From: Salinivirgaceae bacterium
GTDB taxonomy: Bacteria > Bacteroidota > Bacteroidia > Bacteroidales > Salinivirgaceae
Assembly: GCA_027858775.1 (NCBI GenBank)
Contig: JAQICA010000013.1
Span: forward strand, 1-64,000
Length of the DNA stretch: 64,000 nucleotides
Direction: 5' to 3'
The position numbers and the translations under genes were made by a program. The notes beneath the pieces were generated by a model that saw only the letters and a program-made list of their open reading frames with translations, had not been told where the DNA came from and searched no databases. How positions within the stretch are numbered: position 1 is the first letter of the stretch; each line of letters opens with the position of its first letter. Below, piece after piece: positions 1 to 64,000 of the stretch.

Positions 1-41
1 TATGTAGTGCTTGCCCGAAAAGTCCAATTTCTGCTTTACGC

Positions 42-93
42 CCTTTCTGAAAACAGTTATTTACGAAAGTAAACGCCTTGATTTTCAGAAAGG
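42..93. repeat. Nested inverted repeat / hairpin (12-bp outer arms, 5-bp inner arms)
   Basis: CCTTTCTGAAAA (42-53) pairs perfectly with TTTTCAGAAAGG (82-93); inner TTTAC (60-64) / GTAAA (69-73). Confidence 0.6.
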
Positions 94-125
94 CCAAGCC
101 TTGAACTTGAACTTTTCAAATCAAG

Positions 126-160
126 CACTCAGAAAAGCAGGTAGTTTTCGTGCTGGTACT
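126..160. repeat. Copy A of a 35-bp dispersed repeat (copy B at 58272-58306)
   Basis: CACTCAGAAAAGCAGGTAGTTTTCGTGCTGGTACT; 33/35 identical to copy B. Confidence 0.75.
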
Positions 161-266
161 ATTTAAAATCAACCGGGCTGATATTTCGGCTTAATAAAAA
201 AAAGTCGCCAGAATTATTGGCGACTTCATATTTTCGATACATTTAGAGTTATTGATATCTAAAACA

Positions 267-2693
267 TTAATAGATGGTCGGATATTTTTCTGGCATAGCC
301 TCATGCAACATATCGTAGGCCATTTCGAAAACATTCTCTGCATTCGGGTTCGAGAAGTAGTCTCCATCGGAACTAAATGCCGGACGATGAGCCTTTGCAC
401 TCAACGTTTTAGGTTCAGAATCTAAATAATAATAAGCTTTTTGTTCTTCTAACACCTTTTGCATCATGTAGGCCGTTGCTCCTCCCGGAACATCTTCATC
501 GAAAAATATAACTCTACTGGTCTTTTTAATACTCTCCAAAATACGGTGCTCGGCATCGAACGGGATAAGTGTCTGAACATCAATAACCTCAGTACCAATA
601 TTAAAATCATGTAATTGGCGGGCAGCCTCTTCTGCAATGCGTACGCAGGATCCATATGTAACAATTGTGATATCGCCACCGCTAGTCATCACCTCCGGTT
701 TACCAAATGGAACGGTGTATTCACCAATATTTTCGGGCACTCGCTCCCGCAACCGATAACCATTGAGCGGTTCAATTACCAACGCCGGCTCATCCGCTTG
801 CAACAACGTATTGTACATGCCGGCTGCTTGTGTTAAATCTCGCGGCACAGCTACCAGCACACCACGAATAGAATTTATTACCATACTCAATGGTGAGCCC
901 GAGTGCCAAATACCTTCGAGCCTGTGACCACGTGTGCGAATAATGGCAGGCGCTTTTTGTCCGCCACGTGTTCGCCAAAGCGTTGTAGCCAAATCGTCGC
1001 TCATGGTTTGCAAGGCATATAACAAATAATCGAAGTATTGAATTTCGGCAATAGGCCGTATTCCGCGTAAAGCCAACCCAATTGCTTGTCCCAAAATAGT
1101 GCTTTCGCGAATTCCCGTATCGGTTACGCGCCATTTGCCATATTTGTCCTGCATGCCCTCCATTCCCTGGTTTACATCACCTATTTTTCCTGTATCTTCA
1201 CCAAAAGTTACCAGATTATCATACTTTTCGAACAATTTATCGAAATTATCGCGTAAAATTTCGCGTCCGGGTTTCATCTCGTTTTTCCCTGCATATCTAA
1301 TAGCTACATGTGGGATTTTTTGCACAGCATGCTCTGTTTCCGAATAAAGATGTGAATGATATTCAGGACCAACATTTTTGTAATTCTCTTTCAACCAGGT
1401 TCCCAATTGCTCTTTTAATACTTTACGTTTCGTACAATCGCTACAAATATGTCGTAAAATACGTTTGGCTGCACTAAAATTGTCTTTTCGAATTGGGTAA
1501 GCTATACGTTTCAGGTTATCGGCTATTTCGCCAGCTTTATCGTAATGGTCGCGCTTACACACACACGTGCGATTTTCAATAATAGCTACCAGCTTATCGC
1601 GTTCTGCTTTTAACGGATCGGTAAAGGCTTTCCAAGCACGATTTTTCGCCGCTTTTGCCTCCTGAACAGCACGTTTTTCTATCTCGCTCAACTCGTCATG
1701 AGTGGCTATTCCTTCGCTAACAAGCCACTCATTGAATTTTTTAATGGGGTCGTATTCCCGTTCCCATTCCAAACGTTCTTTTGTTTTGTACCGCTCGTGC
1801 GATCCACTGGTGGAGTGGCCTTGAGGCTGAGTAACCTCCTCAATATGAAATAGTACCGGAACATGCTCTTTACGAGTACGTTCAACACCTTCTGCATAAA
1901 TTTTCAAGAGTTCATTATAATCCCATCCTTTGCCCTTGTAAATGCGTATTCCGCTCTCACCGTCCTTCTTAATTTCGAAACCTGAAAGGGCTTCAGAAAT
2001 CGATCCCTTGGCCGTTTGGAACTCTCTGGGTACAGAAATGCCGTAACCATCGTCGTATACCGACATTGCCATGGGCACTTTCAACACTGCGGCGGCATTC
2101 ATTGTTTCCCAAAAATGTCCTTCCGATGTACTGGCATCGCCAATTGAGCCAAATGCAACCTCATTTCCCCTGGCAGAAAACTGCGATGCACTTTGTAATT
2201 CCTTTACCTCCCGGAACAACTTCGAGGCATAGGCCAGTCCCAAAAGACGAGGCATTTGTCCGGCAGTTGGTGAAATATCGGCTGATGAGTTTTTTTGTTC
2301 CATCAGGTTTTTCCAATTTCCTTTCTCATCGATACTACGTGTTCCAAAATGATTGTTAAACGAGCGTCCCCCATGGCTAGGGTTGTGTTCCAAACTAGTA
2401 TGTCCGTACAGTGACGCAAAAAATTCATCAGCTGTGTACATTCCTGTGGCCAACATCAAGGTTTGATCACGGTAGTAACCCGATCGCCAATCGCCATTAC
2501 GAAACTGCCGGGCCATGGCAAGTTGTATGAGTTCTTTTCCATCGCCAAAAATACCAAATTTCGACTTACCGGTTAAAACTTCCTTTCTTCCTAAAATACT
2601 CAATTGCCTGCTTAAGTTTGCAGTATAATAATCTTCTAATAGTTCTTCCTTTTTTAAAAGTGGTTGATCTTTACTATTCTTTTTGGTTGCCAT
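267..2693 (-). CDS. Fused alpha/beta E1 component of a 2-oxoacid (branched-chain type) dehydrogenase
   Basis: 808 aa; N-terminal TPP-dependent alpha-like half (GSIGDASTSEGHFWETMNAA) and C-terminal transketolase-like beta half (VTFGEDTGKIGDVNQGMEG...FDEDVPGGATAYMM). Confidence 0.9.
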   Translation of the reverse strand: MATKKNSKDQPLLKKEELLEDYYTANLSRQLSILGRKEVLTGKSKFGIFGDGKELIQLAMARQFRNGDWRSGYYRDQTLMLATGMYTADEFFASLYGHTSLEHNPSHGGRSFNNHFGTRSIDEKGNWKNLMEQKNSSADISPTAGQMPRLLGLAYASKLFREVKELQSASQFSARGNEVAFGSIGDASTSEGHFWETMNAAAVLKVPMAMSVYDDGYGISVPREFQTAKGSISEALSGFEIKKDGESGIRIYKGKGWDYNELLKIYAEGVERTRKEHVPVLFHIEEVTQPQGHSTSGSHERYKTKERLEWEREYDPIKKFNEWLVSEGIATHDELSEIEKRAVQEAKAAKNRAWKAFTDPLKAERDKLVAIIENRTCVCKRDHYDKAGEIADNLKRIAYPIRKDNFSAAKRILRHICSDCTKRKVLKEQLGTWLKENYKNVGPEYHSHLYSETEHAVQKIPHVAIRYAGKNEMKPGREILRDNFDKLFEKYDNLVTFGEDTGKIGDVNQGMEGMQDKYGKWRVTDTGIRESTILGQAIGLALRGIRPIAEIQYFDYLLYALQTMSDDLATTLWRTRGGQKAPAIIRTRGHRLEGIWHSGSPLSMVINSIRGVLVAVPRDLTQAAGMYNTLLQADEPALVIEPLNGYRLRERVPENIGEYTVPFGKPEVMTSGGDITIVTYGSCVRIAEEAARQLHDFNIGTEVIDVQTLIPFDAEHRILESIKKTSRVIFFDEDVPGGATAYMMQKVLEEQKAYYYLDSEPKTLSAKAHRPAFSSDGDYFSNPNAENVFEMAYDMLHEAMPEKYPTIY

Positions 2694-2721
2694 GGTTCGT
2701 ATTTTTTTCGAATTATTTAAC

Positions 2722-2729
2722 TAATTTTG
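2722..2729 (+). promoter_or_regulatory. Putative Bacteroidetes -7 element TAATTTTG upstream of 2757 CDS
   Basis: Matches TAnnTTTG; implies the ATG at 2757 is the real start rather than the TTG at 2727. Confidence 0.35.
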
Positions 2730-2756
2730 TACTTCACAAACAATCTATTTTTAGTA

Positions 2757-3020
2757 ATGTTGACAATTAAACTTCTTTTAATCACAATTGCCCTGATGGC
2801 GCTAGTATTTCTGGCACTGGGCATTCGTATAATTATTCAGAAAGACGGAAAATTTCCACATACACACGTGGGCGGCAATAAAGAATTAATTAAACGCGGA
2901 ATATACTGTGCCAGAACCTGGGACAAAATTGAGCGGAAAAAAGTAATCGCACAATACAAAAAAGAAGCAATGCAACAACTTAAGCCCGATCCCAGTTTTT
3001 TTGCTGCGAATATTAAATAG
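2757..3020 (+). CDS. Small conserved membrane protein (single N-terminal TM)
   Basis: MLTIKLLLITIALMALVFLALGIRIIIQKDGKFPHTHVGGNKELIKRGIYCARTWDKIERKK; start trimmed from the supplied 2727 ORF. Confidence 0.6.
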   Translation: MLTIKLLLITIALMALVFLALGIRIIIQKDGKFPHTHVGGNKELIKRGIYCARTWDKIERKKVIAQYKKEAMQQLKPDPSFFAANIK

Positions 3021-3149
3021 CACACTTTAGAAAACTCCAATAGTTGGCTTATAACCACGTTGAAACCCAAGGATGGCAATAAAAAAGTGAGGACAAAAAT
3101 TATTTGCCCCCACTCTCACACATCATGAAAAATCCTAACATCAAAAGAA

Positions 3150-3326
3150 TTATCTATCACTATTTACACTACAAGCACAGGAAGAATTAACAGTCTCACC
3201 AGTGCTACAACAAGATTTTTTCTCAAATTGCCCACCTTTCTTCAAAAACATTTTTATAGCTATTCCAGAAAAAGCTAATGCTAAAAGCAAAACGGTTATC
3301 CCAATTAAAATTAAAAGCTCCATCAT
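3150..3326 (-). CDS. 58-aa membrane-anchored Cys-rich small protein (absent from ORF track)
   Basis: Own translation: MMELLILIGITVLLLALAFSGIAIKMFLKKGGQFEKKSCCSTGETVNSSCACSVNSDR*; one TM helix then CC...C-x-C tail. Confidence 0.65.
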   Translation of the reverse strand: MMELLILIGITVLLLALAFSGIAIKMFLKKGGQFEKKSCCSTGETVNSSCACSVNSDR

Positions 3327-3501
3327 AATATAATACTTTTACATCTTTTTATCTCTTTAACGCATGTTCAATAGAAAAGTTTAGAGATACTCTATTTTTT
3401 TTGAAAAAGAAATATATTCAAATGTTAAGCAAACATCAAATTTTTCGTAAATTTAAACATTCTTAAACTCCAAGGGATAACCTGGCATAAAACTAAAAGA
3501 T

Positions 3502-4092
3502 ATGCGCACATTCGATCAAATAAAAAAAATACTAGCAACTAAAACAGTTGGAATAGCAGGTGCAGGGGGGCTAGGCTCAAATGTAGCTACAAGTCTGGCA
3601 CGTTGCGGAATTGGCAAATTAGTCATTGCTGATTATGACTTGGTTCAGGAAAACAGCCTCAACCGGCAATACTTTTTTTACGACCAAATTGGCATGAAAA
3701 AAGTAAATGCTCTGCAGCAAATACTGGAAAGAATAAATCCGGAAACACAAATCGAACCGCATGACATTAAACTAACAGAAGGGAAAATTGTAGAAATATT
3801 TAACAAATGCGACATTATTGTAGAAGCAATAGGTGATGCACGCATTAAGCAAAAGCTCGTTGAATGCGTTTTGGTAAAGTTCCCCGAAAAATATTTTGTA
3901 ATTGCTTCAGGACTAGCCGGTTTTGGCGATAGTAACCGTTTCATTACCGAGCAGTTCGATAAGCTTTGGGTATGCGGAGATCAAAAAGGGGAGGTAAACG
4001 AACTAAACCCACCACTTGCACCGGGAGTGGGAATTGTGGCCAATATGCAGGCTAACGTAGTAATTGAATTGTTACTTAAAGAGGAGAGCTAA
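3502..4092 (+). CDS. thiF: ThiF-family sulfur carrier adenylyltransferase (short form)
   Basis: GIAGAGGLGSNVATSLARCGIGKLVIADYDLVQENSLNRQYFFYDQIGMKKV: ATP-binding E1-like motif. Confidence 0.85.
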   Translation: MRTFDQIKKILATKTVGIAGAGGLGSNVATSLARCGIGKLVIADYDLVQENSLNRQYFFYDQIGMKKVNALQQILERINPETQIEPHDIKLTEGKIVEIFNKCDIIVEAIGDARIKQKLVECVLVKFPEKYFVIASGLAGFGDSNRFITEQFDKLWVCGDQKGEVNELNPPLAPGVGIVANMQANVVIELLLKEES

Positions 4093-4485
4093 TATTGATA
4101 AACAACATTTTTTGTATTGCGAAGATCAAGTTATTTACTATTTTTGCTAACTCATTTTTAGCTTAAAAAAAGCGTTATATGGCTTAATTAAAGGTAAAAA
4201 GAATTTTTCCGGATCAGCATTACCACGCTAAACAGTGGTTTTCCGGTCAATCGACCAAAAAAGAAAATGAAATAAGCGAAAACCATAATTAACTTTTTAG
4301 CAACATTTATTAAATTCCCATACATACTTCTTGTATTAAAGCAGAAAAAGGATTCAAATTTTAAATGGATGTAACAAGCTAGGTATAATAATTGAGGTAC
4401 ATGTCGCCTATTCCACGGCGATACGAAGACAATTATCTTACATCGCAAAGTTTCATCAGACAATTAAAATCAAAATTATAAAGAG

Positions 4486-4689
4486 ATGAAATTAACAATT
4501 AATCATAAAGAGGAAGATTTTTCAACAGATGAGCTAACTCTTAATCAATTACTTAAAAATAGAGATCTAACCTTCAAACGCTTGTTAATCCGCATTAACG
4601 GTTCAGTGGTTACAGAAGAAGAAAAATCAGATAAAGTACTGAAGGACGGTGATCAATTGGACATTGTTCGAATAATAAGTGGCGGCTAA
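4486..4689 (+). CDS. thiS: ThiS-like sulfur carrier protein (C-terminal Gly-Gly)
   Basis: 67 aa beta-grasp type sequence ending ...LDIVRIISGG. Confidence 0.85.
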   Translation: MKLTINHKEEDFSTDELTLNQLLKNRDLTFKRLLIRINGSVVTEEEKSDKVLKDGDQLDIVRIISGG

Positions 4690-4787
4690 TTAACCGTTGC
4701 AGAAATCGTTTCTTCAATTTTTTACGCATGCAATACCAAATAATACTGTTGGTATTTTTTGCTTTTCATAAAAATTACATTCAGTAA

Positions 4788-5102
4788 ATGAAACGTGCAA
4801 ATCGGTTATATAGATTTTACCATAAGTATTTGGCCAATAAATATGTATTGGCCTTTCTTGTGTTTTTAGTATGGGTTCTTTTTCTCGACTCCAACAACCT
4901 TATTCAGCGCTACAAAACCATACGAAATATCGAAAAGCTGAAAGACCAAAAAAGCTATTACGAAAAACGAATTAAAGAGGATACTGAAAAATTGCATGAG
5001 CTTCGGTCTGACAAAGAGAAGCTGGAGAAATTTGCACGCGAACAGTATCTGATGAAAAAACCAAACGAGGATGTTTTTGTAGTACTTATAGATGAAGATT
5101 AA
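4788..5102 (+). CDS. FtsB/DivIC-like septum formation initiator
   Basis: 104 aa, single TM then coiled coil (KDQKSYYEKRIKEDTEKLHELRSDKEKLEKFAREQYLMKKPNEDVFVV). Confidence 0.85.
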   Translation: MKRANRLYRFYHKYLANKYVLAFLVFLVWVLFLDSNNLIQRYKTIRNIEKLKDQKSYYEKRIKEDTEKLHELRSDKEKLEKFAREQYLMKKPNEDVFVVLIDED

Positions 5103-5280
5103 AAGAAGATCATCAATCGATTGATTGTAATACTATTTGACAAATAATACGATCGATTCTCTCAAGCAATAATTAAAGATATAACCTGATTGAAAGTGGA
5201 AATGAGCCTGAACACTTATTCAAATTATCCTATTTTCACTCCCTGACTGAACCGTGCAAAAGTACTTGAAACAAGGGTAA

Positions 5281-5506
5281 AAGAAGAAAGCTAAATTGAG
5301 TTTTGAAAAAGAAACTATAGCAAAACTTCAAGATCCTGAAATGGGAAATGTAATGGGCGGTGTAAGTTCAATGAAATGGTGGAACAACACCATTATGGGA
5401 TTGGTTAACCGATATTACAAAGGGAAATTGCTATTTATACACCATTGGACACGATGATGGCGGTTGGCGTATAAGTGAAGAAGCTGATTTTTGTAACGGG
5501 CGGTAA
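5281..5506 (+). pseudogene. Degenerate GG-leader natural product precursor (GG-Bacteroidales / class I lanthipeptide-leader-like)
   Basis: Frame from 5281 reads KKKAKLSFEKETIAKLQDPEMGNVMGG|VSSMKWWNNTIMGLVNRYYKGK, immediately preceded by in-frame TAA (5278-5280) instead of ATG; a frameshift near 5430 restores CYLYTIGHDDGGWRISEEADFCNGR*. Confidence 0.6.
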
Positions 5507-5648
5507 AAAATGTAACAAATATCACTTTTACATAATGCGGTTCCATATGACCTTTAAAATTAAAAATAAACATATGAAAGTTTAACTTAAAATTGTATTT
5601 TGCGGTTTTAAAAAGAGCAAGTAAAATTTTTTATCGTTTTTTAGATAT

Positions 5649-6251
5649 ATGAACAAAGCTATTCTACTTATAACGTTTATTTTTTCATTTCTTTCTTTGT
5701 TTTCACAAGAGGATGCCGCTGTGAACCATACAGATTCAAGAGGTCTAGAACAGGGATTGTGGAAGTATTATAAGTACGATACCCTGGTGTTTGAGAATCT
5801 TCGAACCAATAAGTTTGATACCGTTGTAAGGAAAAAGTTGTGGAAAAAAGGAGAATATGTAGATGGTAAAAAACATGGTATTTGGAAGATTTACACCTAT
5901 AACTTGAGGAAAAAACGACCAGAAAACAGGCTGGTTGTCGGGGATCTTTTGTATGAAGTGTTGCTGAAAAATGGTGTGATGAATGGACCTTTAAAAGTTT
6001 ATCAAAAAGATGGATTAAAGTGCTTAACAATGGTTGACAATGGTACGATAAGTGGGGTTTTTGTACAGTTTCATCCCAATGGGGAAATGAAGTATAAAGG
6101 TAATATTGATCAATCTAAACAATTCTTCGATGGCACTGAATTTTATGAGACGGGAGCAAAGTATCGCGACCGAAAATTCAATGTAGACATAATAATAAAT
6201 CAATCAATTGACATTGATAGAGTTAGGCGTGAGTTGAGTTCTTCTAAGTAG
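5649..6251 (+). CDS. Secreted MORN/YwqK-like repeat protein
   Basis: Signal peptide; repeats GLWKYYKYD, GEYVDGKKHGIWKIY, GVMNGPLKVYQKDG, GVFVQFHPNGEMKYKGN. Confidence 0.7.
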   Translation: MNKAILLITFIFSFLSLFSQEDAAVNHTDSRGLEQGLWKYYKYDTLVFENLRTNKFDTVVRKKLWKKGEYVDGKKHGIWKIYTYNLRKKRPENRLVVGDLLYEVLLKNGVMNGPLKVYQKDGLKCLTMVDNGTISGVFVQFHPNGEMKYKGNIDQSKQFFDGTEFYETGAKYRDRKFNVDIIINQSIDIDRVRRELSSSK

Positions 6252-6369
6252 CGCCCGCAAAAAAACACTCTGCTCCGACCAGATCCACCACGCAAGGGGA
6301 TCAATTGAAAAAGTTGTGATTTTAAATTTACAAATCTTTTTTCCTTACAGGCAGTAACTACTCGTAGCG

Positions 6370-7614
6370 TTAAATGCTTAGGATTTTTTTTTCGAGTTTC
6401 AACGCTAAATCGAGTAGCTCATTAAGATCATTACTTTCTGCTTGTTCATTAACTGCTAAAAGATAGTTCCTAAACTCTGTTCTTACTTCGCCCTTTTTAT
6501 AGAATTCCTTTTCGTGGGAAAAATTCAAAAACTTGACAATCTGGAAAGCATTAAAGTGTTGCATAAACCGTTTCACAAACATGGCTAACGAAGAGCTATT
6601 TTGCAAAGCATCGTCAAGTTTTGAACGATAATCGTATTCATCGAAAAACGCTTGTAACGCCTTACCCGCCAAACTCTCGAGGGCTGCATTTTGGGTGTAC
6701 AGCGTCTCCAAATTATCGAAAAGTCTCTTTAATTCATGAAATATTTCAAATGCATAGACAACGTATGGCTCCCCTTTGTCTACAATGCTTTTTACAGCAG
6801 GCCCTGTACCAAAAGGAACGCGGGTAGAAATACGCGACGAAGGAGAAACACATGTATTATAGTTCGTTATGTTTTTTGTATGGGGAAAGATTTTATGTAA
6901 AAAGTAAAAATCCTCAGCCGCATGCTTTTTATTCATTCCACCATGTTTTACATATGCACCTGCTTTAACAGCAAAACAAGAACCGATAACATGAAATGCG
7001 TAAGGAAAACCAACATAGCGCAGCGCCAAGACATAGTATCGAAGGTATAACTCATACTCTGAAATGGCTTTATTGAGCTCGCTTGAAATTCCATTTCGGT
7101 TATGATAAAAATGTAACGTTAACGAATGCGTGTCCGGATGCTGCTTAAAGCGATCAATAATTGATGAATAATAGTATTGATCGACCAAGCAATCGGCATC
7201 AAGGGAGGTAATTATTCCATTTGGATCATCAACGGCATTATACACTTCAAGGGCCGAATCCATAGCAACTTTCCTTGCCATGCCTGCACCTGCATGTTTG
7301 CGGGGCATATCTCGAAAAATAAGCGGAACAACCTGAAATACTTGATTATCAAATTTCTGTGCATAATCAACCAAAATTCGATAAACAAATTCGTTATAAT
7401 TTTTCGATAAAGCTGTGGCGCGCACACTATAATTAATCACTACAATTACGAGCACTTTCTCCACGCTTATTGCTCCGCGTAATGAGTTTAACGTAGTAAA
7501 AATTCCTGACTCGTTAAAGGCAGGAATAGCAACAATAATATCGGGTTTCTGCGTAACCCGAACAGGCTGTCCTAAAAAGTGTTGAGTTTGAATGTATTGA
7601 TCGGCAAAGGACAT
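6370..7614 (-). CDS. Glycosyltransferase family 2-like protein
   Basis: DIIVAIPAFNESGIFTTLNSL ... GIITSLDADCLVDQYYY. Confidence 0.75.
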   Translation of the reverse strand: MSFADQYIQTQHFLGQPVRVTQKPDIIVAIPAFNESGIFTTLNSLRGAISVEKVLVIVVINYSVRATALSKNYNEFVYRILVDYAQKFDNQVFQVVPLIFRDMPRKHAGAGMARKVAMDSALEVYNAVDDPNGIITSLDADCLVDQYYYSSIIDRFKQHPDTHSLTLHFYHNRNGISSELNKAISEYELYLRYYVLALRYVGFPYAFHVIGSCFAVKAGAYVKHGGMNKKHAAEDFYFLHKIFPHTKNITNYNTCVSPSSRISTRVPFGTGPAVKSIVDKGEPYVVYAFEIFHELKRLFDNLETLYTQNAALESLAGKALQAFFDEYDYRSKLDDALQNSSSLAMFVKRFMQHFNAFQIVKFLNFSHEKEFYKKGEVRTEFRNYLLAVNEQAESNDLNELLDLALKLEKKILSI

Positions 7615-7756
7615 GTTCGTTGAGTAAAATGAATATTATTCCAGAAAAAGTGTTTGTTTGGAAAACAGAATTTTTATACGTGCATCATTCTATCTAATAC
7701 AACAAATGCCAAAACTCTCTGTTTCGGCACCTATTGTAATAATACTTTATCGCTTT

Positions 7757-8407
7757 CTACTGGTTCATTCGCTTATCGTAGCGTTCGTTCAATTTACGAA
7801 GTACATCATTGGTTATGTTCAATTTGGCCTTTCCGTACATCACTGTGCCGATCATTGTGTTGCTCAAAATTAAATCGTACTTGCGTTGCTTATTAAATTG
7901 TATCACATAATTCGAAATGGTATCGTAAAGCTCCTGATTGAGCTGCTGCTCTTGTTGCATCAGTCGACCCGACAATTCCTGATTTAATTGCTCTAACTGC
8001 TGTTGCTCTGCCAGCAACTCTTGTTGCTGTGCTTCTGCTGAGGCTTGTGTTAAAAATCCCCGCCGTTGAACTTTTTCCTGAAAGTCTTGATAGTTTTTCT
8101 GGAAACGCTGCATTTTAGTCTCCAGTTCGCGCTGAGATTGTTTTTGCTGATCAGTAATTTTTTTATTCAGCTCTTGAGCCAATTTATACTCAAGTAATAA
8201 CGAATCGACATTAATGTACGCTATTTTTAATTGATTACCTTGTTCGGAAACCGAAGTTTCTGAAGTATTTGTTTCACCAGCCGTTTTTGTATCTGTCCGC
8301 ACAAATCGATCGGCAACCAACCATATGACCAAAACAGCCAACACAATTTCTATAATTAAATTCTTTTTGTTCATAATATTCTTTTTTTCAATTTTTATAT
8401 ACATCAA
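7757..8407 (-). CDS. OmpH/Skp-family periplasmic chaperone-like protein
   Basis: N-terminal TM, IAYINVDSLLLEYKLAQEL, long Q-rich coiled coil. Confidence 0.8.
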   Translation of the reverse strand: MMYIKIEKKNIMNKKNLIIEIVLAVLVIWLVADRFVRTDTKTAGETNTSETSVSEQGNQLKIAYINVDSLLLEYKLAQELNKKITDQQKQSQRELETKMQRFQKNYQDFQEKVQRRGFLTQASAEAQQQELLAEQQQLEQLNQELSGRLMQQEQQLNQELYDTISNYVIQFNKQRKYDLILSNTMIGTVMYGKAKLNITNDVLRKLNERYDKRMNQ

Positions 8408-8512
8408 TTAAGGCGCTTTGCCCCTTTTCCGAGGCGCTAAAATAATGTTTTTTATGTGTCTGTAATAGTATTCGTACAACTAATTATTCGTAAATGATAA
8501 GGGCATGCCGTA

Positions 8513-9982
8513 TTATGCTTTCGAATTTTGTTTAGTCCCCCAATGCTTACCTTTCCAAAGAAAATATGCTGTAATTGCTATTGATATTGCGCCACCCATC
8601 GCGTAAGCAATAGAAGGATTCATAGCCAGACCACCATTTTTATGTGGTGCGGCAAAAATGTAGGCAACCACGATAAATGTCATGAACATGGCCGGAATTG
8701 TAAGGTACCAATGTGTTTGTCGTTTTTCAGTAAGATAAGCAGCACCCATCCACAATACAACCGTAGCCAGCACTTGGTTCGATAATCCCAGATATTTCCA
8801 CACAGTTGCAAAATCGAGCTGTGACAGTATAAAGCCTACAATGAACAAAGGAATACTAATAATCAATCGGCTCGAAATACGTTTTTGCTTAAATGACAAC
8901 ATATCGGCAACGGTTAGTCTGGCACTTCTAAATGCCGTATCGCCCGTGCTAATTGGTAAAGCTATAACTCCAATAATTGCGAATATAGCTCCCACATTGC
9001 CCAACCACGACCGACTAATTTGGTCGACAACCTCTGCGGGATTATAATTCATTTCGGCCATTTTTGTATTGAGCGCTTCCGCATCGCCGAAAAAGTTCAT
9101 GGCTGCTGTGGCCCATATTATTGCCACAATTCCTTCGGCCACCATAGCTCCATAAAATACCTGCCTGCCTTGTTTTTCATTTTTTAAGCAGCGTGCCATC
9201 ATTGGTGCCTGGGTTGAATGAAAGCCCGAAATTGCACCACAGGAAATGACGATAAACATCATTGGAAGCAAAATGTTTTCTGATGGCGTATGATGCCAAT
9301 TTTTGAGATTTTCAGGAGTAAGCTCCATCATGGTCATTTCGCCCGTTGCTCCCTGCCAGAAAAGTACAACTCCTATTCCAACGGCCATAATCAACAACGC
9401 AACACCAAATACGGGATAAATTTTTCCTATAATTTTGTTGATTGGCAGCAAAGTAGCAACAAGGTAATAGGCAAAAATAATATATAACCAAACTGTTGTT
9501 CCGCCATGGGTGAGCTTACTAAGCAATCCTGCCGGTCCGGTTACAAATGCCACTCCTACAAAAATAAGCAATAGTACGGTAAACACCCGTAAGACCTGTT
9601 GCATGGATACTCCCAAATACTTCCCAACCAATTCGGGTAAGCTTGCTCCATTATTTCGCACAGAAAGCATCCCTGAAAAGTAATCGTGTACGCTCCCCAT
9701 AAACAAACAGCCGATTACAATCCAAACGTATGCCCATGGGCCATACATGGCACCCAAAATGGCACCAAAAATCGGCCCGAGGCCTGCAATATTTAGAAAT
9801 TGTATAAGAAAAACTTTCCAAACCGGCAGAGGAAGAAAATCCACACCATCTTGCCGCGCATAAGCCGGTGTTTGACGCGAAGGATTTTCACCGAAAAAAT
9901 GAGCTATAAAACGTCCGTAAACGAAGTACCCTAAAATGAGTGCAGCGATAGATACAATGAAGGTAATCATTTTTGCCCGCAA
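8513..9982 (-). CDS. cstA: Carbon starvation protein CstA family transporter
   Basis: Multi-TM; GPIFGAILGAMYGPWAYVWIVIGCLFMGSVHDYFSGMLSVRNNGASLPELVGKYLG; ISCGAISGFHSTQAP. Confidence 0.9.
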   Translation of the reverse strand: MRAKMITFIVSIAALILGYFVYGRFIAHFFGENPSRQTPAYARQDGVDFLPLPVWKVFLIQFLNIAGLGPIFGAILGAMYGPWAYVWIVIGCLFMGSVHDYFSGMLSVRNNGASLPELVGKYLGVSMQQVLRVFTVLLLIFVGVAFVTGPAGLLSKLTHGGTTVWLYIIFAYYLVATLLPINKIIGKIYPVFGVALLIMAVGIGVVLFWQGATGEMTMMELTPENLKNWHHTPSENILLPMMFIVISCGAISGFHSTQAPMMARCLKNEKQGRQVFYGAMVAEGIVAIIWATAAMNFFGDAEALNTKMAEMNYNPAEVVDQISRSWLGNVGAIFAIIGVIALPISTGDTAFRSARLTVADMLSFKQKRISSRLIISIPLFIVGFILSQLDFATVWKYLGLSNQVLATVVLWMGAAYLTEKRQTHWYLTIPAMFMTFIVVAYIFAAPHKNGGLAMNPSIAYAMGGAISIAITAYFLWKGKHWGTKQNSKA

Positions 9983-9984
9983 AT

Positions 9985-10430
9985 TTAACGTATTCCTTCA
10001 AATGGAACAAACTCTGTGGCAATTTCCTGCAAATTTGATAACCGGATACTGATCTTGAAAAGAAGCGTCAAACGTTTCCTCAGACAACAAATTTGTCTTT
10101 GGCCGAATCTATCATTATGCAAATCGACTATTTGTTTCACTAAAGTTAGAAGAGTCCCTCCCTCATCGCCAGTGAGTGGCAAAATGGCTTACTTGGAAAC
10201 TACAGAATCATTGCTATCATAGAGTTGTCTATACTTTTCGCATTCAGCTGATGGTTGCTTTTGATAGCGCTATAATTCCTCATTCTTCATTTCCAGTTCA
10301 ATTTGATGAATGGAATGTTCTTCGAGTACTTTGCAGGATTATTTTATGTCTTCTATATTGTCTTTTCTCTTTAACAGAAATTTTTCGGCTCCTTCTCTTA
10401 ATATTTCACCCCCTACCCGATTTCTTACAA
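9985..10430 (-). pseudogene. Decayed N-terminal segment of a PAS sensor histidine kinase
   Basis: Minus-strand frame reads ...GGEILREGAEKFLLKRKDNIEDIK*SCKVLEEHSIHQIELEMKNEEL*RYQKQPSAECEKYRQLYD...; IHQIELEMKNEEL matches the leader of PAS kinases such as the 12089 gene (IYQIELEQQNEEL). Several stops. Confidence 0.55.
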
Positions 10431-10440
10431 ATTGATTAGA

Positions 10441-11214
10441 CTACATCAATCTGTTTTTAGTTGTCCTATTTTCGCACATAAACCAGAAGTCTGTAAATAA
10501 GTAATCGGCTATAATTCCGTGTTTGACAGCACGCTTCACCATTTTAATCAGGTTTAATCCTTTCTCTGTGCGTAATTCTTTCTTTCGTTTTGCCCCACAA
10601 CTTAATCCATCTCTTTTTTTATGATACTGTTCTTTACGTTGTTTTGAGATCAACCCGAAGTTCTTCTTTTTGCCTTTTTCATTGTGGAGGGAGAAATCAA
10701 GCGGAAAGAAACTTGTTCCATCGCTGTAGCCCAAGGTGAGAAACTTATATGCAAATGGATAGTTGTTTGTTACATGGTTGAAAACCCTGCTAATGCCTTC
10801 AAAAAATGGAGTCCTTTTTTCTAGGTCATAATCATCTGCAATAAAAAACGATGCCCTTTGTCCCGAAACATTTTTATCTATAATTTTTACAAAACATTTT
10901 GCGAAATTAAGAAGCAGTTTCCTCCAGTTTGTGAATACATCATATAGGCAATCTTTTTTTTCGTTATAAAATAGTTGATTGTGTTGTTTGAAAATAGAAT
11001 TGACATTAGAACCTCCAAGGAAAGGCATTAGAATTAATGTCTGTAGTAAATTGGCGAGTGGAATGCCATTGCTCTTGCCTATGAATACACCTCTTATTAT
11101 CGACTTACCCGAAAATACAGCAAAAAAATCAATCAGGTGCGATATTGCTTTTGTAGGGCTATTAAAATACTTTTTGAACTCAAATAATTTGTGACTATAT
11201 TTGATAAGTAGCAT
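10441..11214 (-). mobile_element. Truncated IS4-like DDE transposase (C-terminal end missing)
   Basis: 257 aa; FFIADDYDLEKRTPFFEGISRVFNH and ADYLFTDFWFM resemble the first two DDE aspartate motifs; ends ENRTTKNRLM* before a third catalytic E motif. Confidence 0.7.
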
Positions 11215-11372
11215 ATTATACGTCTTTTGGAATTTGCAACTCCTTTAAAGGTAAGCTTTTAGCTTCTAATATACTACTTTTTTCATGCTTTTATTGTTGA
11301 TTTTTAATCATTAATGAATATTATAGGTTTATCTCCGAAACTTGAGTTAAAATACCGAAAAAAAATGGCTCG

Positions 11373-11822
11373 ATGTTTATTGGAGAAACGGGTAAATTTT
11401 CCATCGAAACAGAAAAAGGAAAAACATTTGTGGCAATAATTAAAGACGTAACCATTGAAGAAAAGCATCATCAACAGTTAAAAATATGGGAGCACACCAT
11501 TAACTCACTCAATGAATCAATAATACTCATCGACTCAGAATACAACATTACACATTACAACACAACATTTTTAGAAATATTTAACATAAACTCCCAAACC
11601 ATTCAAGGGAAAAAATCGTACGAAATAGTTCATGGGACACATGAAGCCCCAAAACGCTGCATCACCTGTAAGGGTTTAAATCAAAAGAAGCACATGGAAA
11701 ATGAGTTTTGGGAGCCAAACATCGAAAAACAAATTCGGGTATCCATCGATCCGGCATTCAATAAAGAGGGTAAATTTGAATTTGCCATAGAAAAAATAAA
11801 AATAATTCAAAAAAAGGAATAA
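11373..11822 (+). pseudogene. Orphan PAS-domain fragment of a truncated sensor kinase
   Basis: Homology continues upstream of the ATG (PKKNGS|MFIGETGKF) to an in-frame TGA; begins mid-PAS (GKTFVAIIKDVTIEEKHHQQL) and lacks any kinase domain. Confidence 0.6.
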
Positions 11823-12088
11823 TAGTTGAACTAGTCTAAAAAGCCAGATGTCCCTAATTCCCTAAAGGAGATATCATAAGAAGACTGACGTTTATTAATT
11901 ACACTAGGAAACAGAAGTAAAAATGATAAAAATTAATCGGGTAATGGCTTTTTTAATTGAACAATAAGTTTATGAAACAAAACGAAAAGTAAGCAAAAAA
12001 TGAAATACTGTTCCAACTACAATAGCAACAATTACCAATGCATCACAAACAATTAAATTACAATTAGTTAACCGATTCAGGCAGCACT

Positions 12089-14638
12089 ATGAATAACAAA
12101 AATAAAAACGATAAACTAAGGGCAAAAGCGCGTGAAATTCTTCAGAAAAGAGGTATAAAAAACGAGGAGTACTATAAGCAAAGCCTGGAATCGTTAATTG
12201 AAGAATTAAATATTTATCAGATTGAGCTTGAGCAGCAAAACGAAGAATTGCGGCAAACCCATATCAGCATGGAAGCCAACCGACAAAAATTCGTCGATTT
12301 GTTCGAAAACGCCCCCATCGGTTATTTTGTGATTTCCACAAAAATGAAGATTATTCGCATTAACAAAATAGGATGCGAGTTTTTTGAAAGAGACCAGCAA
12401 GAATTAGCCAATACAGCCATAACCGACTATATTGCTCCCGATTCGCAAGACATCTTTTATTTCCATATAAATAAAACACTGCGCACTTCAAACCCACAAA
12501 CTTGCGAAATAGTTATCAAAACAAAAATCAATACTCAAAAGCACATAAAGCTAACCAGCCAAATAGATGAAAACTATTCGGAAAAAGGTACCATACGCAT
12601 TGCCGCTGTGAATGTATCGGAAACGCACGAAGATCAACGGATGCTGAAAATGAGTAAAGAGAAATACAAAGCCATTTTCGACTATTCTGGCGACGGTTTT
12701 TTAGTTTTAACTGATAAAATAGAAGACTGCAACAAACAATCTTCAAATATTTTCGGATATACAAAAGATGAACTTATTGGCATGTCGCCCATCGATATTT
12801 CCCCCAAATACCAGCCCAATGGTACCAATAGCAACACAGAGGCATACAACAAAATGGGAATAGCGCTTAAGCAAGGGCACATCGAGTTTTACTGGCAACA
12901 CCAACACAAAAATGGAACGCTAATCGATACACAAATTACCCTTTCGGTATTTGAGTCGAAAAACGAAAATAAGCTCATAGCCATTATCAGAGACATTACA
13001 GAACAGAGGAAAACCCAAATTACACTGAAAGAGAAAACAGACGAAATAGAGGCTCAAAATGAAGAATACATTTCGTTAAATGAGGAGTTAAGCCAAAAAT
13101 ACCAACAAGAACGCATAATGACCGAAAACCTCATAGAAAGCGAACAAAAGTTTCGCAATTACATTGAGGCCTCTCCTACCTCCATTGTCATTATTAATAC
13201 AAAAAACAAAATTGTGTATGCCAATCCGTTTGCACTGAAATTGATGAGTATACCGAAAAACGAATTAGGCGATAAATCCATCCTATCACTGTGGCCAAAT
13301 AAATCAGACCTTGAATCAGTTTTAGCAAAAGTGATAAACGGAAATAAAGTACAAAACGTAGAAACCACCATAACAAATAACAATAAAACTGAGACACAGG
13401 TGCTTCTTAGCGCAACAAAAGTAACCAAAGAGAAGCAAATAATTCTTTACCTACATGACATTTCCAAACAAAAACAACTCGACAAGCAGGTTTTTTTAGA
13501 AAAGGAGCAATGGCGTCGTACATTTAATGCAGTAAGCGAAGGTATTTTTTTGATAGACAACAATTACCAAATTTTACTATGCAATCCTGCTTTTGCCCGA
13601 ATGGTGGGTCACAATTCACCTGACGAACTTATTGGGGCACAGTATTTTTACGTTATTCATGGTAGCAATCAACCTAAAACCGCTTGTGCCACATGCCGTA
13701 CCGACAATTCTGATGAAACTGTTACAGCAGAATATTACGAACCTAATCTTAAAAAATTTGTGCGTACAACCAGTACTCCGGTTATAAATAGTGAAGGCAA
13801 AGTGGAGTTTTTTGTAAATACAATGCAGGATATAACCGAATCCAAAAATGCTCAAAAAGAGATGCGCATAGCCATGGAAAAGGCAGAAAATGCAGACAAA
13901 CTTAAATCGGCATTTTTAGCCAATATGAGCCACGAGATAAGAACACCAATGAACGGCATTATTGGTTTCACGGAGTTGCTACGCAATAAAAACTATTCGC
14001 AAAGCAAACAAGAACGACTTTTCAATATCATACAGTCGAGCTCAAAACAGCTTTTACAACTTATTAACGATATTATTGATTTATCGAAAATAGAGGCCAA
14101 TCAAATTACAATGCACACCAAAGAATTTGATTTGAACGAATGCCTGCTACAAATAGAAGAACAATTAAAAATGGAGTTGCCTAAGAAAAAAGATAAAGAC
14201 AAACTTCATATTGCACTTGATCTGCCAACGGCCAACAGCCCCTATTTTATTCACTCAAGTGAAACCCGAATTCAGCAGATTATGAATAATTTGCTGAATA
14301 ATGCAACTAAATTCACACACAAGGGGCACATAAAATTCGGGTATAAAATAGTAGCCGACGGTATACAGCTTTATGTAGAAGATACAGGCATAGGCATTCC
14401 GGAAAGCGCTCACGACGTTATTTTTGAACGTTTTAGGCAAGCAGATACAAATGTAGCTACAAAATATGGCGGCACCGGCCTTGGTTTGTTCATTACCAAG
14501 CAATTGGTAGAATTGCTCAACGGACAAATCAGGGTTGAAAATAATTATCCAAATGGAGCTAAATTTCTGGTTAATCTACCACAAAACTTCAATTCAAAAA
14601 AATCCTCCGAGGTCATTACTCAAAAAATACAAGAATAG
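12089..14638 (+). CDS. Multi-PAS sensor histidine kinase
   Basis: 849 aa; at least four PAS-like segments, H-box FLANMSHEIRTPMNGIIGFTELL, N-box LNNATKFTHKGHI, G-boxes VEDTGIGIPE and YGGTGLGLFI. Confidence 0.92.
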   Translation: MNNKNKNDKLRAKAREILQKRGIKNEEYYKQSLESLIEELNIYQIELEQQNEELRQTHISMEANRQKFVDLFENAPIGYFVISTKMKIIRINKIGCEFFERDQQELANTAITDYIAPDSQDIFYFHINKTLRTSNPQTCEIVIKTKINTQKHIKLTSQIDENYSEKGTIRIAAVNVSETHEDQRMLKMSKEKYKAIFDYSGDGFLVLTDKIEDCNKQSSNIFGYTKDELIGMSPIDISPKYQPNGTNSNTEAYNKMGIALKQGHIEFYWQHQHKNGTLIDTQITLSVFESKNENKLIAIIRDITEQRKTQITLKEKTDEIEAQNEEYISLNEELSQKYQQERIMTENLIESEQKFRNYIEASPTSIVIINTKNKIVYANPFALKLMSIPKNELGDKSILSLWPNKSDLESVLAKVINGNKVQNVETTITNNNKTETQVLLSATKVTKEKQIILYLHDISKQKQLDKQVFLEKEQWRRTFNAVSEGIFLIDNNYQILLCNPAFARMVGHNSPDELIGAQYFYVIHGSNQPKTACATCRTDNSDETVTAEYYEPNLKKFVRTTSTPVINSEGKVEFFVNTMQDITESKNAQKEMRIAMEKAENADKLKSAFLANMSHEIRTPMNGIIGFTELLRNKNYSQSKQERLFNIIQSSSKQLLQLINDIIDLSKIEANQITMHTKEFDLNECLLQIEEQLKMELPKKKDKDKLHIALDLPTANSPYFIHSSETRIQQIMNNLLNNATKFTHKGHIKFGYKIVADGIQLYVEDTGIGIPESAHDVIFERFRQADTNVATKYGGTGLGLFITKQLVELLNGQIRVENNYPNGAKFLVNLPQNFNSKKSSEVITQKIQE

Positions 14639-14800
14639 TGCGAGCAAAGCCATAAAACCATTATTAGGTGCAAAAACAAAAATGAATAACTTGTGTTTGA
14701 ATTGTTATGAGATAGAGCAATATTACTTATAAAGCGGTGAAAGAAATGCAATAATTTCATGCAATTTTCATCCGAGGCCGATATTAAAAAAAATGGTTAT

Positions 14801-14950
14801 CCGTTTTTGTACCCAATTTGAATTTGATTTTCTTCATTTGCCCCTAACCCTAAAGGATGTGAAGAAAATCAATTGCTTACGCCAGCTGGCGGAACAGGGG
14901 CAAAACAATTGATTTTCATTCTATTGGCTTTACTTTAGGTACAAAAACGG
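14801..14950. repeat. MITE-like inverted-repeat element
   Basis: Perfect 13-bp terminal inverted repeats CCGTTTTTGTACC (14801-14813) / GGTACAAAAACGG (14938-14950); internal TTGCCCCT/AGGGGCAA, GAAAATCAATTG/CAATTGATTTTC and GCCAGCTGGC palindrome; non-coding. Confidence 0.7.
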
Positions 14951-15158
14951 ACATCTATGTAAAAAAATATCCGGTATTTTTTGTAACCTTTCTGTTAAAA
15001 ACAAGACAAATTAAATAAAAACTAGAAAGGAGCTTTTCTCTATTAATGGATTTAACTAAATTCGCCAAGCCAATTTTCTGCTTTTGCTACAGAAAATTGA
15101 ACCAATTGTAATTTCAATCAAAATAATAATAAATCATCATGTATTAAATAATTAACCC

Positions 15159-16085
15159 ATGACACCAATATTAACAATTGATAACATAAACAAAAGCTTC
15201 ATCAACCACAGGGCGCTAACTGACGTTTCGTTAGAAATTCCTGAAGGAAGTGTGTTTGGACTACTAGGCCCGAATGGTGCCGGAAAAACGACCCTCATTC
15301 GTATTATTAACCAGATTTCGTACCCCGACAGCGGTACCATTTTTTTCAATAATAAACCATTGCGCCGCAAAGATGTCGAAAACATCGGATACTTGCCCGA
15401 AGAGCGTGGACTGTATAAAAAAATGAAAGTAGGCGAACAAGCCCTTTATCTGGCACGTTTAAAGGGACTTAGCAAACAAGACGCGCTTAAAAAACTTAAA
15501 TATTGGTTCGAAAAATTCGAAATAGAGCAATGGTGGGACAAAAAAGTTGAAGAACTATCGAAAGGAATGGCCCAGAAAGTGCAATTTATCGTAACAATTA
15601 TTCACGAACCTCAGCTACTTATCTTCGACGAACCTTTCAGTGGCTTCGACCCCATTAATGCAAATCTTCTAAGAAAAGAAATACTAGAACTCAGGCAAAA
15701 AGGTGCTACAGTGATATTCTCGACCCACAACATGGGAAGCGTAGAAGAAATATGCGATAATATTGCACTCATCAATAATTCAAAAAAAATACTGGAAGGA
15801 AAAGTCAACGAAGTAAAAAAAGGCTTCAGAACCTTTGAATATGAATTCAAATACGAAGGCACTACAAGTATAGCCGAAAAATTGGAGGATCGTTACAAAC
15901 TAATTAGCGAAAAGCAATTAGAAGAAGAACAATACTGCCGAATAAAAATTAACGATGCATCATCGCCAAACGAACTCTTAAAAAACGTGATGCAACACGC
16001 CACAGTGCATTCTTTCAATGAGATTATTCCCTCGATGAACGATATTTTTATTGAAGTAGTTAATCAACACAAAACACAAAACTAA
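15159..16085 (+). CDS. ABC transporter ATP-binding protein (NatA-like)
   Basis: Walker A GLLGPNGAGKTTLI; LSKGMAQKVQF signature; LLIFDEPFSGFDP Walker B. Confidence 0.93.
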   Translation: MTPILTIDNINKSFINHRALTDVSLEIPEGSVFGLLGPNGAGKTTLIRIINQISYPDSGTIFFNNKPLRRKDVENIGYLPEERGLYKKMKVGEQALYLARLKGLSKQDALKKLKYWFEKFEIEQWWDKKVEELSKGMAQKVQFIVTIIHEPQLLIFDEPFSGFDPINANLLRKEILELRQKGATVIFSTHNMGSVEEICDNIALINNSKKILEGKVNEVKKGFRTFEYEFKYEGTTSIAEKLEDRYKLISEKQLEEEQYCRIKINDASSPNELLKNVMQHATVHSFNEIIPSMNDIFIEVVNQHKTQN

Positions 16086-16091
16086 ATTACC

Positions 16092-17720
16092 ATGAACAAA
16101 ACAAAATACATACTAAAACGAGAATACATATCGCGTGTTAAGAAAAAATCTTTTCTTCTCATGACTATCCTTGGGCCTTTCCTATTTGCCGCCCTCATTG
16201 CTGCTCCTGCATGGTTTGCTACCATGGAAGACAGCGAAACGAAACAAATAGCAGTAGTCGATTCTTCTGGAATATTCGATTATACTAAGGTGCTAAAAGA
16301 AAGCATAACACTGAACTCGCAACGCTTTCATACCGAACTGGCAAAAGACTCCAAAGACCTTCCATTTATTGGAAAGGATATGAAAAAGTTTAACGAGGTT
16401 CTCCATATAATTGCCAATAATCGTGATTCGCTGCTTGGAAAAAATCTGGAACTTGGCTTTGTTTCCGAAGCTCGAAAAATAAAATCGAACAACGACCTGC
16501 CCAACCAACCATTCGATTCGCTGGCAGAAAAGTATGCCCGTTTGTTGCCACTGGTTGTGGAGCGATTGCAAAAAACAAAAGGAAGAATCCAAAACACAAC
16601 ATCCACGCGCTTCCATTACAAAGACTTCGACTACAGCACATCAAAAAAGGCAATTACCGCAGGCGATTACTATGCCGTGGTCTTTATCCCTTCCAACGTG
16701 TTATCGTCGTTAAAGGTACAAACCTATGCAAAAAAGTCCCTCTCAATGGGCGTGCGTAGCCATATTGAAAACGCAATTGAACGCGAAATAGAAAACCAAA
16801 AATTACGCAATGCCGGCATCGATCAGGAGACGCTTGAAAACATGAAAACAAACATCTCCATTGCAAGTATTAAAGTTACCGAAGATGGCGAAGAAAAAGA
16901 AACCCGCCCCGAAATAGCCATGATAATAGGCTATGTGGCCGGATTTCTCATTTATATTTCAGTATTCATGTTCGGTTCGCAAGTTATGCGCGGTGTAATT
17001 GAAGAAAAAACAAGTCGCATTGTTGAAGTCATACTTAGCTCCGTAAAACCACGTCAGTTACTTATGGGTAAAGTATTAGGAGTAGGACTAGTTGGTCTTA
17101 CACAATATTTAATCTGGATTATACTCACAGCTGTACTATCGGCACTTGCATTCACCTTCTTAATTCCATCAGATGTTGGTCAGCTGCAACAGCAAGCCAG
17201 TGAATTTATGGGAGCCGGAGGAATGCAAAACGTAACGCCAATGGTGGAAAATAATATGGGAGAAATTCAGGAAATTTTACTATCAATAGCTAATGTAAAC
17301 TGGCCCCTGATTATTGGTTCATTCCTCTTTTTCTTCATCGGCGGCTATATGCTTTATGCAGCATTATTTGCTGCCGTTGGTTCAGCAGTTGATAACGAGT
17401 CTGATACCCAACAGTTCATGGCTCCAATCACAATTCCTTTAGTACTCGCACTATTTGTGATGATTAACACCATCAACAATCCGGAAAGCATGCTAACGTA
17501 TTGGTTCTCAATCATACCATTCACTTCGCCCATCGTAATGCTCGTACGTATTCCGTTTGGGGTACCGATTTTCGACCTTGTGCTTTCAGCAACGCTACTA
17601 GTGGCCACATTCCTGGCAATGATATGGCTCGCAGCACGTATTTACAAAACAGGAATCCTGATGTATGGATCAAAAGTATCGTACAAAGAATTATGGAAAT
17701 GGATAAAAATGGGCGACTAA
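16092..17720 (+). CDS. ABC-2 type permease (NatB-like)
   Basis: Multi-TM; VMRGVIEEKTSRIVEVILSSVKPRQLLMGKVLGVGLVGLTQYLIW. Confidence 0.9.
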   Translation: MNKTKYILKREYISRVKKKSFLLMTILGPFLFAALIAAPAWFATMEDSETKQIAVVDSSGIFDYTKVLKESITLNSQRFHTELAKDSKDLPFIGKDMKKFNEVLHIIANNRDSLLGKNLELGFVSEARKIKSNNDLPNQPFDSLAEKYARLLPLVVERLQKTKGRIQNTTSTRFHYKDFDYSTSKKAITAGDYYAVVFIPSNVLSSLKVQTYAKKSLSMGVRSHIENAIEREIENQKLRNAGIDQETLENMKTNISIASIKVTEDGEEKETRPEIAMIIGYVAGFLIYISVFMFGSQVMRGVIEEKTSRIVEVILSSVKPRQLLMGKVLGVGLVGLTQYLIWIILTAVLSALAFTFLIPSDVGQLQQQASEFMGAGGMQNVTPMVENNMGEIQEILLSIANVNWPLIIGSFLFFFIGGYMLYAALFAAVGSAVDNESDTQQFMAPITIPLVLALFVMINTINNPESMLTYWFSIIPFTSPIVMLVRIPFGVPIFDLVLSATLLVATFLAMIWLAARIYKTGILMYGSKVSYKELWKWIKMGD

Positions 17721-17750
17721 TCGTCTAACACAATAAAACATAGAAAAAAA

Positions 17751-17787
17751 GCGTCCGGAACAAAATATTTTCCGGACGCTTTTTTTT
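17751..17787 (+). terminator. Rho-independent terminator after the ABC pair
   Basis: GCGTCCGGAA-caaaatatt-TTCCGGACGC followed by T8. Confidence 0.92.
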
Positions 17788-18153
17788 GCAATCAGAATAC
17801 TACCAGTAAGCAATACAGCAATCTTGCAAGCAATACCAATTTACCAAAATTATCACTCACTGTTAAGAAAAATTATAAATTAGCATGAAGCAACTTCTTA
17901 CATGTAGAATAAAATTTGATGCAGAGGGTAAAAACCGACAAACAAATACGATAACAAACAACTGATAAACAAGAAAATACAATAACAGAAAGAGGAGAAT
18001 TTGTCATCAACAAAAAGCCATCATTTGAATGAATGAAAGAACAGCCCCTGGTTTTGACAAACAGAGCATAAAATTGTGTAGGAAATTTTAAATACAAATT
18101 ATACCTTAGCTGCAAATTACAAGAGAAATAATTATTGGCACACACCAACACAT

Positions 18154-19092
18154 ATGAACAAACGCGTAGCAATTTTTGATCTCGGCTCAAATGCCTTTAA
18201 ACTACTTATTGCAGAAAAAGCCCCCACCCCGGAAGGCTTTGTTATTGTGCATAAAGAACAGTCCGGGGTAAAGCTTGCAAGTAAAGGCATCAATAAAAAA
18301 ATTATTACAAAAGAAGCCCGGCTTAGGGCACTGGAAGCCATTGCTGCATTTAAAGTTACAGCCGAATATTACAAGTGTCGCACCATAAAATGTACAGGCA
18401 CCTCAGCTTTTCGCGATGCCAAAAATGGAAAAATATTGGTGGACGAAATTAAGGAACGCTTCCATTTAGATGTAGAAATAATTAGTGGAGACAGAGAGGC
18501 CGAACTCATATACAAAGGCGTTAAAATAGGTTACAATATGGACAAAAAGCCGGTTTTCATTATGGATATCGGTGGAGGAAGTTTAGAAATAATTATTGCC
18601 AATAATGAGGGCATACAGTTTCAAAAAAGTTACGATTTAGGCATGCGCCGGGTAATGGAAAAGCTCGACCTACCCGATCCGTTAAAGCAAAAAGATGTAG
18701 ATCAAATAATTACATTTTTCGACAATGAATTTTCGGAACTCGACAAAGTGGTAAAAAATCTGAAACCGCACACCCTTATTGGTACCAGTGGCAGCTACGA
18801 AACCATTAGCAATATGGTAGAAGCCCAAAAAGGCAGGCCACTCAAAAAAGTAAGTACAGCCACATTTAAACTCTCGCGCACCCGAATAACCGAACTCCAC
18901 AATAGCCTGGTGCACAAAACAGAAGAGGAACGCAAAAAAATCGACGGTATGGATCTAATTCGGGTCGATCTGATGGCAATAGCCATGGTTTTTGTAAATC
19001 ATATAATAAAAAAGTTTAACTTTGATAATGTTGTGTTTTCAGCATTTGCCCTGAAAGAGGGCTTACTAAGCGAAGCACTTGATAAAGAATAA
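18154..19092 (+). CDS. Ppx/GppA phosphatase family protein
   Basis: AIFDLGSNAFKLLIAE ... FIMDIGGGSLEIII ... LIGTSGSYETI. Confidence 0.9.
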   Translation: MNKRVAIFDLGSNAFKLLIAEKAPTPEGFVIVHKEQSGVKLASKGINKKIITKEARLRALEAIAAFKVTAEYYKCRTIKCTGTSAFRDAKNGKILVDEIKERFHLDVEIISGDREAELIYKGVKIGYNMDKKPVFIMDIGGGSLEIIIANNEGIQFQKSYDLGMRRVMEKLDLPDPLKQKDVDQIITFFDNEFSELDKVVKNLKPHTLIGTSGSYETISNMVEAQKGRPLKKVSTATFKLSRTRITELHNSLVHKTEEERKKIDGMDLIRVDLMAIAMVFVNHIIKKFNFDNVVFSAFALKEGLLSEALDKE

Positions 19093-19098
19093 AATATT

Positions 19099-20277
19099 AT
19101 GACGCGCATTTTGGTAATAGACGATGAAGAAAGTATTAGAAATACGTTGCAGGAGATACTGGAATACGAAAAATATACTGTAGACATGGCTGCAGAAGGT
19201 GCTGAAGCCATGGAGCAACTGAAAAAAAATCAGTACAACGTAATTTTGTGCGATATTAAAATGCCTAATATGGATGGAATTGAGGTACTCGAACGAGCCA
19301 TCAGAATCCAACCCACAGCGCCCGTAATCATGATTTCGGGGCACGGCAACATCGACACAGCTGTAGATGCCATTAAAAAAGGAGCTTACGATTTTATTGA
19401 AAAGCCACTAGACCTAAACAGACTGCTTATAACCATAAAAAATGCATTAGATAAATCGACGCTCGTAGAAAAAACCAAAGAATTACAACAAAAAGTTAGT
19501 AAGACATACGAAATAATTGGTCAAAGCCCAGCCATAGAGCAGGTAAAACAAATGATTGAACGCGTTGGTCCTACCGATGCCCGCGTGCTTATAACCGGCG
19601 AAAATGGCACCGGAAAAGAACTTGTAGCACACCAATTGCACGAAATGAGCCAACGAGCGGCTGGTGCATTTGTGGAAGTAAACTGCGCGGCTATTCCTTC
19701 AGAGCTCATCGAAAGTGAGCTGTTTGGCCACGAAAAAGGTGCATTTACCTCGGCCAACAAACAACGAAAAGGAAAATTTGAACAAGCCAACGGAGGAACA
19801 CTTTTTCTAGACGAAATTGGCGACATGAGCCTTTCTGCCCAATCGAAAGTGCTTAGAGCACTGCAAGAAAACAAAATATCTCGTGTAGGTGGCGACAAAG
19901 ACATTGATGTGAATGTACGCATTATTGCTGCCACAAATAAAAACATGCAGGAAGAGATAAAAAACAATTATTTCAGAGAAGATTTATACCACCGCATTAG
20001 TGTAATACTCATACATGTACCCCCACTTCGCCAACGGACAGAAGATATTCCCGAGCTTGCACGCCATTTTATTAAACAAATTTGCGAGGAATATAAAATT
20101 AAACCCCTCGAAATTGCAGATGATGCCATTAAAGAGCTTCAGGATCTTCCATGGACAGGAAATATCAGAGAATTTCGAAATGTGATAGAACGCCTAATTA
20201 TCCTTAGTAATAATGCTATATTAGGAAAAGATGTAAAAAGCTTTGCCCATCCATTAAGTACAACACAAAAACAATAA
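19099..20277 (+). CDS. Sigma-54 activator: REC + AAA+ with no C-terminal Fis/HTH domain
   Basis: REC ILVIDDEESIRNTLQEIL; Walker A GENGTGKE; GAFTSA; R-finger region; protein ends shortly after NVIERLIILSNNAILGKDVKSFAHPLSTTQKQ. Confidence 0.9.
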   Translation: MTRILVIDDEESIRNTLQEILEYEKYTVDMAAEGAEAMEQLKKNQYNVILCDIKMPNMDGIEVLERAIRIQPTAPVIMISGHGNIDTAVDAIKKGAYDFIEKPLDLNRLLITIKNALDKSTLVEKTKELQQKVSKTYEIIGQSPAIEQVKQMIERVGPTDARVLITGENGTGKELVAHQLHEMSQRAAGAFVEVNCAAIPSELIESELFGHEKGAFTSANKQRKGKFEQANGGTLFLDEIGDMSLSAQSKVLRALQENKISRVGGDKDIDVNVRIIAATNKNMQEEIKNNYFREDLYHRISVILIHVPPLRQRTEDIPELARHFIKQICEEYKIKPLEIADDAIKELQDLPWTGNIREFRNVIERLIILSNNAILGKDVKSFAHPLSTTQKQ

Positions 20278-20280
20278 GCC

Positions 20281-20664
20281 ATGCAACCAACATTAGTTAT
20301 AGACGGAACAAAGAGCAGCCCTGAAATCATTCTGGATCCACGCGAGGGAATTTTCTCCTTTAGCGGAACCTCAATGTCTGAAGATGCGGTAGGATTTTAT
20401 ATGCCCATAATTGATTGGCTTAAAAAATATGCATTAGACCCCAATCCCATGACGCAAGTAAAATTCAAAATGACCTATTTTAATACAGCTTCGTCAAAAC
20501 TACTTTGGGAAATAATGAGTCTTCTGCAAGACATATACAGTAATGGGCACAAAGTAAAAATTGATTGGATTTTTCAGGATGAGGATGAAGATATGGAAGA
20601 AGCAGGAGAAATTTACGCTGAACGAATGGATATTCCAATCAACTTGATTATAAGCGAAGATTAG
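20281..20664 (+). CDS. SiaC-like (DUF1987) regulatory phosphoprotein
   Basis: 127 aa; SSPEIILDPREGIFSFSGTSMSEDAVGFYMPIIDWLKKY and FKMTYFNTASSKLLWEIM. Confidence 0.85.
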   Translation: MQPTLVIDGTKSSPEIILDPREGIFSFSGTSMSEDAVGFYMPIIDWLKKYALDPNPMTQVKFKMTYFNTASSKLLWEIMSLLQDIYSNGHKVKIDWIFQDEDEDMEEAGEIYAERMDIPINLIISED

Positions 20665-20686
20665 TATTTTTTATTCCTCAATTATA

Positions 20687-20727
20687 GTTGCCCGCAGGTA
20701 TAAAAACCTGCGGGCAACTTTTTTTTT
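20687..20727 (+). terminator. Rho-independent terminator
   Basis: GTTGCCCGCAGGT-ATAAAA-ACCTGCGGGCAAC then T9; 13-bp perfect stem. Confidence 0.95.
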
Positions 20728-21091
20728 GTAGTATACTATATTTTTTTCTAGTTTTGCACATTAAATTAAAACAAGGATGTACAGGAATAAATGCCCGGAA
20801 AGAACAAAAATTGCTACAAAAGTTTTCTTACACACCAACCAGATTGGCTTGTAAGAAAGGGGATATGCACCATACGCACTAGAGAAGCCATACTGAATAA
20901 AAATGGCAAAAAAGGCACAACGCATAAGCAACACCAAATTGACTGCATGCATTGCGCCCAAACAAGAATCCAAAAGTAATGATTTTATATTTTCAAAAAC
21001 ATTAAAACGAAAAATAATTAAAATATTTCCGGACTATTTATTTAATAATAATAGTATGCTGCTTTTTGATTTTAAGCCTGCAACAGTTCAG

Positions 21092-21589
21092 TTATTGCAC
21101 AGATTTTTCAATTTTACCTAGCTTCGACCATTCATAAACACGGTCGTTGCCAAAATCGAGCATCAGCTCAGGAGCTTCTACAGCAGCGTTTTGAATACCC
21201 GAAAGTTCGCCTTCCTCAATTTTTAAAATGAGTGTCATTGCTGACTCTCCAGGTGATAACCGCCGGGTTTTAAAGTACCGTTTATCAAAAACCACTGTGT
21301 CGCCATTCCTTAATTCAAAAGTTTGTGTGTTAAGCGTTACTTTAAACAGCGGCTTGGCCGTACGATTTTCGACACGCCATCGTACTGTGCCATCGTAACC
21401 CTTTATGGCAGTTCCATAGTAGAGAACCATAAACGTTTTATTGTTCTTCATTAGTGAGGCATACGGTTTCCAATGCCAATCGCGCTCATTGTACTGAGCA
21501 TCAACTGAAGAAACGCCTAAAAAGAAACTTATAACTATGAAAAAAATAAATTGTTTCATAATATTTGGTTTAGCTACAAAAATAGTCAC
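21092..21589 (-). CDS. Hypothetical secreted protein
   Basis: 165 aa with signal peptide MKQFIFFIVISFFLGVSSVDAQ after an in-frame upstream extension; start may be internal. Confidence 0.6.
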   Translation of the reverse strand: MTIFVAKPNIMKQFIFFIVISFFLGVSSVDAQYNERDWHWKPYASLMKNNKTFMVLYYGTAIKGYDGTVRWRVENRTAKPLFKVTLNTQTFELRNGDTVVFDKRYFKTRRLSPGESAMTLILKIEEGELSGIQNAAVEAPELMLDFGNDRVYEWSKLGKIEKSVQ

Positions 21590-21663
21590 TATAAATAAAG
21601 TTACAATAAGTAAAATCGCCCTTTAACAGTGAAGCACAAAAATGAATTTGCAAAGTTAAACCG

Positions 21664-23178
21664 CTAGAACTGAAAATAAATAAATGGTTGAATATTGGCC
21701 GACTGTGCCTGATAGAGAATAAACACAACAAGAACAATAATTCCTACTTTAAGATACCAGGGTACCCGGATAAAACCATTGATATACAGTCGTTTTACAG
21801 TAGAAGGCAGCCAGTGAAAAACAAATCCTATAAGCATAATCAGGAAAATGTATTTGTAGCCGTCAATATATTCAAAGGTGCTTCCCCACCGCCAGTCAGA
21901 GGAAATTTGCTGCAGCATATTTTTCACCCTGTCGGTGCTGGTAGCTCTAAAAAATATCCATGCAAATGAAACAATATGAAAGGTGAAAAATATAGACAAT
22001 GCGCGTCCCCACTTACCGGGGAGTTTAAAGTGCACACGGGCTTTTACAAACTTTTCTACAGCCAGTGCCACTCCATGTATTGCACCCCAAATAATAAATC
22101 GCATATTTGCACCGTGCCATAATCCACCTAAAACCATGGTAATAAACAAGTTGGTATACGTCCGTAAAGTTCCGCGCCGATTGCCACCCAGTGGAATATA
22201 GAGATAATCCTTTAGCCAACTGGAGAGGGAAATGTGCCACCGGTGCCAAAAATCGGTAATGCTGGTGGCCTTGTAGGGCGAACGAAAGTTGATGGGCAAC
22301 CGGAAACCCAGCAGCAAAGCAACCCCGATGGCAATATCGGTATAACCGCTAAAATCGCAATAAATTTGTATGGAATAGCCATAAACAGCCATAAGATTCT
22401 CAAATCCACTATAAAGTAGTGGTTGCTCAAATACACGATCGACAAAATTGACCGAAACATAATCGCTAATTACAATTTTCTTTACTAATCCGTTTAAAAT
22501 CAAAAATAAAGCATACCCAAACTCGTAGGCACTAAGCTTAAACTTCCGGTATATTTGAGGTACAAATTCTGCTGCCCGCACAATGGGTCCTGCCACTAAC
22601 TGCGGAAAAAATGAAACATAAAATCCAAAATCGAGGATGTTTTTTACTGGTTTTACTTTATAACGGTAAATATCGACGGCGTAACTTATTGTCTGAAATG
22701 TGTAGAACGAAATACCAACGGGTAGTATAATGGTGTTTACATCAAATTCCGATTTTGAAACACCGTTTACAGCCATGGCAAGATAATTTTTCATCTCCCA
22801 ATCGATTCCGGTAAGCGTAGAAACGAGGTCACCAATCAAATATGCATACTTAAAATATGCGAGAACAAACAAGTTGATAAAAACACTCAAGGCAACAAAT
22901 AATTTTCTGCGAAGGGGAATATAATTGTTATAAATTGCTTGCCCAATAAAATAGTCTGTGATCGTACTAAAAACAAGAAGGAAAAAATAGTAGCCACCAC
23001 ACTTGTAATAAAAAAAGAGGCTTACTGCAAACAGCCAAACATTGCGTAGTTGCATGCGTTTTTGCAGTGCAGAAAACCCGACCATCACAATAAGGAAGAA
23101 AACCCAGAAGCTCCAATGTGTAAATATCATTGGTGCTTTTGAATTAAAGGTGAATATTTGTGATAAATAGTCGATCAT
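21664..23178 (-). CDS. MBOAT family O-acyltransferase (AlgI/PatA-like)
   Basis: SITDFWHRWHISLSSWLKDYLYIPLGGNRRG and LGGLWHGANMRFIIWGAIHGVAL. Confidence 0.92.
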   Translation of the reverse strand: MIDYLSQIFTFNSKAPMIFTHWSFWVFFLIVMVGFSALQKRMQLRNVWLFAVSLFFYYKCGGYYFFLLVFSTITDYFIGQAIYNNYIPLRRKLFVALSVFINLFVLAYFKYAYLIGDLVSTLTGIDWEMKNYLAMAVNGVSKSEFDVNTIILPVGISFYTFQTISYAVDIYRYKVKPVKNILDFGFYVSFFPQLVAGPIVRAAEFVPQIYRKFKLSAYEFGYALFLILNGLVKKIVISDYVSVNFVDRVFEQPLLYSGFENLMAVYGYSIQIYCDFSGYTDIAIGVALLLGFRLPINFRSPYKATSITDFWHRWHISLSSWLKDYLYIPLGGNRRGTLRTYTNLFITMVLGGLWHGANMRFIIWGAIHGVALAVEKFVKARVHFKLPGKWGRALSIFFTFHIVSFAWIFFRATSTDRVKNMLQQISSDWRWGSTFEYIDGYKYIFLIMLIGFVFHWLPSTVKRLYINGFIRVPWYLKVGIIVLVVFILYQAQSANIQPFIYFQF

Positions 23179-23189
23179 TATACCTTCTG

Positions 23190-24410
23190 TTACTCGTTTT
23201 TCACAGGGAAATATTGTTTTTCAAAATACTTAAGGAGTGCATTAAAAAACAAATCGCCCTGTAATCTGTATCCTTTCGTAGAAAGGTGAACTAAATCCCT
23301 GGCTCCCAAGCCATAACGTCGCCATTGCAAAACAGACTCGTAGCCGCCCATTATTTCATAAAAATCCCAAACAGCGCATTGATGCTCCCTGGCTATTTCT
23401 TTGATTATCTGACCGGCCTTTTCCACATGCATATTTGCCGCGGCTCTACGGACAAAATGGTCTCCCGGAGTGGTTAAAATTATTGCTTTTTCGGGAAAAA
23501 CCTTACGAATATCGGCAATTAAACGGGAGTAATATTCGCGAAAAGCTGGTAAATCCGGATTATCACTGTATATATCATTAGTACCCAACGACATAACAAT
23601 AACATCGGGTGTTACAAATCGTAAAAATCGTGATAAATTATCACACATTACAAAATCTTTGGCTCTGGCACCATTTAAACCTAAGGCGTGATAAGTTATG
23701 CCCGGCAATGAATTTTTCAACCATACGGCAAATAATTCAAATGGTACCGAATCTCCCCGCCGATTGAGTGTTATTTCCACATTTTTTGTGAAAGTTGTAA
23801 GTGTAAGTGCCACCCGCCCATATCCTTTTTTTAGATGAACCCACCGTTTACCGGGAGTAAGCAGATTGACAGTATCGCTAGCGTGATACCAAAACTCTAT
23901 CTCGTTGAATTCCGTATTTATTGCATCGTCTTTTTGTTTTACCCGAAGTGTGATTAGCGAATCGGTTGTGGTTAATTTTAGTGGAATAATTCCTGTTTTG
24001 GAATCACTCGTTTTTAACGCATTAACCACCTGCCAATTGTTTTCCGATTCAATAATGTAATTTCCCGGATTATTTGTCTCTGCAAGGTTATACGGGAATA
24101 CAATTCCCCGGGCTCCTTCTGCTCCAGCCGAAAAACTTTGTACACGTTGTCGCACTCGCCCCGTAAAAAAGTCGGCCTGTATATGAGAATCGCCTAAATG
24201 CAGAATTTCCAATTTTGTATTCTTCCCCACAACAATATCCTCCCACTTACTGAAAAATGCAGCAAAACCAATAGCATTTTCAATTTGTTCTAATTGATTT
24301 TTTTTATAATGAATAAAGGGATATTGATCTATATCGTAAGGGTAATCCTGAGCTAAAGAGGCTGTTAAGGTGAGAAAAAATATGACAAATAAAAATAACA
24401 AATCGCGCAT
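23190..24410 (-). CDS. Secreted SGNH/GDSL esterase-acyltransferase-like protein
   Basis: Signal peptide; ILHLGDSHIQADFFTGRVRQR; MSLGTNDIYS; RDLVHLSTKGYRLQG. Confidence 0.85.
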   Translation of the reverse strand: MRDLLFLFVIFFLTLTASLAQDYPYDIDQYPFIHYKKNQLEQIENAIGFAAFFSKWEDIVVGKNTKLEILHLGDSHIQADFFTGRVRQRVQSFSAGAEGARGIVFPYNLAETNNPGNYIIESENNWQVVNALKTSDSKTGIIPLKLTTTDSLITLRVKQKDDAINTEFNEIEFWYHASDTVNLLTPGKRWVHLKKGYGRVALTLTTFTKNVEITLNRRGDSVPFELFAVWLKNSLPGITYHALGLNGARAKDFVMCDNLSRFLRFVTPDVIVMSLGTNDIYSDNPDLPAFREYYSRLIADIRKVFPEKAIILTTPGDHFVRRAAANMHVEKAGQIIKEIAREHQCAVWDFYEIMGGYESVLQWRRYGLGARDLVHLSTKGYRLQGDLFFNALLKYFEKQYFPVKNE

Positions 24411-24435
24411 ATACTACTAAATTTCAACCCTCCGG

Positions 24436-25917
24436 CTATTTTTCTTTAAACTGATTATAATCGTACATTATAGCATTGTACATCATTTGAGCAACAATAC
24501 TTGCACCGCGATAATTAAAATGGGTAAAGTCTTTACGAGCCAATGACGGTTCAGAAAAAACCCATGCCGGCATTGAGTTATGTCCGCCCATAGCTTCGTA
24601 CATATCCCAAAATGCACAATTACTTTTAAACGCAGCATTGCGCTGTGCATCACGAATTTTTGTAATATTCGGATAAGACTCGTACCATCCGTTTACTTTG
24701 CGCGACATATCGCTCACTCCTACTACCAAAACCGGAATATTGCCTGCAGCCTTTTTCAAATGTTTTAATTGTCTGATTAATAAGCGTTCGTAAAAGCCAT
24801 AATGGTTAACAATGTGGGGAACAACATTAACACCATATTGAAATACAATAAATTTAACGTTTAATTGCTTAAAAAAACGTGCCAGAACTTGTTCGTCTAT
24901 TTTTGTAAACTCCGCTCCCCGACTTCCCCGCCATGCAATATTATCTACCGCAATACCTGTAGGCTGATCAAGTGTAAGCGCATAAAAACTTGGCAGATCT
25001 TGCCCCGCCACTTTAAATGTAAGGTCTTGGGGAGTATGATTGAGCTGCACACCAAAAAACTGCAAAGGTCCTGTCCCTTCAACAAGATCGGTGAGCAAAA
25101 GCGAATCGCGCTCATAAATGGACAGCTCAAATTGTCCACCACCATTTCCAAAAAAGAGTCGGACCCACTCAAAGTGTCGTACGGACAAATAACTGTATTT
25201 TGAGATTTTATAGTTTAAAAGCCCTTCGGTCAGGGAATCGCTCTCGTTAAGCGTAGCGCACGAACCTAAAATACCGAAGTTGCCATTCGAAAAACTGGAA
25301 TCTTTTCGTAGCATTACACTATGTTTTGCCCACGGACCCGATGTCTCAATTTGCATGCTGGAGCTTTCTGTTACAGGCTTATAACAAGGAAGTAATCCGG
25401 GACCACTTCCGCCGTAAGCTTTTTGAAAACGGTTTCGCAGGTAACGGGTAATTCGATCGCCCTCAATTTGAGAATCACCGTAATGGAGAATTCGAATCAA
25501 CGATTTTTTAACATTTCCCGATTTAAGCTCCTGAAAAAACGGATGAAACATATTCGACTTACCGGAGGGATACTCAATAGGTTGTATTTTCTTTTTTAAT
25601 GATGCTGACTGCGCTCTAACCGTATCAATTTTCTGTGCGAACTGGTCATCATCTTTATCAGGCAAAGAGTCCTCTTCTACGTTAATTACCTGATCTTGCA
25701 AACTGTCGGTTTCTTTGGCTACCGAAATAATACTATCGATATTTGCATATACAGGTTCATTTGCCGTAAGGCTCTCCAGTTTGGCAAATTTTAAGCGTTT
25801 ACTTTGCCCTAAATTTATACCGTCTGATGGGAAAATAAGCGACAACAAAGCCAATGCAGCCAGAACCAAGGTTAAAAAAGCAACAATATTCCATGGTTTA
25901 ACCGGCTTAGCATCCAT
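24436..25917 (-). CDS. Membrane-anchored SGNH/GDSL family protein
   Basis: N-terminal TM; ILHYGDSQIEGDRITRYLRNRF; RKDFTHFNYRGASIVAQ. Confidence 0.82.
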   Translation of the reverse strand: MDAKPVKPWNIVAFLTLVLAALALLSLIFPSDGINLGQSKRLKFAKLESLTANEPVYANIDSIISVAKETDSLQDQVINVEEDSLPDKDDDQFAQKIDTVRAQSASLKKKIQPIEYPSGKSNMFHPFFQELKSGNVKKSLIRILHYGDSQIEGDRITRYLRNRFQKAYGGSGPGLLPCYKPVTESSSMQIETSGPWAKHSVMLRKDSSFSNGNFGILGSCATLNESDSLTEGLLNYKISKYSYLSVRHFEWVRLFFGNGGGQFELSIYERDSLLLTDLVEGTGPLQFFGVQLNHTPQDLTFKVAGQDLPSFYALTLDQPTGIAVDNIAWRGSRGAEFTKIDEQVLARFFKQLNVKFIVFQYGVNVVPHIVNHYGFYERLLIRQLKHLKKAAGNIPVLVVGVSDMSRKVNGWYESYPNITKIRDAQRNAAFKSNCAFWDMYEAMGGHNSMPAWVFSEPSLARKDFTHFNYRGASIVAQMMYNAIMYDYNQFKEK

Positions 25918-25921
25918 AAGG

Positions 25922-27544
25922 CTAGTTCAGTAGTTTAACTTTTATTCGCTGTCCGGGCTTTAAGTATCTTCCTGAAGAAAGATTATTCATTTGAAGGATA
26001 TCGCGATCGGTTATGTCATCAAATTTCTTGGCAATTTCCCACAACGTATCACCTTTTTTCAAAGTATAATACTCATATTCTGCATCTTCCGGATAGTTTT
26101 TATTGTGGGTTTTTGTGGTTACAGCAACGGTTTTCCCAATTCGTTTTTGCTTTTCAGTAAACGATAGTTGATTAATATCGCTGTAATTGGCTGATCTTGA
26201 TTTGGGGACATAAACTACTAATTTTTGTCCCGATCGAATTACATTCCCACGAATTCCGTTCCAGTGGCGTAAATCACTAATTCGCACATTGTACCACTCA
26301 GAAATAAAGCCTAAATTATCGCCTGGCTTCACGGTATACGTCATGCGTTCATAATTTCCTGAAGGGGCATCGCCATAGTAACGCTGTGTATTTGGTGTTT
26401 GTGTTAAGGCTTTAGTATTAAAAAACACCGAATCTTTATACGCATAAATTGAGTCTTCCAACGATATAAACTCTGTAGCAAGCATATTTGGTAAGCGTAA
26501 AGGGTAAGCTTTCCCTCCTGGAATAATATTTCGCCTGTATTGTGGGTTCAAATCTTGTAGCTTTTTAAGCGGAATTTGCATAACCTCAGCAACTTGTCCC
26601 AAGTGCAACTTTGCAGTTACATTTACAGTATCGGTAATTAGTGGCATTTCAATTTTACGTGCACGTAAATTTAACTCTTGTTGATGGTTAAAAATGTATA
26701 TAACAGCTATAAAGCCGGGCACATAGCCCCTTGTTTCTCTTGGTAAATAGTAATAAATATCCCAAAAATTCGTCTTCCCTCCGCTACGCCTAATGGCTTT
26801 ATTAACATTACCGGGACCACAATTATAGGCTGCCAACGCCAGTGTCCAGTCATCGAAAATGGCGTAGAGCGATTCCAGGTATTGAGCAGCTGCATAGGTA
26901 GAAGCAGTCACATCTCGACGTTCATCAACGAATGAGGTTATCTCCATATTTAAAAACCTTCCGGTGGCATACATAAACTGCCATAAACCGGTGGCACCAA
27001 CTCTCGATACGGCTCGTGGATTAAGGGCCGATTCTATAATAGGTAAGTATTTCAACTCCATCGGCAAATTATAGCTATCGAGAACTTCTTCAAAATGTGG
27101 AAAATAATATTCAGACAACCCAAGCACAGTTTCTGTTAATTCGCGCTTATCTTGCAAGTACACCTTAAAATACGCCCGTACAATCTTATTGTATGTCATA
27201 TCGAAAAATACGGGCATAGTTGCCATATTGCTCATTATGACACTGTCGGATGGTAAATACCCAACGGTAGATTGAGTGTCGATATCGACCGTTTCCGTTG
27301 TATCGAAGTAAGAAACAGAACGACTTACATACCATGAATGCAATAAACTGTCATAATCTGTCGATAGCTTTTTCAAAGCAGTTTGCTCGGCAATACGGAC
27401 CGTATCAATTTGACCACTTAGTGCAAAAAGCACGGTTGAAAAACTAATCAGTATAATAGTTGAAAAAAATTTTATCATTGGATTGTGAGTTAAAAATCGT
27501 AATTCTGGGGTTTGGTACGAATATAAAATAATCTTGTGTAGCAT
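25922..27544 (-). CDS. MltD-like lytic transglycosylase with two LysM domains
   Basis: ESALNPRAVSRVGATGLWQFMYATGRFLNM (GEWL fold); C-terminal LysM repeats YTVKPGDNLGFISEWYNV and YTLKKGDTLWEIAKKF. Confidence 0.92.
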   Translation of the reverse strand: MLHKIILYSYQTPELRFLTHNPMIKFFSTIILISFSTVLFALSGQIDTVRIAEQTALKKLSTDYDSLLHSWYVSRSVSYFDTTETVDIDTQSTVGYLPSDSVIMSNMATMPVFFDMTYNKIVRAYFKVYLQDKRELTETVLGLSEYYFPHFEEVLDSYNLPMELKYLPIIESALNPRAVSRVGATGLWQFMYATGRFLNMEITSFVDERRDVTASTYAAAQYLESLYAIFDDWTLALAAYNCGPGNVNKAIRRSGGKTNFWDIYYYLPRETRGYVPGFIAVIYIFNHQQELNLRARKIEMPLITDTVNVTAKLHLGQVAEVMQIPLKKLQDLNPQYRRNIIPGGKAYPLRLPNMLATEFISLEDSIYAYKDSVFFNTKALTQTPNTQRYYGDAPSGNYERMTYTVKPGDNLGFISEWYNVRISDLRHWNGIRGNVIRSGQKLVVYVPKSRSANYSDINQLSFTEKQKRIGKTVAVTTKTHNKNYPEDAEYEYYTLKKGDTLWEIAKKFDDITDRDILQMNNLSSGRYLKPGQRIKVKLLN

Positions 27545-27645
27545 CCAAGGGTTTAACGGAATTCACCGTTAAAAGATATACTTTGGAAAAATAAATATGC
27601 CAAGTGAAATTGAAATTTTTTCATGAAAATTCAGAAGTTTACTAT

Positions 27646-28212
27646 TTAAAAACTTAGCGATACTCCTAAACCGATGTTTCCCGCCCCTGATTGTTGGTTA
27701 CTTGTCCATGTATTTTGGTAAATAAAAGGCTGGTAACGTAAAGTCAGATCATCACTAATATCGTATTCAAATAAATGCGCCTCTACGGTTGCGTCCATAA
27801 TTTGGAGTAAGTACAAAAATCCTAAACCAATATAATTCAAATCTCTTGAACGGCGCCACTTCTCACGTTCCCTACGCAGGGTTTCTTCATTAACACCTTC
27901 ATAAAGATCATCAATTGTTTCATTGACTTTTTGTTCATAAAGACTCCGCCACTTTAGGTATTCCATATTATTAAAGTGAATAAAATAGGTAAAAGCAGCA
28001 AACCCACCATAAATGATGGGTACTTTCCAATATGCCCGATTGTATACCTGGCCTGCTCCGGGTAAAAATGTAGAATATAGGGTAGCTTTACGTGGCGAAT
28101 GAGCTTTCTTCTCCAAATGTTCATTTTCGGTTGATTGTCCAAAACCGCTCAAAAGCAAAAGCAATAACAATAAAGTAAAACCAAACCGCATGAACTCGCA
28201 TTTATTATTCAT
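27646..28212 (-). CDS. DUF5683-type protein
   Basis: PRKATLYSTFLPGAGQVYNRAYWKVPIIYGGFAAFTYFIHFNN, directly downstream of parB. Confidence 0.8.
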   Translation of the reverse strand: MNNKCEFMRFGFTLLLLLLLLSGFGQSTENEHLEKKAHSPRKATLYSTFLPGAGQVYNRAYWKVPIIYGGFAAFTYFIHFNNMEYLKWRSLYEQKVNETIDDLYEGVNEETLRREREKWRRSRDLNYIGLGFLYLLQIMDATVEAHLFEYDISDDLTLRYQPFIYQNTWTSNQQSGAGNIGLGVSLSF

Positions 28213-29104
28213 TCTTAACCTGATCGAACAGTGCTATTATTCGTTCCAGCTCATCATCGCTTTTAAAGGGAATCACAATTTGGCCTTTCCCATCATCGGC
28301 ACGTTTTAGCTTCACACCCGTCCGGAAAAATCCATCTAAATGTTTCTGCAATTGCTTATACTCCTCGGAAAGCTTTTTTCGACCCGAGGCAGATTGGTTA
28401 GCCGCTTGTTCTTTAATGTCCTCTCCAGAATTAATGGCTTTGGTCATCTCCTCTACTTTGCGAACAGAAAGTGCTTCTTTAACAATGAGTTCGAAAAGAT
28501 ACAATTGATCATCTTCACCTTCAATTGTGATTAAGGCACGTGCATGCCCCATAGAAAGGACTTTGTGTCGAATTCCTTTCTGAATTTCAGCAGGTAATTT
28601 TAATAAACGAAGATAGTTAGTAATTGTCGACCGTTGTTTTCCAACCCTGGTACTCAAATCTTGCTGAGTAAGCTTACACTCCTCCATTAGTCTTTGGTAA
28701 CTAATGGCAATTTCAATTGCATCTAAATCTTCGCGTTGAATATTCTCAACTAACGCCATTTCGAGCATCGCTTGATCGTCGGCAGTGCGTATGTAGGCAG
28801 GAATACGATCCAAACCTGCCATTTTTGCAGCTCTTGTTCTACGTTCACCGCTTATTATTTGATACTCGTCTTCGCTTATCTGGCGCACAGTAATGGGTTG
28901 TATAATACCAAGCTCAGTAATCGATGCAGATAATTCTTCCAGGGCTTCTTCATCAAACTCCGTTCTGGGTTGAAACGGGTTCACTTTCACTTGACTTATC
29001 AACACTTCCCGAATAGCATCATTCTGAATTGGTTCTTCTGCTTTGGGTGACTCTTCAATTAAGGCTCCCAGTCCCCTTCCTAGTGCTTTCTTCTTCGCTA
29101 CCAT
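28205..29104 (-). CDS. parB: Chromosome partitioning protein ParB
   Basis: KALGRGLGALIEE; PFQPRTEFDEEALEELSASI; GERRTRAAKMAG; HTH TQQDLSTRVGKQRSTITNYLRLL. Confidence 0.95.
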   Translation of the reverse strand: MVAKKKALGRGLGALIEESPKAEEPIQNDAIREVLISQVKVNPFQPRTEFDEEALEELSASITELGIIQPITVRQISEDEYQIISGERRTRAAKMAGLDRIPAYIRTADDQAMLEMALVENIQREDLDAIEIAISYQRLMEECKLTQQDLSTRVGKQRSTITNYLRLLKLPAEIQKGIRHKVLSMGHARALITIEGEDDQLYLFELIVKEALSVRKVEEMTKAINSGEDIKEQAANQSASGRKKLSEEYKQLQKHLDGFFRTGVKLKRADDGKGQIVIPFKSDDELERIIALFDQVKNE

Positions 29105-29122
29105 TTTTGTAATAAACTAATA

Positions 29123-29923
29123 TTAATTAACTTTCTTTTCTTCGTTACTCATCTTAGTTGCATTGTTACGCTGCAACAATTCTTTTCCCAAATTCAAATA
29201 ATTTGTAGATCCAATGCTTCCTGCATCATATAAAACAATTGGTTTGCCATAGCTTGGCGCTTCACCCAATTTTATATTCCGTTGAATAATGGTATCGAAG
29301 GCCATCGATTCAAAATGCGACCGAACTTCGTCTACTACCTGATTGGAAAGGCGTGTACGCCCATCGTACATGGTAAGTAAGAAACCCTCTATTTCGAGTT
29401 CTTTATTCAAGTTGCTCTGAATTATTTTAATGGTGTTCAATAATTTCCCGAGACCTTCAAGGGCAAAATACTCGCACTGAACCGGAATCATAATCGAATC
29501 GGCAGCCGACAATGCATTAACTGTAATAAGTCCAAGAGATGGAGAACAGTCGATTAGCACCCAATCGTAATCTTCACGAATATCTTTAATAACCGAGCGC
29601 ATCATGTATTCCCGATTTGGCATGTTGAGCATCTCAATTTCGGCACCCACAAGGTCTATATTCGAGGGAATTAGGTCTACCGTTTCCATTTCGGTGTTTA
29701 ATACCGCTTTGCGAGGATCGACATCATCTACAATACAATCGTATATACTCGCTTTAACATTACGAACATCAAATCCAAAACCTGAGGTAGCATTGGCCTG
29801 CGGATCAGCATCTATAAGTAATACTTTTTGTTCCAATACGCCCAAACTTGCGGCTAGATTAATCGCAGTTGTTGTTTTCCCAACTCCTCCTTTTTGATTA
29901 GCAAGTGCAATAACTTTTGACAT
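29123..29923 (-). CDS. parA: Chromosome partitioning ATPase ParA
   Basis: IALANQKGGVGKTTTAINLAASL; LIDCSPSLGLITVNAL. Confidence 0.95.
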   Translation of the reverse strand: MSKVIALANQKGGVGKTTTAINLAASLGVLEQKVLLIDADPQANATSGFGFDVRNVKASIYDCIVDDVDPRKAVLNTEMETVDLIPSNIDLVGAEIEMLNMPNREYMMRSVIKDIREDYDWVLIDCSPSLGLITVNALSAADSIMIPVQCEYFALEGLGKLLNTIKIIQSNLNKELEIEGFLLTMYDGRTRLSNQVVDEVRSHFESMAFDTIIQRNIKLGEAPSYGKPIVLYDAGSIGSTNYLNLGKELLQRNNATKMSNEEKKVN

Positions 29924-30095
29924 ATGTATTCAGTTTAATTTCAATATATTACGACTTTAAAGAATGTATTATATTCGTTCATTGTCGAAGCTGCAATTTA
30001 GTGAAAATATTGTATGTTTTCTAATATGTTTGGTGCAAAGATTTAAGATATATCATAGCTATCTGATTGTCAGCGTATGCCTTCTCTTCTGGCAC

Positions 30096-31214
30096 TTAAA
30101 ACAATTCGTAATGGCATAATTTACTCTCGATCGGGCCATTAAACAGTGTAATGCGAGCGCTGGTTTTCAAGCCTATATTCTTAAGCGCCTGCGGATTACC
30201 CGATATTATCCATGCATTGTAATCTTTAAACTCATTTTTTAGATGGTCGCCAAACCGACGGTACAATTTTTCAACTTCGTCTGCCTTTACTCGCTTATCG
30301 TAAGGTGGATTGGTAATAATTGTACCTTGTTCGTCCTCACCTTGGATAGATGAAAAATCGCTAACCTGAACCGAAATGGCTTTTTGTAAGAAAGCACTTT
30401 CAATGTTTGCTTTAGCAAACCCAATTTGTTTTGGAGAAATGTCAACTCCAAGAATTGGGACTTCAATTTTCACCTGTTCATCTTCTTCTTGTACTTCTTC
30501 TAAAACTTTCCGTTCAAAGTCCAACCAATGTTCAAATGCAAACTGATCGCGATATACACCCGGACGTATATTGGCTGCAATGAGTGCTGCTTCTGTTAAT
30601 ATTGTTCCGGAACCGCAAAATGGGTCAATTAACTCATTTTCGCCACGCCATCCGCTTTGAAGAACAATACCTGCCGCCAAAACTTCATTTATGGATGCTT
30701 CACCATGGTGCTTTCGGTATCCGCGCTTAAAGAGGGCTTGTCCACTGGAGTTTAGAGAAATAGTACACTCTTTATCTTTTAAGTGAACATCGATCCGCAC
30801 TTGTGGATTTTCCTTATCTACATTGGGGCGGCGGCGAGCCACATCGGTAAAATAGTCGGCCACAGCATCTTTCGTGCGCAATTCCAGAAAATGGGAGTGA
30901 TCGAAAATTGTTGAATTTGTTGTAGCATTTACGAGTATGGTTTTGCGCACACGGAAGTATTGTTGCCAATCGATGCTTCGCACCTGATCGTAAAAGTCTT
31001 GCTGGCTTTCAATTGTAAATGTCTTAATAGGCATCAACACATTCAATGCGGTACGCAGGGCTAAATTTGCTCTGTAAAGCATTGCTTTATCACCTTCAAA
31101 TGAAACGGCTCGGTTGAGTATTTCTACATTTTGAGCACCCAGTTCTCTCAGTTCCTGAGCAAGTGTTTCTTCTAATCCGAGAAAAGTTTTAGATACTAAT
31201 TTCATTAAAATCAA
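30096..31214 (-). CDS. THUMP-domain 23S rRNA (guanine-N2)-methyltransferase-like
   Basis: N-terminal THUMP, LIDPFCGSGTILTEAALIA, TIITNPPYDKRV (NPPY). Confidence 0.9.
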   Translation of the reverse strand: MILMKLVSKTFLGLEETLAQELRELGAQNVEILNRAVSFEGDKAMLYRANLALRTALNVLMPIKTFTIESQQDFYDQVRSIDWQQYFRVRKTILVNATTNSTIFDHSHFLELRTKDAVADYFTDVARRRPNVDKENPQVRIDVHLKDKECTISLNSSGQALFKRGYRKHHGEASINEVLAAGIVLQSGWRGENELIDPFCGSGTILTEAALIAANIRPGVYRDQFAFEHWLDFERKVLEEVQEEDEQVKIEVPILGVDISPKQIGFAKANIESAFLQKAISVQVSDFSSIQGEDEQGTIITNPPYDKRVKADEVEKLYRRFGDHLKNEFKDYNAWIISGNPQALKNIGLKTSARITLFNGPIESKLCHYELF

Positions 31215-31643
31215 TAATTTTTGTTTTTCACTCTGATAACTAAGCGGTCGTATTTATTCATTTTATATTAAACACAATCAACCGACCATATACTTACGGA
31301 ATATTCTTGTGGAAAGTTCCTTTTTTAATCTCTGTTTTCGATTTTCCTATTAGATAGTGCCAATGGTAAATATCCAAAGTGCAGAATTTGATTTGAGGCT
31401 GCGAAGATACGAAAATGGTTCCAAAAATACCCCCTATCGTGTCCTTAATAACTCTCTTTTGTAAAATGTATTTTGGTTATGGCAAGTGTCATATCAAGAA
31501 TGCCTCGACTGCCCAGGTATTGATCTGTTTTTTCTACGTTAAAAAATGATTACAGAACGCTGCTATACGCACTTTTTCTGCCAGGTTAAAATCGAAAATA
31601 TCTGCAACTAATCCGTCATTTCAGGCAAAACGTGACAGGAGTG

Positions 31644-31684
31644 TTAAAAAAGCAAAAGGGTGATGTATACTGACACCACCCTTT
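31644..31684 (-). terminator. Terminator downstream of floA on the minus strand
   Basis: AAAGGGTG...CACCCTTT hairpin followed on the minus strand by TTGCTTTTTT. Confidence 0.75.
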
Positions 31685-31705
31685 CCCAATTAGTTTTGCT
31701 AACGA

Positions 31706-32677
31706 TTATATGTTTGATTCTTCATCGTCAGAAATTGAATCTCTCATTTTTGTATCTGATTCAATATTTCGCATTCTATAATAATCCATTATACCAAGAT
31801 TTCCGTTCCGGAAGGCTTCCGCAATTGCTTTTGGCACATCGGCCTGGGCTTCGATTACTTTTGCTTGCATTTCCTGGGCAAGCGCTTTCATTTCCTGCTC
31901 TTGAGCTACTGCCATAGCCCTGCGTTCTTCGGCACGTGCTTGTGCAATATTTTTGTCAGCATTGGCCTGATCAATTTGTAGAACAGCACCTATATTTTTA
32001 CCTATATCGATATCGGCAATATCAATAGATAATATTTCAAATGCCGTACCGGCATCGAGTCCTTTTGAAAGCACTACTCTTGTAATATTATCGGGGTTTT
32101 CCAAAACGGCTTTATGGTCGACTGATGAACCAATAGACGATACAATACCTTCTCCAACACGAGCTAGTACGGTCTCTTCGCCGGCTCCACCTACGAGTTG
32201 TTTAATATTGGCTCGCACAGTAACCCGTGCTTTGCAAATAAGCTGAATACCGTCTTTCGAAACGGCAGTTACCGGTTTGGTGTTAATTACCTGAGGATTA
32301 ACAGACATTTGTACTGCTTCAAACACATCGCGGCCTGCAAGATCGATGGCAGTTGCCATTTTAAAGGTTAAGTCAATATTCGCTTTGCTGGCAGAAACCA
32401 AGGCATGCACTACGTGCTCTACATGTCCACCGGCCAAATAATGCGCCTCTAATTCATCCCTATTAAGCACCAGTCCGGCCTTAGATCCTTCAATAAGTGC
32501 TCTTACAATAACCGATGGTGGAACTTTACGCCATCGCATTAAAATTAATTGCAACAAAGAAATGCGAACACCCGAAACGAGTGCTGAAAACCACAAGCCA
32601 ATGGGTACGAAGTAAAGAAAAATCCATAATACAACGATTATGGCTGCTATTACAACTAAATAAAAGGTTATTTCCAT
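31706..32677 (-). CDS. floA: Flotillin-like protein FloA
   Basis: [65 protein letters not shown]. Confidence 0.93.
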
Positions 32678-32681
32678 AATA

Positions 32682-33158
32682 TTAATTTGTTAAATGTTTA
32701 ACGATTAACGTGTTCATTTCAACTTTTATAACTTTTACGGGCTGTTTTTCATCAACATAGGAATCATAGGAGCGGGCTTCGTAGCTTTTTCCATTGATGC
32801 GTATACGCCCCATGGGGTTTAGGCGCGAAATGCAAATGCCTTCATCGCCGGGTTTTACTTCGTCGCTCAATTTTGTTTCCGATACCATGCCACTAACGTT
32901 AGTATTGAGCATGAATTTCCTCCAGGTTCCTGAGCGCAGAGCCCAAACTATGGCAAGCATTAAAAAAGCTAAAGTGCCCCACAACACATAGTTTCCGGTG
33001 GTTGCACCGAAACTTTCGTAGGCAAGATAAATTCCTCCTGCCATAAACAGTATTCCGCCTATTGCTGCAACAGTGGTTCCTGGAATAACCAAAAACTCGA
33101 GCAGAAGTAACAATACTCCAACAAATATTAATAATCCAACTGCTATTGTTGCTCCCAT
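32682..33158 (-). CDS. NfeD-like membrane protein
   Basis: Multi-TM plus C-terminal OB-like domain ([27 protein letters not shown]). Confidence 0.88.
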
Positions 33159-33442
33159 TATTCAATTGTTACAGATAGTCCCCGGTCGCGTAAAATATTA
33201 TACATTGGTTTGAGATAATCGTTTGTTCCCGATTTTATATCACACTTTCCCTTATAATGTGTAATATAAGCACACTGTTCAGCCTGTTCATTCTTATGCG
33301 AACAAACATCAACCAATGATTTTATGACAAAATCGAAAGAATTTACATCATCATTGTGAAGCAATAAAGTTTTTTGCCCCACCTGCTTATCAACGCTAGC
33401 TTTTCGATTTTTAGGGTTTACATTTGAGTTTTCTAATGTCAT
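33158..33442 (-). CDS. clpS: ClpS adaptor
   Basis: LLLHNDDVNSFDFVIKSLVDVCSHKNEQAEQCAYITHYKGKCDIKSG. Confidence 0.9.
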   Translation of the reverse strand: MTLENSNVNPKNRKASVDKQVGQKTLLLHNDDVNSFDFVIKSLVDVCSHKNEQAEQCAYITHYKGKCDIKSGTNDYLKPMYNILRDRGLSVTIE

Positions 33443-33654
33443 AGTTTTAGTTCTTTACTTAGGAAAATTTTTTGATTGCCTGCCAGTATTACCTACTTCA
33501 GTCAAACGTAACAAAAGTAGACATTTTTTTAGTAAATAGTATCATTTATTCCGACAAAACAGCCAGCAAGTTAGGGATATAACCGCTAAAGGATAACAAT
33601 TATGATTAAACCCAATTCACTGGTATTATTTTCATACTTTTACAGAAAAAAGAA

Positions 33655-33897
33655 ATGAAGTGTAGGCCGAATTGTGGCGCTTGTTGCATTGCTCCATCAA
33701 TATCATCTCCCATTCCGGGAATGCCAAAAGGAAAACCTGCGGGTGTAAAATGCATACATTTAGATGATAATTACTTGTGTGAAATTTTTGATTCACCCCT
33801 CAGACCAAAGGTTTGTGGGGAATTTGAGGCGGAAGAGATTATTTGTGGAAAAAACCGCGATGAAGCCCTGCGAATACTAAATCAGTTAGAATTATAG
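33655..33897 (+). CDS. YkgJ-like Cys-rich zinc/iron-chelating protein
   Basis: [55 protein letters not shown]. Confidence 0.85.
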
Positions 33898-33940
33898 AAA
33901 GTAGCTAAAGCCACAAACCAAATCACTCACCTCTCGGGAA

Positions 33941-34759
33941 TTAATAATGCAGTTGCAGCAAACTTTGTTTTACGGCAGAAGACTCGCAGGTAATAAAAAG
34001 TTTTTCGCCAACAAATGCAATTCCTTCTGTCTGGTATTTATATAAATCCTCCATTTTATTCTTTATAAGAGGCTTACTCAGATCATCGATTTTATATTTC
34101 CATAAAATAGGAACATAATCGTGATAACCTATGAAGAATATAAACTCGCCTTTTAATGCTGCACCGGTAATTAAACCACCAGGATTAAAGTGCTGCTTTT
34201 TCTTAGCAACTTGTTCACCATTTCTAAGTTCTAATGTATACACATCACTATTAAACGTCACCCAATCTTTAGTAAAAAGCCACACTTCATCATCAACAAC
34301 TACCATGGCTTCACAGTCGAATGGGGTTTTACGGTTCGAAGGAACAAAGTTGGTTTGATCGGGATAGGAAAAATTGATTTCGAAAACCGGATTGGCTTCT
34401 GTTTTATTGATATCGGATATATTAACCGCTATAATTTTAAGATTTTTTCTTTTGCCTTTATTATTTCCAAAATCGCCAATTAACATGTAATTTTCTGAAA
34501 GTGCTAACGATTCCCAGTCGTGATTTTTCACACCCTGAATTTCCACGGTATGTTCAATTTCTCCAGCATCATTAAAGGCATATACTTTGTTTTCGCCTCC
34601 ACTATCATTAATTGTCCAGAAAAAATCATTATAAACAACCAATGCCGATGTTTCCTTTAGCTTATCGGGCAAAGAAGAAATAAGCGTAGAAGAAATCTGT
34701 GCCTGAAATGGGCATATAACCGCAAATACTAAGAAAATGGTTGTGAATATCTTTTTCAT
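33941..34759 (-). CDS. Secreted beta-propeller-like hypothetical protein
   Basis: Signal peptide; SALVVYNDFFWTINDSGGENKVYAFNDAGEIEHTVEIQGVKNHDWESLAL (SdiA-regulated-like). Confidence 0.65.
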   Translation of the reverse strand: MKKIFTTIFLVFAVICPFQAQISSTLISSLPDKLKETSALVVYNDFFWTINDSGGENKVYAFNDAGEIEHTVEIQGVKNHDWESLALSENYMLIGDFGNNKGKRKNLKIIAVNISDINKTEANPVFEINFSYPDQTNFVPSNRKTPFDCEAMVVVDDEVWLFTKDWVTFNSDVYTLELRNGEQVAKKKQHFNPGGLITGAALKGEFIFFIGYHDYVPILWKYKIDDLSKPLIKNKMEDLYKYQTEGIAFVGEKLFITCESSAVKQSLLQLHY

Positions 34760-34808
34760 GATTTACTAGAGTAATGAAATATTTATTATGAAAAGCATAA
34801 AACTGGGA

Positions 34809-35354
34809 TTATTCCATTGGCATTAAATAGACGATGGTTCGATTCTGCATATCATATATTTCAATAATTTCCCGTTCGGGTTTATGGCGTTTAGTAAGTT
34901 CCTTATTAAATGCCTTATACACTTTCATAGCCCCAATAGCAATGGAAAAGCGGCTTTTGTATGGAAATGAAGTGGCAAGGTAATCATTATGTTTTATTGA
35001 CTTTACATTCAATTCAGGCACTCTGTTTGCTCCAACCGTTTCGGGGACCATAAAACCAACATCGCTTCTCAATTCTTTTTTGCGTGTTTTGCGCGGATTA
35101 TCGTAGTAAATCACGCCCATATTTACGATTGGAACATCGGCTGCTTTAAGCTGATCTAGCATACTTTCTAATATAGTTCCATTTTTCGAGTAGTCGCCCC
35201 GGTATGATTTATATACAAAATTAAACGGTTGGAATTTGATTTCGCGTATGGCTGTTTTGTGTAACACCCGATGAAAAAGAAAAAATCCGGCAACAAGTGC
35301 TAAAAACACAAAAAATACAATCATCGGGATAAAGAAATAGTCTGACAATATCAT
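34809..35354 (-). CDS. Membrane-anchored hypothetical protein, possibly GyrI-like effector-binding fold
   Basis: N-terminal TM then PFNFVYKSYRGDYSKNGTILESMLDQLKAADV...IYYDNPRKTRKKELRSDVGFMV; overlaps the upstream stop by 4 nt. Confidence 0.5.
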   Translation of the reverse strand: MILSDYFFIPMIVFFVFLALVAGFFLFHRVLHKTAIREIKFQPFNFVYKSYRGDYSKNGTILESMLDQLKAADVPIVNMGVIYYDNPRKTRKKELRSDVGFMVPETVGANRVPELNVKSIKHNDYLATSFPYKSRFSIAIGAMKVYKAFNKELTKRHKPEREIIEIYDMQNRTIVYLMPME

Positions 35355-37501
35355 GTATTGAGAAATTTACTAATGATTTTCAAGAAGAGTTTTAGCTTAA
35401 TGGGTTTATAAATGATATCGTCGCAACCAACCCGTTGTGCTTTGTTTTCAATATCGGCCATATTAAGTGCCGTTTGAGCAACCACTGGAAGTTTACGCTT
35501 TTTTTCCTTTATTAGTTCGGTGGCATCAAAGCCATCCATTACCGGCATATTCAAATCCATAAGTACTAAATCGATATCGTTTCGCTCCAACGCTATATCT
35601 ACAGCCTCTTTTCCGTTGCGTGCACGCACAAGTTTAACTTCTGTTTTACGAAGAGCCTCAACCAAATACAAGTAATTTGCTTCGGTATCTTCGGCAATTA
35701 ATATGGTTTTTTCGCTCCAATTAAACAAGTGCTGTTTGCTTTTATCAATATCTTTAAAATTCATTTTTAAGCCCATTACGAGCATATCGTCCACCTGCTT
35801 ATCGTTTTTCTTCCACTCCATAATGGTGCGATCGAGAATGTGCTTTTGCTTATCAAGCGACTCTTTATGAATTTCGAGCAACAAACGTTTAAACCGCTTA
35901 ACCATGAACTTGCGCCCGTGCTTACCTCCAAACTGATCCTGATATCCATCAGAATAAATATAAATGATATCATTTGGTTTGGTTTGTATTTCGTGGTTCG
36001 TAAATTCGGCATCCACATCTCTATTATAGCTAATGGCCATCGGGTCGCCCTTAAAAATCATCATTTCGCCATCACGAATAAGAATCATTGGATTGTGCGC
36101 TCCGGCAAACTGCAATTCTCCAGTTTGTTTATCGATAACCAACAATGCGATATCCATACCGTCCTTAGCCTCGTGCACATATCCTTCCTGATGCAACGAT
36201 CGAATAACGTAATCTTTCAGGTGCATAAGTACTTCGCTCGCCTGAAGTGATTTAACATGCTTGTTCTCTATAAGTTTATTAACAATTTCATTTAAAAAGG
36301 CTACTCCCAGCATACTCATAAAAGCTCCCGGCACTCCATGCCCTGTGCAGTCAGCAGCAGCAATAATAAGCTTATCGTTCTTTTCTGTCATCCAGTAAAA
36401 GTCTCCGGAAACAATATCCCGCGGCTTAAACAGTACGAAATACTCATTTAAGTATTTTTCAAACAGTGGTTCCGGAGGTAAAACTGCATTCTGAATACGC
36501 TGAGCATACTGTATAGAGGCTTGAATTTTTTCTGCTTGTATCCGAATCTCATCGCTTTGCGCTTTTATTTCATCGTTTTTCTTAGCCAGTGCTGTATTGA
36601 CCTTCTTGGTTTTTCGAACTTGCCTTAATATAAAAAATGCAAAAACAAAAATGATTACAGCAATACCCAACAACAAGTAACGAATAATTGCCTCGTTGCG
36701 CAAGCGCTCTTGCAACACTTTTTCTTTTTCTTCCTGTAACCTTATAATATGCTGGCGTTCGGCCGATATTTGAGACACTCGCATTAACGTATCCTCGGTC
36801 GCTCGTAATCGTTGTCTTTCTTGCGATAATTTCTCTTCGGTTTTTTCTTTTTGTATTTGTGCTTTTTGAACCACTTTTTCGGACTCCTGTTTCATTTGCA
36901 CCATCTCTTGTTCTTTCAGGTGTTTATCAAATGTCGAATAGAGATTAAAATAATTCATGGTTTCTTCTGAATTGCCTAAGGCTTTATGTATTTCAGCCAA
37001 CATTCCATAGCAACTTCTTACGAGTTCAAGCTGATTAAGTTCCTGCGCCAATTCTAAAGCATTTTCCGCTGCACTCAATGCTTCATTGTTCCTTTCAGCA
37101 CTCTGGTAGGCCACAGCAATATTTACATATGCACTGGCAATGGCCGGTTTATTCTTTTGTTTTTTTGAAATAGTTAGTGATTTGTTAAAAGCATTTATAG
37201 CGTTATCATATTGTGCTAAATCAGAATAAACCAAGCCAAGGTTAGTATAGGTATTTCGCAAACCGGCTACATTTCCTTGCTTTTGTGTTAAGGAAAGAAG
37301 TTTTTCAAACTCTTCTGCCGCCATTTCGTTTTTGCCACTTTCCCAATAATGATAGGCTATTTTATTCAAGAAAAATATTTCCTGATTGGTATCGCCATCA
37401 GCTTTGGCTTTCGAATATCCGCTCTTAAGTTCATCAATTGACTGAGAAAAAGCTATTTGCGTAAGTGCTAAGAAGAAGCTTAAAACTAATATTCGATTCA
37501 T
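35351..37501 (-). CDS. TPR - TM - coiled coil - SpoIIE (PP2C) phosphatase - C-terminal receiver protein
   Basis: TPR repeats; DIVSGDFYWMTEKNDKLIIAAADCTGHGVPGAFMSMLG; terminal REC ILIAEDTEANYLYLVEALRKTEVK...DLVLMDLNMPVMDGFDATE. Confidence 0.93.
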   Translation of the reverse strand: MNRILVLSFFLALTQIAFSQSIDELKSGYSKAKADGDTNQEIFFLNKIAYHYWESGKNEMAAEEFEKLLSLTQKQGNVAGLRNTYTNLGLVYSDLAQYDNAINAFNKSLTISKKQKNKPAIASAYVNIAVAYQSAERNNEALSAAENALELAQELNQLELVRSCYGMLAEIHKALGNSEETMNYFNLYSTFDKHLKEQEMVQMKQESEKVVQKAQIQKEKTEEKLSQERQRLRATEDTLMRVSQISAERQHIIRLQEEKEKVLQERLRNEAIIRYLLLGIAVIIFVFAFFILRQVRKTKKVNTALAKKNDEIKAQSDEIRIQAEKIQASIQYAQRIQNAVLPPEPLFEKYLNEYFVLFKPRDIVSGDFYWMTEKNDKLIIAAADCTGHGVPGAFMSMLGVAFLNEIVNKLIENKHVKSLQASEVLMHLKDYVIRSLHQEGYVHEAKDGMDIALLVIDKQTGELQFAGAHNPMILIRDGEMMIFKGDPMAISYNRDVDAEFTNHEIQTKPNDIIYIYSDGYQDQFGGKHGRKFMVKRFKRLLLEIHKESLDKQKHILDRTIMEWKKNDKQVDDMLVMGLKMNFKDIDKSKQHLFNWSEKTILIAEDTEANYLYLVEALRKTEVKLVRARNGKEAVDIALERNDIDLVLMDLNMPVMDGFDATELIKEKKRKLPVVAQTALNMADIENKAQRVGCDDIIYKPIKLKLFLKIISKFLNT

Positions 37502-37622
37502 AAAAGAATGATTTTAAATAACGGCATATAATAGCCATCGGGTTGGTTTTCTTAGTAGCAGGGGTAGATAAGAAACCCACGCACTATATTATATTTATTC
37601 CAAGTAATAATATGATTATCAA

Positions 37623-39347
37623 CTAATTAATAGAAATCTCAATGTTTTCTTCTGCAATATTGCCAAGCTTATCTGTGGCTTTTATATATACCTTATAATC
37701 GCGTCCGCTTTCGAAAATATCTATTGCGGAACCGTATGTTGATAGTTGCCCGTTGTTCACTTTATATACAATACGCTTTAATCCTGCTAGGTCATCGGTT
37801 GCAGAAAGAAATACCTGCAGGTGATCAGGGTACACATCAATTTTATTACCCAATGCGGTTTTACTTCCAATAGGTTCAACACTAAAGTTTACATTAATAC
37901 GTGGAGAAACATCATCGACCACAAAGAAAAATTCTTTATTATTTGAGTTACCAACCTTATCGAATCCTGTAAAAAATACAGTATGTAATCCAGACTGGTC
38001 TACTGTAAAAGAATCCTCGTATTTCACCTCATTCCCATCATTAATCTTGTATGTAATTTTGTCGGTTCCCGATTCTTTATCAGCAGCTGTCAGTTTAATT
38101 CTTGTTTTAGGGGCAATAAAAACAGTATCGCGATCGCGAGAAAAGGCTCCTTCAAATTTCTGACTAAGTACCGGACCAGTCAAATCGACGTACGAAGCAT
38201 CGCGCTTTTGATTTGAACTGCCGCCTTCTGCTTTATTATTAACGTTATCGAATGCCCATATTTTTACGCTAAGACTTCCACTATTTCCTTTCAAGTAAAA
38301 TGGTGCTTCATACATATGCTCCTCTCCCGCTCCAACCTTGTAATGCACAGTTTTAACCCCGGCTTTATTATCCATGCTGGTAATCTTAAATTTGCTACGT
38401 CCGGAGGAATACTGTACTCCATTGGCCATAAATGTATTTCCCATTATTTCTTCAACTAATACGGGTGGGGTTTTATCTACATAAAATGTAAATGTATTCC
38501 AGTCCTCTTTATTTCCAACATGATCGATAGCATAAAAAGATAAGGTATACTCTCCTTCATTGAACCACGAAGCTTTTAACGGGTATTTATACGGCTTTAT
38601 TTCATTTTCGTTAATTCGATAAAAAACGCCCTTAACTCCCGAACCTGTTTCTTCATTTTCTATTATTATTGTGCTTCTGCCCGACACCACATTTTCATGC
38701 TTGTCTCCTTCGATTTTTATTGAAGTTCGCGGATTAGATTTATCAATGAAAATTACTTCTTTGTTTGTTTCTTCTGCGTTTCCAACGTTATCAATTGAAT
38801 AATACGAAATCTTATACTCTTTCTCCTGAGTGAGATCAATGGGTTGATCAAACTTCTTAAACGCTGCACCATCAATTGAATAATAGATTGTATTCACGCC
38901 GGAATGCGCATCATAAGCATCGAAATCTAACTTTACACTACCTGATAAATATATTCTATCGTCTTTTCGATAACCACTTTTTACACCTTTAATTTTTGTG
39001 CGTGGAGCACGGCTATCTGCATAAATCTCAAAAATAATATCCGAAATTGGATATACTACCTTTTTGGTTACTGTATCTACTTTTGATGGTGTACGCACCG
39101 TATTAAGTCCCTCTGTATCAAAATATAAAGGATTCGTGTAACCTTTTGAGTCTTCACTTTCCAATATCACCTTTTCGGTATTTTCACTATCAGATGTACT
39201 TAAGTACAAATACACCGGGAGTTCTTTTTGTATGTATAATTTTCCATCTTCAGCTTTATACAGTTGCTTTTTATGTGTAATCCGCTCCTGAGCATTTGCT
39301 GTAAGAACCAATACTAGTAGCACAATTGAAAATAAAGTTCTTATCAT
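37623..39347 (-). CDS. Secreted protein with tandem OmpL47/Ig-like repeats
   Basis: Recurrent IYYSIDG...YYSIDNVGNAEE / FYAIDHVGNKED / VHYKVGAGEE...AFDNVNNKAEG / ITYKINDG...GFDKVGNSNN / IVYKVNNG...ATDKLGNIAEE. Confidence 0.8.
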   Translation of the reverse strand: MIRTLFSIVLLVLVLTANAQERITHKKQLYKAEDGKLYIQKELPVYLYLSTSDSENTEKVILESEDSKGYTNPLYFDTEGLNTVRTPSKVDTVTKKVVYPISDIIFEIYADSRAPRTKIKGVKSGYRKDDRIYLSGSVKLDFDAYDAHSGVNTIYYSIDGAAFKKFDQPIDLTQEKEYKISYYSIDNVGNAEETNKEVIFIDKSNPRTSIKIEGDKHENVVSGRSTIIIENEETGSGVKGVFYRINENEIKPYKYPLKASWFNEGEYTLSFYAIDHVGNKEDWNTFTFYVDKTPPVLVEEIMGNTFMANGVQYSSGRSKFKITSMDNKAGVKTVHYKVGAGEEHMYEAPFYLKGNSGSLSVKIWAFDNVNNKAEGGSSNQKRDASYVDLTGPVLSQKFEGAFSRDRDTVFIAPKTRIKLTAADKESGTDKITYKINDGNEVKYEDSFTVDQSGLHTVFFTGFDKVGNSNNKEFFFVVDDVSPRINVNFSVEPIGSKTALGNKIDVYPDHLQVFLSATDDLAGLKRIVYKVNNGQLSTYGSAIDIFESGRDYKVYIKATDKLGNIAEENIEISIN

Positions 39348-39722
39348 GAGTATTTTTTTTAGTTAAACCTATTCTTAAAGACTTTCGTCTGACTGTAACA
39401 CCGATAATACTTATCAATAGCTAAAATTACTTATCAATTTTGAAGTACACAACAATTTTGCGAAATAAATATACCTCTTTATCCATCCTTTTCCTCAAGA
39501 ATACAATATACATAAGTTATTTATAATGAATTCTCTACACACACACAATATCTTACTAATTTCAAGAAAAAGATATAATTGTCTGATATACTGATTAAAA
39601 TGACTTACAGATATTTAAAACTTGAGAATCGACTATTCAATTACGTTACACATATAAATGGTATGTGTTCCGATAATTTAAACTATTTATACTATTTTTG
39701 CGACTGAAACACTTCGACAAAT

Positions 39723-40688
39723 ATGAAAATAATTCAATACTATTCAATACGTATTTTCTCGGGTTTTATAGGATTTCTGCCATTTTTCATTCTATACGGA
39801 CTTTCCGATTTCATTACACTCATTCTACACTTTGTGGTTAAATACCGGCGCAATGTGGTACGTTCTAACCTAACTCGTTGCTTTCCAGAAAAAAGCAAAA
39901 AAGAGTTACAGAAAATTGAACGAAGATTCTACCGTAACTTAACTGATATAGCCATTGAGAGCATCAAGGGAATCTTTATGACTAAAAGGCAAATCAACAA
40001 ACGATTTAAAATTGTAAACCCGGAGGTACTCAATAAATATTACCAAAACGGCCAGGATATTTTGAGCTTGGCAGGTCACTATTGCAACTGGGAGTGGGGT
40101 ATATTAGGGGTCGATTTCCAAATTAAGCATCAGGCTGTATCTATCTACAAGCCAATGCACGATAAATTAATGGAAAAGTACAGCCATAAACGCAGGTCGC
40201 GGTTCGGCATGAAATTAATTCCTATCTCTGAAGCCAAAAGTTTCATCGGGTCAAAACGAGAAAACCCGGCTGCACTGATTTTAGCAGCGGATCAAAATCC
40301 GGCCGACCGTAAAAAAGCAATTGTTGTAGATTTTTTCGACATGGAAACCGCATGTCTGCATGGTCCGGAAGCATATGGACGAAACCTGGGTTGGCCAATT
40401 GTATATTTCGATATTCAGCGTGTAAAACGCGGACACTACACTCTTGAAATAATAGAATTATTTGAACACCCGGAGAAAACAGAGTTTGGCGAAATTACCC
40501 AAAAGTACATGAGTACGCTTGAAGGAATTATTAAGCAAAAACCGGAAAATTGGCTGTGGTCGCACAAACGATGGAAAAGTACAAAAGAAGAAATTACTGA
40601 AATAAAAGGGTATAACCAGGCACGTATTAAGAAAGAAAAACAAATGCAAAAGGAGTCCTCAGCTATTTCTCAAAACGATAATAAATAG
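39723..40688 (+). CDS. Lysophospholipid/lipid A biosynthesis acyltransferase (LpxL/HtrB family)
   Basis: SLAGHYCNWEWGILG (HX4 region), ALILAADQNPADRKKAIVVDFF, ENWLWSHKRWK. Confidence 0.9.
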   Translation: MKIIQYYSIRIFSGFIGFLPFFILYGLSDFITLILHFVVKYRRNVVRSNLTRCFPEKSKKELQKIERRFYRNLTDIAIESIKGIFMTKRQINKRFKIVNPEVLNKYYQNGQDILSLAGHYCNWEWGILGVDFQIKHQAVSIYKPMHDKLMEKYSHKRRSRFGMKLIPISEAKSFIGSKRENPAALILAADQNPADRKKAIVVDFFDMETACLHGPEAYGRNLGWPIVYFDIQRVKRGHYTLEIIELFEHPEKTEFGEITQKYMSTLEGIIKQKPENWLWSHKRWKSTKEEITEIKGYNQARIKKEKQMQKESSAISQNDNK

Positions 40689-40939
40689 TGCTTGTATGCA
40701 TGCTTATGCAGATATTCTAAAGGTTTTAAACAAAATAATTTGACAGTTATTAAGGACGTTTTTTCTTTGGTAATTTGAACATATGAGGCCGTATTAAAAT
40801 GCCTCTTCCTTTTTGATAGTTCCAATTTATCGGCATTAAAAACTATACTCAGAACACTGATTTGCTCATGTTTTTGGCATTGCTAAAAACAAAAATTTTT
40901 GCAACTTTCTCTAATTCTTAGGTCTGACCGACACTAGTT

Positions 40940-41218
40940 TCACCTTAACAAACTATGCCAACGCGGATTACGTTTAATAATAGCTGCAATAAAGCCACAC
41001 ACAGGTACAACTTTATAGCCAGCTTGTTCGGTATAGGTGAGAACCTGCTCAACCATTTTCTTCCCAACTCCTTGCCCTTCCAATTCTTTCGGAACCTTAG
41101 CAAAATTAAGGTACATCACATCTCCTTTTAACTGGTAAGTGACAAAAGGAGTATACTCTCCTACCTGTACTTCAAATCGCTTTATTGCTTCATTATTTAT
41201 TAACTCAAATTTATTCAT
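40940..41218 (-). CDS. NATD1/YjdJ-like GNAT N-acetyltransferase
   Basis: LNFAKVPKELEGQGVGKKMVEQVLTYTEQAGYKVVPVCGFIAAIIKRNPRWHSLL. Confidence 0.85.
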   Translation of the reverse strand: MNKFELINNEAIKRFEVQVGEYTPFVTYQLKGDVMYLNFAKVPKELEGQGVGKKMVEQVLTYTEQAGYKVVPVCGFIAAIIKRNPRWHSLLR

Positions 41219-41426
41219 ATTGCAGTTTATTTTAAACTATTTGGAAACAGACCCTTTTCGTATGTTTGTGCGGCAACGTATGAAAACCACCATTTAAGGG
41301 AATTGTCCTGGAGGAATTAAAAATTGAGCTCTTTATCTACTATTTGTTTCATTCCAGCAAATGATTTTATATTATTTTTTGGATATCATCTTCACTTCTG
41401 TTATGCCCGGTATTTAAAGCAAGGTA

Positions 41427-42587
41427 CTATTTTTTATTCAGAGGTAACTCTATTCCAAAGCCTTTCCTTTTATCCTCAAATTTTAGCATCAATGAAAAAA
41501 CAAGGCCAACGAGTCCAAGTCCGGCAAACATTAAGATCGTATAGGTATAGTCTGCCACAACAGGATTTTCTGGATTGGTTTTATCTAAAATAATTCATGC
41601 CAATAGTGGGATTCCCCAAAGACCAAGGTTTTGAACCGAATACATAATGCCATAAGCAGCCCCAATACGACTTTCTTTTACTAATCTGACCATACTTGGC
41701 CACATTGCAGCCGGAACGAGTGAAAAGGCGATGCCCAGAAAAACGACCGGAACATATGGTGTGATGGTTGTAAAGGCAAAGGTAAGATGTACTCCAAGTA
41801 CGATGAGTGAGCCTAAAATCATTGCCGTAGCGCTTCTTCCATATTTATCAATTACAAATCCGAAGAATGGGGTAAAAAAAGCAGTCCCGATTGGCAAGAG
41901 CGAGGTTATTCGACCACTTTGAATGGCTGAATACCCAAACTTATCTGCAAAAAAGTCGGGAGCGTAAGCTACAAATGGGAAAACAGCCGAATAAAATGTT
42001 ACACATAAAAGCACAATGTAAAGAAACGGACGATTGGTGAGGATAACCTTGATATCGGCAAATGAAAACTTTTCAGCGGCAGTAGGAGGTGTTGTAATGG
42101 CAATCTGCCTGTCGAGTTTTGCATCCATAAACATATATACGAGAAAGGCAAGTAACCCAATTACTACCAAGATAGCTGCATCATTTTTAATTCGGGGGAG
42201 TATTGCGGAAGAAAAGATGACATAAGGGCTTTACCGGCTCCACCGGCACTATAAAAATCGGATGCTCCATAGGCAGTAAGCAAGGCACCAAGAGCCATTA
42301 GAAACACAAACGTATCCCGTACGCTTAATTCCGTATCGATCGAGAATGGCGCCGCCAATAATGGCCATTAACAGAAATGTATTAGGAATACTATAAAAGG
42401 AAACGAACAACCCATAATCGGTATTGCTAAAGTTAAATTCCGTCAATAGCATATCCTTCAGAGTTGAGAAGGCATCGTAGAAATAATAATTGACTGATAA
42501 GACAAAACCGACTAGTATGAGTACCAGCCACCTGAGTAGGGCTAAATCGTTTAGTGCTTTAGATACCTTTTACACCTTAAAATTCAT
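41427..42587 (-). pseudogene. MFS transporter pseudogene
   Basis: Continuous homology across ORFs 42249-42452, 42164-42358, 41595-42170 and an un-called tail IILDKTNPENPVVADYTYTILMFAGLGLVGLVFSLMLKFEDKRKGFGIELPLNKK*; broken by an early TAA (MNFKV*), shifts and an in-frame TGA after GIPLLA. Confidence 0.85.
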
Positions 42588-42679
42588 GGTTTTTTTAGAT
42601 TTCGGTTATCAATCGGCCAAAAAAGGGGTTCTTATGGGTACTTAAAAAAGGGGTTTTTTCTGAACCCGACTAAAAACAA

Positions 42680-42712
42680 AAAAAGCCGGAACAAGCCGAC
42701 TTTTTTGTTAAT
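42680..42712 (-). terminator. Terminator downstream of the cold-shock-domain gene
   Basis: Minus strand AAGTCGG-cttgtt-CCGGCTTTTTTT (one G-U). Confidence 0.65.
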
Positions 42713-42728
42713 ATTTTGTGTAAAGTAT

Positions 42729-43181
42729 TTATCTCATTACTTTAACCTTAACAGCAACAGGGCCTTTGGGTCCCTTTTCTCTTTCGAACGTTACCAGGTT
42801 ATTTTCTTTTATCGTTTCCTCTGTGTTATTCACATGAAAAAATACGCTTTCATTATTGGCTTTATCTTTTATAAAACCAAACCCTTTATCATCATTATAA
42901 AATGTCACTACTCCTTTGCGAATCAATTCTTCTTCTGGCAAATCCTCATTTTTAGGGACACTAATATCAATGTCTTCAAGGTCTACCTCAGTTTTCTTGG
43001 TTGGATCGGGTGGCGTATCCATGATCACGCCATTCTCATCTACATAAGCAATCATGTCGTCTAAGCTGCCTCCACCCTCGTTGTCTTTACGTTCGAGTCT
43101 TCGTTGCTCTTTTGCTTTACGTTTTTTTTCTTTCTTGTTTCTTACTTCTTTTTTACCATAAGTTTCTCGTGATCTTCCCAT
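42729..43181 (-). CDS. Cold-shock-domain protein with basic N-terminal extension
   Basis: GVVTFYNDDKGFGFIKDKANNESVFFHVNNTEETIKENNLVTFEREKGPKGPVAVKVKVM; MGRSRETYGKKEVRNKKEKKRKAKEQRRLERK N-terminus. Confidence 0.93.
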   Translation of the reverse strand: MGRSRETYGKKEVRNKKEKKRKAKEQRRLERKDNEGGGSLDDMIAYVDENGVIMDTPPDPTKKTEVDLEDIDISVPKNEDLPEEELIRKGVVTFYNDDKGFGFIKDKANNESVFFHVNNTEETIKENNLVTFEREKGPKGPVAVKVKVMR

Positions 43182-43204
43182 ATATTTCCTTTCTATTTTT
43201 TAAT

Positions 43205-44065
43205 TTATAATTCCGGCAATTTATTTTTCAGCAATCTCCTTAAGCTCACAAGGCCTTTGCTTCGAATTTGTCTGACTCTTTCAGAGGACATTCCGTAAAG
43301 CCTAGCAATGTCATGCAAAGAGTATACCTTTGAACTGTCTAAACCAAACGATTTGGTTATTATATCTCCTTCTCTGTCGGGCAATTTTGCCACGGCTCGC
43401 TTAATATTTTTCACAATAGAGTCGCTCAATAGTTGCTTATCGGGCGATGCCGTATTGTTCGATTCAATCAAGTCGTACAACGTTAAGTCGCTTGACGCAT
43501 CATTCGAAACGGGCATATCGAAAGATACGGATTTTTTTCCACTTCTGTTAGCAATTGCCACATCTAAAACGGGAATACCTATGTACAATGCAATTTCTTC
43601 ATCGGTGGGATAGCGCTCCAGCTCTTGTTCAAGATAAGGAATCGATTTGGATATTTTATTGATTGACGTAAGACGGTTTAGTGGCAATCTTACCGTTCGA
43701 GTTTGTTCAGAAATAGCTTGAATAATGGATTGTCTGATCCACCAGACGGCATATGAAATGAACTTAAAACCACGTGTGGCATCAAATTTTCCAGCAGCCT
43801 TAATAAGTCCTACATTACCCTCATTGATAAGGTCCGAAAAAGATAATCCGTGATTCTGGTACTGTTTGGCTACAGATATTACAAACCGCAGATTGGCGAG
43901 CACCAATCGTTCTAGTGCATCGTCATCTTTATTTTTTATGCGCCCGGCCAATTCCACTTCTTCGTCGGCAGAAATCATTTCGTACTTACTTACCTCCTGA
44001 AAATATCGGTTTATTGACTCTTCAGATCGTAGTGTTATTTGTTGCGTTATTTTTAATTGCCGCAT
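43205..44065 (-). CDS. Sigma-70 family RNA polymerase sigma factor (RpoD-like, divergent/group 2)
   Basis: SDLINEGNVGLIKAAGKFDATRGFKFISYAVWWIRQSIIQAISEQTRTVRLPLN; region 4 YSLHDIARLYGMSSERVRQIRSKGLVSLRRLL. Confidence 0.93.
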   Translation of the reverse strand: MRQLKITQQITLRSEESINRYFQEVSKYEMISADEEVELAGRIKNKDDDALERLVLANLRFVISVAKQYQNHGLSFSDLINEGNVGLIKAAGKFDATRGFKFISYAVWWIRQSIIQAISEQTRTVRLPLNRLTSINKISKSIPYLEQELERYPTDEEIALYIGIPVLDVAIANRSGKKSVSFDMPVSNDASSDLTLYDLIESNNTASPDKQLLSDSIVKNIKRAVAKLPDREGDIITKSFGLDSSKVYSLHDIARLYGMSSERVRQIRSKGLVSLRRLLKNKLPEL

Positions 44066-44370
44066 TAATTTATTTATCCATTAATCCTACAGTCATAATA
44101 AAATGGGTTAAACTATTACAAAAAACGTTGTGTATGTGATAGTCATTTCCCGCCGAAAAATTCATTGGTAAAAGTCTGTTGTTTTAATTATTCTCGGATT
44201 TTTAATTATCGGAAAACATTAAAACAACTTTTTCATTCCTGTTTGCAGCGTTCCGGTATCCTACTCCAAAAGGGTTCGGTTTGCAAATTAACATACCGAA
44301 GGTTTTCCCTGAACATTACCTGGCTGGTATTCAATTGCAGCCCGGGGCGTTTCATATTTGTCTAGTATCG

Positions 44371-44415
44371 AAAAAACAAATACCCATTCCGTCAAGAGTG
44401 ACAGGAATGGGTATT
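44371..44415 (-). terminator. Terminator downstream of cspA on the minus strand
   Basis: 12-bp perfect stem AATACCCATTCC (44379-44390)/GGAATGGGTATT (44404-44415) with inner GTCA-AGAG-TGAC; minus-strand T-tract TGTTTTTTCG. Confidence 0.85.
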
Positions 44416-44454
44416 CTAAAAATTTCGATATTTAATATATTCAAATTAAATAGC

Positions 44455-44652
44455 TTAGACTGCTTGAACTTGAACTGCCATAGGACCTTTTTCGCCTTGT
44501 TTTAGTTCAAATGTTACTTCTTGTCCTTCGTTAAGACCTTCGTAAGAGTTCTGTAAACCTGTGCGGTGTACAAATACATCATTACCATCTTCAGTTTCGA
44601 TAAATCCGAATCCTTTGGTATCGTTATACCATTTTACTTTTCCTGTTGCCAT
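44455..44652 (-). CDS. Cold shock protein CspA family
   Basis: MATGKVKWYNDTKGFGFIETEDGNDVFVHRTGLQNSYEGLNEGQEVTFELKQGEKGPMAVQVQAV. Confidence 0.96.
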   Translation of the reverse strand: MATGKVKWYNDTKGFGFIETEDGNDVFVHRTGLQNSYEGLNEGQEVTFELKQGEKGPMAVQVQAV

Positions 44653-44666
44653 AATACTGTTAATTA

Positions 44667-44927
44667 CTATCGGTTAAAATTTTCTTTCTTTGGTCTGGCT
44701 TCATTTACCACCATTTCGCGACTTTCATAAGTTGCACCATTGAGCTCTTCGATAGCTTTAGTGGCTTCAGTGTCGTTCTCCATTGTTACAAACCCAAAAC
44801 CTTTGCTTCGGCCTGTAAATTTGTCAGTAATTACTTTTGCTTCGGTTACTGCACCGTAATCTTCAAAAACCTCTTGAAGGTCTGTTTCATTGACCCTGTA
44901 ATTGAGGTTACCTACGTAAATGTTCAT
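44667..44927 (-). CDS. RRM-type RNA-binding protein
   Basis: MNIYVGNLNYRVNETDLQEVF...TDKFTGRSKGFGFVTM (RNP2 and RNP1). Confidence 0.95.
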   Translation of the reverse strand: MNIYVGNLNYRVNETDLQEVFEDYGAVTEAKVITDKFTGRSKGFGFVTMENDTEATKAIEELNGATYESREMVVNEARPKKENFNR

Positions 44928-44951
44928 ATAAAAAAATTAAATTGTTACTTC

Positions 44952-44968
44952 GGCTGAGTTTATCAGCC
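44952..44968 (-). promoter_or_regulatory. 5' UTR hairpin upstream of the RRM/CspA operon
   Basis: GGCTGA-GTTTA-TCAGCC: 6-bp stem located about 25 nt upstream of the start codon. Confidence 0.45.
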
Positions 44969-45053
44969 ATTTTTCTGATTTAAAAAATAAGCAGTTTTTT
45001 CTAATCGTGAGAGAGTAGTAAATAAATGCGCAGATCTAAATCTTAATTCGGTA

Positions 45054-45081
45054 CAAAGATATGCAATTATTTTAAATTCAA
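45054..45081 (-). promoter_or_regulatory. Putative Bacteroidetes promoter for RRM/CspA operon
   Basis: Minus strand TTG-N17-TATCTTTG (-33/-7 consensus), giving an approx. 120-nt 5' UTR. Confidence 0.55.
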
Positions 45082-45228
45082 TAAGAAAACAGGTCTTTTT
45101 TTTCTTATTTTCCAATTATTTTTTGAATTATCGTTAAAATCATATCAATTTCGGTAATCATCCCACGTTTAAAGAAACAAGTGCATTTTCAGCTTAATAT
45201 GAATGTATAAAGAATAAATCCACTTCCA

Positions 45229-47643
45229 TTATTCATATCGAAGAACTGAAGCTGGATTGACCGATGCTGCCTGGCGCATTCTTATTGCTGAAACAGCAAT
45301 AATCATAAGACCAATAATAAGGAGTGACCCAATAAAATGGATTAAAGAGAATGTGATACTTGCGGCAAACGTATTGAGCCACAAATTCCCCAAGTACCAC
45401 GATAAGGGAAAAGCAATTAATGCTACCATTGTATATATGTGTACAAATTCTATTGCAAACATGCGAAAAATCGATTTGTACGATGCTCCATATATTTTCC
45501 GAATACTTATTGCTTTGCTTTTGTACAAAATCAGGAATGAAAACAAGCCCAATAGTCCGGCAACAGATATAATGATGCTAATTACAGACATAAATGCAGC
45601 AATTTGACTGAACTTTTTCTCCTCAGCATACTGTTGTGTGTAAATATACTGATATTCATCCACTTGTACATACTGCTTTCCTAAGTATTTTTTTAATTGA
45701 TTTTGAATATGGTTTCTGGCAACTGTTGATTCTCCTCCACGGTATCTCACGGCAATGTACTGTTTACCAAAGGATCCAGAAGAAGAGTCGTTGCCCAAAT
45801 CAAGTACAAAGGGCTCTGGTTTTTTATGGAGTGTTTTGGGGTAAAAACCAGAAAAGACACCTATTACTCGTTCAGAGCCTGAATAGCTACTTACGGTAGT
45901 GCCAATACCGCGGCGGGCATCATTATAACTGAGATATTTTATCATTTCACCGTTCACTATAACAGCTCCTTCACGATCTGCTGAGTCAGCATTAAAGGAA
46001 CGCCCCGAGGTAAGGTTAAGTCGGTAGGTTTCAGAAAAATCGGACATTACACGCAAAGCGGCGAAAAAAACCAATTCTTCGTCTGGCGTGCCTCGTTTTA
46101 AAAAGAATGGAAACCGATTATGATCAATTCCTGGAATATCATCCGAAGCCGTAACCCGTAATATACTCGGATGCTCTTCCAGGTCTTGTTTAAATTCCAC
46201 GTAGTTCTCATGTAGTCCTGTAAAACGGGTACTAATAATAAGTAAGTTATTCCGATCGAGGCCGGTGTTGGAGTGCAACAAATAGTTGTATTGTCCGTGA
46301 ATAGTAAAAGCGGCAAACAAAATCAATGTAGAAATAGTCATTTGAATAACAACCAATATTTTACGACTTACACCGGTTTTAGAGATGCGTTTCAGGTTTC
46401 CGCGTAAAATACGTGAAGGAAACAGTCCGGCAATAAGTGTTACTGGATATAAACCACCAATAAACACAACCAAAAGCACCAGAGATAACATTACAACGGG
46501 ATAATACGAGCTAAACAAATCGGGAAACTGAAACTGTTTTTCTGTCATACTATTAAACCATGGCAATAAAAGTTCGGCGAGAACTAATGAAATAACGCTT
46601 GCGACTATAATAATTAGAAATGCTTCGAAGATAAGTTGCCATTTTATGTCTGACTCTGAAGCACCCAAAATCTTTTTTATGGCCACTTCTTTTGCCCTTT
46701 TGGCAAATGTTGCGGTAGTAAGATTAATATAATTAATTATTGCCATGATGATTAAAAACAGGGCAATCCCTCCAAAAATATAGACATAAACAATATTGCC
46801 GTTGGGTTCAATTTCATATTCAAGGTTAGAAGTTAGGTGAATATCGGTAAGCGGCTGAAGCAACAATTTATTGTTATCGCGCAACGATGGTGAAAAGTGT
46901 TTATAAACAAATCCGGGAAAGCGTTTTTGCACAAAATTGGCATCGGCAGTGCGTGTAAGTTTAATATATGTCCAGCAAGGGTTATTCACCCAACTATCGG
47001 ATAATTCTCCACCTCTCTGCTCCCTTAGCGTTTCCATAGAAACAAGAACAGAAAAACGAAAATGGGAACTCTCCGGCCAATCGTCCACAACAGCCTCCAC
47101 CTTAGCCTTGAAAGAATTTTCAATTGTTAACTCCTTTCCAACCACATCAATATATCCAAAATATCTCAATGCTGCCGTACGGGTTATAACGGCAGAATAT
47201 GGTGTGGTCAATAGTTTATTATTATTTGCAGAGTGCAATATTTTTGTTGTAAACACATCAAAAAAACCAGAATCGGCAAAGAAAAAGCCACGATCTTTAT
47301 GAACGATATTGCGATAAGCAACCTGTGTAGCAGACGACTGGTAATTGTACAACCGGGTAATTCCTTCTACGCGATCGGAAAATTCTTCGGCTACAGCCGG
47401 CCCAAGTGGGAACGGACAGCTCGAAGACCGTTCGACGATTCCTCCATAATTACCAATTTGGATAATTCTGTGTATACGCTTATACTGTTGATGATGACGA
47501 TCGTAACTCAACTCATCTTTTAAGTACAAGCCAATGAGAAACACGGCAGTAAACCCCATAACCAACCCTAAAACATTTACAAACACATAAATCTTGTTTG
47601 TAAAAGCATGTCGTAGTGCCATGTATAACAGTCTCAACTTCAA
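45229..47643 (-). CDS. FtsX/MacB-like ABC transporter permease
   Basis: 804 aa, two FtsX-type domains (TFAKRAKEVAIKKILGASESDIKWQLIFEAFLI; KSKAISIRKIYGASYKSIFRMFAIEF). Confidence 0.92.
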   Translation of the reverse strand: MKLRLLYMALRHAFTNKIYVFVNVLGLVMGFTAVFLIGLYLKDELSYDRHHQQYKRIHRIIQIGNYGGIVERSSSCPFPLGPAVAEEFSDRVEGITRLYNYQSSATQVAYRNIVHKDRGFFFADSGFFDVFTTKILHSANNNKLLTTPYSAVITRTAALRYFGYIDVVGKELTIENSFKAKVEAVVDDWPESSHFRFSVLVSMETLREQRGGELSDSWVNNPCWTYIKLTRTADANFVQKRFPGFVYKHFSPSLRDNNKLLLQPLTDIHLTSNLEYEIEPNGNIVYVYIFGGIALFLIIMAIINYINLTTATFAKRAKEVAIKKILGASESDIKWQLIFEAFLIIIVASVISLVLAELLLPWFNSMTEKQFQFPDLFSSYYPVVMLSLVLLVVFIGGLYPVTLIAGLFPSRILRGNLKRISKTGVSRKILVVIQMTISTLILFAAFTIHGQYNYLLHSNTGLDRNNLLIISTRFTGLHENYVEFKQDLEEHPSILRVTASDDIPGIDHNRFPFFLKRGTPDEELVFFAALRVMSDFSETYRLNLTSGRSFNADSADREGAVIVNGEMIKYLSYNDARRGIGTTVSSYSGSERVIGVFSGFYPKTLHKKPEPFVLDLGNDSSSGSFGKQYIAVRYRGGESTVARNHIQNQLKKYLGKQYVQVDEYQYIYTQQYAEEKKFSQIAAFMSVISIIISVAGLLGLFSFLILYKSKAISIRKIYGASYKSIFRMFAIEFVHIYTMVALIAFPLSWYLGNLWLNTFAASITFSLIHFIGSLLIIGLMIIAVSAIRMRQAASVNPASVLRYE

Positions 47644-47681
47644 TTGCCGTAGTTTATCGAAAATTAAAAAAATGCTTCTGG

Positions 47682-48428
47682 TTATGATAGCTGCTCACCA
47701 AAACGTTCTCCAACATTTTCATGAATGATTTTCCCATCGAACAAGCGCAAAATGCGACTGCTATAATCGGCATCCCTGTTAGAGTGCGTCACCATGACAA
47801 TAGTTGTACCTGTCTTGTTAAGCTCTCTTAGCAACTGCATAACCTCCTCGCCATGAACGGAATCGAGATTTCCGGTAGGTTCATCGGCCATAATCAGTTT
47901 TGGACGAGCCACTACGGCGCGGGCTACAGCTACGCGCTGCTGCTGACCGCCGGACAACTGTACCGGAAAATGTTGCTGCCGATGCGTAATTTGTACTTTT
48001 CCCAAAGCCTCCTCTACCCTTTTACGCCTTTCACGCATGGAAATGCCCATATAAATGAGTGGCAACTCAACATTTTCGAACACATTTAATTCTTCAATTA
48101 GATTAAAGTTTTGGAAAATGAACCCCACATTACCTTTTCTAAATTTAGCACGAGCCTTTTCTTTTGCATTACTTACATCGTTTCCCATAAATGAATATGC
48201 GCCGGAAGTGGGCTTATCTATGAGGCCGAGAATATTGAGCATGGTTGTTTTACCACACCCCGATGGCCCCATAATTGCAACAAACTCGCCTTCTTGTATT
48301 TCAATTGTAATGCCGTTTAAAGCGACAGTTTCAACTTCGTCGGCTCGAAAAATCTTACTTAAATTGGTTGTTTTCAGCATTTTTTCTGTATTCAATATGC
48401 ATACTAATAATGGTTTTAACCCATACAT
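47682..48428 (-). CDS. ABC transporter ATP-binding protein (LolD/MacB type)
   Basis: IMGPSGCGKTTMLNILGLIDKPTSG; LSGGQQQRVAVARAVVARPKLIMADEPTGNLDS. Start probably internal at MLKTTNLSKIF. Confidence 0.94.
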   Translation of the reverse strand: MYGLKPLLVCILNTEKMLKTTNLSKIFRADEVETVALNGITIEIQEGEFVAIMGPSGCGKTTMLNILGLIDKPTSGAYSFMGNDVSNAKEKARAKFRKGNVGFIFQNFNLIEELNVFENVELPLIYMGISMRERRKRVEEALGKVQITHRQQHFPVQLSGGQQQRVAVARAVVARPKLIMADEPTGNLDSVHGEEVMQLLRELNKTGTTIVMVTHSNRDADYSSRILRLFDGKIIHENVGERFGEQLS

Positions 48429-48887
48429 CTAAAAATAAAAAACCAAAGGGGATCAAACGTTTGGCTCTAAATTCATCAATTCCAAAATTAGCAAATTTTT
48501 CGTTCATCCGTAAAGAGATTGTAATGAAATAAGCAGACCCTTTAAACGAAGTTATTTAATTCTTTAGCAACTTGAAAATACGGCGAATAGCAAGCTGTCT
48601 AATGAATGGTCAAGAGAGTTTAACGGCAAAAGATTAAGTTAAAACGCCAGGTTATTTCGGTGCATTGCTTAAGGCCTCGACAAAAACCCTGAACAAAGTA
48701 TTATGCAGGTAAACCATGTTTTTAGGAAGACAATATCATAAATGCAATTGCAAATTGCCGTGTAATTTGCAGCTGAACTGCAAGTTGAGCGCGATGTTCG
48801 TGTATTTTTTGAGTAATTTGTTATTTCAAAATTGTTTTGCTAATGAATTTTCGTACTCTGTGAAAAACATTTTTTACCGTTTTGATT

Positions 48888-50717
48888 TTATTTCCGTATC
48901 GTTATTGTCTGTCCGCGTACAGCCTTAAATACAACCTGGTTTTGTAATGAATCTTTTTGAATTATTGCTTTTCCTACAGAAGCATTTACTTTTATCGGTT
49001 CAAAATCAAGGTTTAAACATACATCATCAACTTCAACATTTTCGGAGCCAGCCACAAACACAACTATTTTATTATTACTGCTTTTAACATAAAACCGGAG
49101 CATCATCAAATTCTTTCGAAAACTCGAAATCTCATAGGCAGAAGCAATCCAGGTATCATCATTTTTCACCATCTTGAAAAGATTTCCCAAGGCTGTAATC
49201 GTTGTATCATTATTACCGACATACCCCGGATGTCCCTGATAAACCATGACTCCCCCATAAGGCTTTACAGCGTAATTCCAGTAGTTTTCCAGGTATTTAT
49301 CATAAAGTTGAGTTTTTGCGAATAGTTTACGCGGCGATTGTTTCCTGAGTGTTTCCACATTTTTTAAGAAATAATAATCGTCATGGTAGGTTGGAGCTAG
49401 CTCTATAATGTCTGTGGAATGATAAAATCCTTCATTGCCCACAACTATATTATGGGGAACTACACTACCGTGAATGAACTTCAAATTATTGGCGCCGATA
49501 CTACTTTCAAAGGTGTAATTCTGTTCAGACAGAGCCATCATTCCCCAAAATCCCGGCATTGTGTATGGGAAGCGGAAACCGATAAAATCTTGTTCCCAAA
49601 CTTGTTCGTTCTTGAGAATATCGCTAACAGATTGGGAATAATTAAAATTACGATAGTTATCAAAAGCATATCCGTTACTTTGTAAATGAATGCTTTCTTT
49701 TTGCAAAAAATGTCGAATATCTTCAGGTACATTTCCATTAACAAAATAGTCGGCTGTAATTTTATATTTTTTTAAAACCTTTTGAACATGTTTATAATTC
49801 TTAAGTTTCCCACCGGCATTCATTGTCACACAGAAGGCATATTGATGACCTCCCGGCCATGGGTTAAGCTGCAGAGGGATGTTGTTTTTTGAGTGAAAAT
49901 CTTCCAAAACAGCATGATAAAACCCCGATATCTTGTTTGTGCTAAGCAATCCCCCTTCATCAGCCGGATGCAGAAAATCCGATGAAGCCAGTAAGTAGGC
50001 AGTTCCATTGCCATAATGGTTTTTAACAATGGCCGGTATTGTGTCCGTTTTATTGACCCAATTAGCTAATATTTCAACATGGTCACTTATCAGCCTATCG
50101 GGAACCAATGTATAAAAATATTTACCGGCTTTGGATCTCATGTATTGGCTTGTTTCGCCACTGAGATGTCCATAAACCTGAAAACCTTCCATGTTTTTCT
50201 CTGTGAGCTCAAGTCCGTAACATTCGGCTAAAGGATAATTAGCCGCTGCGAGTTTTCCATGCAAAACGATACGGTCAGTGCCATCGGTTTTGTTTCGACC
50301 CACATTATCGCCGGAAATCAAAATTCCTCCGGAGTGTACAAATTTGCGAAGGTTCTCCATCTCAGCTTTCGACATAAAAGTAAGTGAGTATTTACGGTCT
50401 GCATCGTGGTAGCCGCGAGCTGTTGAGAGAATTATTACATTAAACTTCTTCAATTCTCTGGGCTGATACAAGATATCTCTGGGTTCAAGCCGAACAGTGG
50501 CGCCTTTCTGATTAAAGGACTGCAACGCAATAACAATTCCTTTGGGCAAAGTGGTTTTTGAGCTTTCCAGCCCCGTTGTGATAATCAAAACACGGGGAAG
50601 TTGGTGCTGTGGGTTTGAATAATCAACACTGCTAGTACTTTTTTCTGAACGGCTACATGAAAATAAGGTCAGCCCAATCAGAAATAAGCTTATAAATTTT
50701 ATTGTTTGCATTACCAT
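48888..50717 (-). CDS. Lipoprotein: ThuA/GATase-like domain + degenerate polysaccharide-deacetylase-like domain
   Basis: Lipobox LTLFSC; VLIITTGLESSKTTLPKG...NVIILSTARGYHD...GGILISGDNVG; then YAFCVTMNAGGKLKNYKHVQKVLKKYKITADYFVNGN. Confidence 0.65.
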   Translation of the reverse strand: MVMQTIKFISLFLIGLTLFSCSRSEKSTSSVDYSNPQHQLPRVLIITTGLESSKTTLPKGIVIALQSFNQKGATVRLEPRDILYQPRELKKFNVIILSTARGYHDADRKYSLTFMSKAEMENLRKFVHSGGILISGDNVGRNKTDGTDRIVLHGKLAAANYPLAECYGLELTEKNMEGFQVYGHLSGETSQYMRSKAGKYFYTLVPDRLISDHVEILANWVNKTDTIPAIVKNHYGNGTAYLLASSDFLHPADEGGLLSTNKISGFYHAVLEDFHSKNNIPLQLNPWPGGHQYAFCVTMNAGGKLKNYKHVQKVLKKYKITADYFVNGNVPEDIRHFLQKESIHLQSNGYAFDNYRNFNYSQSVSDILKNEQVWEQDFIGFRFPYTMPGFWGMMALSEQNYTFESSIGANNLKFIHGSVVPHNIVVGNEGFYHSTDIIELAPTYHDDYYFLKNVETLRKQSPRKLFAKTQLYDKYLENYWNYAVKPYGGVMVYQGHPGYVGNNDTTITALGNLFKMVKNDDTWIASAYEISSFRKNLMMLRFYVKSSNNKIVVFVAGSENVEVDDVCLNLDFEPIKVNASVGKAIIQKDSLQNQVVFKAVRGQTITIRK

Positions 50718-53700
50718 AGTTGTTTTAATGTTATTTCGCTACCGGGTTCGATGTTTAAAAACAAGGTTCCGGTTGTATTATGCAAGGTATATTGTCCATT
50801 TTCTCTGATAACCTGAATGAAAGGAGCCGGAGTTTTGTATAAAATGGTCAGCGGATGATTATAAACAGAAGGATCCAATGAAGTTTCAACATGTAAAAAT
50901 GTTCTTAATCCACGGCGCGAAATATTCAGTCTTGTGTTTTTCATTTCTTTCCGATAACGGAACACATCCCATTCATTGGCCGTCCAGTATCCGTTATTGC
51001 GTGCCAGGCGAACCTGCCATTTAAAATCATCTTTGCTAACGAAAAGATCGGATCCTTTTTTGCCAATGGTATCTTCTGTCAAATAAAGATAGTTGAAAAC
51101 CTGCCACTTATTTTGATTCCGTTTTAAAATGGAATCGAATTGGGAAGTGGTGTAATGATAGGCGTTATAATTGATAAATGCCAATTTGCCTATTTGGTGC
51201 TTCCCGGGTTTTGTTGTTCGGCTGTAAGCAGGCTTTCGCCAGGAACGGTCTCCGAATGAGTGTGTAATGATAAATTTATCGAGGTCTAATTCGGTTTTTT
51301 CTTCAATCCGGGAATATTGCCCGATGAGATCGGCACTTTGCGAATTCATTTCTATTGTGGGAACGTGTCCATTCTCCTGTAACTGATGTAGAGCATTGAA
51401 GCTGAATCGTTTTCTGCGCCCAGTTTTGTCTAACCTATAACGTCCGGGAGCCTGGCCTATAACATCCGGGACTACCCCAAAAGAACCGCTGATATGATAT
51501 TTATCCAAAACAGGCATGGCATAATCGATTTGGGAATAATCTGAGCTTTGGAAACTGAAAGAAACAGCTCCAACTTTATTTTGATACCACGGAGCGATAG
51601 AAAATGATTGGTTATCGGGGATTTTTATCGTATCGGTAAGGTTTATATGATGTTCGGCAATACGAAAATAATTTTTCAAACTATCATAAAGTGGTTTGAG
51701 TCTGGATGTCCATGTTGGCTCTTGCCAGCTTTCCCACTGATAATGGGAATATCCATTGACTGGAAAGCGATGAAGAATATTATTGTTTTTGTCGGTGATA
51801 AAACAAATTAGATGGAAACCATCGGTTTGTGAAGCTTCAATTGTTGCGGTTCCTTTTTGGTCGTCCAGCACATAGTTTTTTGCCGGGTCGCTTACGTTAA
51901 GCAAATGCCAGTCGAGTCGTAACTCAAACTCCCCGTTTTGGAAGTACCAATCGGCATTGGAAGTAATGGCCTGATTGCTTTTCCCAAATTTAAGCGGACT
52001 GCGATTGACAATAATGGAATCATACGTTTGCCCGGTTAATGATATTCTACCACGATTAGTTAACAACTCCTGCATAACGAATTTTCCGTTATCATTTGGC
52101 TGAGAAGCATAAATGGGAATAGAATCATTGTAAATATCAGTGAATACTGAATATTGCTCGTCAACCAGGATGTTGGCAGAATCTTGATTGAAGAATTCCG
52201 CCAAAAATTCAAATCCGCGTTCAAATTTTTCATTGGTGAATGGCAACCGATGGTCACCTTTTTTTTCATCGTAGGTGTCTATCGCAATATAAAGGTTGTG
52301 TTTGGTAAAATTCAAATCGCTCCATTTCCCGTTCAAATAAAAGTATGCGGGATCGGCATGTAATTGATAACTATTTTGTTGTTCTTGTTTTATTTTGTTT
52401 GCCCAATCTTTGGGGTGTCCGTCGATGGTTCGTTCGCGGCTCTCCAGGGCAAGAATACCAAAGCTTTGTTCGGGATTTTCCATGTTATGCCACAATTTGC
52501 GATCGTGAAAGGGTACTTCAAAATCCATAACCAACCAGTTATGCTTAAACCACTCGTCGGCCCACTCAAAATAGAGTGCTCCGGCACAGCCAGATTGAAA
52601 AATATCTCTCGTCAGTGTCATTGAAAGTCGAGCCTGTTCTGCTTCGGAATGTCCGCCCTGATCAAAACCCAGTGGAGTAACATGGCTGGTTCCCCGGCTG
52701 CTGGGCAGGCCATATTCAGCTATAACTAAAGGAATTCCTTCATGATGCGATTTTAAATCTTGCAAATAACCGTAATAATTATCTTTTTGTCCCGACGCAT
52801 TGGTTGCCTGCGCGTATTCCGGCTTTAGATAAACATAGTCCGGGTAGTAAGGATAAGCATGATAAGAGGCGAAAATACCGGGAATAAACATTTCGCTACT
52901 GTAGAAATTTTTAAAATGAATAGACTCCAAATCATTATCAAACTCTCTTACTTTTTCATTTTCAATAATTTCGGTATTGTGATACATGGGGTCTAAGGGA
53001 AGCCAGTTGACAAAAGACAACGGATGTTGCATTTTATAGGTTTGGGTTTCGTAAAGCACGGTAAAGTCCATAATTTCGGCCAGCCAGACTTCCATAGGAT
53101 TGCCATTTGGCATAGAAATAAAATCGCCATAATAATGATCGACAGAGTGTTTTTGATTTGTGATAAAAACGCCGTTGGGCTCCCATTCGCGCCCCAACAA
53201 CAGTCCAGTAACATAACGGGAAACATCGGTTGAATAAACTCCGGATGCTTTCCCTTTTTTCGGATATAATACGCTATTTCCATGTAGGACATCAATCACA
53301 TCCATGATTTCTTCCTTAAAATTACGGGTAAATTTAGCATTACGATAGTCGTGCTCTGGGGGTTGTGTGGCCCATACGCCCTGCGCCAGATAAAGCGGTT
53401 GATCCTGATTGTGAAGATTATATTGCGCAAAAGCTTCGTAAAATACCGGAGGCAAAATAGTGTAAATACGAATTACGTTGGCATTCATACGACCAATTTG
53501 CTGAAACCATTGCATATATTGGTCATAGGTCATAGCAAATTCTGCAGGGAATTTCCCCGGCAAAGCCACGCCCAGATTAACGCCCTTCATCAAAAATGTT
53601 TTCCAGTGGGGATTAGATTTTTGATAACCATAATCTAACATTTTGAAATAATTTCCCGCGGCACGAAAATAATAATCTGCTTGAGCAGAGAGTTGCTGAA

Positions 53701-53863
53701 GGTTTTCACGGGATTCTTTTTCCACTAAGGAGCCATTATCATCCTCAATATATTCCGTGACTACTTGTGCCTTACGTATGCTGGATTCATGCTGCATCAT
53801 TTTATAGACGATGAACGCAAGCAATGCCAGAAGCAATAATATAATGGGAATTTTACGGTTCAT
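50711..53863 (-). CDS. Membrane-anchored GH (clan-A TIM barrel) fused to a degenerate NodB-like domain
   Basis: 1050 aa; NVIRIYTILPPVFYEAF, GLLLGREWEPNG (acid/base-like E), IPLVIAEYGLPSSRG (nucleophile-like E); C-terminal AVSFSFQSSDYSQIDYAMPVLDKYHISGSFGVVPDVIG. Confidence 0.7.
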   Translation of the reverse strand: MNRKIPIILLLLALLAFIVYKMMQHESSIRKAQVVTEYIEDDNGSLVEKESRENLQQLSAQADYYFRAAGNYFKMLDYGYQKSNPHWKTFLMKGVNLGVALPGKFPAEFAMTYDQYMQWFQQIGRMNANVIRIYTILPPVFYEAFAQYNLHNQDQPLYLAQGVWATQPPEHDYRNAKFTRNFKEEIMDVIDVLHGNSVLYPKKGKASGVYSTDVSRYVTGLLLGREWEPNGVFITNQKHSVDHYYGDFISMPNGNPMEVWLAEIMDFTVLYETQTYKMQHPLSFVNWLPLDPMYHNTEIIENEKVREFDNDLESIHFKNFYSSEMFIPGIFASYHAYPYYPDYVYLKPEYAQATNASGQKDNYYGYLQDLKSHHEGIPLVIAEYGLPSSRGTSHVTPLGFDQGGHSEAEQARLSMTLTRDIFQSGCAGALYFEWADEWFKHNWLVMDFEVPFHDRKLWHNMENPEQSFGILALESRERTIDGHPKDWANKIKQEQQNSYQLHADPAYFYLNGKWSDLNFTKHNLYIAIDTYDEKKGDHRLPFTNEKFERGFEFLAEFFNQDSANILVDEQYSVFTDIYNDSIPIYASQPNDNGKFVMQELLTNRGRISLTGQTYDSIIVNRSPLKFGKSNQAITSNADWYFQNGEFELRLDWHLLNVSDPAKNYVLDDQKGTATIEASQTDGFHLICFITDKNNNILHRFPVNGYSHYQWESWQEPTWTSRLKPLYDSLKNYFRIAEHHINLTDTIKIPDNQSFSIAPWYQNKVGAVSFSFQSSDYSQIDYAMPVLDKYHISGSFGVVPDVIGQAPGRYRLDKTGRRKRFSFNALHQLQENGHVPTIEMNSQSADLIGQYSRIEEKTELDLDKFIITHSFGDRSWRKPAYSRTTKPGKHQIGKLAFINYNAYHYTTSQFDSILKRNQNKWQVFNYLYLTEDTIGKKGSDLFVSKDDFKWQVRLARNNGYWTANEWDVFRYRKEMKNTRLNISRRGLRTFLHVETSLDPSVYNHPLTILYKTPAPFIQVIRENGQYTLHNTTGTLFLNIEPGSEITLKQLW

Positions 53864-53865
53864 AA

Positions 53866-55434
53866 TCAGAATTTTCCTGAGATTGTAATAAAACCAACGA
53901 CATTTTGGTAATAAGGATTGTAAAACCGGCTAACCCCGGCCGACAAAGAAACTGCATCCCAATTATATCCGGCTTCAAACGAAGCTGACCAATTATCTGC
54001 GTCTATCGTCACGCTTTTTTCTACCTCGTTGTTAGAACTAGCCTGTTCGTTGCCGCCAGAAACCGTTTCCATATAGTAAAATTTTTCTGTGCCAAAATGA
54101 TAGACATACATGCCATAAATATAGAAATTTTTGAATGAATGATAGAGCGATACTGAAGGTCCTGTAAGCAAGCGATCATTGGGTGTGTAATACGAGGGAG
54201 AAATATACTTGTAGTCGAAGTACGAATGGTTGATACCGACTTTAACATCTGGCGTTTTAATAATTTTGCAATGAATACTTATGTTGTAAGAGAAGTACGG
54301 ATTGGTTCCAATTTCATATGGATCTGAAGAGTATTTGCGAATTTGCTTTTCATCAACCTGTCCGGCATTCAAATCTACATTCATCGACAGTCGCGAATAT
54401 TCCAGTTCTAATTTGTTAGAAATGGCATGGCGCCCCACCTGGTTCCAATAGTAAAAATAATGGTATCCGGCATCCATGGTGTTTTCCAACTTAAGTTTAT
54501 TAAAGCTGTTTTGGTATTTCCATGTTAAGCCATAGGTGGAAAAAAGATCATCGCTAACGCTATAACCGCCGTAGACACTTATATTATGGTGTGCTGCCAG
54601 CCAGCTTGCTTTAATCCAACTATTATCGAACCAACGCAGGGTATCGCTCGCGTCATCGTTAATAAAATCACGTCTGGAATAATCTAACAGGAAATTGGCT
54701 GAAATTTGAAACTGATCGCCCAACCGTTTTTGGAGCGAATACCGTTGCACAAATGCATCAATTTGATAAGTGTCTTCTTTTTCTTGTAAATATTGATACT
54801 TACCACTGAAATGATATTTCAGCGCATTTTTTACTTTTTGGTGCGCTTTTTTTATGATTTGATTTTCCGGGTCTAATTTAAGTGCTTTCCGGTAATACTT
54901 TTGAGCTGTGGCAGGTTTTGAGTTCCAATAAAACATTTTCCCCAGCCCTGCCCAAACTTGAGAATAAGTGCTATCTATTTGATTAGCGTGACGATAAACA
55001 TTGATGGCTTCCTGAATTTGGCCGTCATAGCTTAGTGCTTTGGCCAGCAAAAGATATTCCGGGACGTGTTCAGGTAAAAGCTGTACGGCACGTCTGGCCG
55101 TATTTATTGCTGCATCCATTTTCCCCTGCCGAATGAAACATTTCGTAAAGCCATTTAAAGCTTCCACATCGGTGGAATCATTTCTGTATATCTTTTGATA
55201 ATAATACAAAGCTGAATCGCTGTTTCCGGTTTTATAATACAGCCTGCCTAAAGCCAAACGAGCATCGTAATCGTTGATGTCGAGTTCGAGAATAGCCGCA
55301 TACTCCCCTATGGCCTTTTTTAATTTTCCGTCATGCATGGCTTGATATCCGGCCTTTCGATGATCTTCTTGACTCTGCTGAGCGTAGAGCGACAATGTTA
55401 AAAATAAAATTAACAGAGAAAAAGTTGTTTTCAT
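53866..55434 (-). CDS. TPR + YaiO-like outer-membrane beta-barrel protein
   Basis: Signal peptide, N-terminal TPRs, C-terminal amphipathic strands (LEYSRLSMNVDLNAGQVDE..., terminal VVGFITISGKF). Confidence 0.82.
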   Translation of the reverse strand: MKTTFSLLILFLTLSLYAQQSQEDHRKAGYQAMHDGKLKKAIGEYAAILELDINDYDARLALGRLYYKTGNSDSALYYYQKIYRNDSTDVEALNGFTKCFIRQGKMDAAINTARRAVQLLPEHVPEYLLLAKALSYDGQIQEAINVYRHANQIDSTYSQVWAGLGKMFYWNSKPATAQKYYRKALKLDPENQIIKKAHQKVKNALKYHFSGKYQYLQEKEDTYQIDAFVQRYSLQKRLGDQFQISANFLLDYSRRDFINDDASDTLRWFDNSWIKASWLAAHHNISVYGGYSVSDDLFSTYGLTWKYQNSFNKLKLENTMDAGYHYFYYWNQVGRHAISNKLELEYSRLSMNVDLNAGQVDEKQIRKYSSDPYEIGTNPYFSYNISIHCKIIKTPDVKVGINHSYFDYKYISPSYYTPNDRLLTGPSVSLYHSFKNFYIYGMYVYHFGTEKFYYMETVSGGNEQASSNNEVEKSVTIDADNWSASFEAGYNWDAVSLSAGVSRFYNPYYQNVVGFITISGKF

Positions 55435-56888
55435 TGTTCTATTCCTTTTCTTTCAAATTTTTTCCATTCACTTTTTTTCCCGATAACATTTACAAAACCG
55501 TTGAGTTGGGCTATCACCTTATAAAATGAATAAGTAAATTCTCCCAAAATACGAGTAAGAATTAATGTTAACCAGTCCTTATAAGTTTTGTAGCGCAGGG
55601 CATCCCGGTTTGTTTCAGATTGAGCTAAGCTCCAGTTTTCTACAATTGCAGTAATTCCACTAGTGATAATTGCTGTAAGCAAAAGAATACCTATCAACAT
55701 CAATACAACCCATTGTAGATTAAGCATATCCATCAGTCCGGCTATGATAATAAAAATTATAGCCAGCACTTTCATAAGCGGAGCCATCATTTCAAATATC
55801 AGATAATAAGGCATGCCCAACAGGCCTGTTGCTCCATATCGGGGTTCAAAAATCATAGCACGGTGAATGCGAAGAGATTCTATCAATCCCTGATGCCAGC
55901 GGGCACGCTGTTTAAAAAGGTTTTTGCCTTTCTCCGGAACTTCCGTCCAACAAACGGGTCCGGGAATGAAACGCGTTTTTGCTTTTTGGTTGTTTTCATA
56001 CCGGTATTTGAATAAGCGCACAACAATTTCCATATCCTCACAAACCGTTTGCTTTCCTGTGCCTATATGTTTTTTTATATAGGGATGACGATTTTGTTCA
56101 CTCAAAAAACCGCCGATTTTTAACAGCTCATCGCGCCGAAACATTGAAAATGCACCGGACATCAGCAATAAAGCATTAATTTTACTCAGCCCCATGCGCG
56201 AAACCATAAATGATTTGATGTATTCGAGTATCTGCCATAAAACCCAAATATTTTTCGGCATCCGGGAGCTTATTACCTGGTTGTTTTGAAGTATAACATC
56301 ATTGGAAGCAGCCAGTTGTCCGCCGGATACCATGGTGCGAAAATCTTCAATAAAAGGCCTCACTACTGATTTTAAAGCTTGATTATCAAGCAACGAGTCT
56401 GCGTCTATAGTGCAAACATATCGGCCAGTTGCATAATTAATGCCTGCATTCAGCGAGTCGGCTTTTCCGCCATTAAATTTGTCAATAACCGTTAGCTTTA
56501 ACTCCCGGTGCCTATACACATTACGAATTTTTGATGTGTTCAGTGTAGGTGTATCATTTTTTACCTGTTGTAAATCGAGTGGAAATTTTTTTAACAGCTT
56601 TTCCAGCGTATCATCAGAAGAGCCGTCGTTTACTACAATAAGCTCATAATCAGGATAATCAAGACGAAGGAGCATATCGGCACAATAAGCAATGGAAACC
56701 TCTTCATTATAAGCAGGCACAATAATAGATACCGGGTGCTGATCCCATTTGTAATCTGTTGATGCCGGTTTTTGCCGTCGGCGGAAGACTACAAAAGAGT
56801 ATAGAAATAATCCTACATCGATAAGCAGATATAAGACAAAGTATACGATAAACAGTTTTTCCAGTATTCGTAATATAAAATAGATCAT
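55431..56888 (-). CDS. Processive GT2 polysaccharide synthase (PgaC/HAS-like)
   Basis: VSIIVPAYNEEVSIAYC; VNDGSSDDT; GGKADSLNAGINYATGRYVCTIDADSLL; CEDMEIVVRL; QRARWHQG; C-terminal TM helices. Confidence 0.9.
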   Translation of the reverse strand: MIYFILRILEKLFIVYFVLYLLIDVGLFLYSFVVFRRRQKPASTDYKWDQHPVSIIVPAYNEEVSIAYCADMLLRLDYPDYELIVVNDGSSDDTLEKLLKKFPLDLQQVKNDTPTLNTSKIRNVYRHRELKLTVIDKFNGGKADSLNAGINYATGRYVCTIDADSLLDNQALKSVVRPFIEDFRTMVSGGQLAASNDVILQNNQVISSRMPKNIWVLWQILEYIKSFMVSRMGLSKINALLLMSGAFSMFRRDELLKIGGFLSEQNRHPYIKKHIGTGKQTVCEDMEIVVRLFKYRYENNQKAKTRFIPGPVCWTEVPEKGKNLFKQRARWHQGLIESLRIHRAMIFEPRYGATGLLGMPYYLIFEMMAPLMKVLAIIFIIIAGLMDMLNLQWVVLMLIGILLLTAIITSGITAIVENWSLAQSETNRDALRYKTYKDWLTLILTRILGEFTYSFYKVIAQLNGFVNVIGKKSEWKKFERKGIEQ

Positions 56889-56919
56889 TAATTTATTAAA
56901 TGATTAATACTTGTTTATT

Positions 56920-57348
56920 TCAATCTACTCGTAAAGTTTTCTCTATAATCTCTTCAACTTCATTTGCAGATTCAGTCATCACCTTTTCGATAGTTCCACC
57001 AAAATCTGAAGCTACCATTAATGAATTCATTCGTGAAATATACGTCTTTCCATCAGTTTTTTTATAAATGCTAACCCGGCAAGGCATCATTGCTGATACT
57101 ATACGTTCTGTGTCTTTTTCCAAAATTCTACTTGAATGATTCGGGTGACACAGCGAAATGACTTTTACAGGTAATACATGTTTACCATGCTTTTCCATTG
57201 TTTTTTGCAAATTGTATATATTTGATATTTTCCATGATTTCTTCTCAATTTCTGTTGCTAATTTATCCAGGGTCTAGTTAAAATCAGTTGGACTTAAATT
57301 CTCAATAAACGTATAATTCATCATGTTACTTTGCACTTTTTTAACCAT
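56920..57348 (-). pseudogene. DUF302 protein interrupted by a single in-frame amber codon
   Basis: Reading from ATG 57348: MVKKVQSNMMNYTFIENLSPTDFN*TLDKLATEIEKKSWKISNIYNLQKTMEKHGKHVLPVKVISLCHP...; TAG at 57274-57276, otherwise open for 143 codons. Confidence 0.75.
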
Positions 57349-57654
57349 AACATTTATGTTAAATTAACACCGTTTTTTTTTGTGTGGGTTCTGGTCTCCA
57401 CATTAAATCAAAAATGAGACTCGTTTATTTCTCTATGGTTTAATAGCGGTTATTTATATTTTGAATGGAAAACTCATGGAAAAGCCTAAAAGGCTAAATG
57501 CCAGATGAAAGCATAACGGTTGAGTTGTGTGAAAATTAGTCAATAATTTCCTCGGGGAAAAATTCCGTTAGTACAATTTCACTTTTTTCTAATCTATATT
57601 GTAGAAGATATCGTACCCTAATATCTACCCTCAAATCTGATTTGGCTGACTTCA

Positions 57655-58110
57655 TTATTCTAACCAAATTTTATCGGTTGTATTACCGTGACAACTATTG
57701 CAGGAGCCTGTATTTATTTTTGACATCATAATTTTTTCTTCACCGTTTGTGCCATAAACACTAACATACAAACCATTCCCGAAATCAATTGTTTGGGTTG
57801 TATAAAAATTTCCTTTACTGTCGACTTCAATCGTTTTTATGGTTGTGCCGGAGGCATTGGGTTCTGACGTAATTTTTACACTTCCATTTGGGTAACCGCT
57901 GGTTTGTGTTTTCTCGTACAAAGATCCGGCAACGGTAAACCAGCCTTCACCACCTTCCCCTTGCACGTGGCAATTCATGCAATTTTGGCTCAAATTGTGG
58001 CTTTCATCTGAATAGTTTTGGCTGATTACTGTTTCATTCTCATCTTCATCTTCATTTTCGCATGCTGTAAACAGGCTTAATGTAATTATGCAAATAATTA
58101 AATACTTCAT
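57655..58110 (-). CDS. Lipoprotein with two CxxCH c-type heme motifs
   Basis: Lipobox LFTAC; CMNCH and CNSCH flank a beta-rich region. Confidence 0.7.
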   Translation of the reverse strand: MKYLIICIITLSLFTACENEDEDENETVISQNYSDESHNLSQNCMNCHVQGEGGEGWFTVAGSLYEKTQTSGYPNGSVKITSEPNASGTTIKTIEVDSKGNFYTTQTIDFGNGLYVSVYGTNGEEKIMMSKINTGSCNSCHGNTTDKIWLE

Positions 58111-58271
58111 TTTGCAAATTTATGTCTTTTCAAGTCAAAACAGAAGTTTTGGCGGTGGTTTTAAAGAACCTGATATCACAAATTGGTAACTTGATCAATC
58201 CTGTTAGCAATTCATAGTCTTTCGCAAAACAAGAAAAATCAGCGTTTTGTATTTTGTGCAGTATCCGAAGC

Positions 58272-58306
58272 CACTCAGAAAAGCAGGAAGTTTTCGTGCT
58301 GGCACT
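58272..58306. repeat. Copy B of the 35-bp dispersed repeat (copy A at 126-160)
   Basis: CACTCAGAAAAGCAGGAAGTTTTCGTGCTGGCACT. Confidence 0.75.
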
Positions 58307-58600
58307 TCACACCATATTTTCACTGGTTCCAACTGCGTTTTCCTTTGTCAATTTACGAGATATATTATTGATACGATTTTTTCTATACTTACATTTTGTG
58401 CTAACGTTTTACACATATTAAAACTAAATAGTTCGCGTAAAAAAATAAATGTAATACTTTGAATATATGCAACATACACCAACAACATATTAAGTAAAAT
58501 TGTGTGCAAATACAAAAAAATGGCCGTTCATTTCCGAACACTTTTGCTATAATTCCATTTTTGTCGTACTTTTCTTAAAAATTTATAAAAATCTTAAGAT

Positions 58601-59974
58601 ATGAGCAAGCACGGAAATATTCTGATTGTAGATGACAACGAGGATATTCTTTTTTCGTTAAAACTATTGCTAAAGCACCATGTAAACCATGTTGAAATAG
58701 AGTATAATCCGGACAATATTCCCGAATTAATGGCAGAACGAGCCTACGACGTCATTTTGCTGGATATGAATTTCACACAAGATGCCAGTAGTGGCCAGGA
58801 GGGTTTCTATTGGCTGGATAAAATATTAACGATCGACCCCGATGCGGTGGTTGTATTTATTACAGCCTATGGCAACACAGACAAAGCCGTAAAGGCCATA
58901 AAAGCAGGTGCTACAGATTTTATTCTCAAACCATTTCAAAACGAGAAAATCATTGCCACCATCAACTCTTGTCTGCAATTACGGTTCAGTAAAGAGGAAA
59001 CCATTTCCGAAAAAAATAAAACTCGTCAACTGTCGGCCAGTTCCGATCAGCCTTTCAAAGATTTCATTGGCGTTTCGCCAAAAATGAAAGAGGTATTCCA
59101 TACCATAAAAAAAGTAGCCAACACCGATGCAAGTGTATTGATAATGGGCGAGAACGGAACCGGAAAAGAGGTTGTAGCTCGTGCTTTACACAGAAATTCG
59201 TTGCGGAGAGATGATATTTTCGTCAATGTAGACCTTGGAGCCATCCCCGAAACACTATTCGAAAGTGAGCTTTTTGGACATGAGAAAGGTGCCTTTACCG
59301 ATGCCAAAGAGGCCAAACCGGGTCGATTTGAAGTAGCCTCGGGCGGAACACTTTTTTTAGACGAAATAGGCAATCTAACCTTCCCGTTGCAGGCAAAACT
59401 GCTAACTGCAATTGAACGTCGCGAAATAAAACGCCTTGGCGCAAAACACGGTAAAGATATCGACATACGCCTGATTTGTGCCACCAATGCCACTATTTAC
59501 GATATGGTGGATGAGGGAGAGTTCCGTCAAGATTTACTGTACCGTGTAAATACAGTTGAAATTGTGCTCCCACCCCTAAGAGAGCGGGTAGAAGATATTC
59601 CCTTATTGGCAGAGCATTACCTGAAAATATACAATAAAAAATATAAAAAACGCATTCGAAAAGTTTCGGCAGCAGCAATGAAGGAGCTTGAACTGTATAA
59701 CTGGCCGGGCAACATCAGAGAGTTGCAACATGCAATAGAGCGCGCCGTTATTATGTCGGAAAATGCGATGCTCGAGCCCGACGATTTTGTTCTTTACAAC
59801 AAAAGTAAACCCAAGAGCGAAATTGAACTCGACACATACGATCTCGATAAAGTAGAAAAATCAGTAATTAAAAAAGTACTCGATAAAACCCATGGCAATA
59901 TCAGTCATGCCGCACGGGAGCTTGGTTTAACCCGTACATCGCTTTACCGTAGAATGGAAAAACATGGATTATAA
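58601..59974 (+). CDS. NtrC-family sigma-54 response regulator (REC-AAA+-Fis)
   Basis: ILIVDDNEDILFSLKLLL; GENGTGKEVVARALH; GAFTDA; C-terminal GNISHAARELGLTRTSLYRRMEKHGL. Confidence 0.95.
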   Translation: MSKHGNILIVDDNEDILFSLKLLLKHHVNHVEIEYNPDNIPELMAERAYDVILLDMNFTQDASSGQEGFYWLDKILTIDPDAVVVFITAYGNTDKAVKAIKAGATDFILKPFQNEKIIATINSCLQLRFSKEETISEKNKTRQLSASSDQPFKDFIGVSPKMKEVFHTIKKVANTDASVLIMGENGTGKEVVARALHRNSLRRDDIFVNVDLGAIPETLFESELFGHEKGAFTDAKEAKPGRFEVASGGTLFLDEIGNLTFPLQAKLLTAIERREIKRLGAKHGKDIDIRLICATNATIYDMVDEGEFRQDLLYRVNTVEIVLPPLRERVEDIPLLAEHYLKIYNKKYKKRIRKVSAAAMKELELYNWPGNIRELQHAIERAVIMSENAMLEPDDFVLYNKSKPKSEIELDTYDLDKVEKSVIKKVLDKTHGNISHAARELGLTRTSLYRRMEKHGL

Positions 59975-61307
59975 AAAATTTTCGATTAAAGTTATAACCC
60001 GCGTGGGATTCATCACAGTAACGGCACTTTTTGCCGGCTATTTGTTTTTTGAAACACGTTTCTACTTTACAGCCTCGTTTTTTCTTGCGCTTACCATCCT
60101 GCAAAGTGTATGGCTGGCAGCACTCGTCAATAAAAGCAACCGGCAATTGATTATTTTTTTAGATGCCATACAGTATGCCGAGTTCAACAAATCATTTAAA
60201 CCCACTGGACTTGGAACTGTTTTCGACGGACTATCATCATCATTCAACAAAGTACTTAGCGAGTTTCATACTATCAGGAAAGAAAAAGAGGAACAATTCT
60301 TTTTTTACCAAAATGTGGTTCAACATATTGGTATTTCAATGATGGCCTACGACATGGCCGGAGAGATTATTATGCTTAACAATGCAGCTACCAAACTCTT
60401 CCGACTGACCAATCCACAAAATATTAAATCATTAGAAAAATTCAGTCCCGAAATTGTTCCAATGCTTCGGCACATCGAAAATAACCAACGTAAACTTTTT
60501 AAGGTACATATCGAAGACGACTACCTTCAACTAGCGATTTATGCAAAGAAGTTTAAGCAAGAAGATAAAGAAATAACGATTGTTTCTGTGCAAAACATTG
60601 AATCGGAACTTGAGCAAAACGAAATGGAGGCATGGCAGAAACTTATAAGGGTTTTAACGCATGAAATAATGAACAGCATCACTCCTATTTCATCGTTATC
60701 GTCCACTGTCAATCAAATGATTGAAGAATGGCACCCAGAAAAACCAGAACAGAACGATGAAATAGGCAGCGATATTAAACAAGCATTGAAAACTATTCAA
60801 AAACGCAGCGACGGGCTGTTGCAATTTGTTCAAACCTATCGCAACCTAACAAAAACACCCAAGCCTAATTTCCAAATTATTGAAGTAGAGGCGCTATTTA
60901 AACATTTACAGCAGTTGTTCCAAAAAAATTTCGATAAAGCCGGAATTAGTTGCCAATCAGAAATTACTCCGGAGCAATTAGAAATTACTGCCGATGAATC
61001 GATGATTGAACAAGTACTCATCAACCTGATACGTAACGCCATACATGCAACTTCAAAAACTAAAGCTCCGCGAATAATCATCAAAGCAGCCTACGGAAAC
61101 TATGGAAATGTACTGTTACAAGTTACCGACAACGGACAAGGAATTTTACCAGAAGTGCTCGAGAAAGTGTTCATCCCATTTTTCACAACTAAACCAAGCG
61201 GCTCGGGAATTGGGCTTTCGCTTTCGCGACAACTTATTCGTGCTCAGGGAGGTAACCTTACAGTAAATTCAGAACCCGGAAAAACCACATTTACCATAAG
61301 GTTATAA
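59964..61307 (+). CDS. Sensor histidine kinase (NtrY-like) partner of the 58601 regulator
   Basis: Two TMs, PAS, RVLTHEIMNSITPISSLSSTV H-box, GSGIGLSLSRQLI G-box; start overlaps the end of the regulator. Confidence 0.93.
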   Translation: MDYKKFSIKVITRVGFITVTALFAGYLFFETRFYFTASFFLALTILQSVWLAALVNKSNRQLIIFLDAIQYAEFNKSFKPTGLGTVFDGLSSSFNKVLSEFHTIRKEKEEQFFFYQNVVQHIGISMMAYDMAGEIIMLNNAATKLFRLTNPQNIKSLEKFSPEIVPMLRHIENNQRKLFKVHIEDDYLQLAIYAKKFKQEDKEITIVSVQNIESELEQNEMEAWQKLIRVLTHEIMNSITPISSLSSTVNQMIEEWHPEKPEQNDEIGSDIKQALKTIQKRSDGLLQFVQTYRNLTKTPKPNFQIIEVEALFKHLQQLFQKNFDKAGISCQSEITPEQLEITADESMIEQVLINLIRNAIHATSKTKAPRIIIKAAYGNYGNVLLQVTDNGQGILPEVLEKVFIPFFTTKPSGSGIGLSLSRQLIRAQGGNLTVNSEPGKTTFTIRL

Positions 61308-61592
61308 CAAACATATTGATTGGATAACATCAGTGCCATTTTCTATTGGTTCCCGACATAAACACAACAATAAGCTGACAATCAAGAAAAGAATAGCCCG
61401 ATAATAATTTGTGAAGTAGTAAAAAATGTCTAATTTCGCCACATCTGCACTTTAAAATATAAAAGAACCCCATATTTGATTAAAAAGCATTATTTTTGCG
61501 TCAGTCACCATTTTGTGCAGGCACAAGAACGTTAATAACTAGGCTACATACCCAATAATTAAACAATTTTTAGTAAACAATTTTTACATTAC

Positions 61593-62183
61593 ATGGAATA
61601 TAATACATCAAGACAAAAACTGGTATTACCCGAATACGGGCGCCACATTCAGAAACTAATCGACTACATTAAAACCATCGAAGACCGCGACGAGCGAACC
61701 AAGGCAGCAGAAGATCTGATACCCATAATGGCACAGGTAAACACGAGCATTAAAGAAAATGGCGACTTTAAACACAAGCTGTGGGATCACCTTTTCATAA
61801 TGGCCGATTTCGAATTGGATATCGATACACCTTTTGAAATTATTAAGCCCGAAGTGCTCAACAGAAAACCCGACCCAATGCCCTACACGCAAGCATCTTT
61901 TAAAAAGAAGCACTACGGGAGAATTATTCAGGACATGATTGCAAAACTCGACGACTACGAAGGCGAAGAAAAAGAGGCTTTAACTGAGTTATTGGCCAAT
62001 CAACTGAAAAAATCGTACATCAAATGGAACAAAGATTCCGTTAACGATGATGTAATTTTTAATGACTTCAGGCATTTGGCCGGAACAGATGTAGAAATAA
62101 AAGACGACCTTAAGTTAGTTGAAACCAAAGCCATAATGGCAAAACCAAAAAAGAGGAAAACAACTCGAAAAAACCGTAACTAA
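61593..62183 (+). CDS. DUF4290-type conserved protein
   Basis: 196 aa; RQKLVLPEYGRHIQKLIDYIKTIEDRDERTKAAEDLIPIM; adjacent to murA. Confidence 0.85.
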   Translation: MEYNTSRQKLVLPEYGRHIQKLIDYIKTIEDRDERTKAAEDLIPIMAQVNTSIKENGDFKHKLWDHLFIMADFELDIDTPFEIIKPEVLNRKPDPMPYTQASFKKKHYGRIIQDMIAKLDDYEGEEKEALTELLANQLKKSYIKWNKDSVNDDVIFNDFRHLAGTDVEIKDDLKLVETKAIMAKPKKRKTTRKNRN

Positions 62184-63490
62184 TGGCAAGTTTTATCATT
62201 GAGGGCGGGCACCAGCTATCCGGAGAAATTGAACCGCAAGGTGCGAAAAACGAAGTACTACAAATTATTTGTGCTGTTTTACTCACAAGCGAAAAAGTTA
62301 CTATCAATAACATTCCCGCTATCAGAGATGCACACAAGCTTATTGAGCTGCTGCGCGGCTTAAATGTAAAAGTTAGCCAAAATTCCATTTCTTCATTCAC
62401 CTTTCAGTCCGACAATGTTGACCTAAAGTACCTGAAAAGCGATGCGTTTCGCAAACAAAGCCAATCGATTCGGGGATCAATTATGATTGCCGGCCCCCTT
62501 CTGGCACGTTTCGGCGAAGTATATATTCCCCGCCCGGGAGGCGATAAAATTGGGCGTCGCCGCCTAGACACTCACTTTGTGGGACTAAATAAACTCGGTG
62601 CCGATTTCAAATTCGATATTAAAGAAAGTGCCTTTACTGCAAACACCAAGATACTCAAAGGAGCACCAATGCTGCTGGAAGAGGCTAGTGTAACCGGTAC
62701 AGCTAACATTCTTATGGCGGCCGTTCTTGCAGAAGGAAAAACAACCATTTACAACGCAGCATGCGAACCCTATATTCAGCAACTTGCAAAAATGTTGGTG
62801 AAAATGGGAGCAAATATTACCGGAATAGCCTCGAACCTACTAACTGTCGAAGGAGTAAAAGAACTAAAAGGTTGCAACCATACTTGCCTGCCCGACATGA
62901 TTGAGGTGGGCTCATTTATTGGAATGGCAGCAATGACGGGTAGCGATATTACAATAAAAAATGCCGGAGTAGAACATCTTGGAATTATTCCACGGGCATT
63001 TGAAAAACTCGGCATCAAACTCGATTTTAAAGGCGACGATATCCATGTGCCTGCACAATCGAATTATTCTGTAGAAACGTTTATCGATGGATCAATTCTC
63101 ACTATCGACGATGCTCCCTGGCCCGGATTAACTCCCGACCTGCTTAGCATTATACTTGTGGTAGCCACACAAGCGAAAGGAAGTGTGCTTATTCACCAAA
63201 AAATGTTTGAATCGCGCCTGTTCTTTGTCGACAAACTAATAGACATGGGCGCACAAATAATTCTTTGCGATCCGCACAGAGCTTCAGTAATTGGTTTAAA
63301 CAAAGAAAGCCAATTACGAGCCACCATGATGACAAGCCCCGACATTAGAGCCGGTGTAGCTTTGCTCATCGCTGCATTATCTGCCGACGGTGTAAGCCAA
63401 ATTTTTAATATTGAACAAATCGACAGAGGCTACCAGAACATCGATACACGCCTAAATAAGCTGGGCGCTCGTATTACCCGAATGGAATAA
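62183..63490 (+). CDS. murA: UDP-N-acetylglucosamine 1-carboxyvinyltransferase
   Basis: GGHQLSGEIEPQGAKNEVLQIICAVLL; RPGGDKIGRRRLDTHFVGL; PDIRAGVALLIAAL. Confidence 0.95.
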   Translation: MASFIIEGGHQLSGEIEPQGAKNEVLQIICAVLLTSEKVTINNIPAIRDAHKLIELLRGLNVKVSQNSISSFTFQSDNVDLKYLKSDAFRKQSQSIRGSIMIAGPLLARFGEVYIPRPGGDKIGRRRLDTHFVGLNKLGADFKFDIKESAFTANTKILKGAPMLLEEASVTGTANILMAAVLAEGKTTIYNAACEPYIQQLAKMLVKMGANITGIASNLLTVEGVKELKGCNHTCLPDMIEVGSFIGMAAMTGSDITIKNAGVEHLGIIPRAFEKLGIKLDFKGDDIHVPAQSNYSVETFIDGSILTIDDAPWPGLTPDLLSIILVVATQAKGSVLIHQKMFESRLFFVDKLIDMGAQIILCDPHRASVIGLNKESQLRATMMTSPDIRAGVALLIAALSADGVSQIFNIEQIDRGYQNIDTRLNKLGARITRME

Positions 63491-63573
63491 CTTAGTTTCT
63501 TATTGTATCAGCTTAACATACGAAATCAAGTTACTAAACCGTTATAACAAGTACAGACACAGCAAAAAACACT

Positions 63574-64000
63574 ATGAGACAACTTTTCAAAAAAACAAAC
63601 CTTGCGTATGCTCTTGCAGATGCTAAAAACACCGTTTGGCAACCAGCAACGAACAGCATTCTTTTAAAAATAGTAATTCTCACCATCAGCCTGCAATTAG
63701 GCTCTCTAAACCTGAATGCACAGGAAACAGGCCTGCAAGTAGGTCAAATTGCGCCGGAAATAACCAACACAAAACCCAATGGAGAACAATTGAGTCTGAT
63801 AGATTTACGAGGAAAAATTGTGTTAATTGATTTTTGGGCATCGTGGTGCAGACCATGCCGATTTGAAAATCCTAATATTGTGCGGGCTTATCAAAAATTT
63901 AAGGATGAAACATTCGTCAATGGCAATGAATTCACTGTATTGAGCATTTCACTCGACAAAAATAAAAAACAATGGCTCGAAGCCATTAATACAGACAACC
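63574..64000 (+). CDS. TlpA/ResA-like thioredoxin-fold protein (3' end beyond window)
   Basis: Own translation: MRQLFKKTN...GQIAPEITNTKPNGEQLSLIDLRGKIVLIDFWASWCRPCRFENPNIVRAYQKF; WCRPC active site. Confidence 0.9.
   Translation, partial: MRQLFKKTNLAYALADAKNTVWQPATNSILLKIVILTISLQLGSLNLNAQETGLQVGQIAPEITNTKPNGEQLSLIDLRGKIVLIDFWASWCRPCRFENPNIVRAYQKFKDETFVNGNEFTVLSISLDKNKKQWLEAINTDN

Follow-up and report, generated by a model that had tools for sequence, protein, structure and literature searches.

Two described polysaccharide exporters that combine a hydrolase with a deacetylase come closest to the locus reported here. PelA, of the Pel system, consists of a hydrolase, a mixed alpha/beta domain, a deacetylase, and a beta-rich domain, with D530, H600, and H604 as its metal residues (PMC12022489); PgaB, of the Pga system, joins a NodB2-type deacetylase to a hydrolase domain of its own. 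In both proteins, catalytic and chain-holding roles are hard to separate. NodB enzymes of family CE4 require two aspartates in motif MT1 and two histidines in motif MT2, with one aspartate and both histidines binding the metal (PMC10967932). The CE4 pseudoenzymes Ba0150 (4M1B) and EcCDA (2VYO) have NodB folds without these MT1/MT2 catalytic and metal residues (PMC10967932). Bacteroidetes are not mentioned in the main text of a published operon survey (PMC7112194). In the literature that we searched, which is a part of the whole, we found no named system with the composition described below; looking for such an operon in Bacteroidota, or for the term "pseudo-deacetylase," gave at most general papers.

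The four-gene locus lies in a 64,000-nucleotide stretch of a Salinivirgaceae contig (JAQICA010000013.1), hereafter called the window. Our preferred reading, to which we assign a probability of roughly 0.6, is that of a synthase-dependent exopolysaccharide operon whose NodB domains have been turned into polymer-binding or docking modules and whose polymer is probably not deacetylated by its own machinery.

Organization of the locus

Four minus-strand open reading frames encode a GT2 synthase (485 aa), a TPR/beta-barrel protein (522 aa), a GH/NodB fusion (1050 aa), and a lipoprotein (609 aa); all features of the operon given below are on this strand. The first two genes overlap by 4 nt (55431-55434), the second and third are separated by 2 nt (53864-53865), and the third and fourth overlap by 7 nt (50711-50717). 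The initial annotation, which had reported four codirectional genes with gaps or overlaps of 2 to 7 nt, was exact in coordinates and junctions, and its domain calls also stand: GT2 (by PF00535), a TPR array, a GH TIM barrel with NodB (by structure model), and a lipoprotein with GATase-like and NodB parts, including the position of the GH before the deacetylase-like domain, which the AlphaFold model confirms. Directly upstream, at 56920-57324 (minus strand), lies a DUF302 remnant whose stop is some 31 nt from the beginning of the GT2 gene. Its reading frame is broken by an in-frame TAG at 57274-57276, and its C-terminal part matches PF03625 (50.8 bits); this is either a pseudogene or a sequencing error. 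Downstream of the operon, genes for an ABC-type ATPase and an FtsX permease make up a unit of their own. Elsewhere in the window (21664-27544, minus strand), an MBOAT O-acyltransferase is found near an SLT/LysM transglycosylase gene.

The GT2 synthase (55431-56888; PF00535, E = 2.6e-25) is a PgaC-like protein, predicted to lie in the inner membrane, in which the full processive motif set (D, DxD, ED, and Q(Q/R)xRW) is present and invariant in an alignment of relatives (D88, D162/D164, E284-D285, and Q327-R-x-R-W331), from which we predict that the enzyme is processive. Among E. coli references, it is closest to PgaC (24% identity, E = 1.5e-18; hhalign, 99.8%), followed by YaiP and BcsA, and its best NCBIfam match, PgaC_IcaA, scores 118 bits, far under the cutoff of 422.

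The candidate outer-membrane exporter (53866-55434) has a signal peptide, a TPR array (residues 24 to 200), and a barrel-sized C-terminal region (residues 205 to 522). Similarity to BcsC and PgaA is confined to the TPRs, with only that region matching the PgaA NCBIfam model (27 bits, against a cutoff of 366.65), and a profile of the protein did not match the PgaA barrel (hhalign probability, 3%). Composition and position suggest that the C-terminal 318 residues are a barrel.

Over its whole 1050 aa, the GH/NodB protein (50711-53863), which is predicted to be periplasmic with an N-terminal membrane anchor, has no Pfam or NCBIfam match. Its AlphaFold model, of moderate confidence (mean pLDDT of 82, with a weak stretch at residues 436 to 464), contains a GH-A-like TIM barrel (residues 85 to 480; 52424-53611), a beta-sandwich (residues 490 to 735; 51659-52396), a NodB-like domain (residues 750 to 965; 50969-51616), and a beta-domain. 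The model places one glutamate after beta4 (E226, the putative acid/base) and another at beta7 (E383, the putative nucleophile), both of them invariant among relatives; this pair and the TIM barrel are those of a clan GH-A hydrolase, which would be a retaining enzyme. The nearest solved fold is GH157, in laminari-oligosaccharide complexes (E = 1.6e-13), next to an endo-laminarinase from Formosa, GH17, a GH5 mannanase, and GH2, with TM-scores so modest that the substrate cannot be read from them. Sequence comparison detected no similarity of the hydrolase to PgaB. A PDB sequence search with this single protein returned only pentatricopeptide matches to residues 791 to 859, which were spurious and were discarded.

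The lipoprotein (48888-50717; lipobox Cys21) combines a GATase/GH42M-like mixed alpha/beta domain (residues 41 to 275; 49893-50597; PF08532, 28.7 bits) with a NodB-like domain (residues 285 to 540; 49098-49865). Its AlphaFold model (pLDDT of 91) matches NodB enzymes, GH42 middle domains, and NDST1 in Foldseek, and it matches PelA (9CGY) over its full length and across three domains (E = 2e-9, TMq = 0.47); at 8% identity, the likeness is one of architecture, not of sequence. Set beside the domain order of PelA, this three-domain match makes the modeled lipoprotein look like PelA without its hydrolase domain.

Conservation of the gene order

A scan of one genome per species, seeded with six peptides (so that locus counts are lower bounds), yielded at least 34 loci that encode a relative of the GH/NodB fusion. 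Where loci were sufficiently long, the order GT2, TPR/beta-barrel, GH/NodB, GATase/NodB was found on one strand in 18 of 19, the sole exception being a WOR-3 locus (L039) with a lipoprotein upstream and none downstream. The hosts of these 18 loci belong, within Bacteroidota, to Bacteroidales, Flavobacteriales, Saprospiraceae, and Chitinophagales and, outside it, to Calditrichota, Delongbacteria, and Electryoneota (Electryonea). The co-occurrence in relatives on which the initial annotation had made its reading depend was thus observed. The operon is not a chance arrangement, since homologues of all four genes recur in the same order and on the same strand in 18 loci from several phyla. The full fusion is rare all the same: among 398 genomes sampled from the phylum, it was found in the window alone, with GH-only cousins in eight other genomes.

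In the Calditrichota, Delongbacteria, and Electryonea loci, a gene with a Big_7 (Ig-fold) domain is inserted between the GT2 and TPR genes. Big_7 genes beside the operon outside Bacteroidota (L031:6486-7439, L044:6201-7151, L034:6624-7268, and L039:2234-3148) possibly encode another polymer-binding or assembly part. The GH-only cousins (L068 to L076) are about 850 aa long, one with a T9SS sorting tail; a PgaC-like GT2 is nearby in five of these nine loci, some of which also have HEAT-repeat and YaiO-type TPR-barrel genes or a response regulator, and they apparently represent a second, likewise unnamed, polysaccharide system. In three further loci (L041, L042, and L046, from Gemmatimonadales and a deltaproteobacterial metagenome-assembled genome [MAG]), a fusion that lacks NodB has the same GH domain immediately after a TPR array.

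Catalytic state and history of the NodB domains

Catalytic state was scored as D,D,H,H (DDHH) on alignments of each NodB type. In the window, the fused NodB reads QSEQ (Q772, S773, E838, and Q842) and the lipoprotein NodB reads NANF (N300, A301, N348, and F352); with the catalytic aspartate and the metal-binding Asp/His/His gone from both, both domains are predicted to be inactive. The initial annotation, which had called them deacetylase-like, was right about the fold but overlooked this loss. Across relatives, the downstream lipoprotein has DDHH in none of 23 cases, its first aspartate being asparagine in all 23, and the fused NodB has it only in L025, L027, L031, L034, L039, and L044, being degenerate in the other loci.

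Intact sites were found in separate genes, which the parts list of the initial annotation, although correct, had missed. Nine loci (L017, L020, L022, L023, L029, L030, L033, L035, and L037) carry a stand-alone NodB upstream of the GT2 gene, DDHH in 9/9, and in five of them (L017, L023, L029, L033, and L035), it is preceded by a second GATase/NodB lipoprotein; upstream lipoproteins are DDHH in 6/6. The stand-alone NodB is a paralogue of the fused domain (23 to 27% identity), and the upstream lipoprotein is a paralogue of the downstream one (32 to 35%). One genome, that of L037 (G470), has several active lipoprotein and stand-alone NodB copies on different contigs (C22, C69, C185, C228, and C291), which suggests multiple paralogous loci.

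Whole-genome searches divided the relatives into three groups. Of the six with an intact fused domain, five were covered by this search (L025, L027, L031, L034, and L044), and in these no stand-alone NodB was found. Seven genomes have a stand-alone NodB and a fused copy that is either dead (L019, L020, L024, L030, L035, and L037) or truncated (L038). In the genomes of the window, L013, L014, L015, L016, and L032, the fused domain is dead (truncated in L015) and no stand-alone gene was found; these absences rest on draft MAGs, that of the window being 93% complete, and the five genomes of its clade agree. With in-locus cases included, the fused domain is intact in 0/11 genomes with a stand-alone gene versus 5/10 without one (Fisher P = 0.012, or 0.022 after collapsing close relatives, on counts that are not independent); the fused copy is dead in 11/11 cases where an intact stand-alone NodB is present.

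In a NodB tree, the dead fused domains form one clade (support, 100/100) and the stand-alone NodBs another (97/94), and in a GH tree, the window falls inside a 100/100 clade of five loci with neither an intact fused nor a stand-alone NodB. The simplest history is that fused catalysis was lost once within Bacteroidota while a separate gene carried the activity, and that this gene later disappeared from the clade of the window and possibly from L032. In our preferred reading, the ancestral fused NodB was probably an active deacetylase before catalysis moved to that gene. The active NodB enzymes of relatives would imply an acetylated, probably N-acetylated, sugar.

Proposed mechanism

On the basis of family membership, the GT2 enzyme would polymerize a beta-linked sugar chain and extrude it across the inner membrane, after which the membrane-anchored GH/NodB protein may bind the chain in the periplasm and trim or clear it through its putative retaining GH-A hydrolase. 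The lipoprotein and the fused NodB, both of which have lost the metal site, would most likely hold the chain and steer it to the TPR/beta-barrel protein for export through the outer membrane. Fused NodB activity would have passed to a separate gene in Bacteroidota and disappeared in the clade of the window; because of this loss, the machinery of the operon probably no longer removes acetyl groups from the polymer. We propose more tentatively, at somewhat under even odds, that these loci form a distinct exporter class in which deacetylase domains are fixed as noncatalytic binding or docking modules, the chemistry having moved to a separate gene and been dropped in one lineage.

Selection and alternative explanations

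If the modification step had become dispensable, the deacetylase domains could simply be drifting toward pseudogenes. The fused dead NodB does evolve faster than the adjacent GH (across the same 36 locus pairs, identities are 49% for stand-alone NodB, 35% for fused NodB, and 69% for GH). However, the reading frames are intact in all relatives, and for close pairs (dN/dS being saturated for more distant ones), dN/dS is 0.09 to 0.10 for the downstream lipoprotein NodB (three pairs) and 0.13 to 0.31 for the fused NodB, which is looser but also well under 1; the GH domain gives 0.07 to 0.09. Purifying selection is acting on the dead NodB of the lipoprotein. Its MT3 Arg/Pro (R382 and P384), E439, and D447 are kept in 23/23 and the MT5 histidine in 19/23 (the window retains R382, P384, D447, and H496), and N300 is fixed in 23/23. 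Retention of these groove residues while the aspartate is fixed to asparagine suggests a binding role, and plain decay of the locus, very unlikely in our estimation, was rejected on the selection evidence.

It is also conceivable, although improbable, that the polymer is deacetylated in trans by a PgaB/IcaB-like CE4 enzyme encoded elsewhere, with the NodBs of the operon merely presenting the chain. Three canonical CE4 proteins are encoded on other contigs (C228, C263, and C31), two of them similar to the PgaB model (95 bits for C228 and 79 bits for C31), and with no second close GT2 found in the genome, they have no other obvious synthase; they are, however, unlinked to the operon and are not orthologues of its stand-alone NodB (about 27 to 28% identity over part of the length). 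A true, rearranged Pga system making partially deacetylated PNAG would account for PgaC as the nearest E. coli reference of the GT2 and for the presence of TPR-barrel and GH/NodB parts, but we find it hardly credible given the distance to the PgaC and PgaA cutoffs (118 versus 422 and 27 versus 367), a clan GH-A hydrolase without a PgaB match, dead NodBs in the NodB1 motif order, and the absence of PgaD. Least probable of all is that the GT2 synthesizes a glycan or glycolipid that stays bound to the cell, with the TPR/barrel protein as a surface anchor rather than an exporter: the export role is indirectly deduced and the GH-only cousins adjoin YaiO-type barrels and HEAT proteins, but a periplasmic hydrolase, a TPR-barrel, and a processive GT2 together are the make-up of synthase-dependent exporters (Pga, Bcs, and Pel).

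Comparison with known systems

With Pga, the operon shares a PgaC-like GT2, a candidate TPR-plus-barrel exporter, and a periplasmic protein joining a hydrolase to NodB. In contrast to Pga, its hydrolase is N-terminal and of clan GH-A, its NodB domains follow the motif order of NodB1 (MT5 C-terminal, by alignment against PMC10967932) instead of that of NodB2 in PgaB/IcaB and are dead in the window, an additional PelA-like lipoprotein is present, and PgaD is missing. By profile, the operon has neither the PgaA TPR-porin nor PgaB, with its NodB2 deacetylase and hydrolase domain. The synthase-dependent export logic proposed by the initial annotation is thus supported by the gene composition, but its description of the locus as rearranged Pga-type is not supported, since the hydrolase is of clan GH-A without PgaB similarity, the motif order is NodB1, the PgaA profile gives 27 bits, and the lipoprotein resembles PelA.

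Pel (PelA: GH166, mixed alpha/beta, CE21, beta-rich; PDB 9CGY) offers the closest parallel to the lipoprotein, which corresponds to the last three domains of PelA in the same order, and in Pel, too, GH and deacetylase-like domains go together with a TPR-barrel exporter, the GH coming before the deacetylase. While the PelA-like alpha/beta, CE, and beta-rich protein is present, the synthase of the operon is a GT2 and not PelF (GT4), the PelA-type hydrolase domain is lacking, the lipoprotein is 8% identical to PelA and has lost the metal site, and other Pel partners were not seen. NDST1 matches the alpha/beta and deacetylase region of the lipoprotein in Foldseek, and CE18, the family of Agd3, is reportedly related to PelA at a distance (PMC12022489); NDST1 and Agd3 are eukaryotic, active enzymes, and the similarity seen with NDST1 is at the fold level only.

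The operon adds to the known exporters an unassigned hydrolase family (without a Pfam or NCBIfam match) and a probable export route in Bacteroidota that are for the most part uncultured. Its deacetylase domains, predicted to be inactive, are the interesting part, the fold apparently having been reused for polymer handling. The relatives provide a natural series (active fused domain; dead fused domain with an active stand-alone one; dead fused domain and no stand-alone one) for asking whether exporters need their deacetylase domains as catalysts or as parts that hold and steer the chain. The operon would work like the Pga, Bcs, and Pel systems, yet it lacks defining features of Pga (the PgaA profile, PgaB hydrolase, and NodB2 topology) and of Pel (the PelF GT4 synthase), and we class it as a variant of the synthase-dependent systems. 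Like the CE4 pseudoenzymes, its NodB folds have lost the MT1/MT2 catalytic and metal residues; unlike those isolated proteins, its two pseudo-NodBs are established parts of a conserved export operon, with active paralogues present in its relatives.
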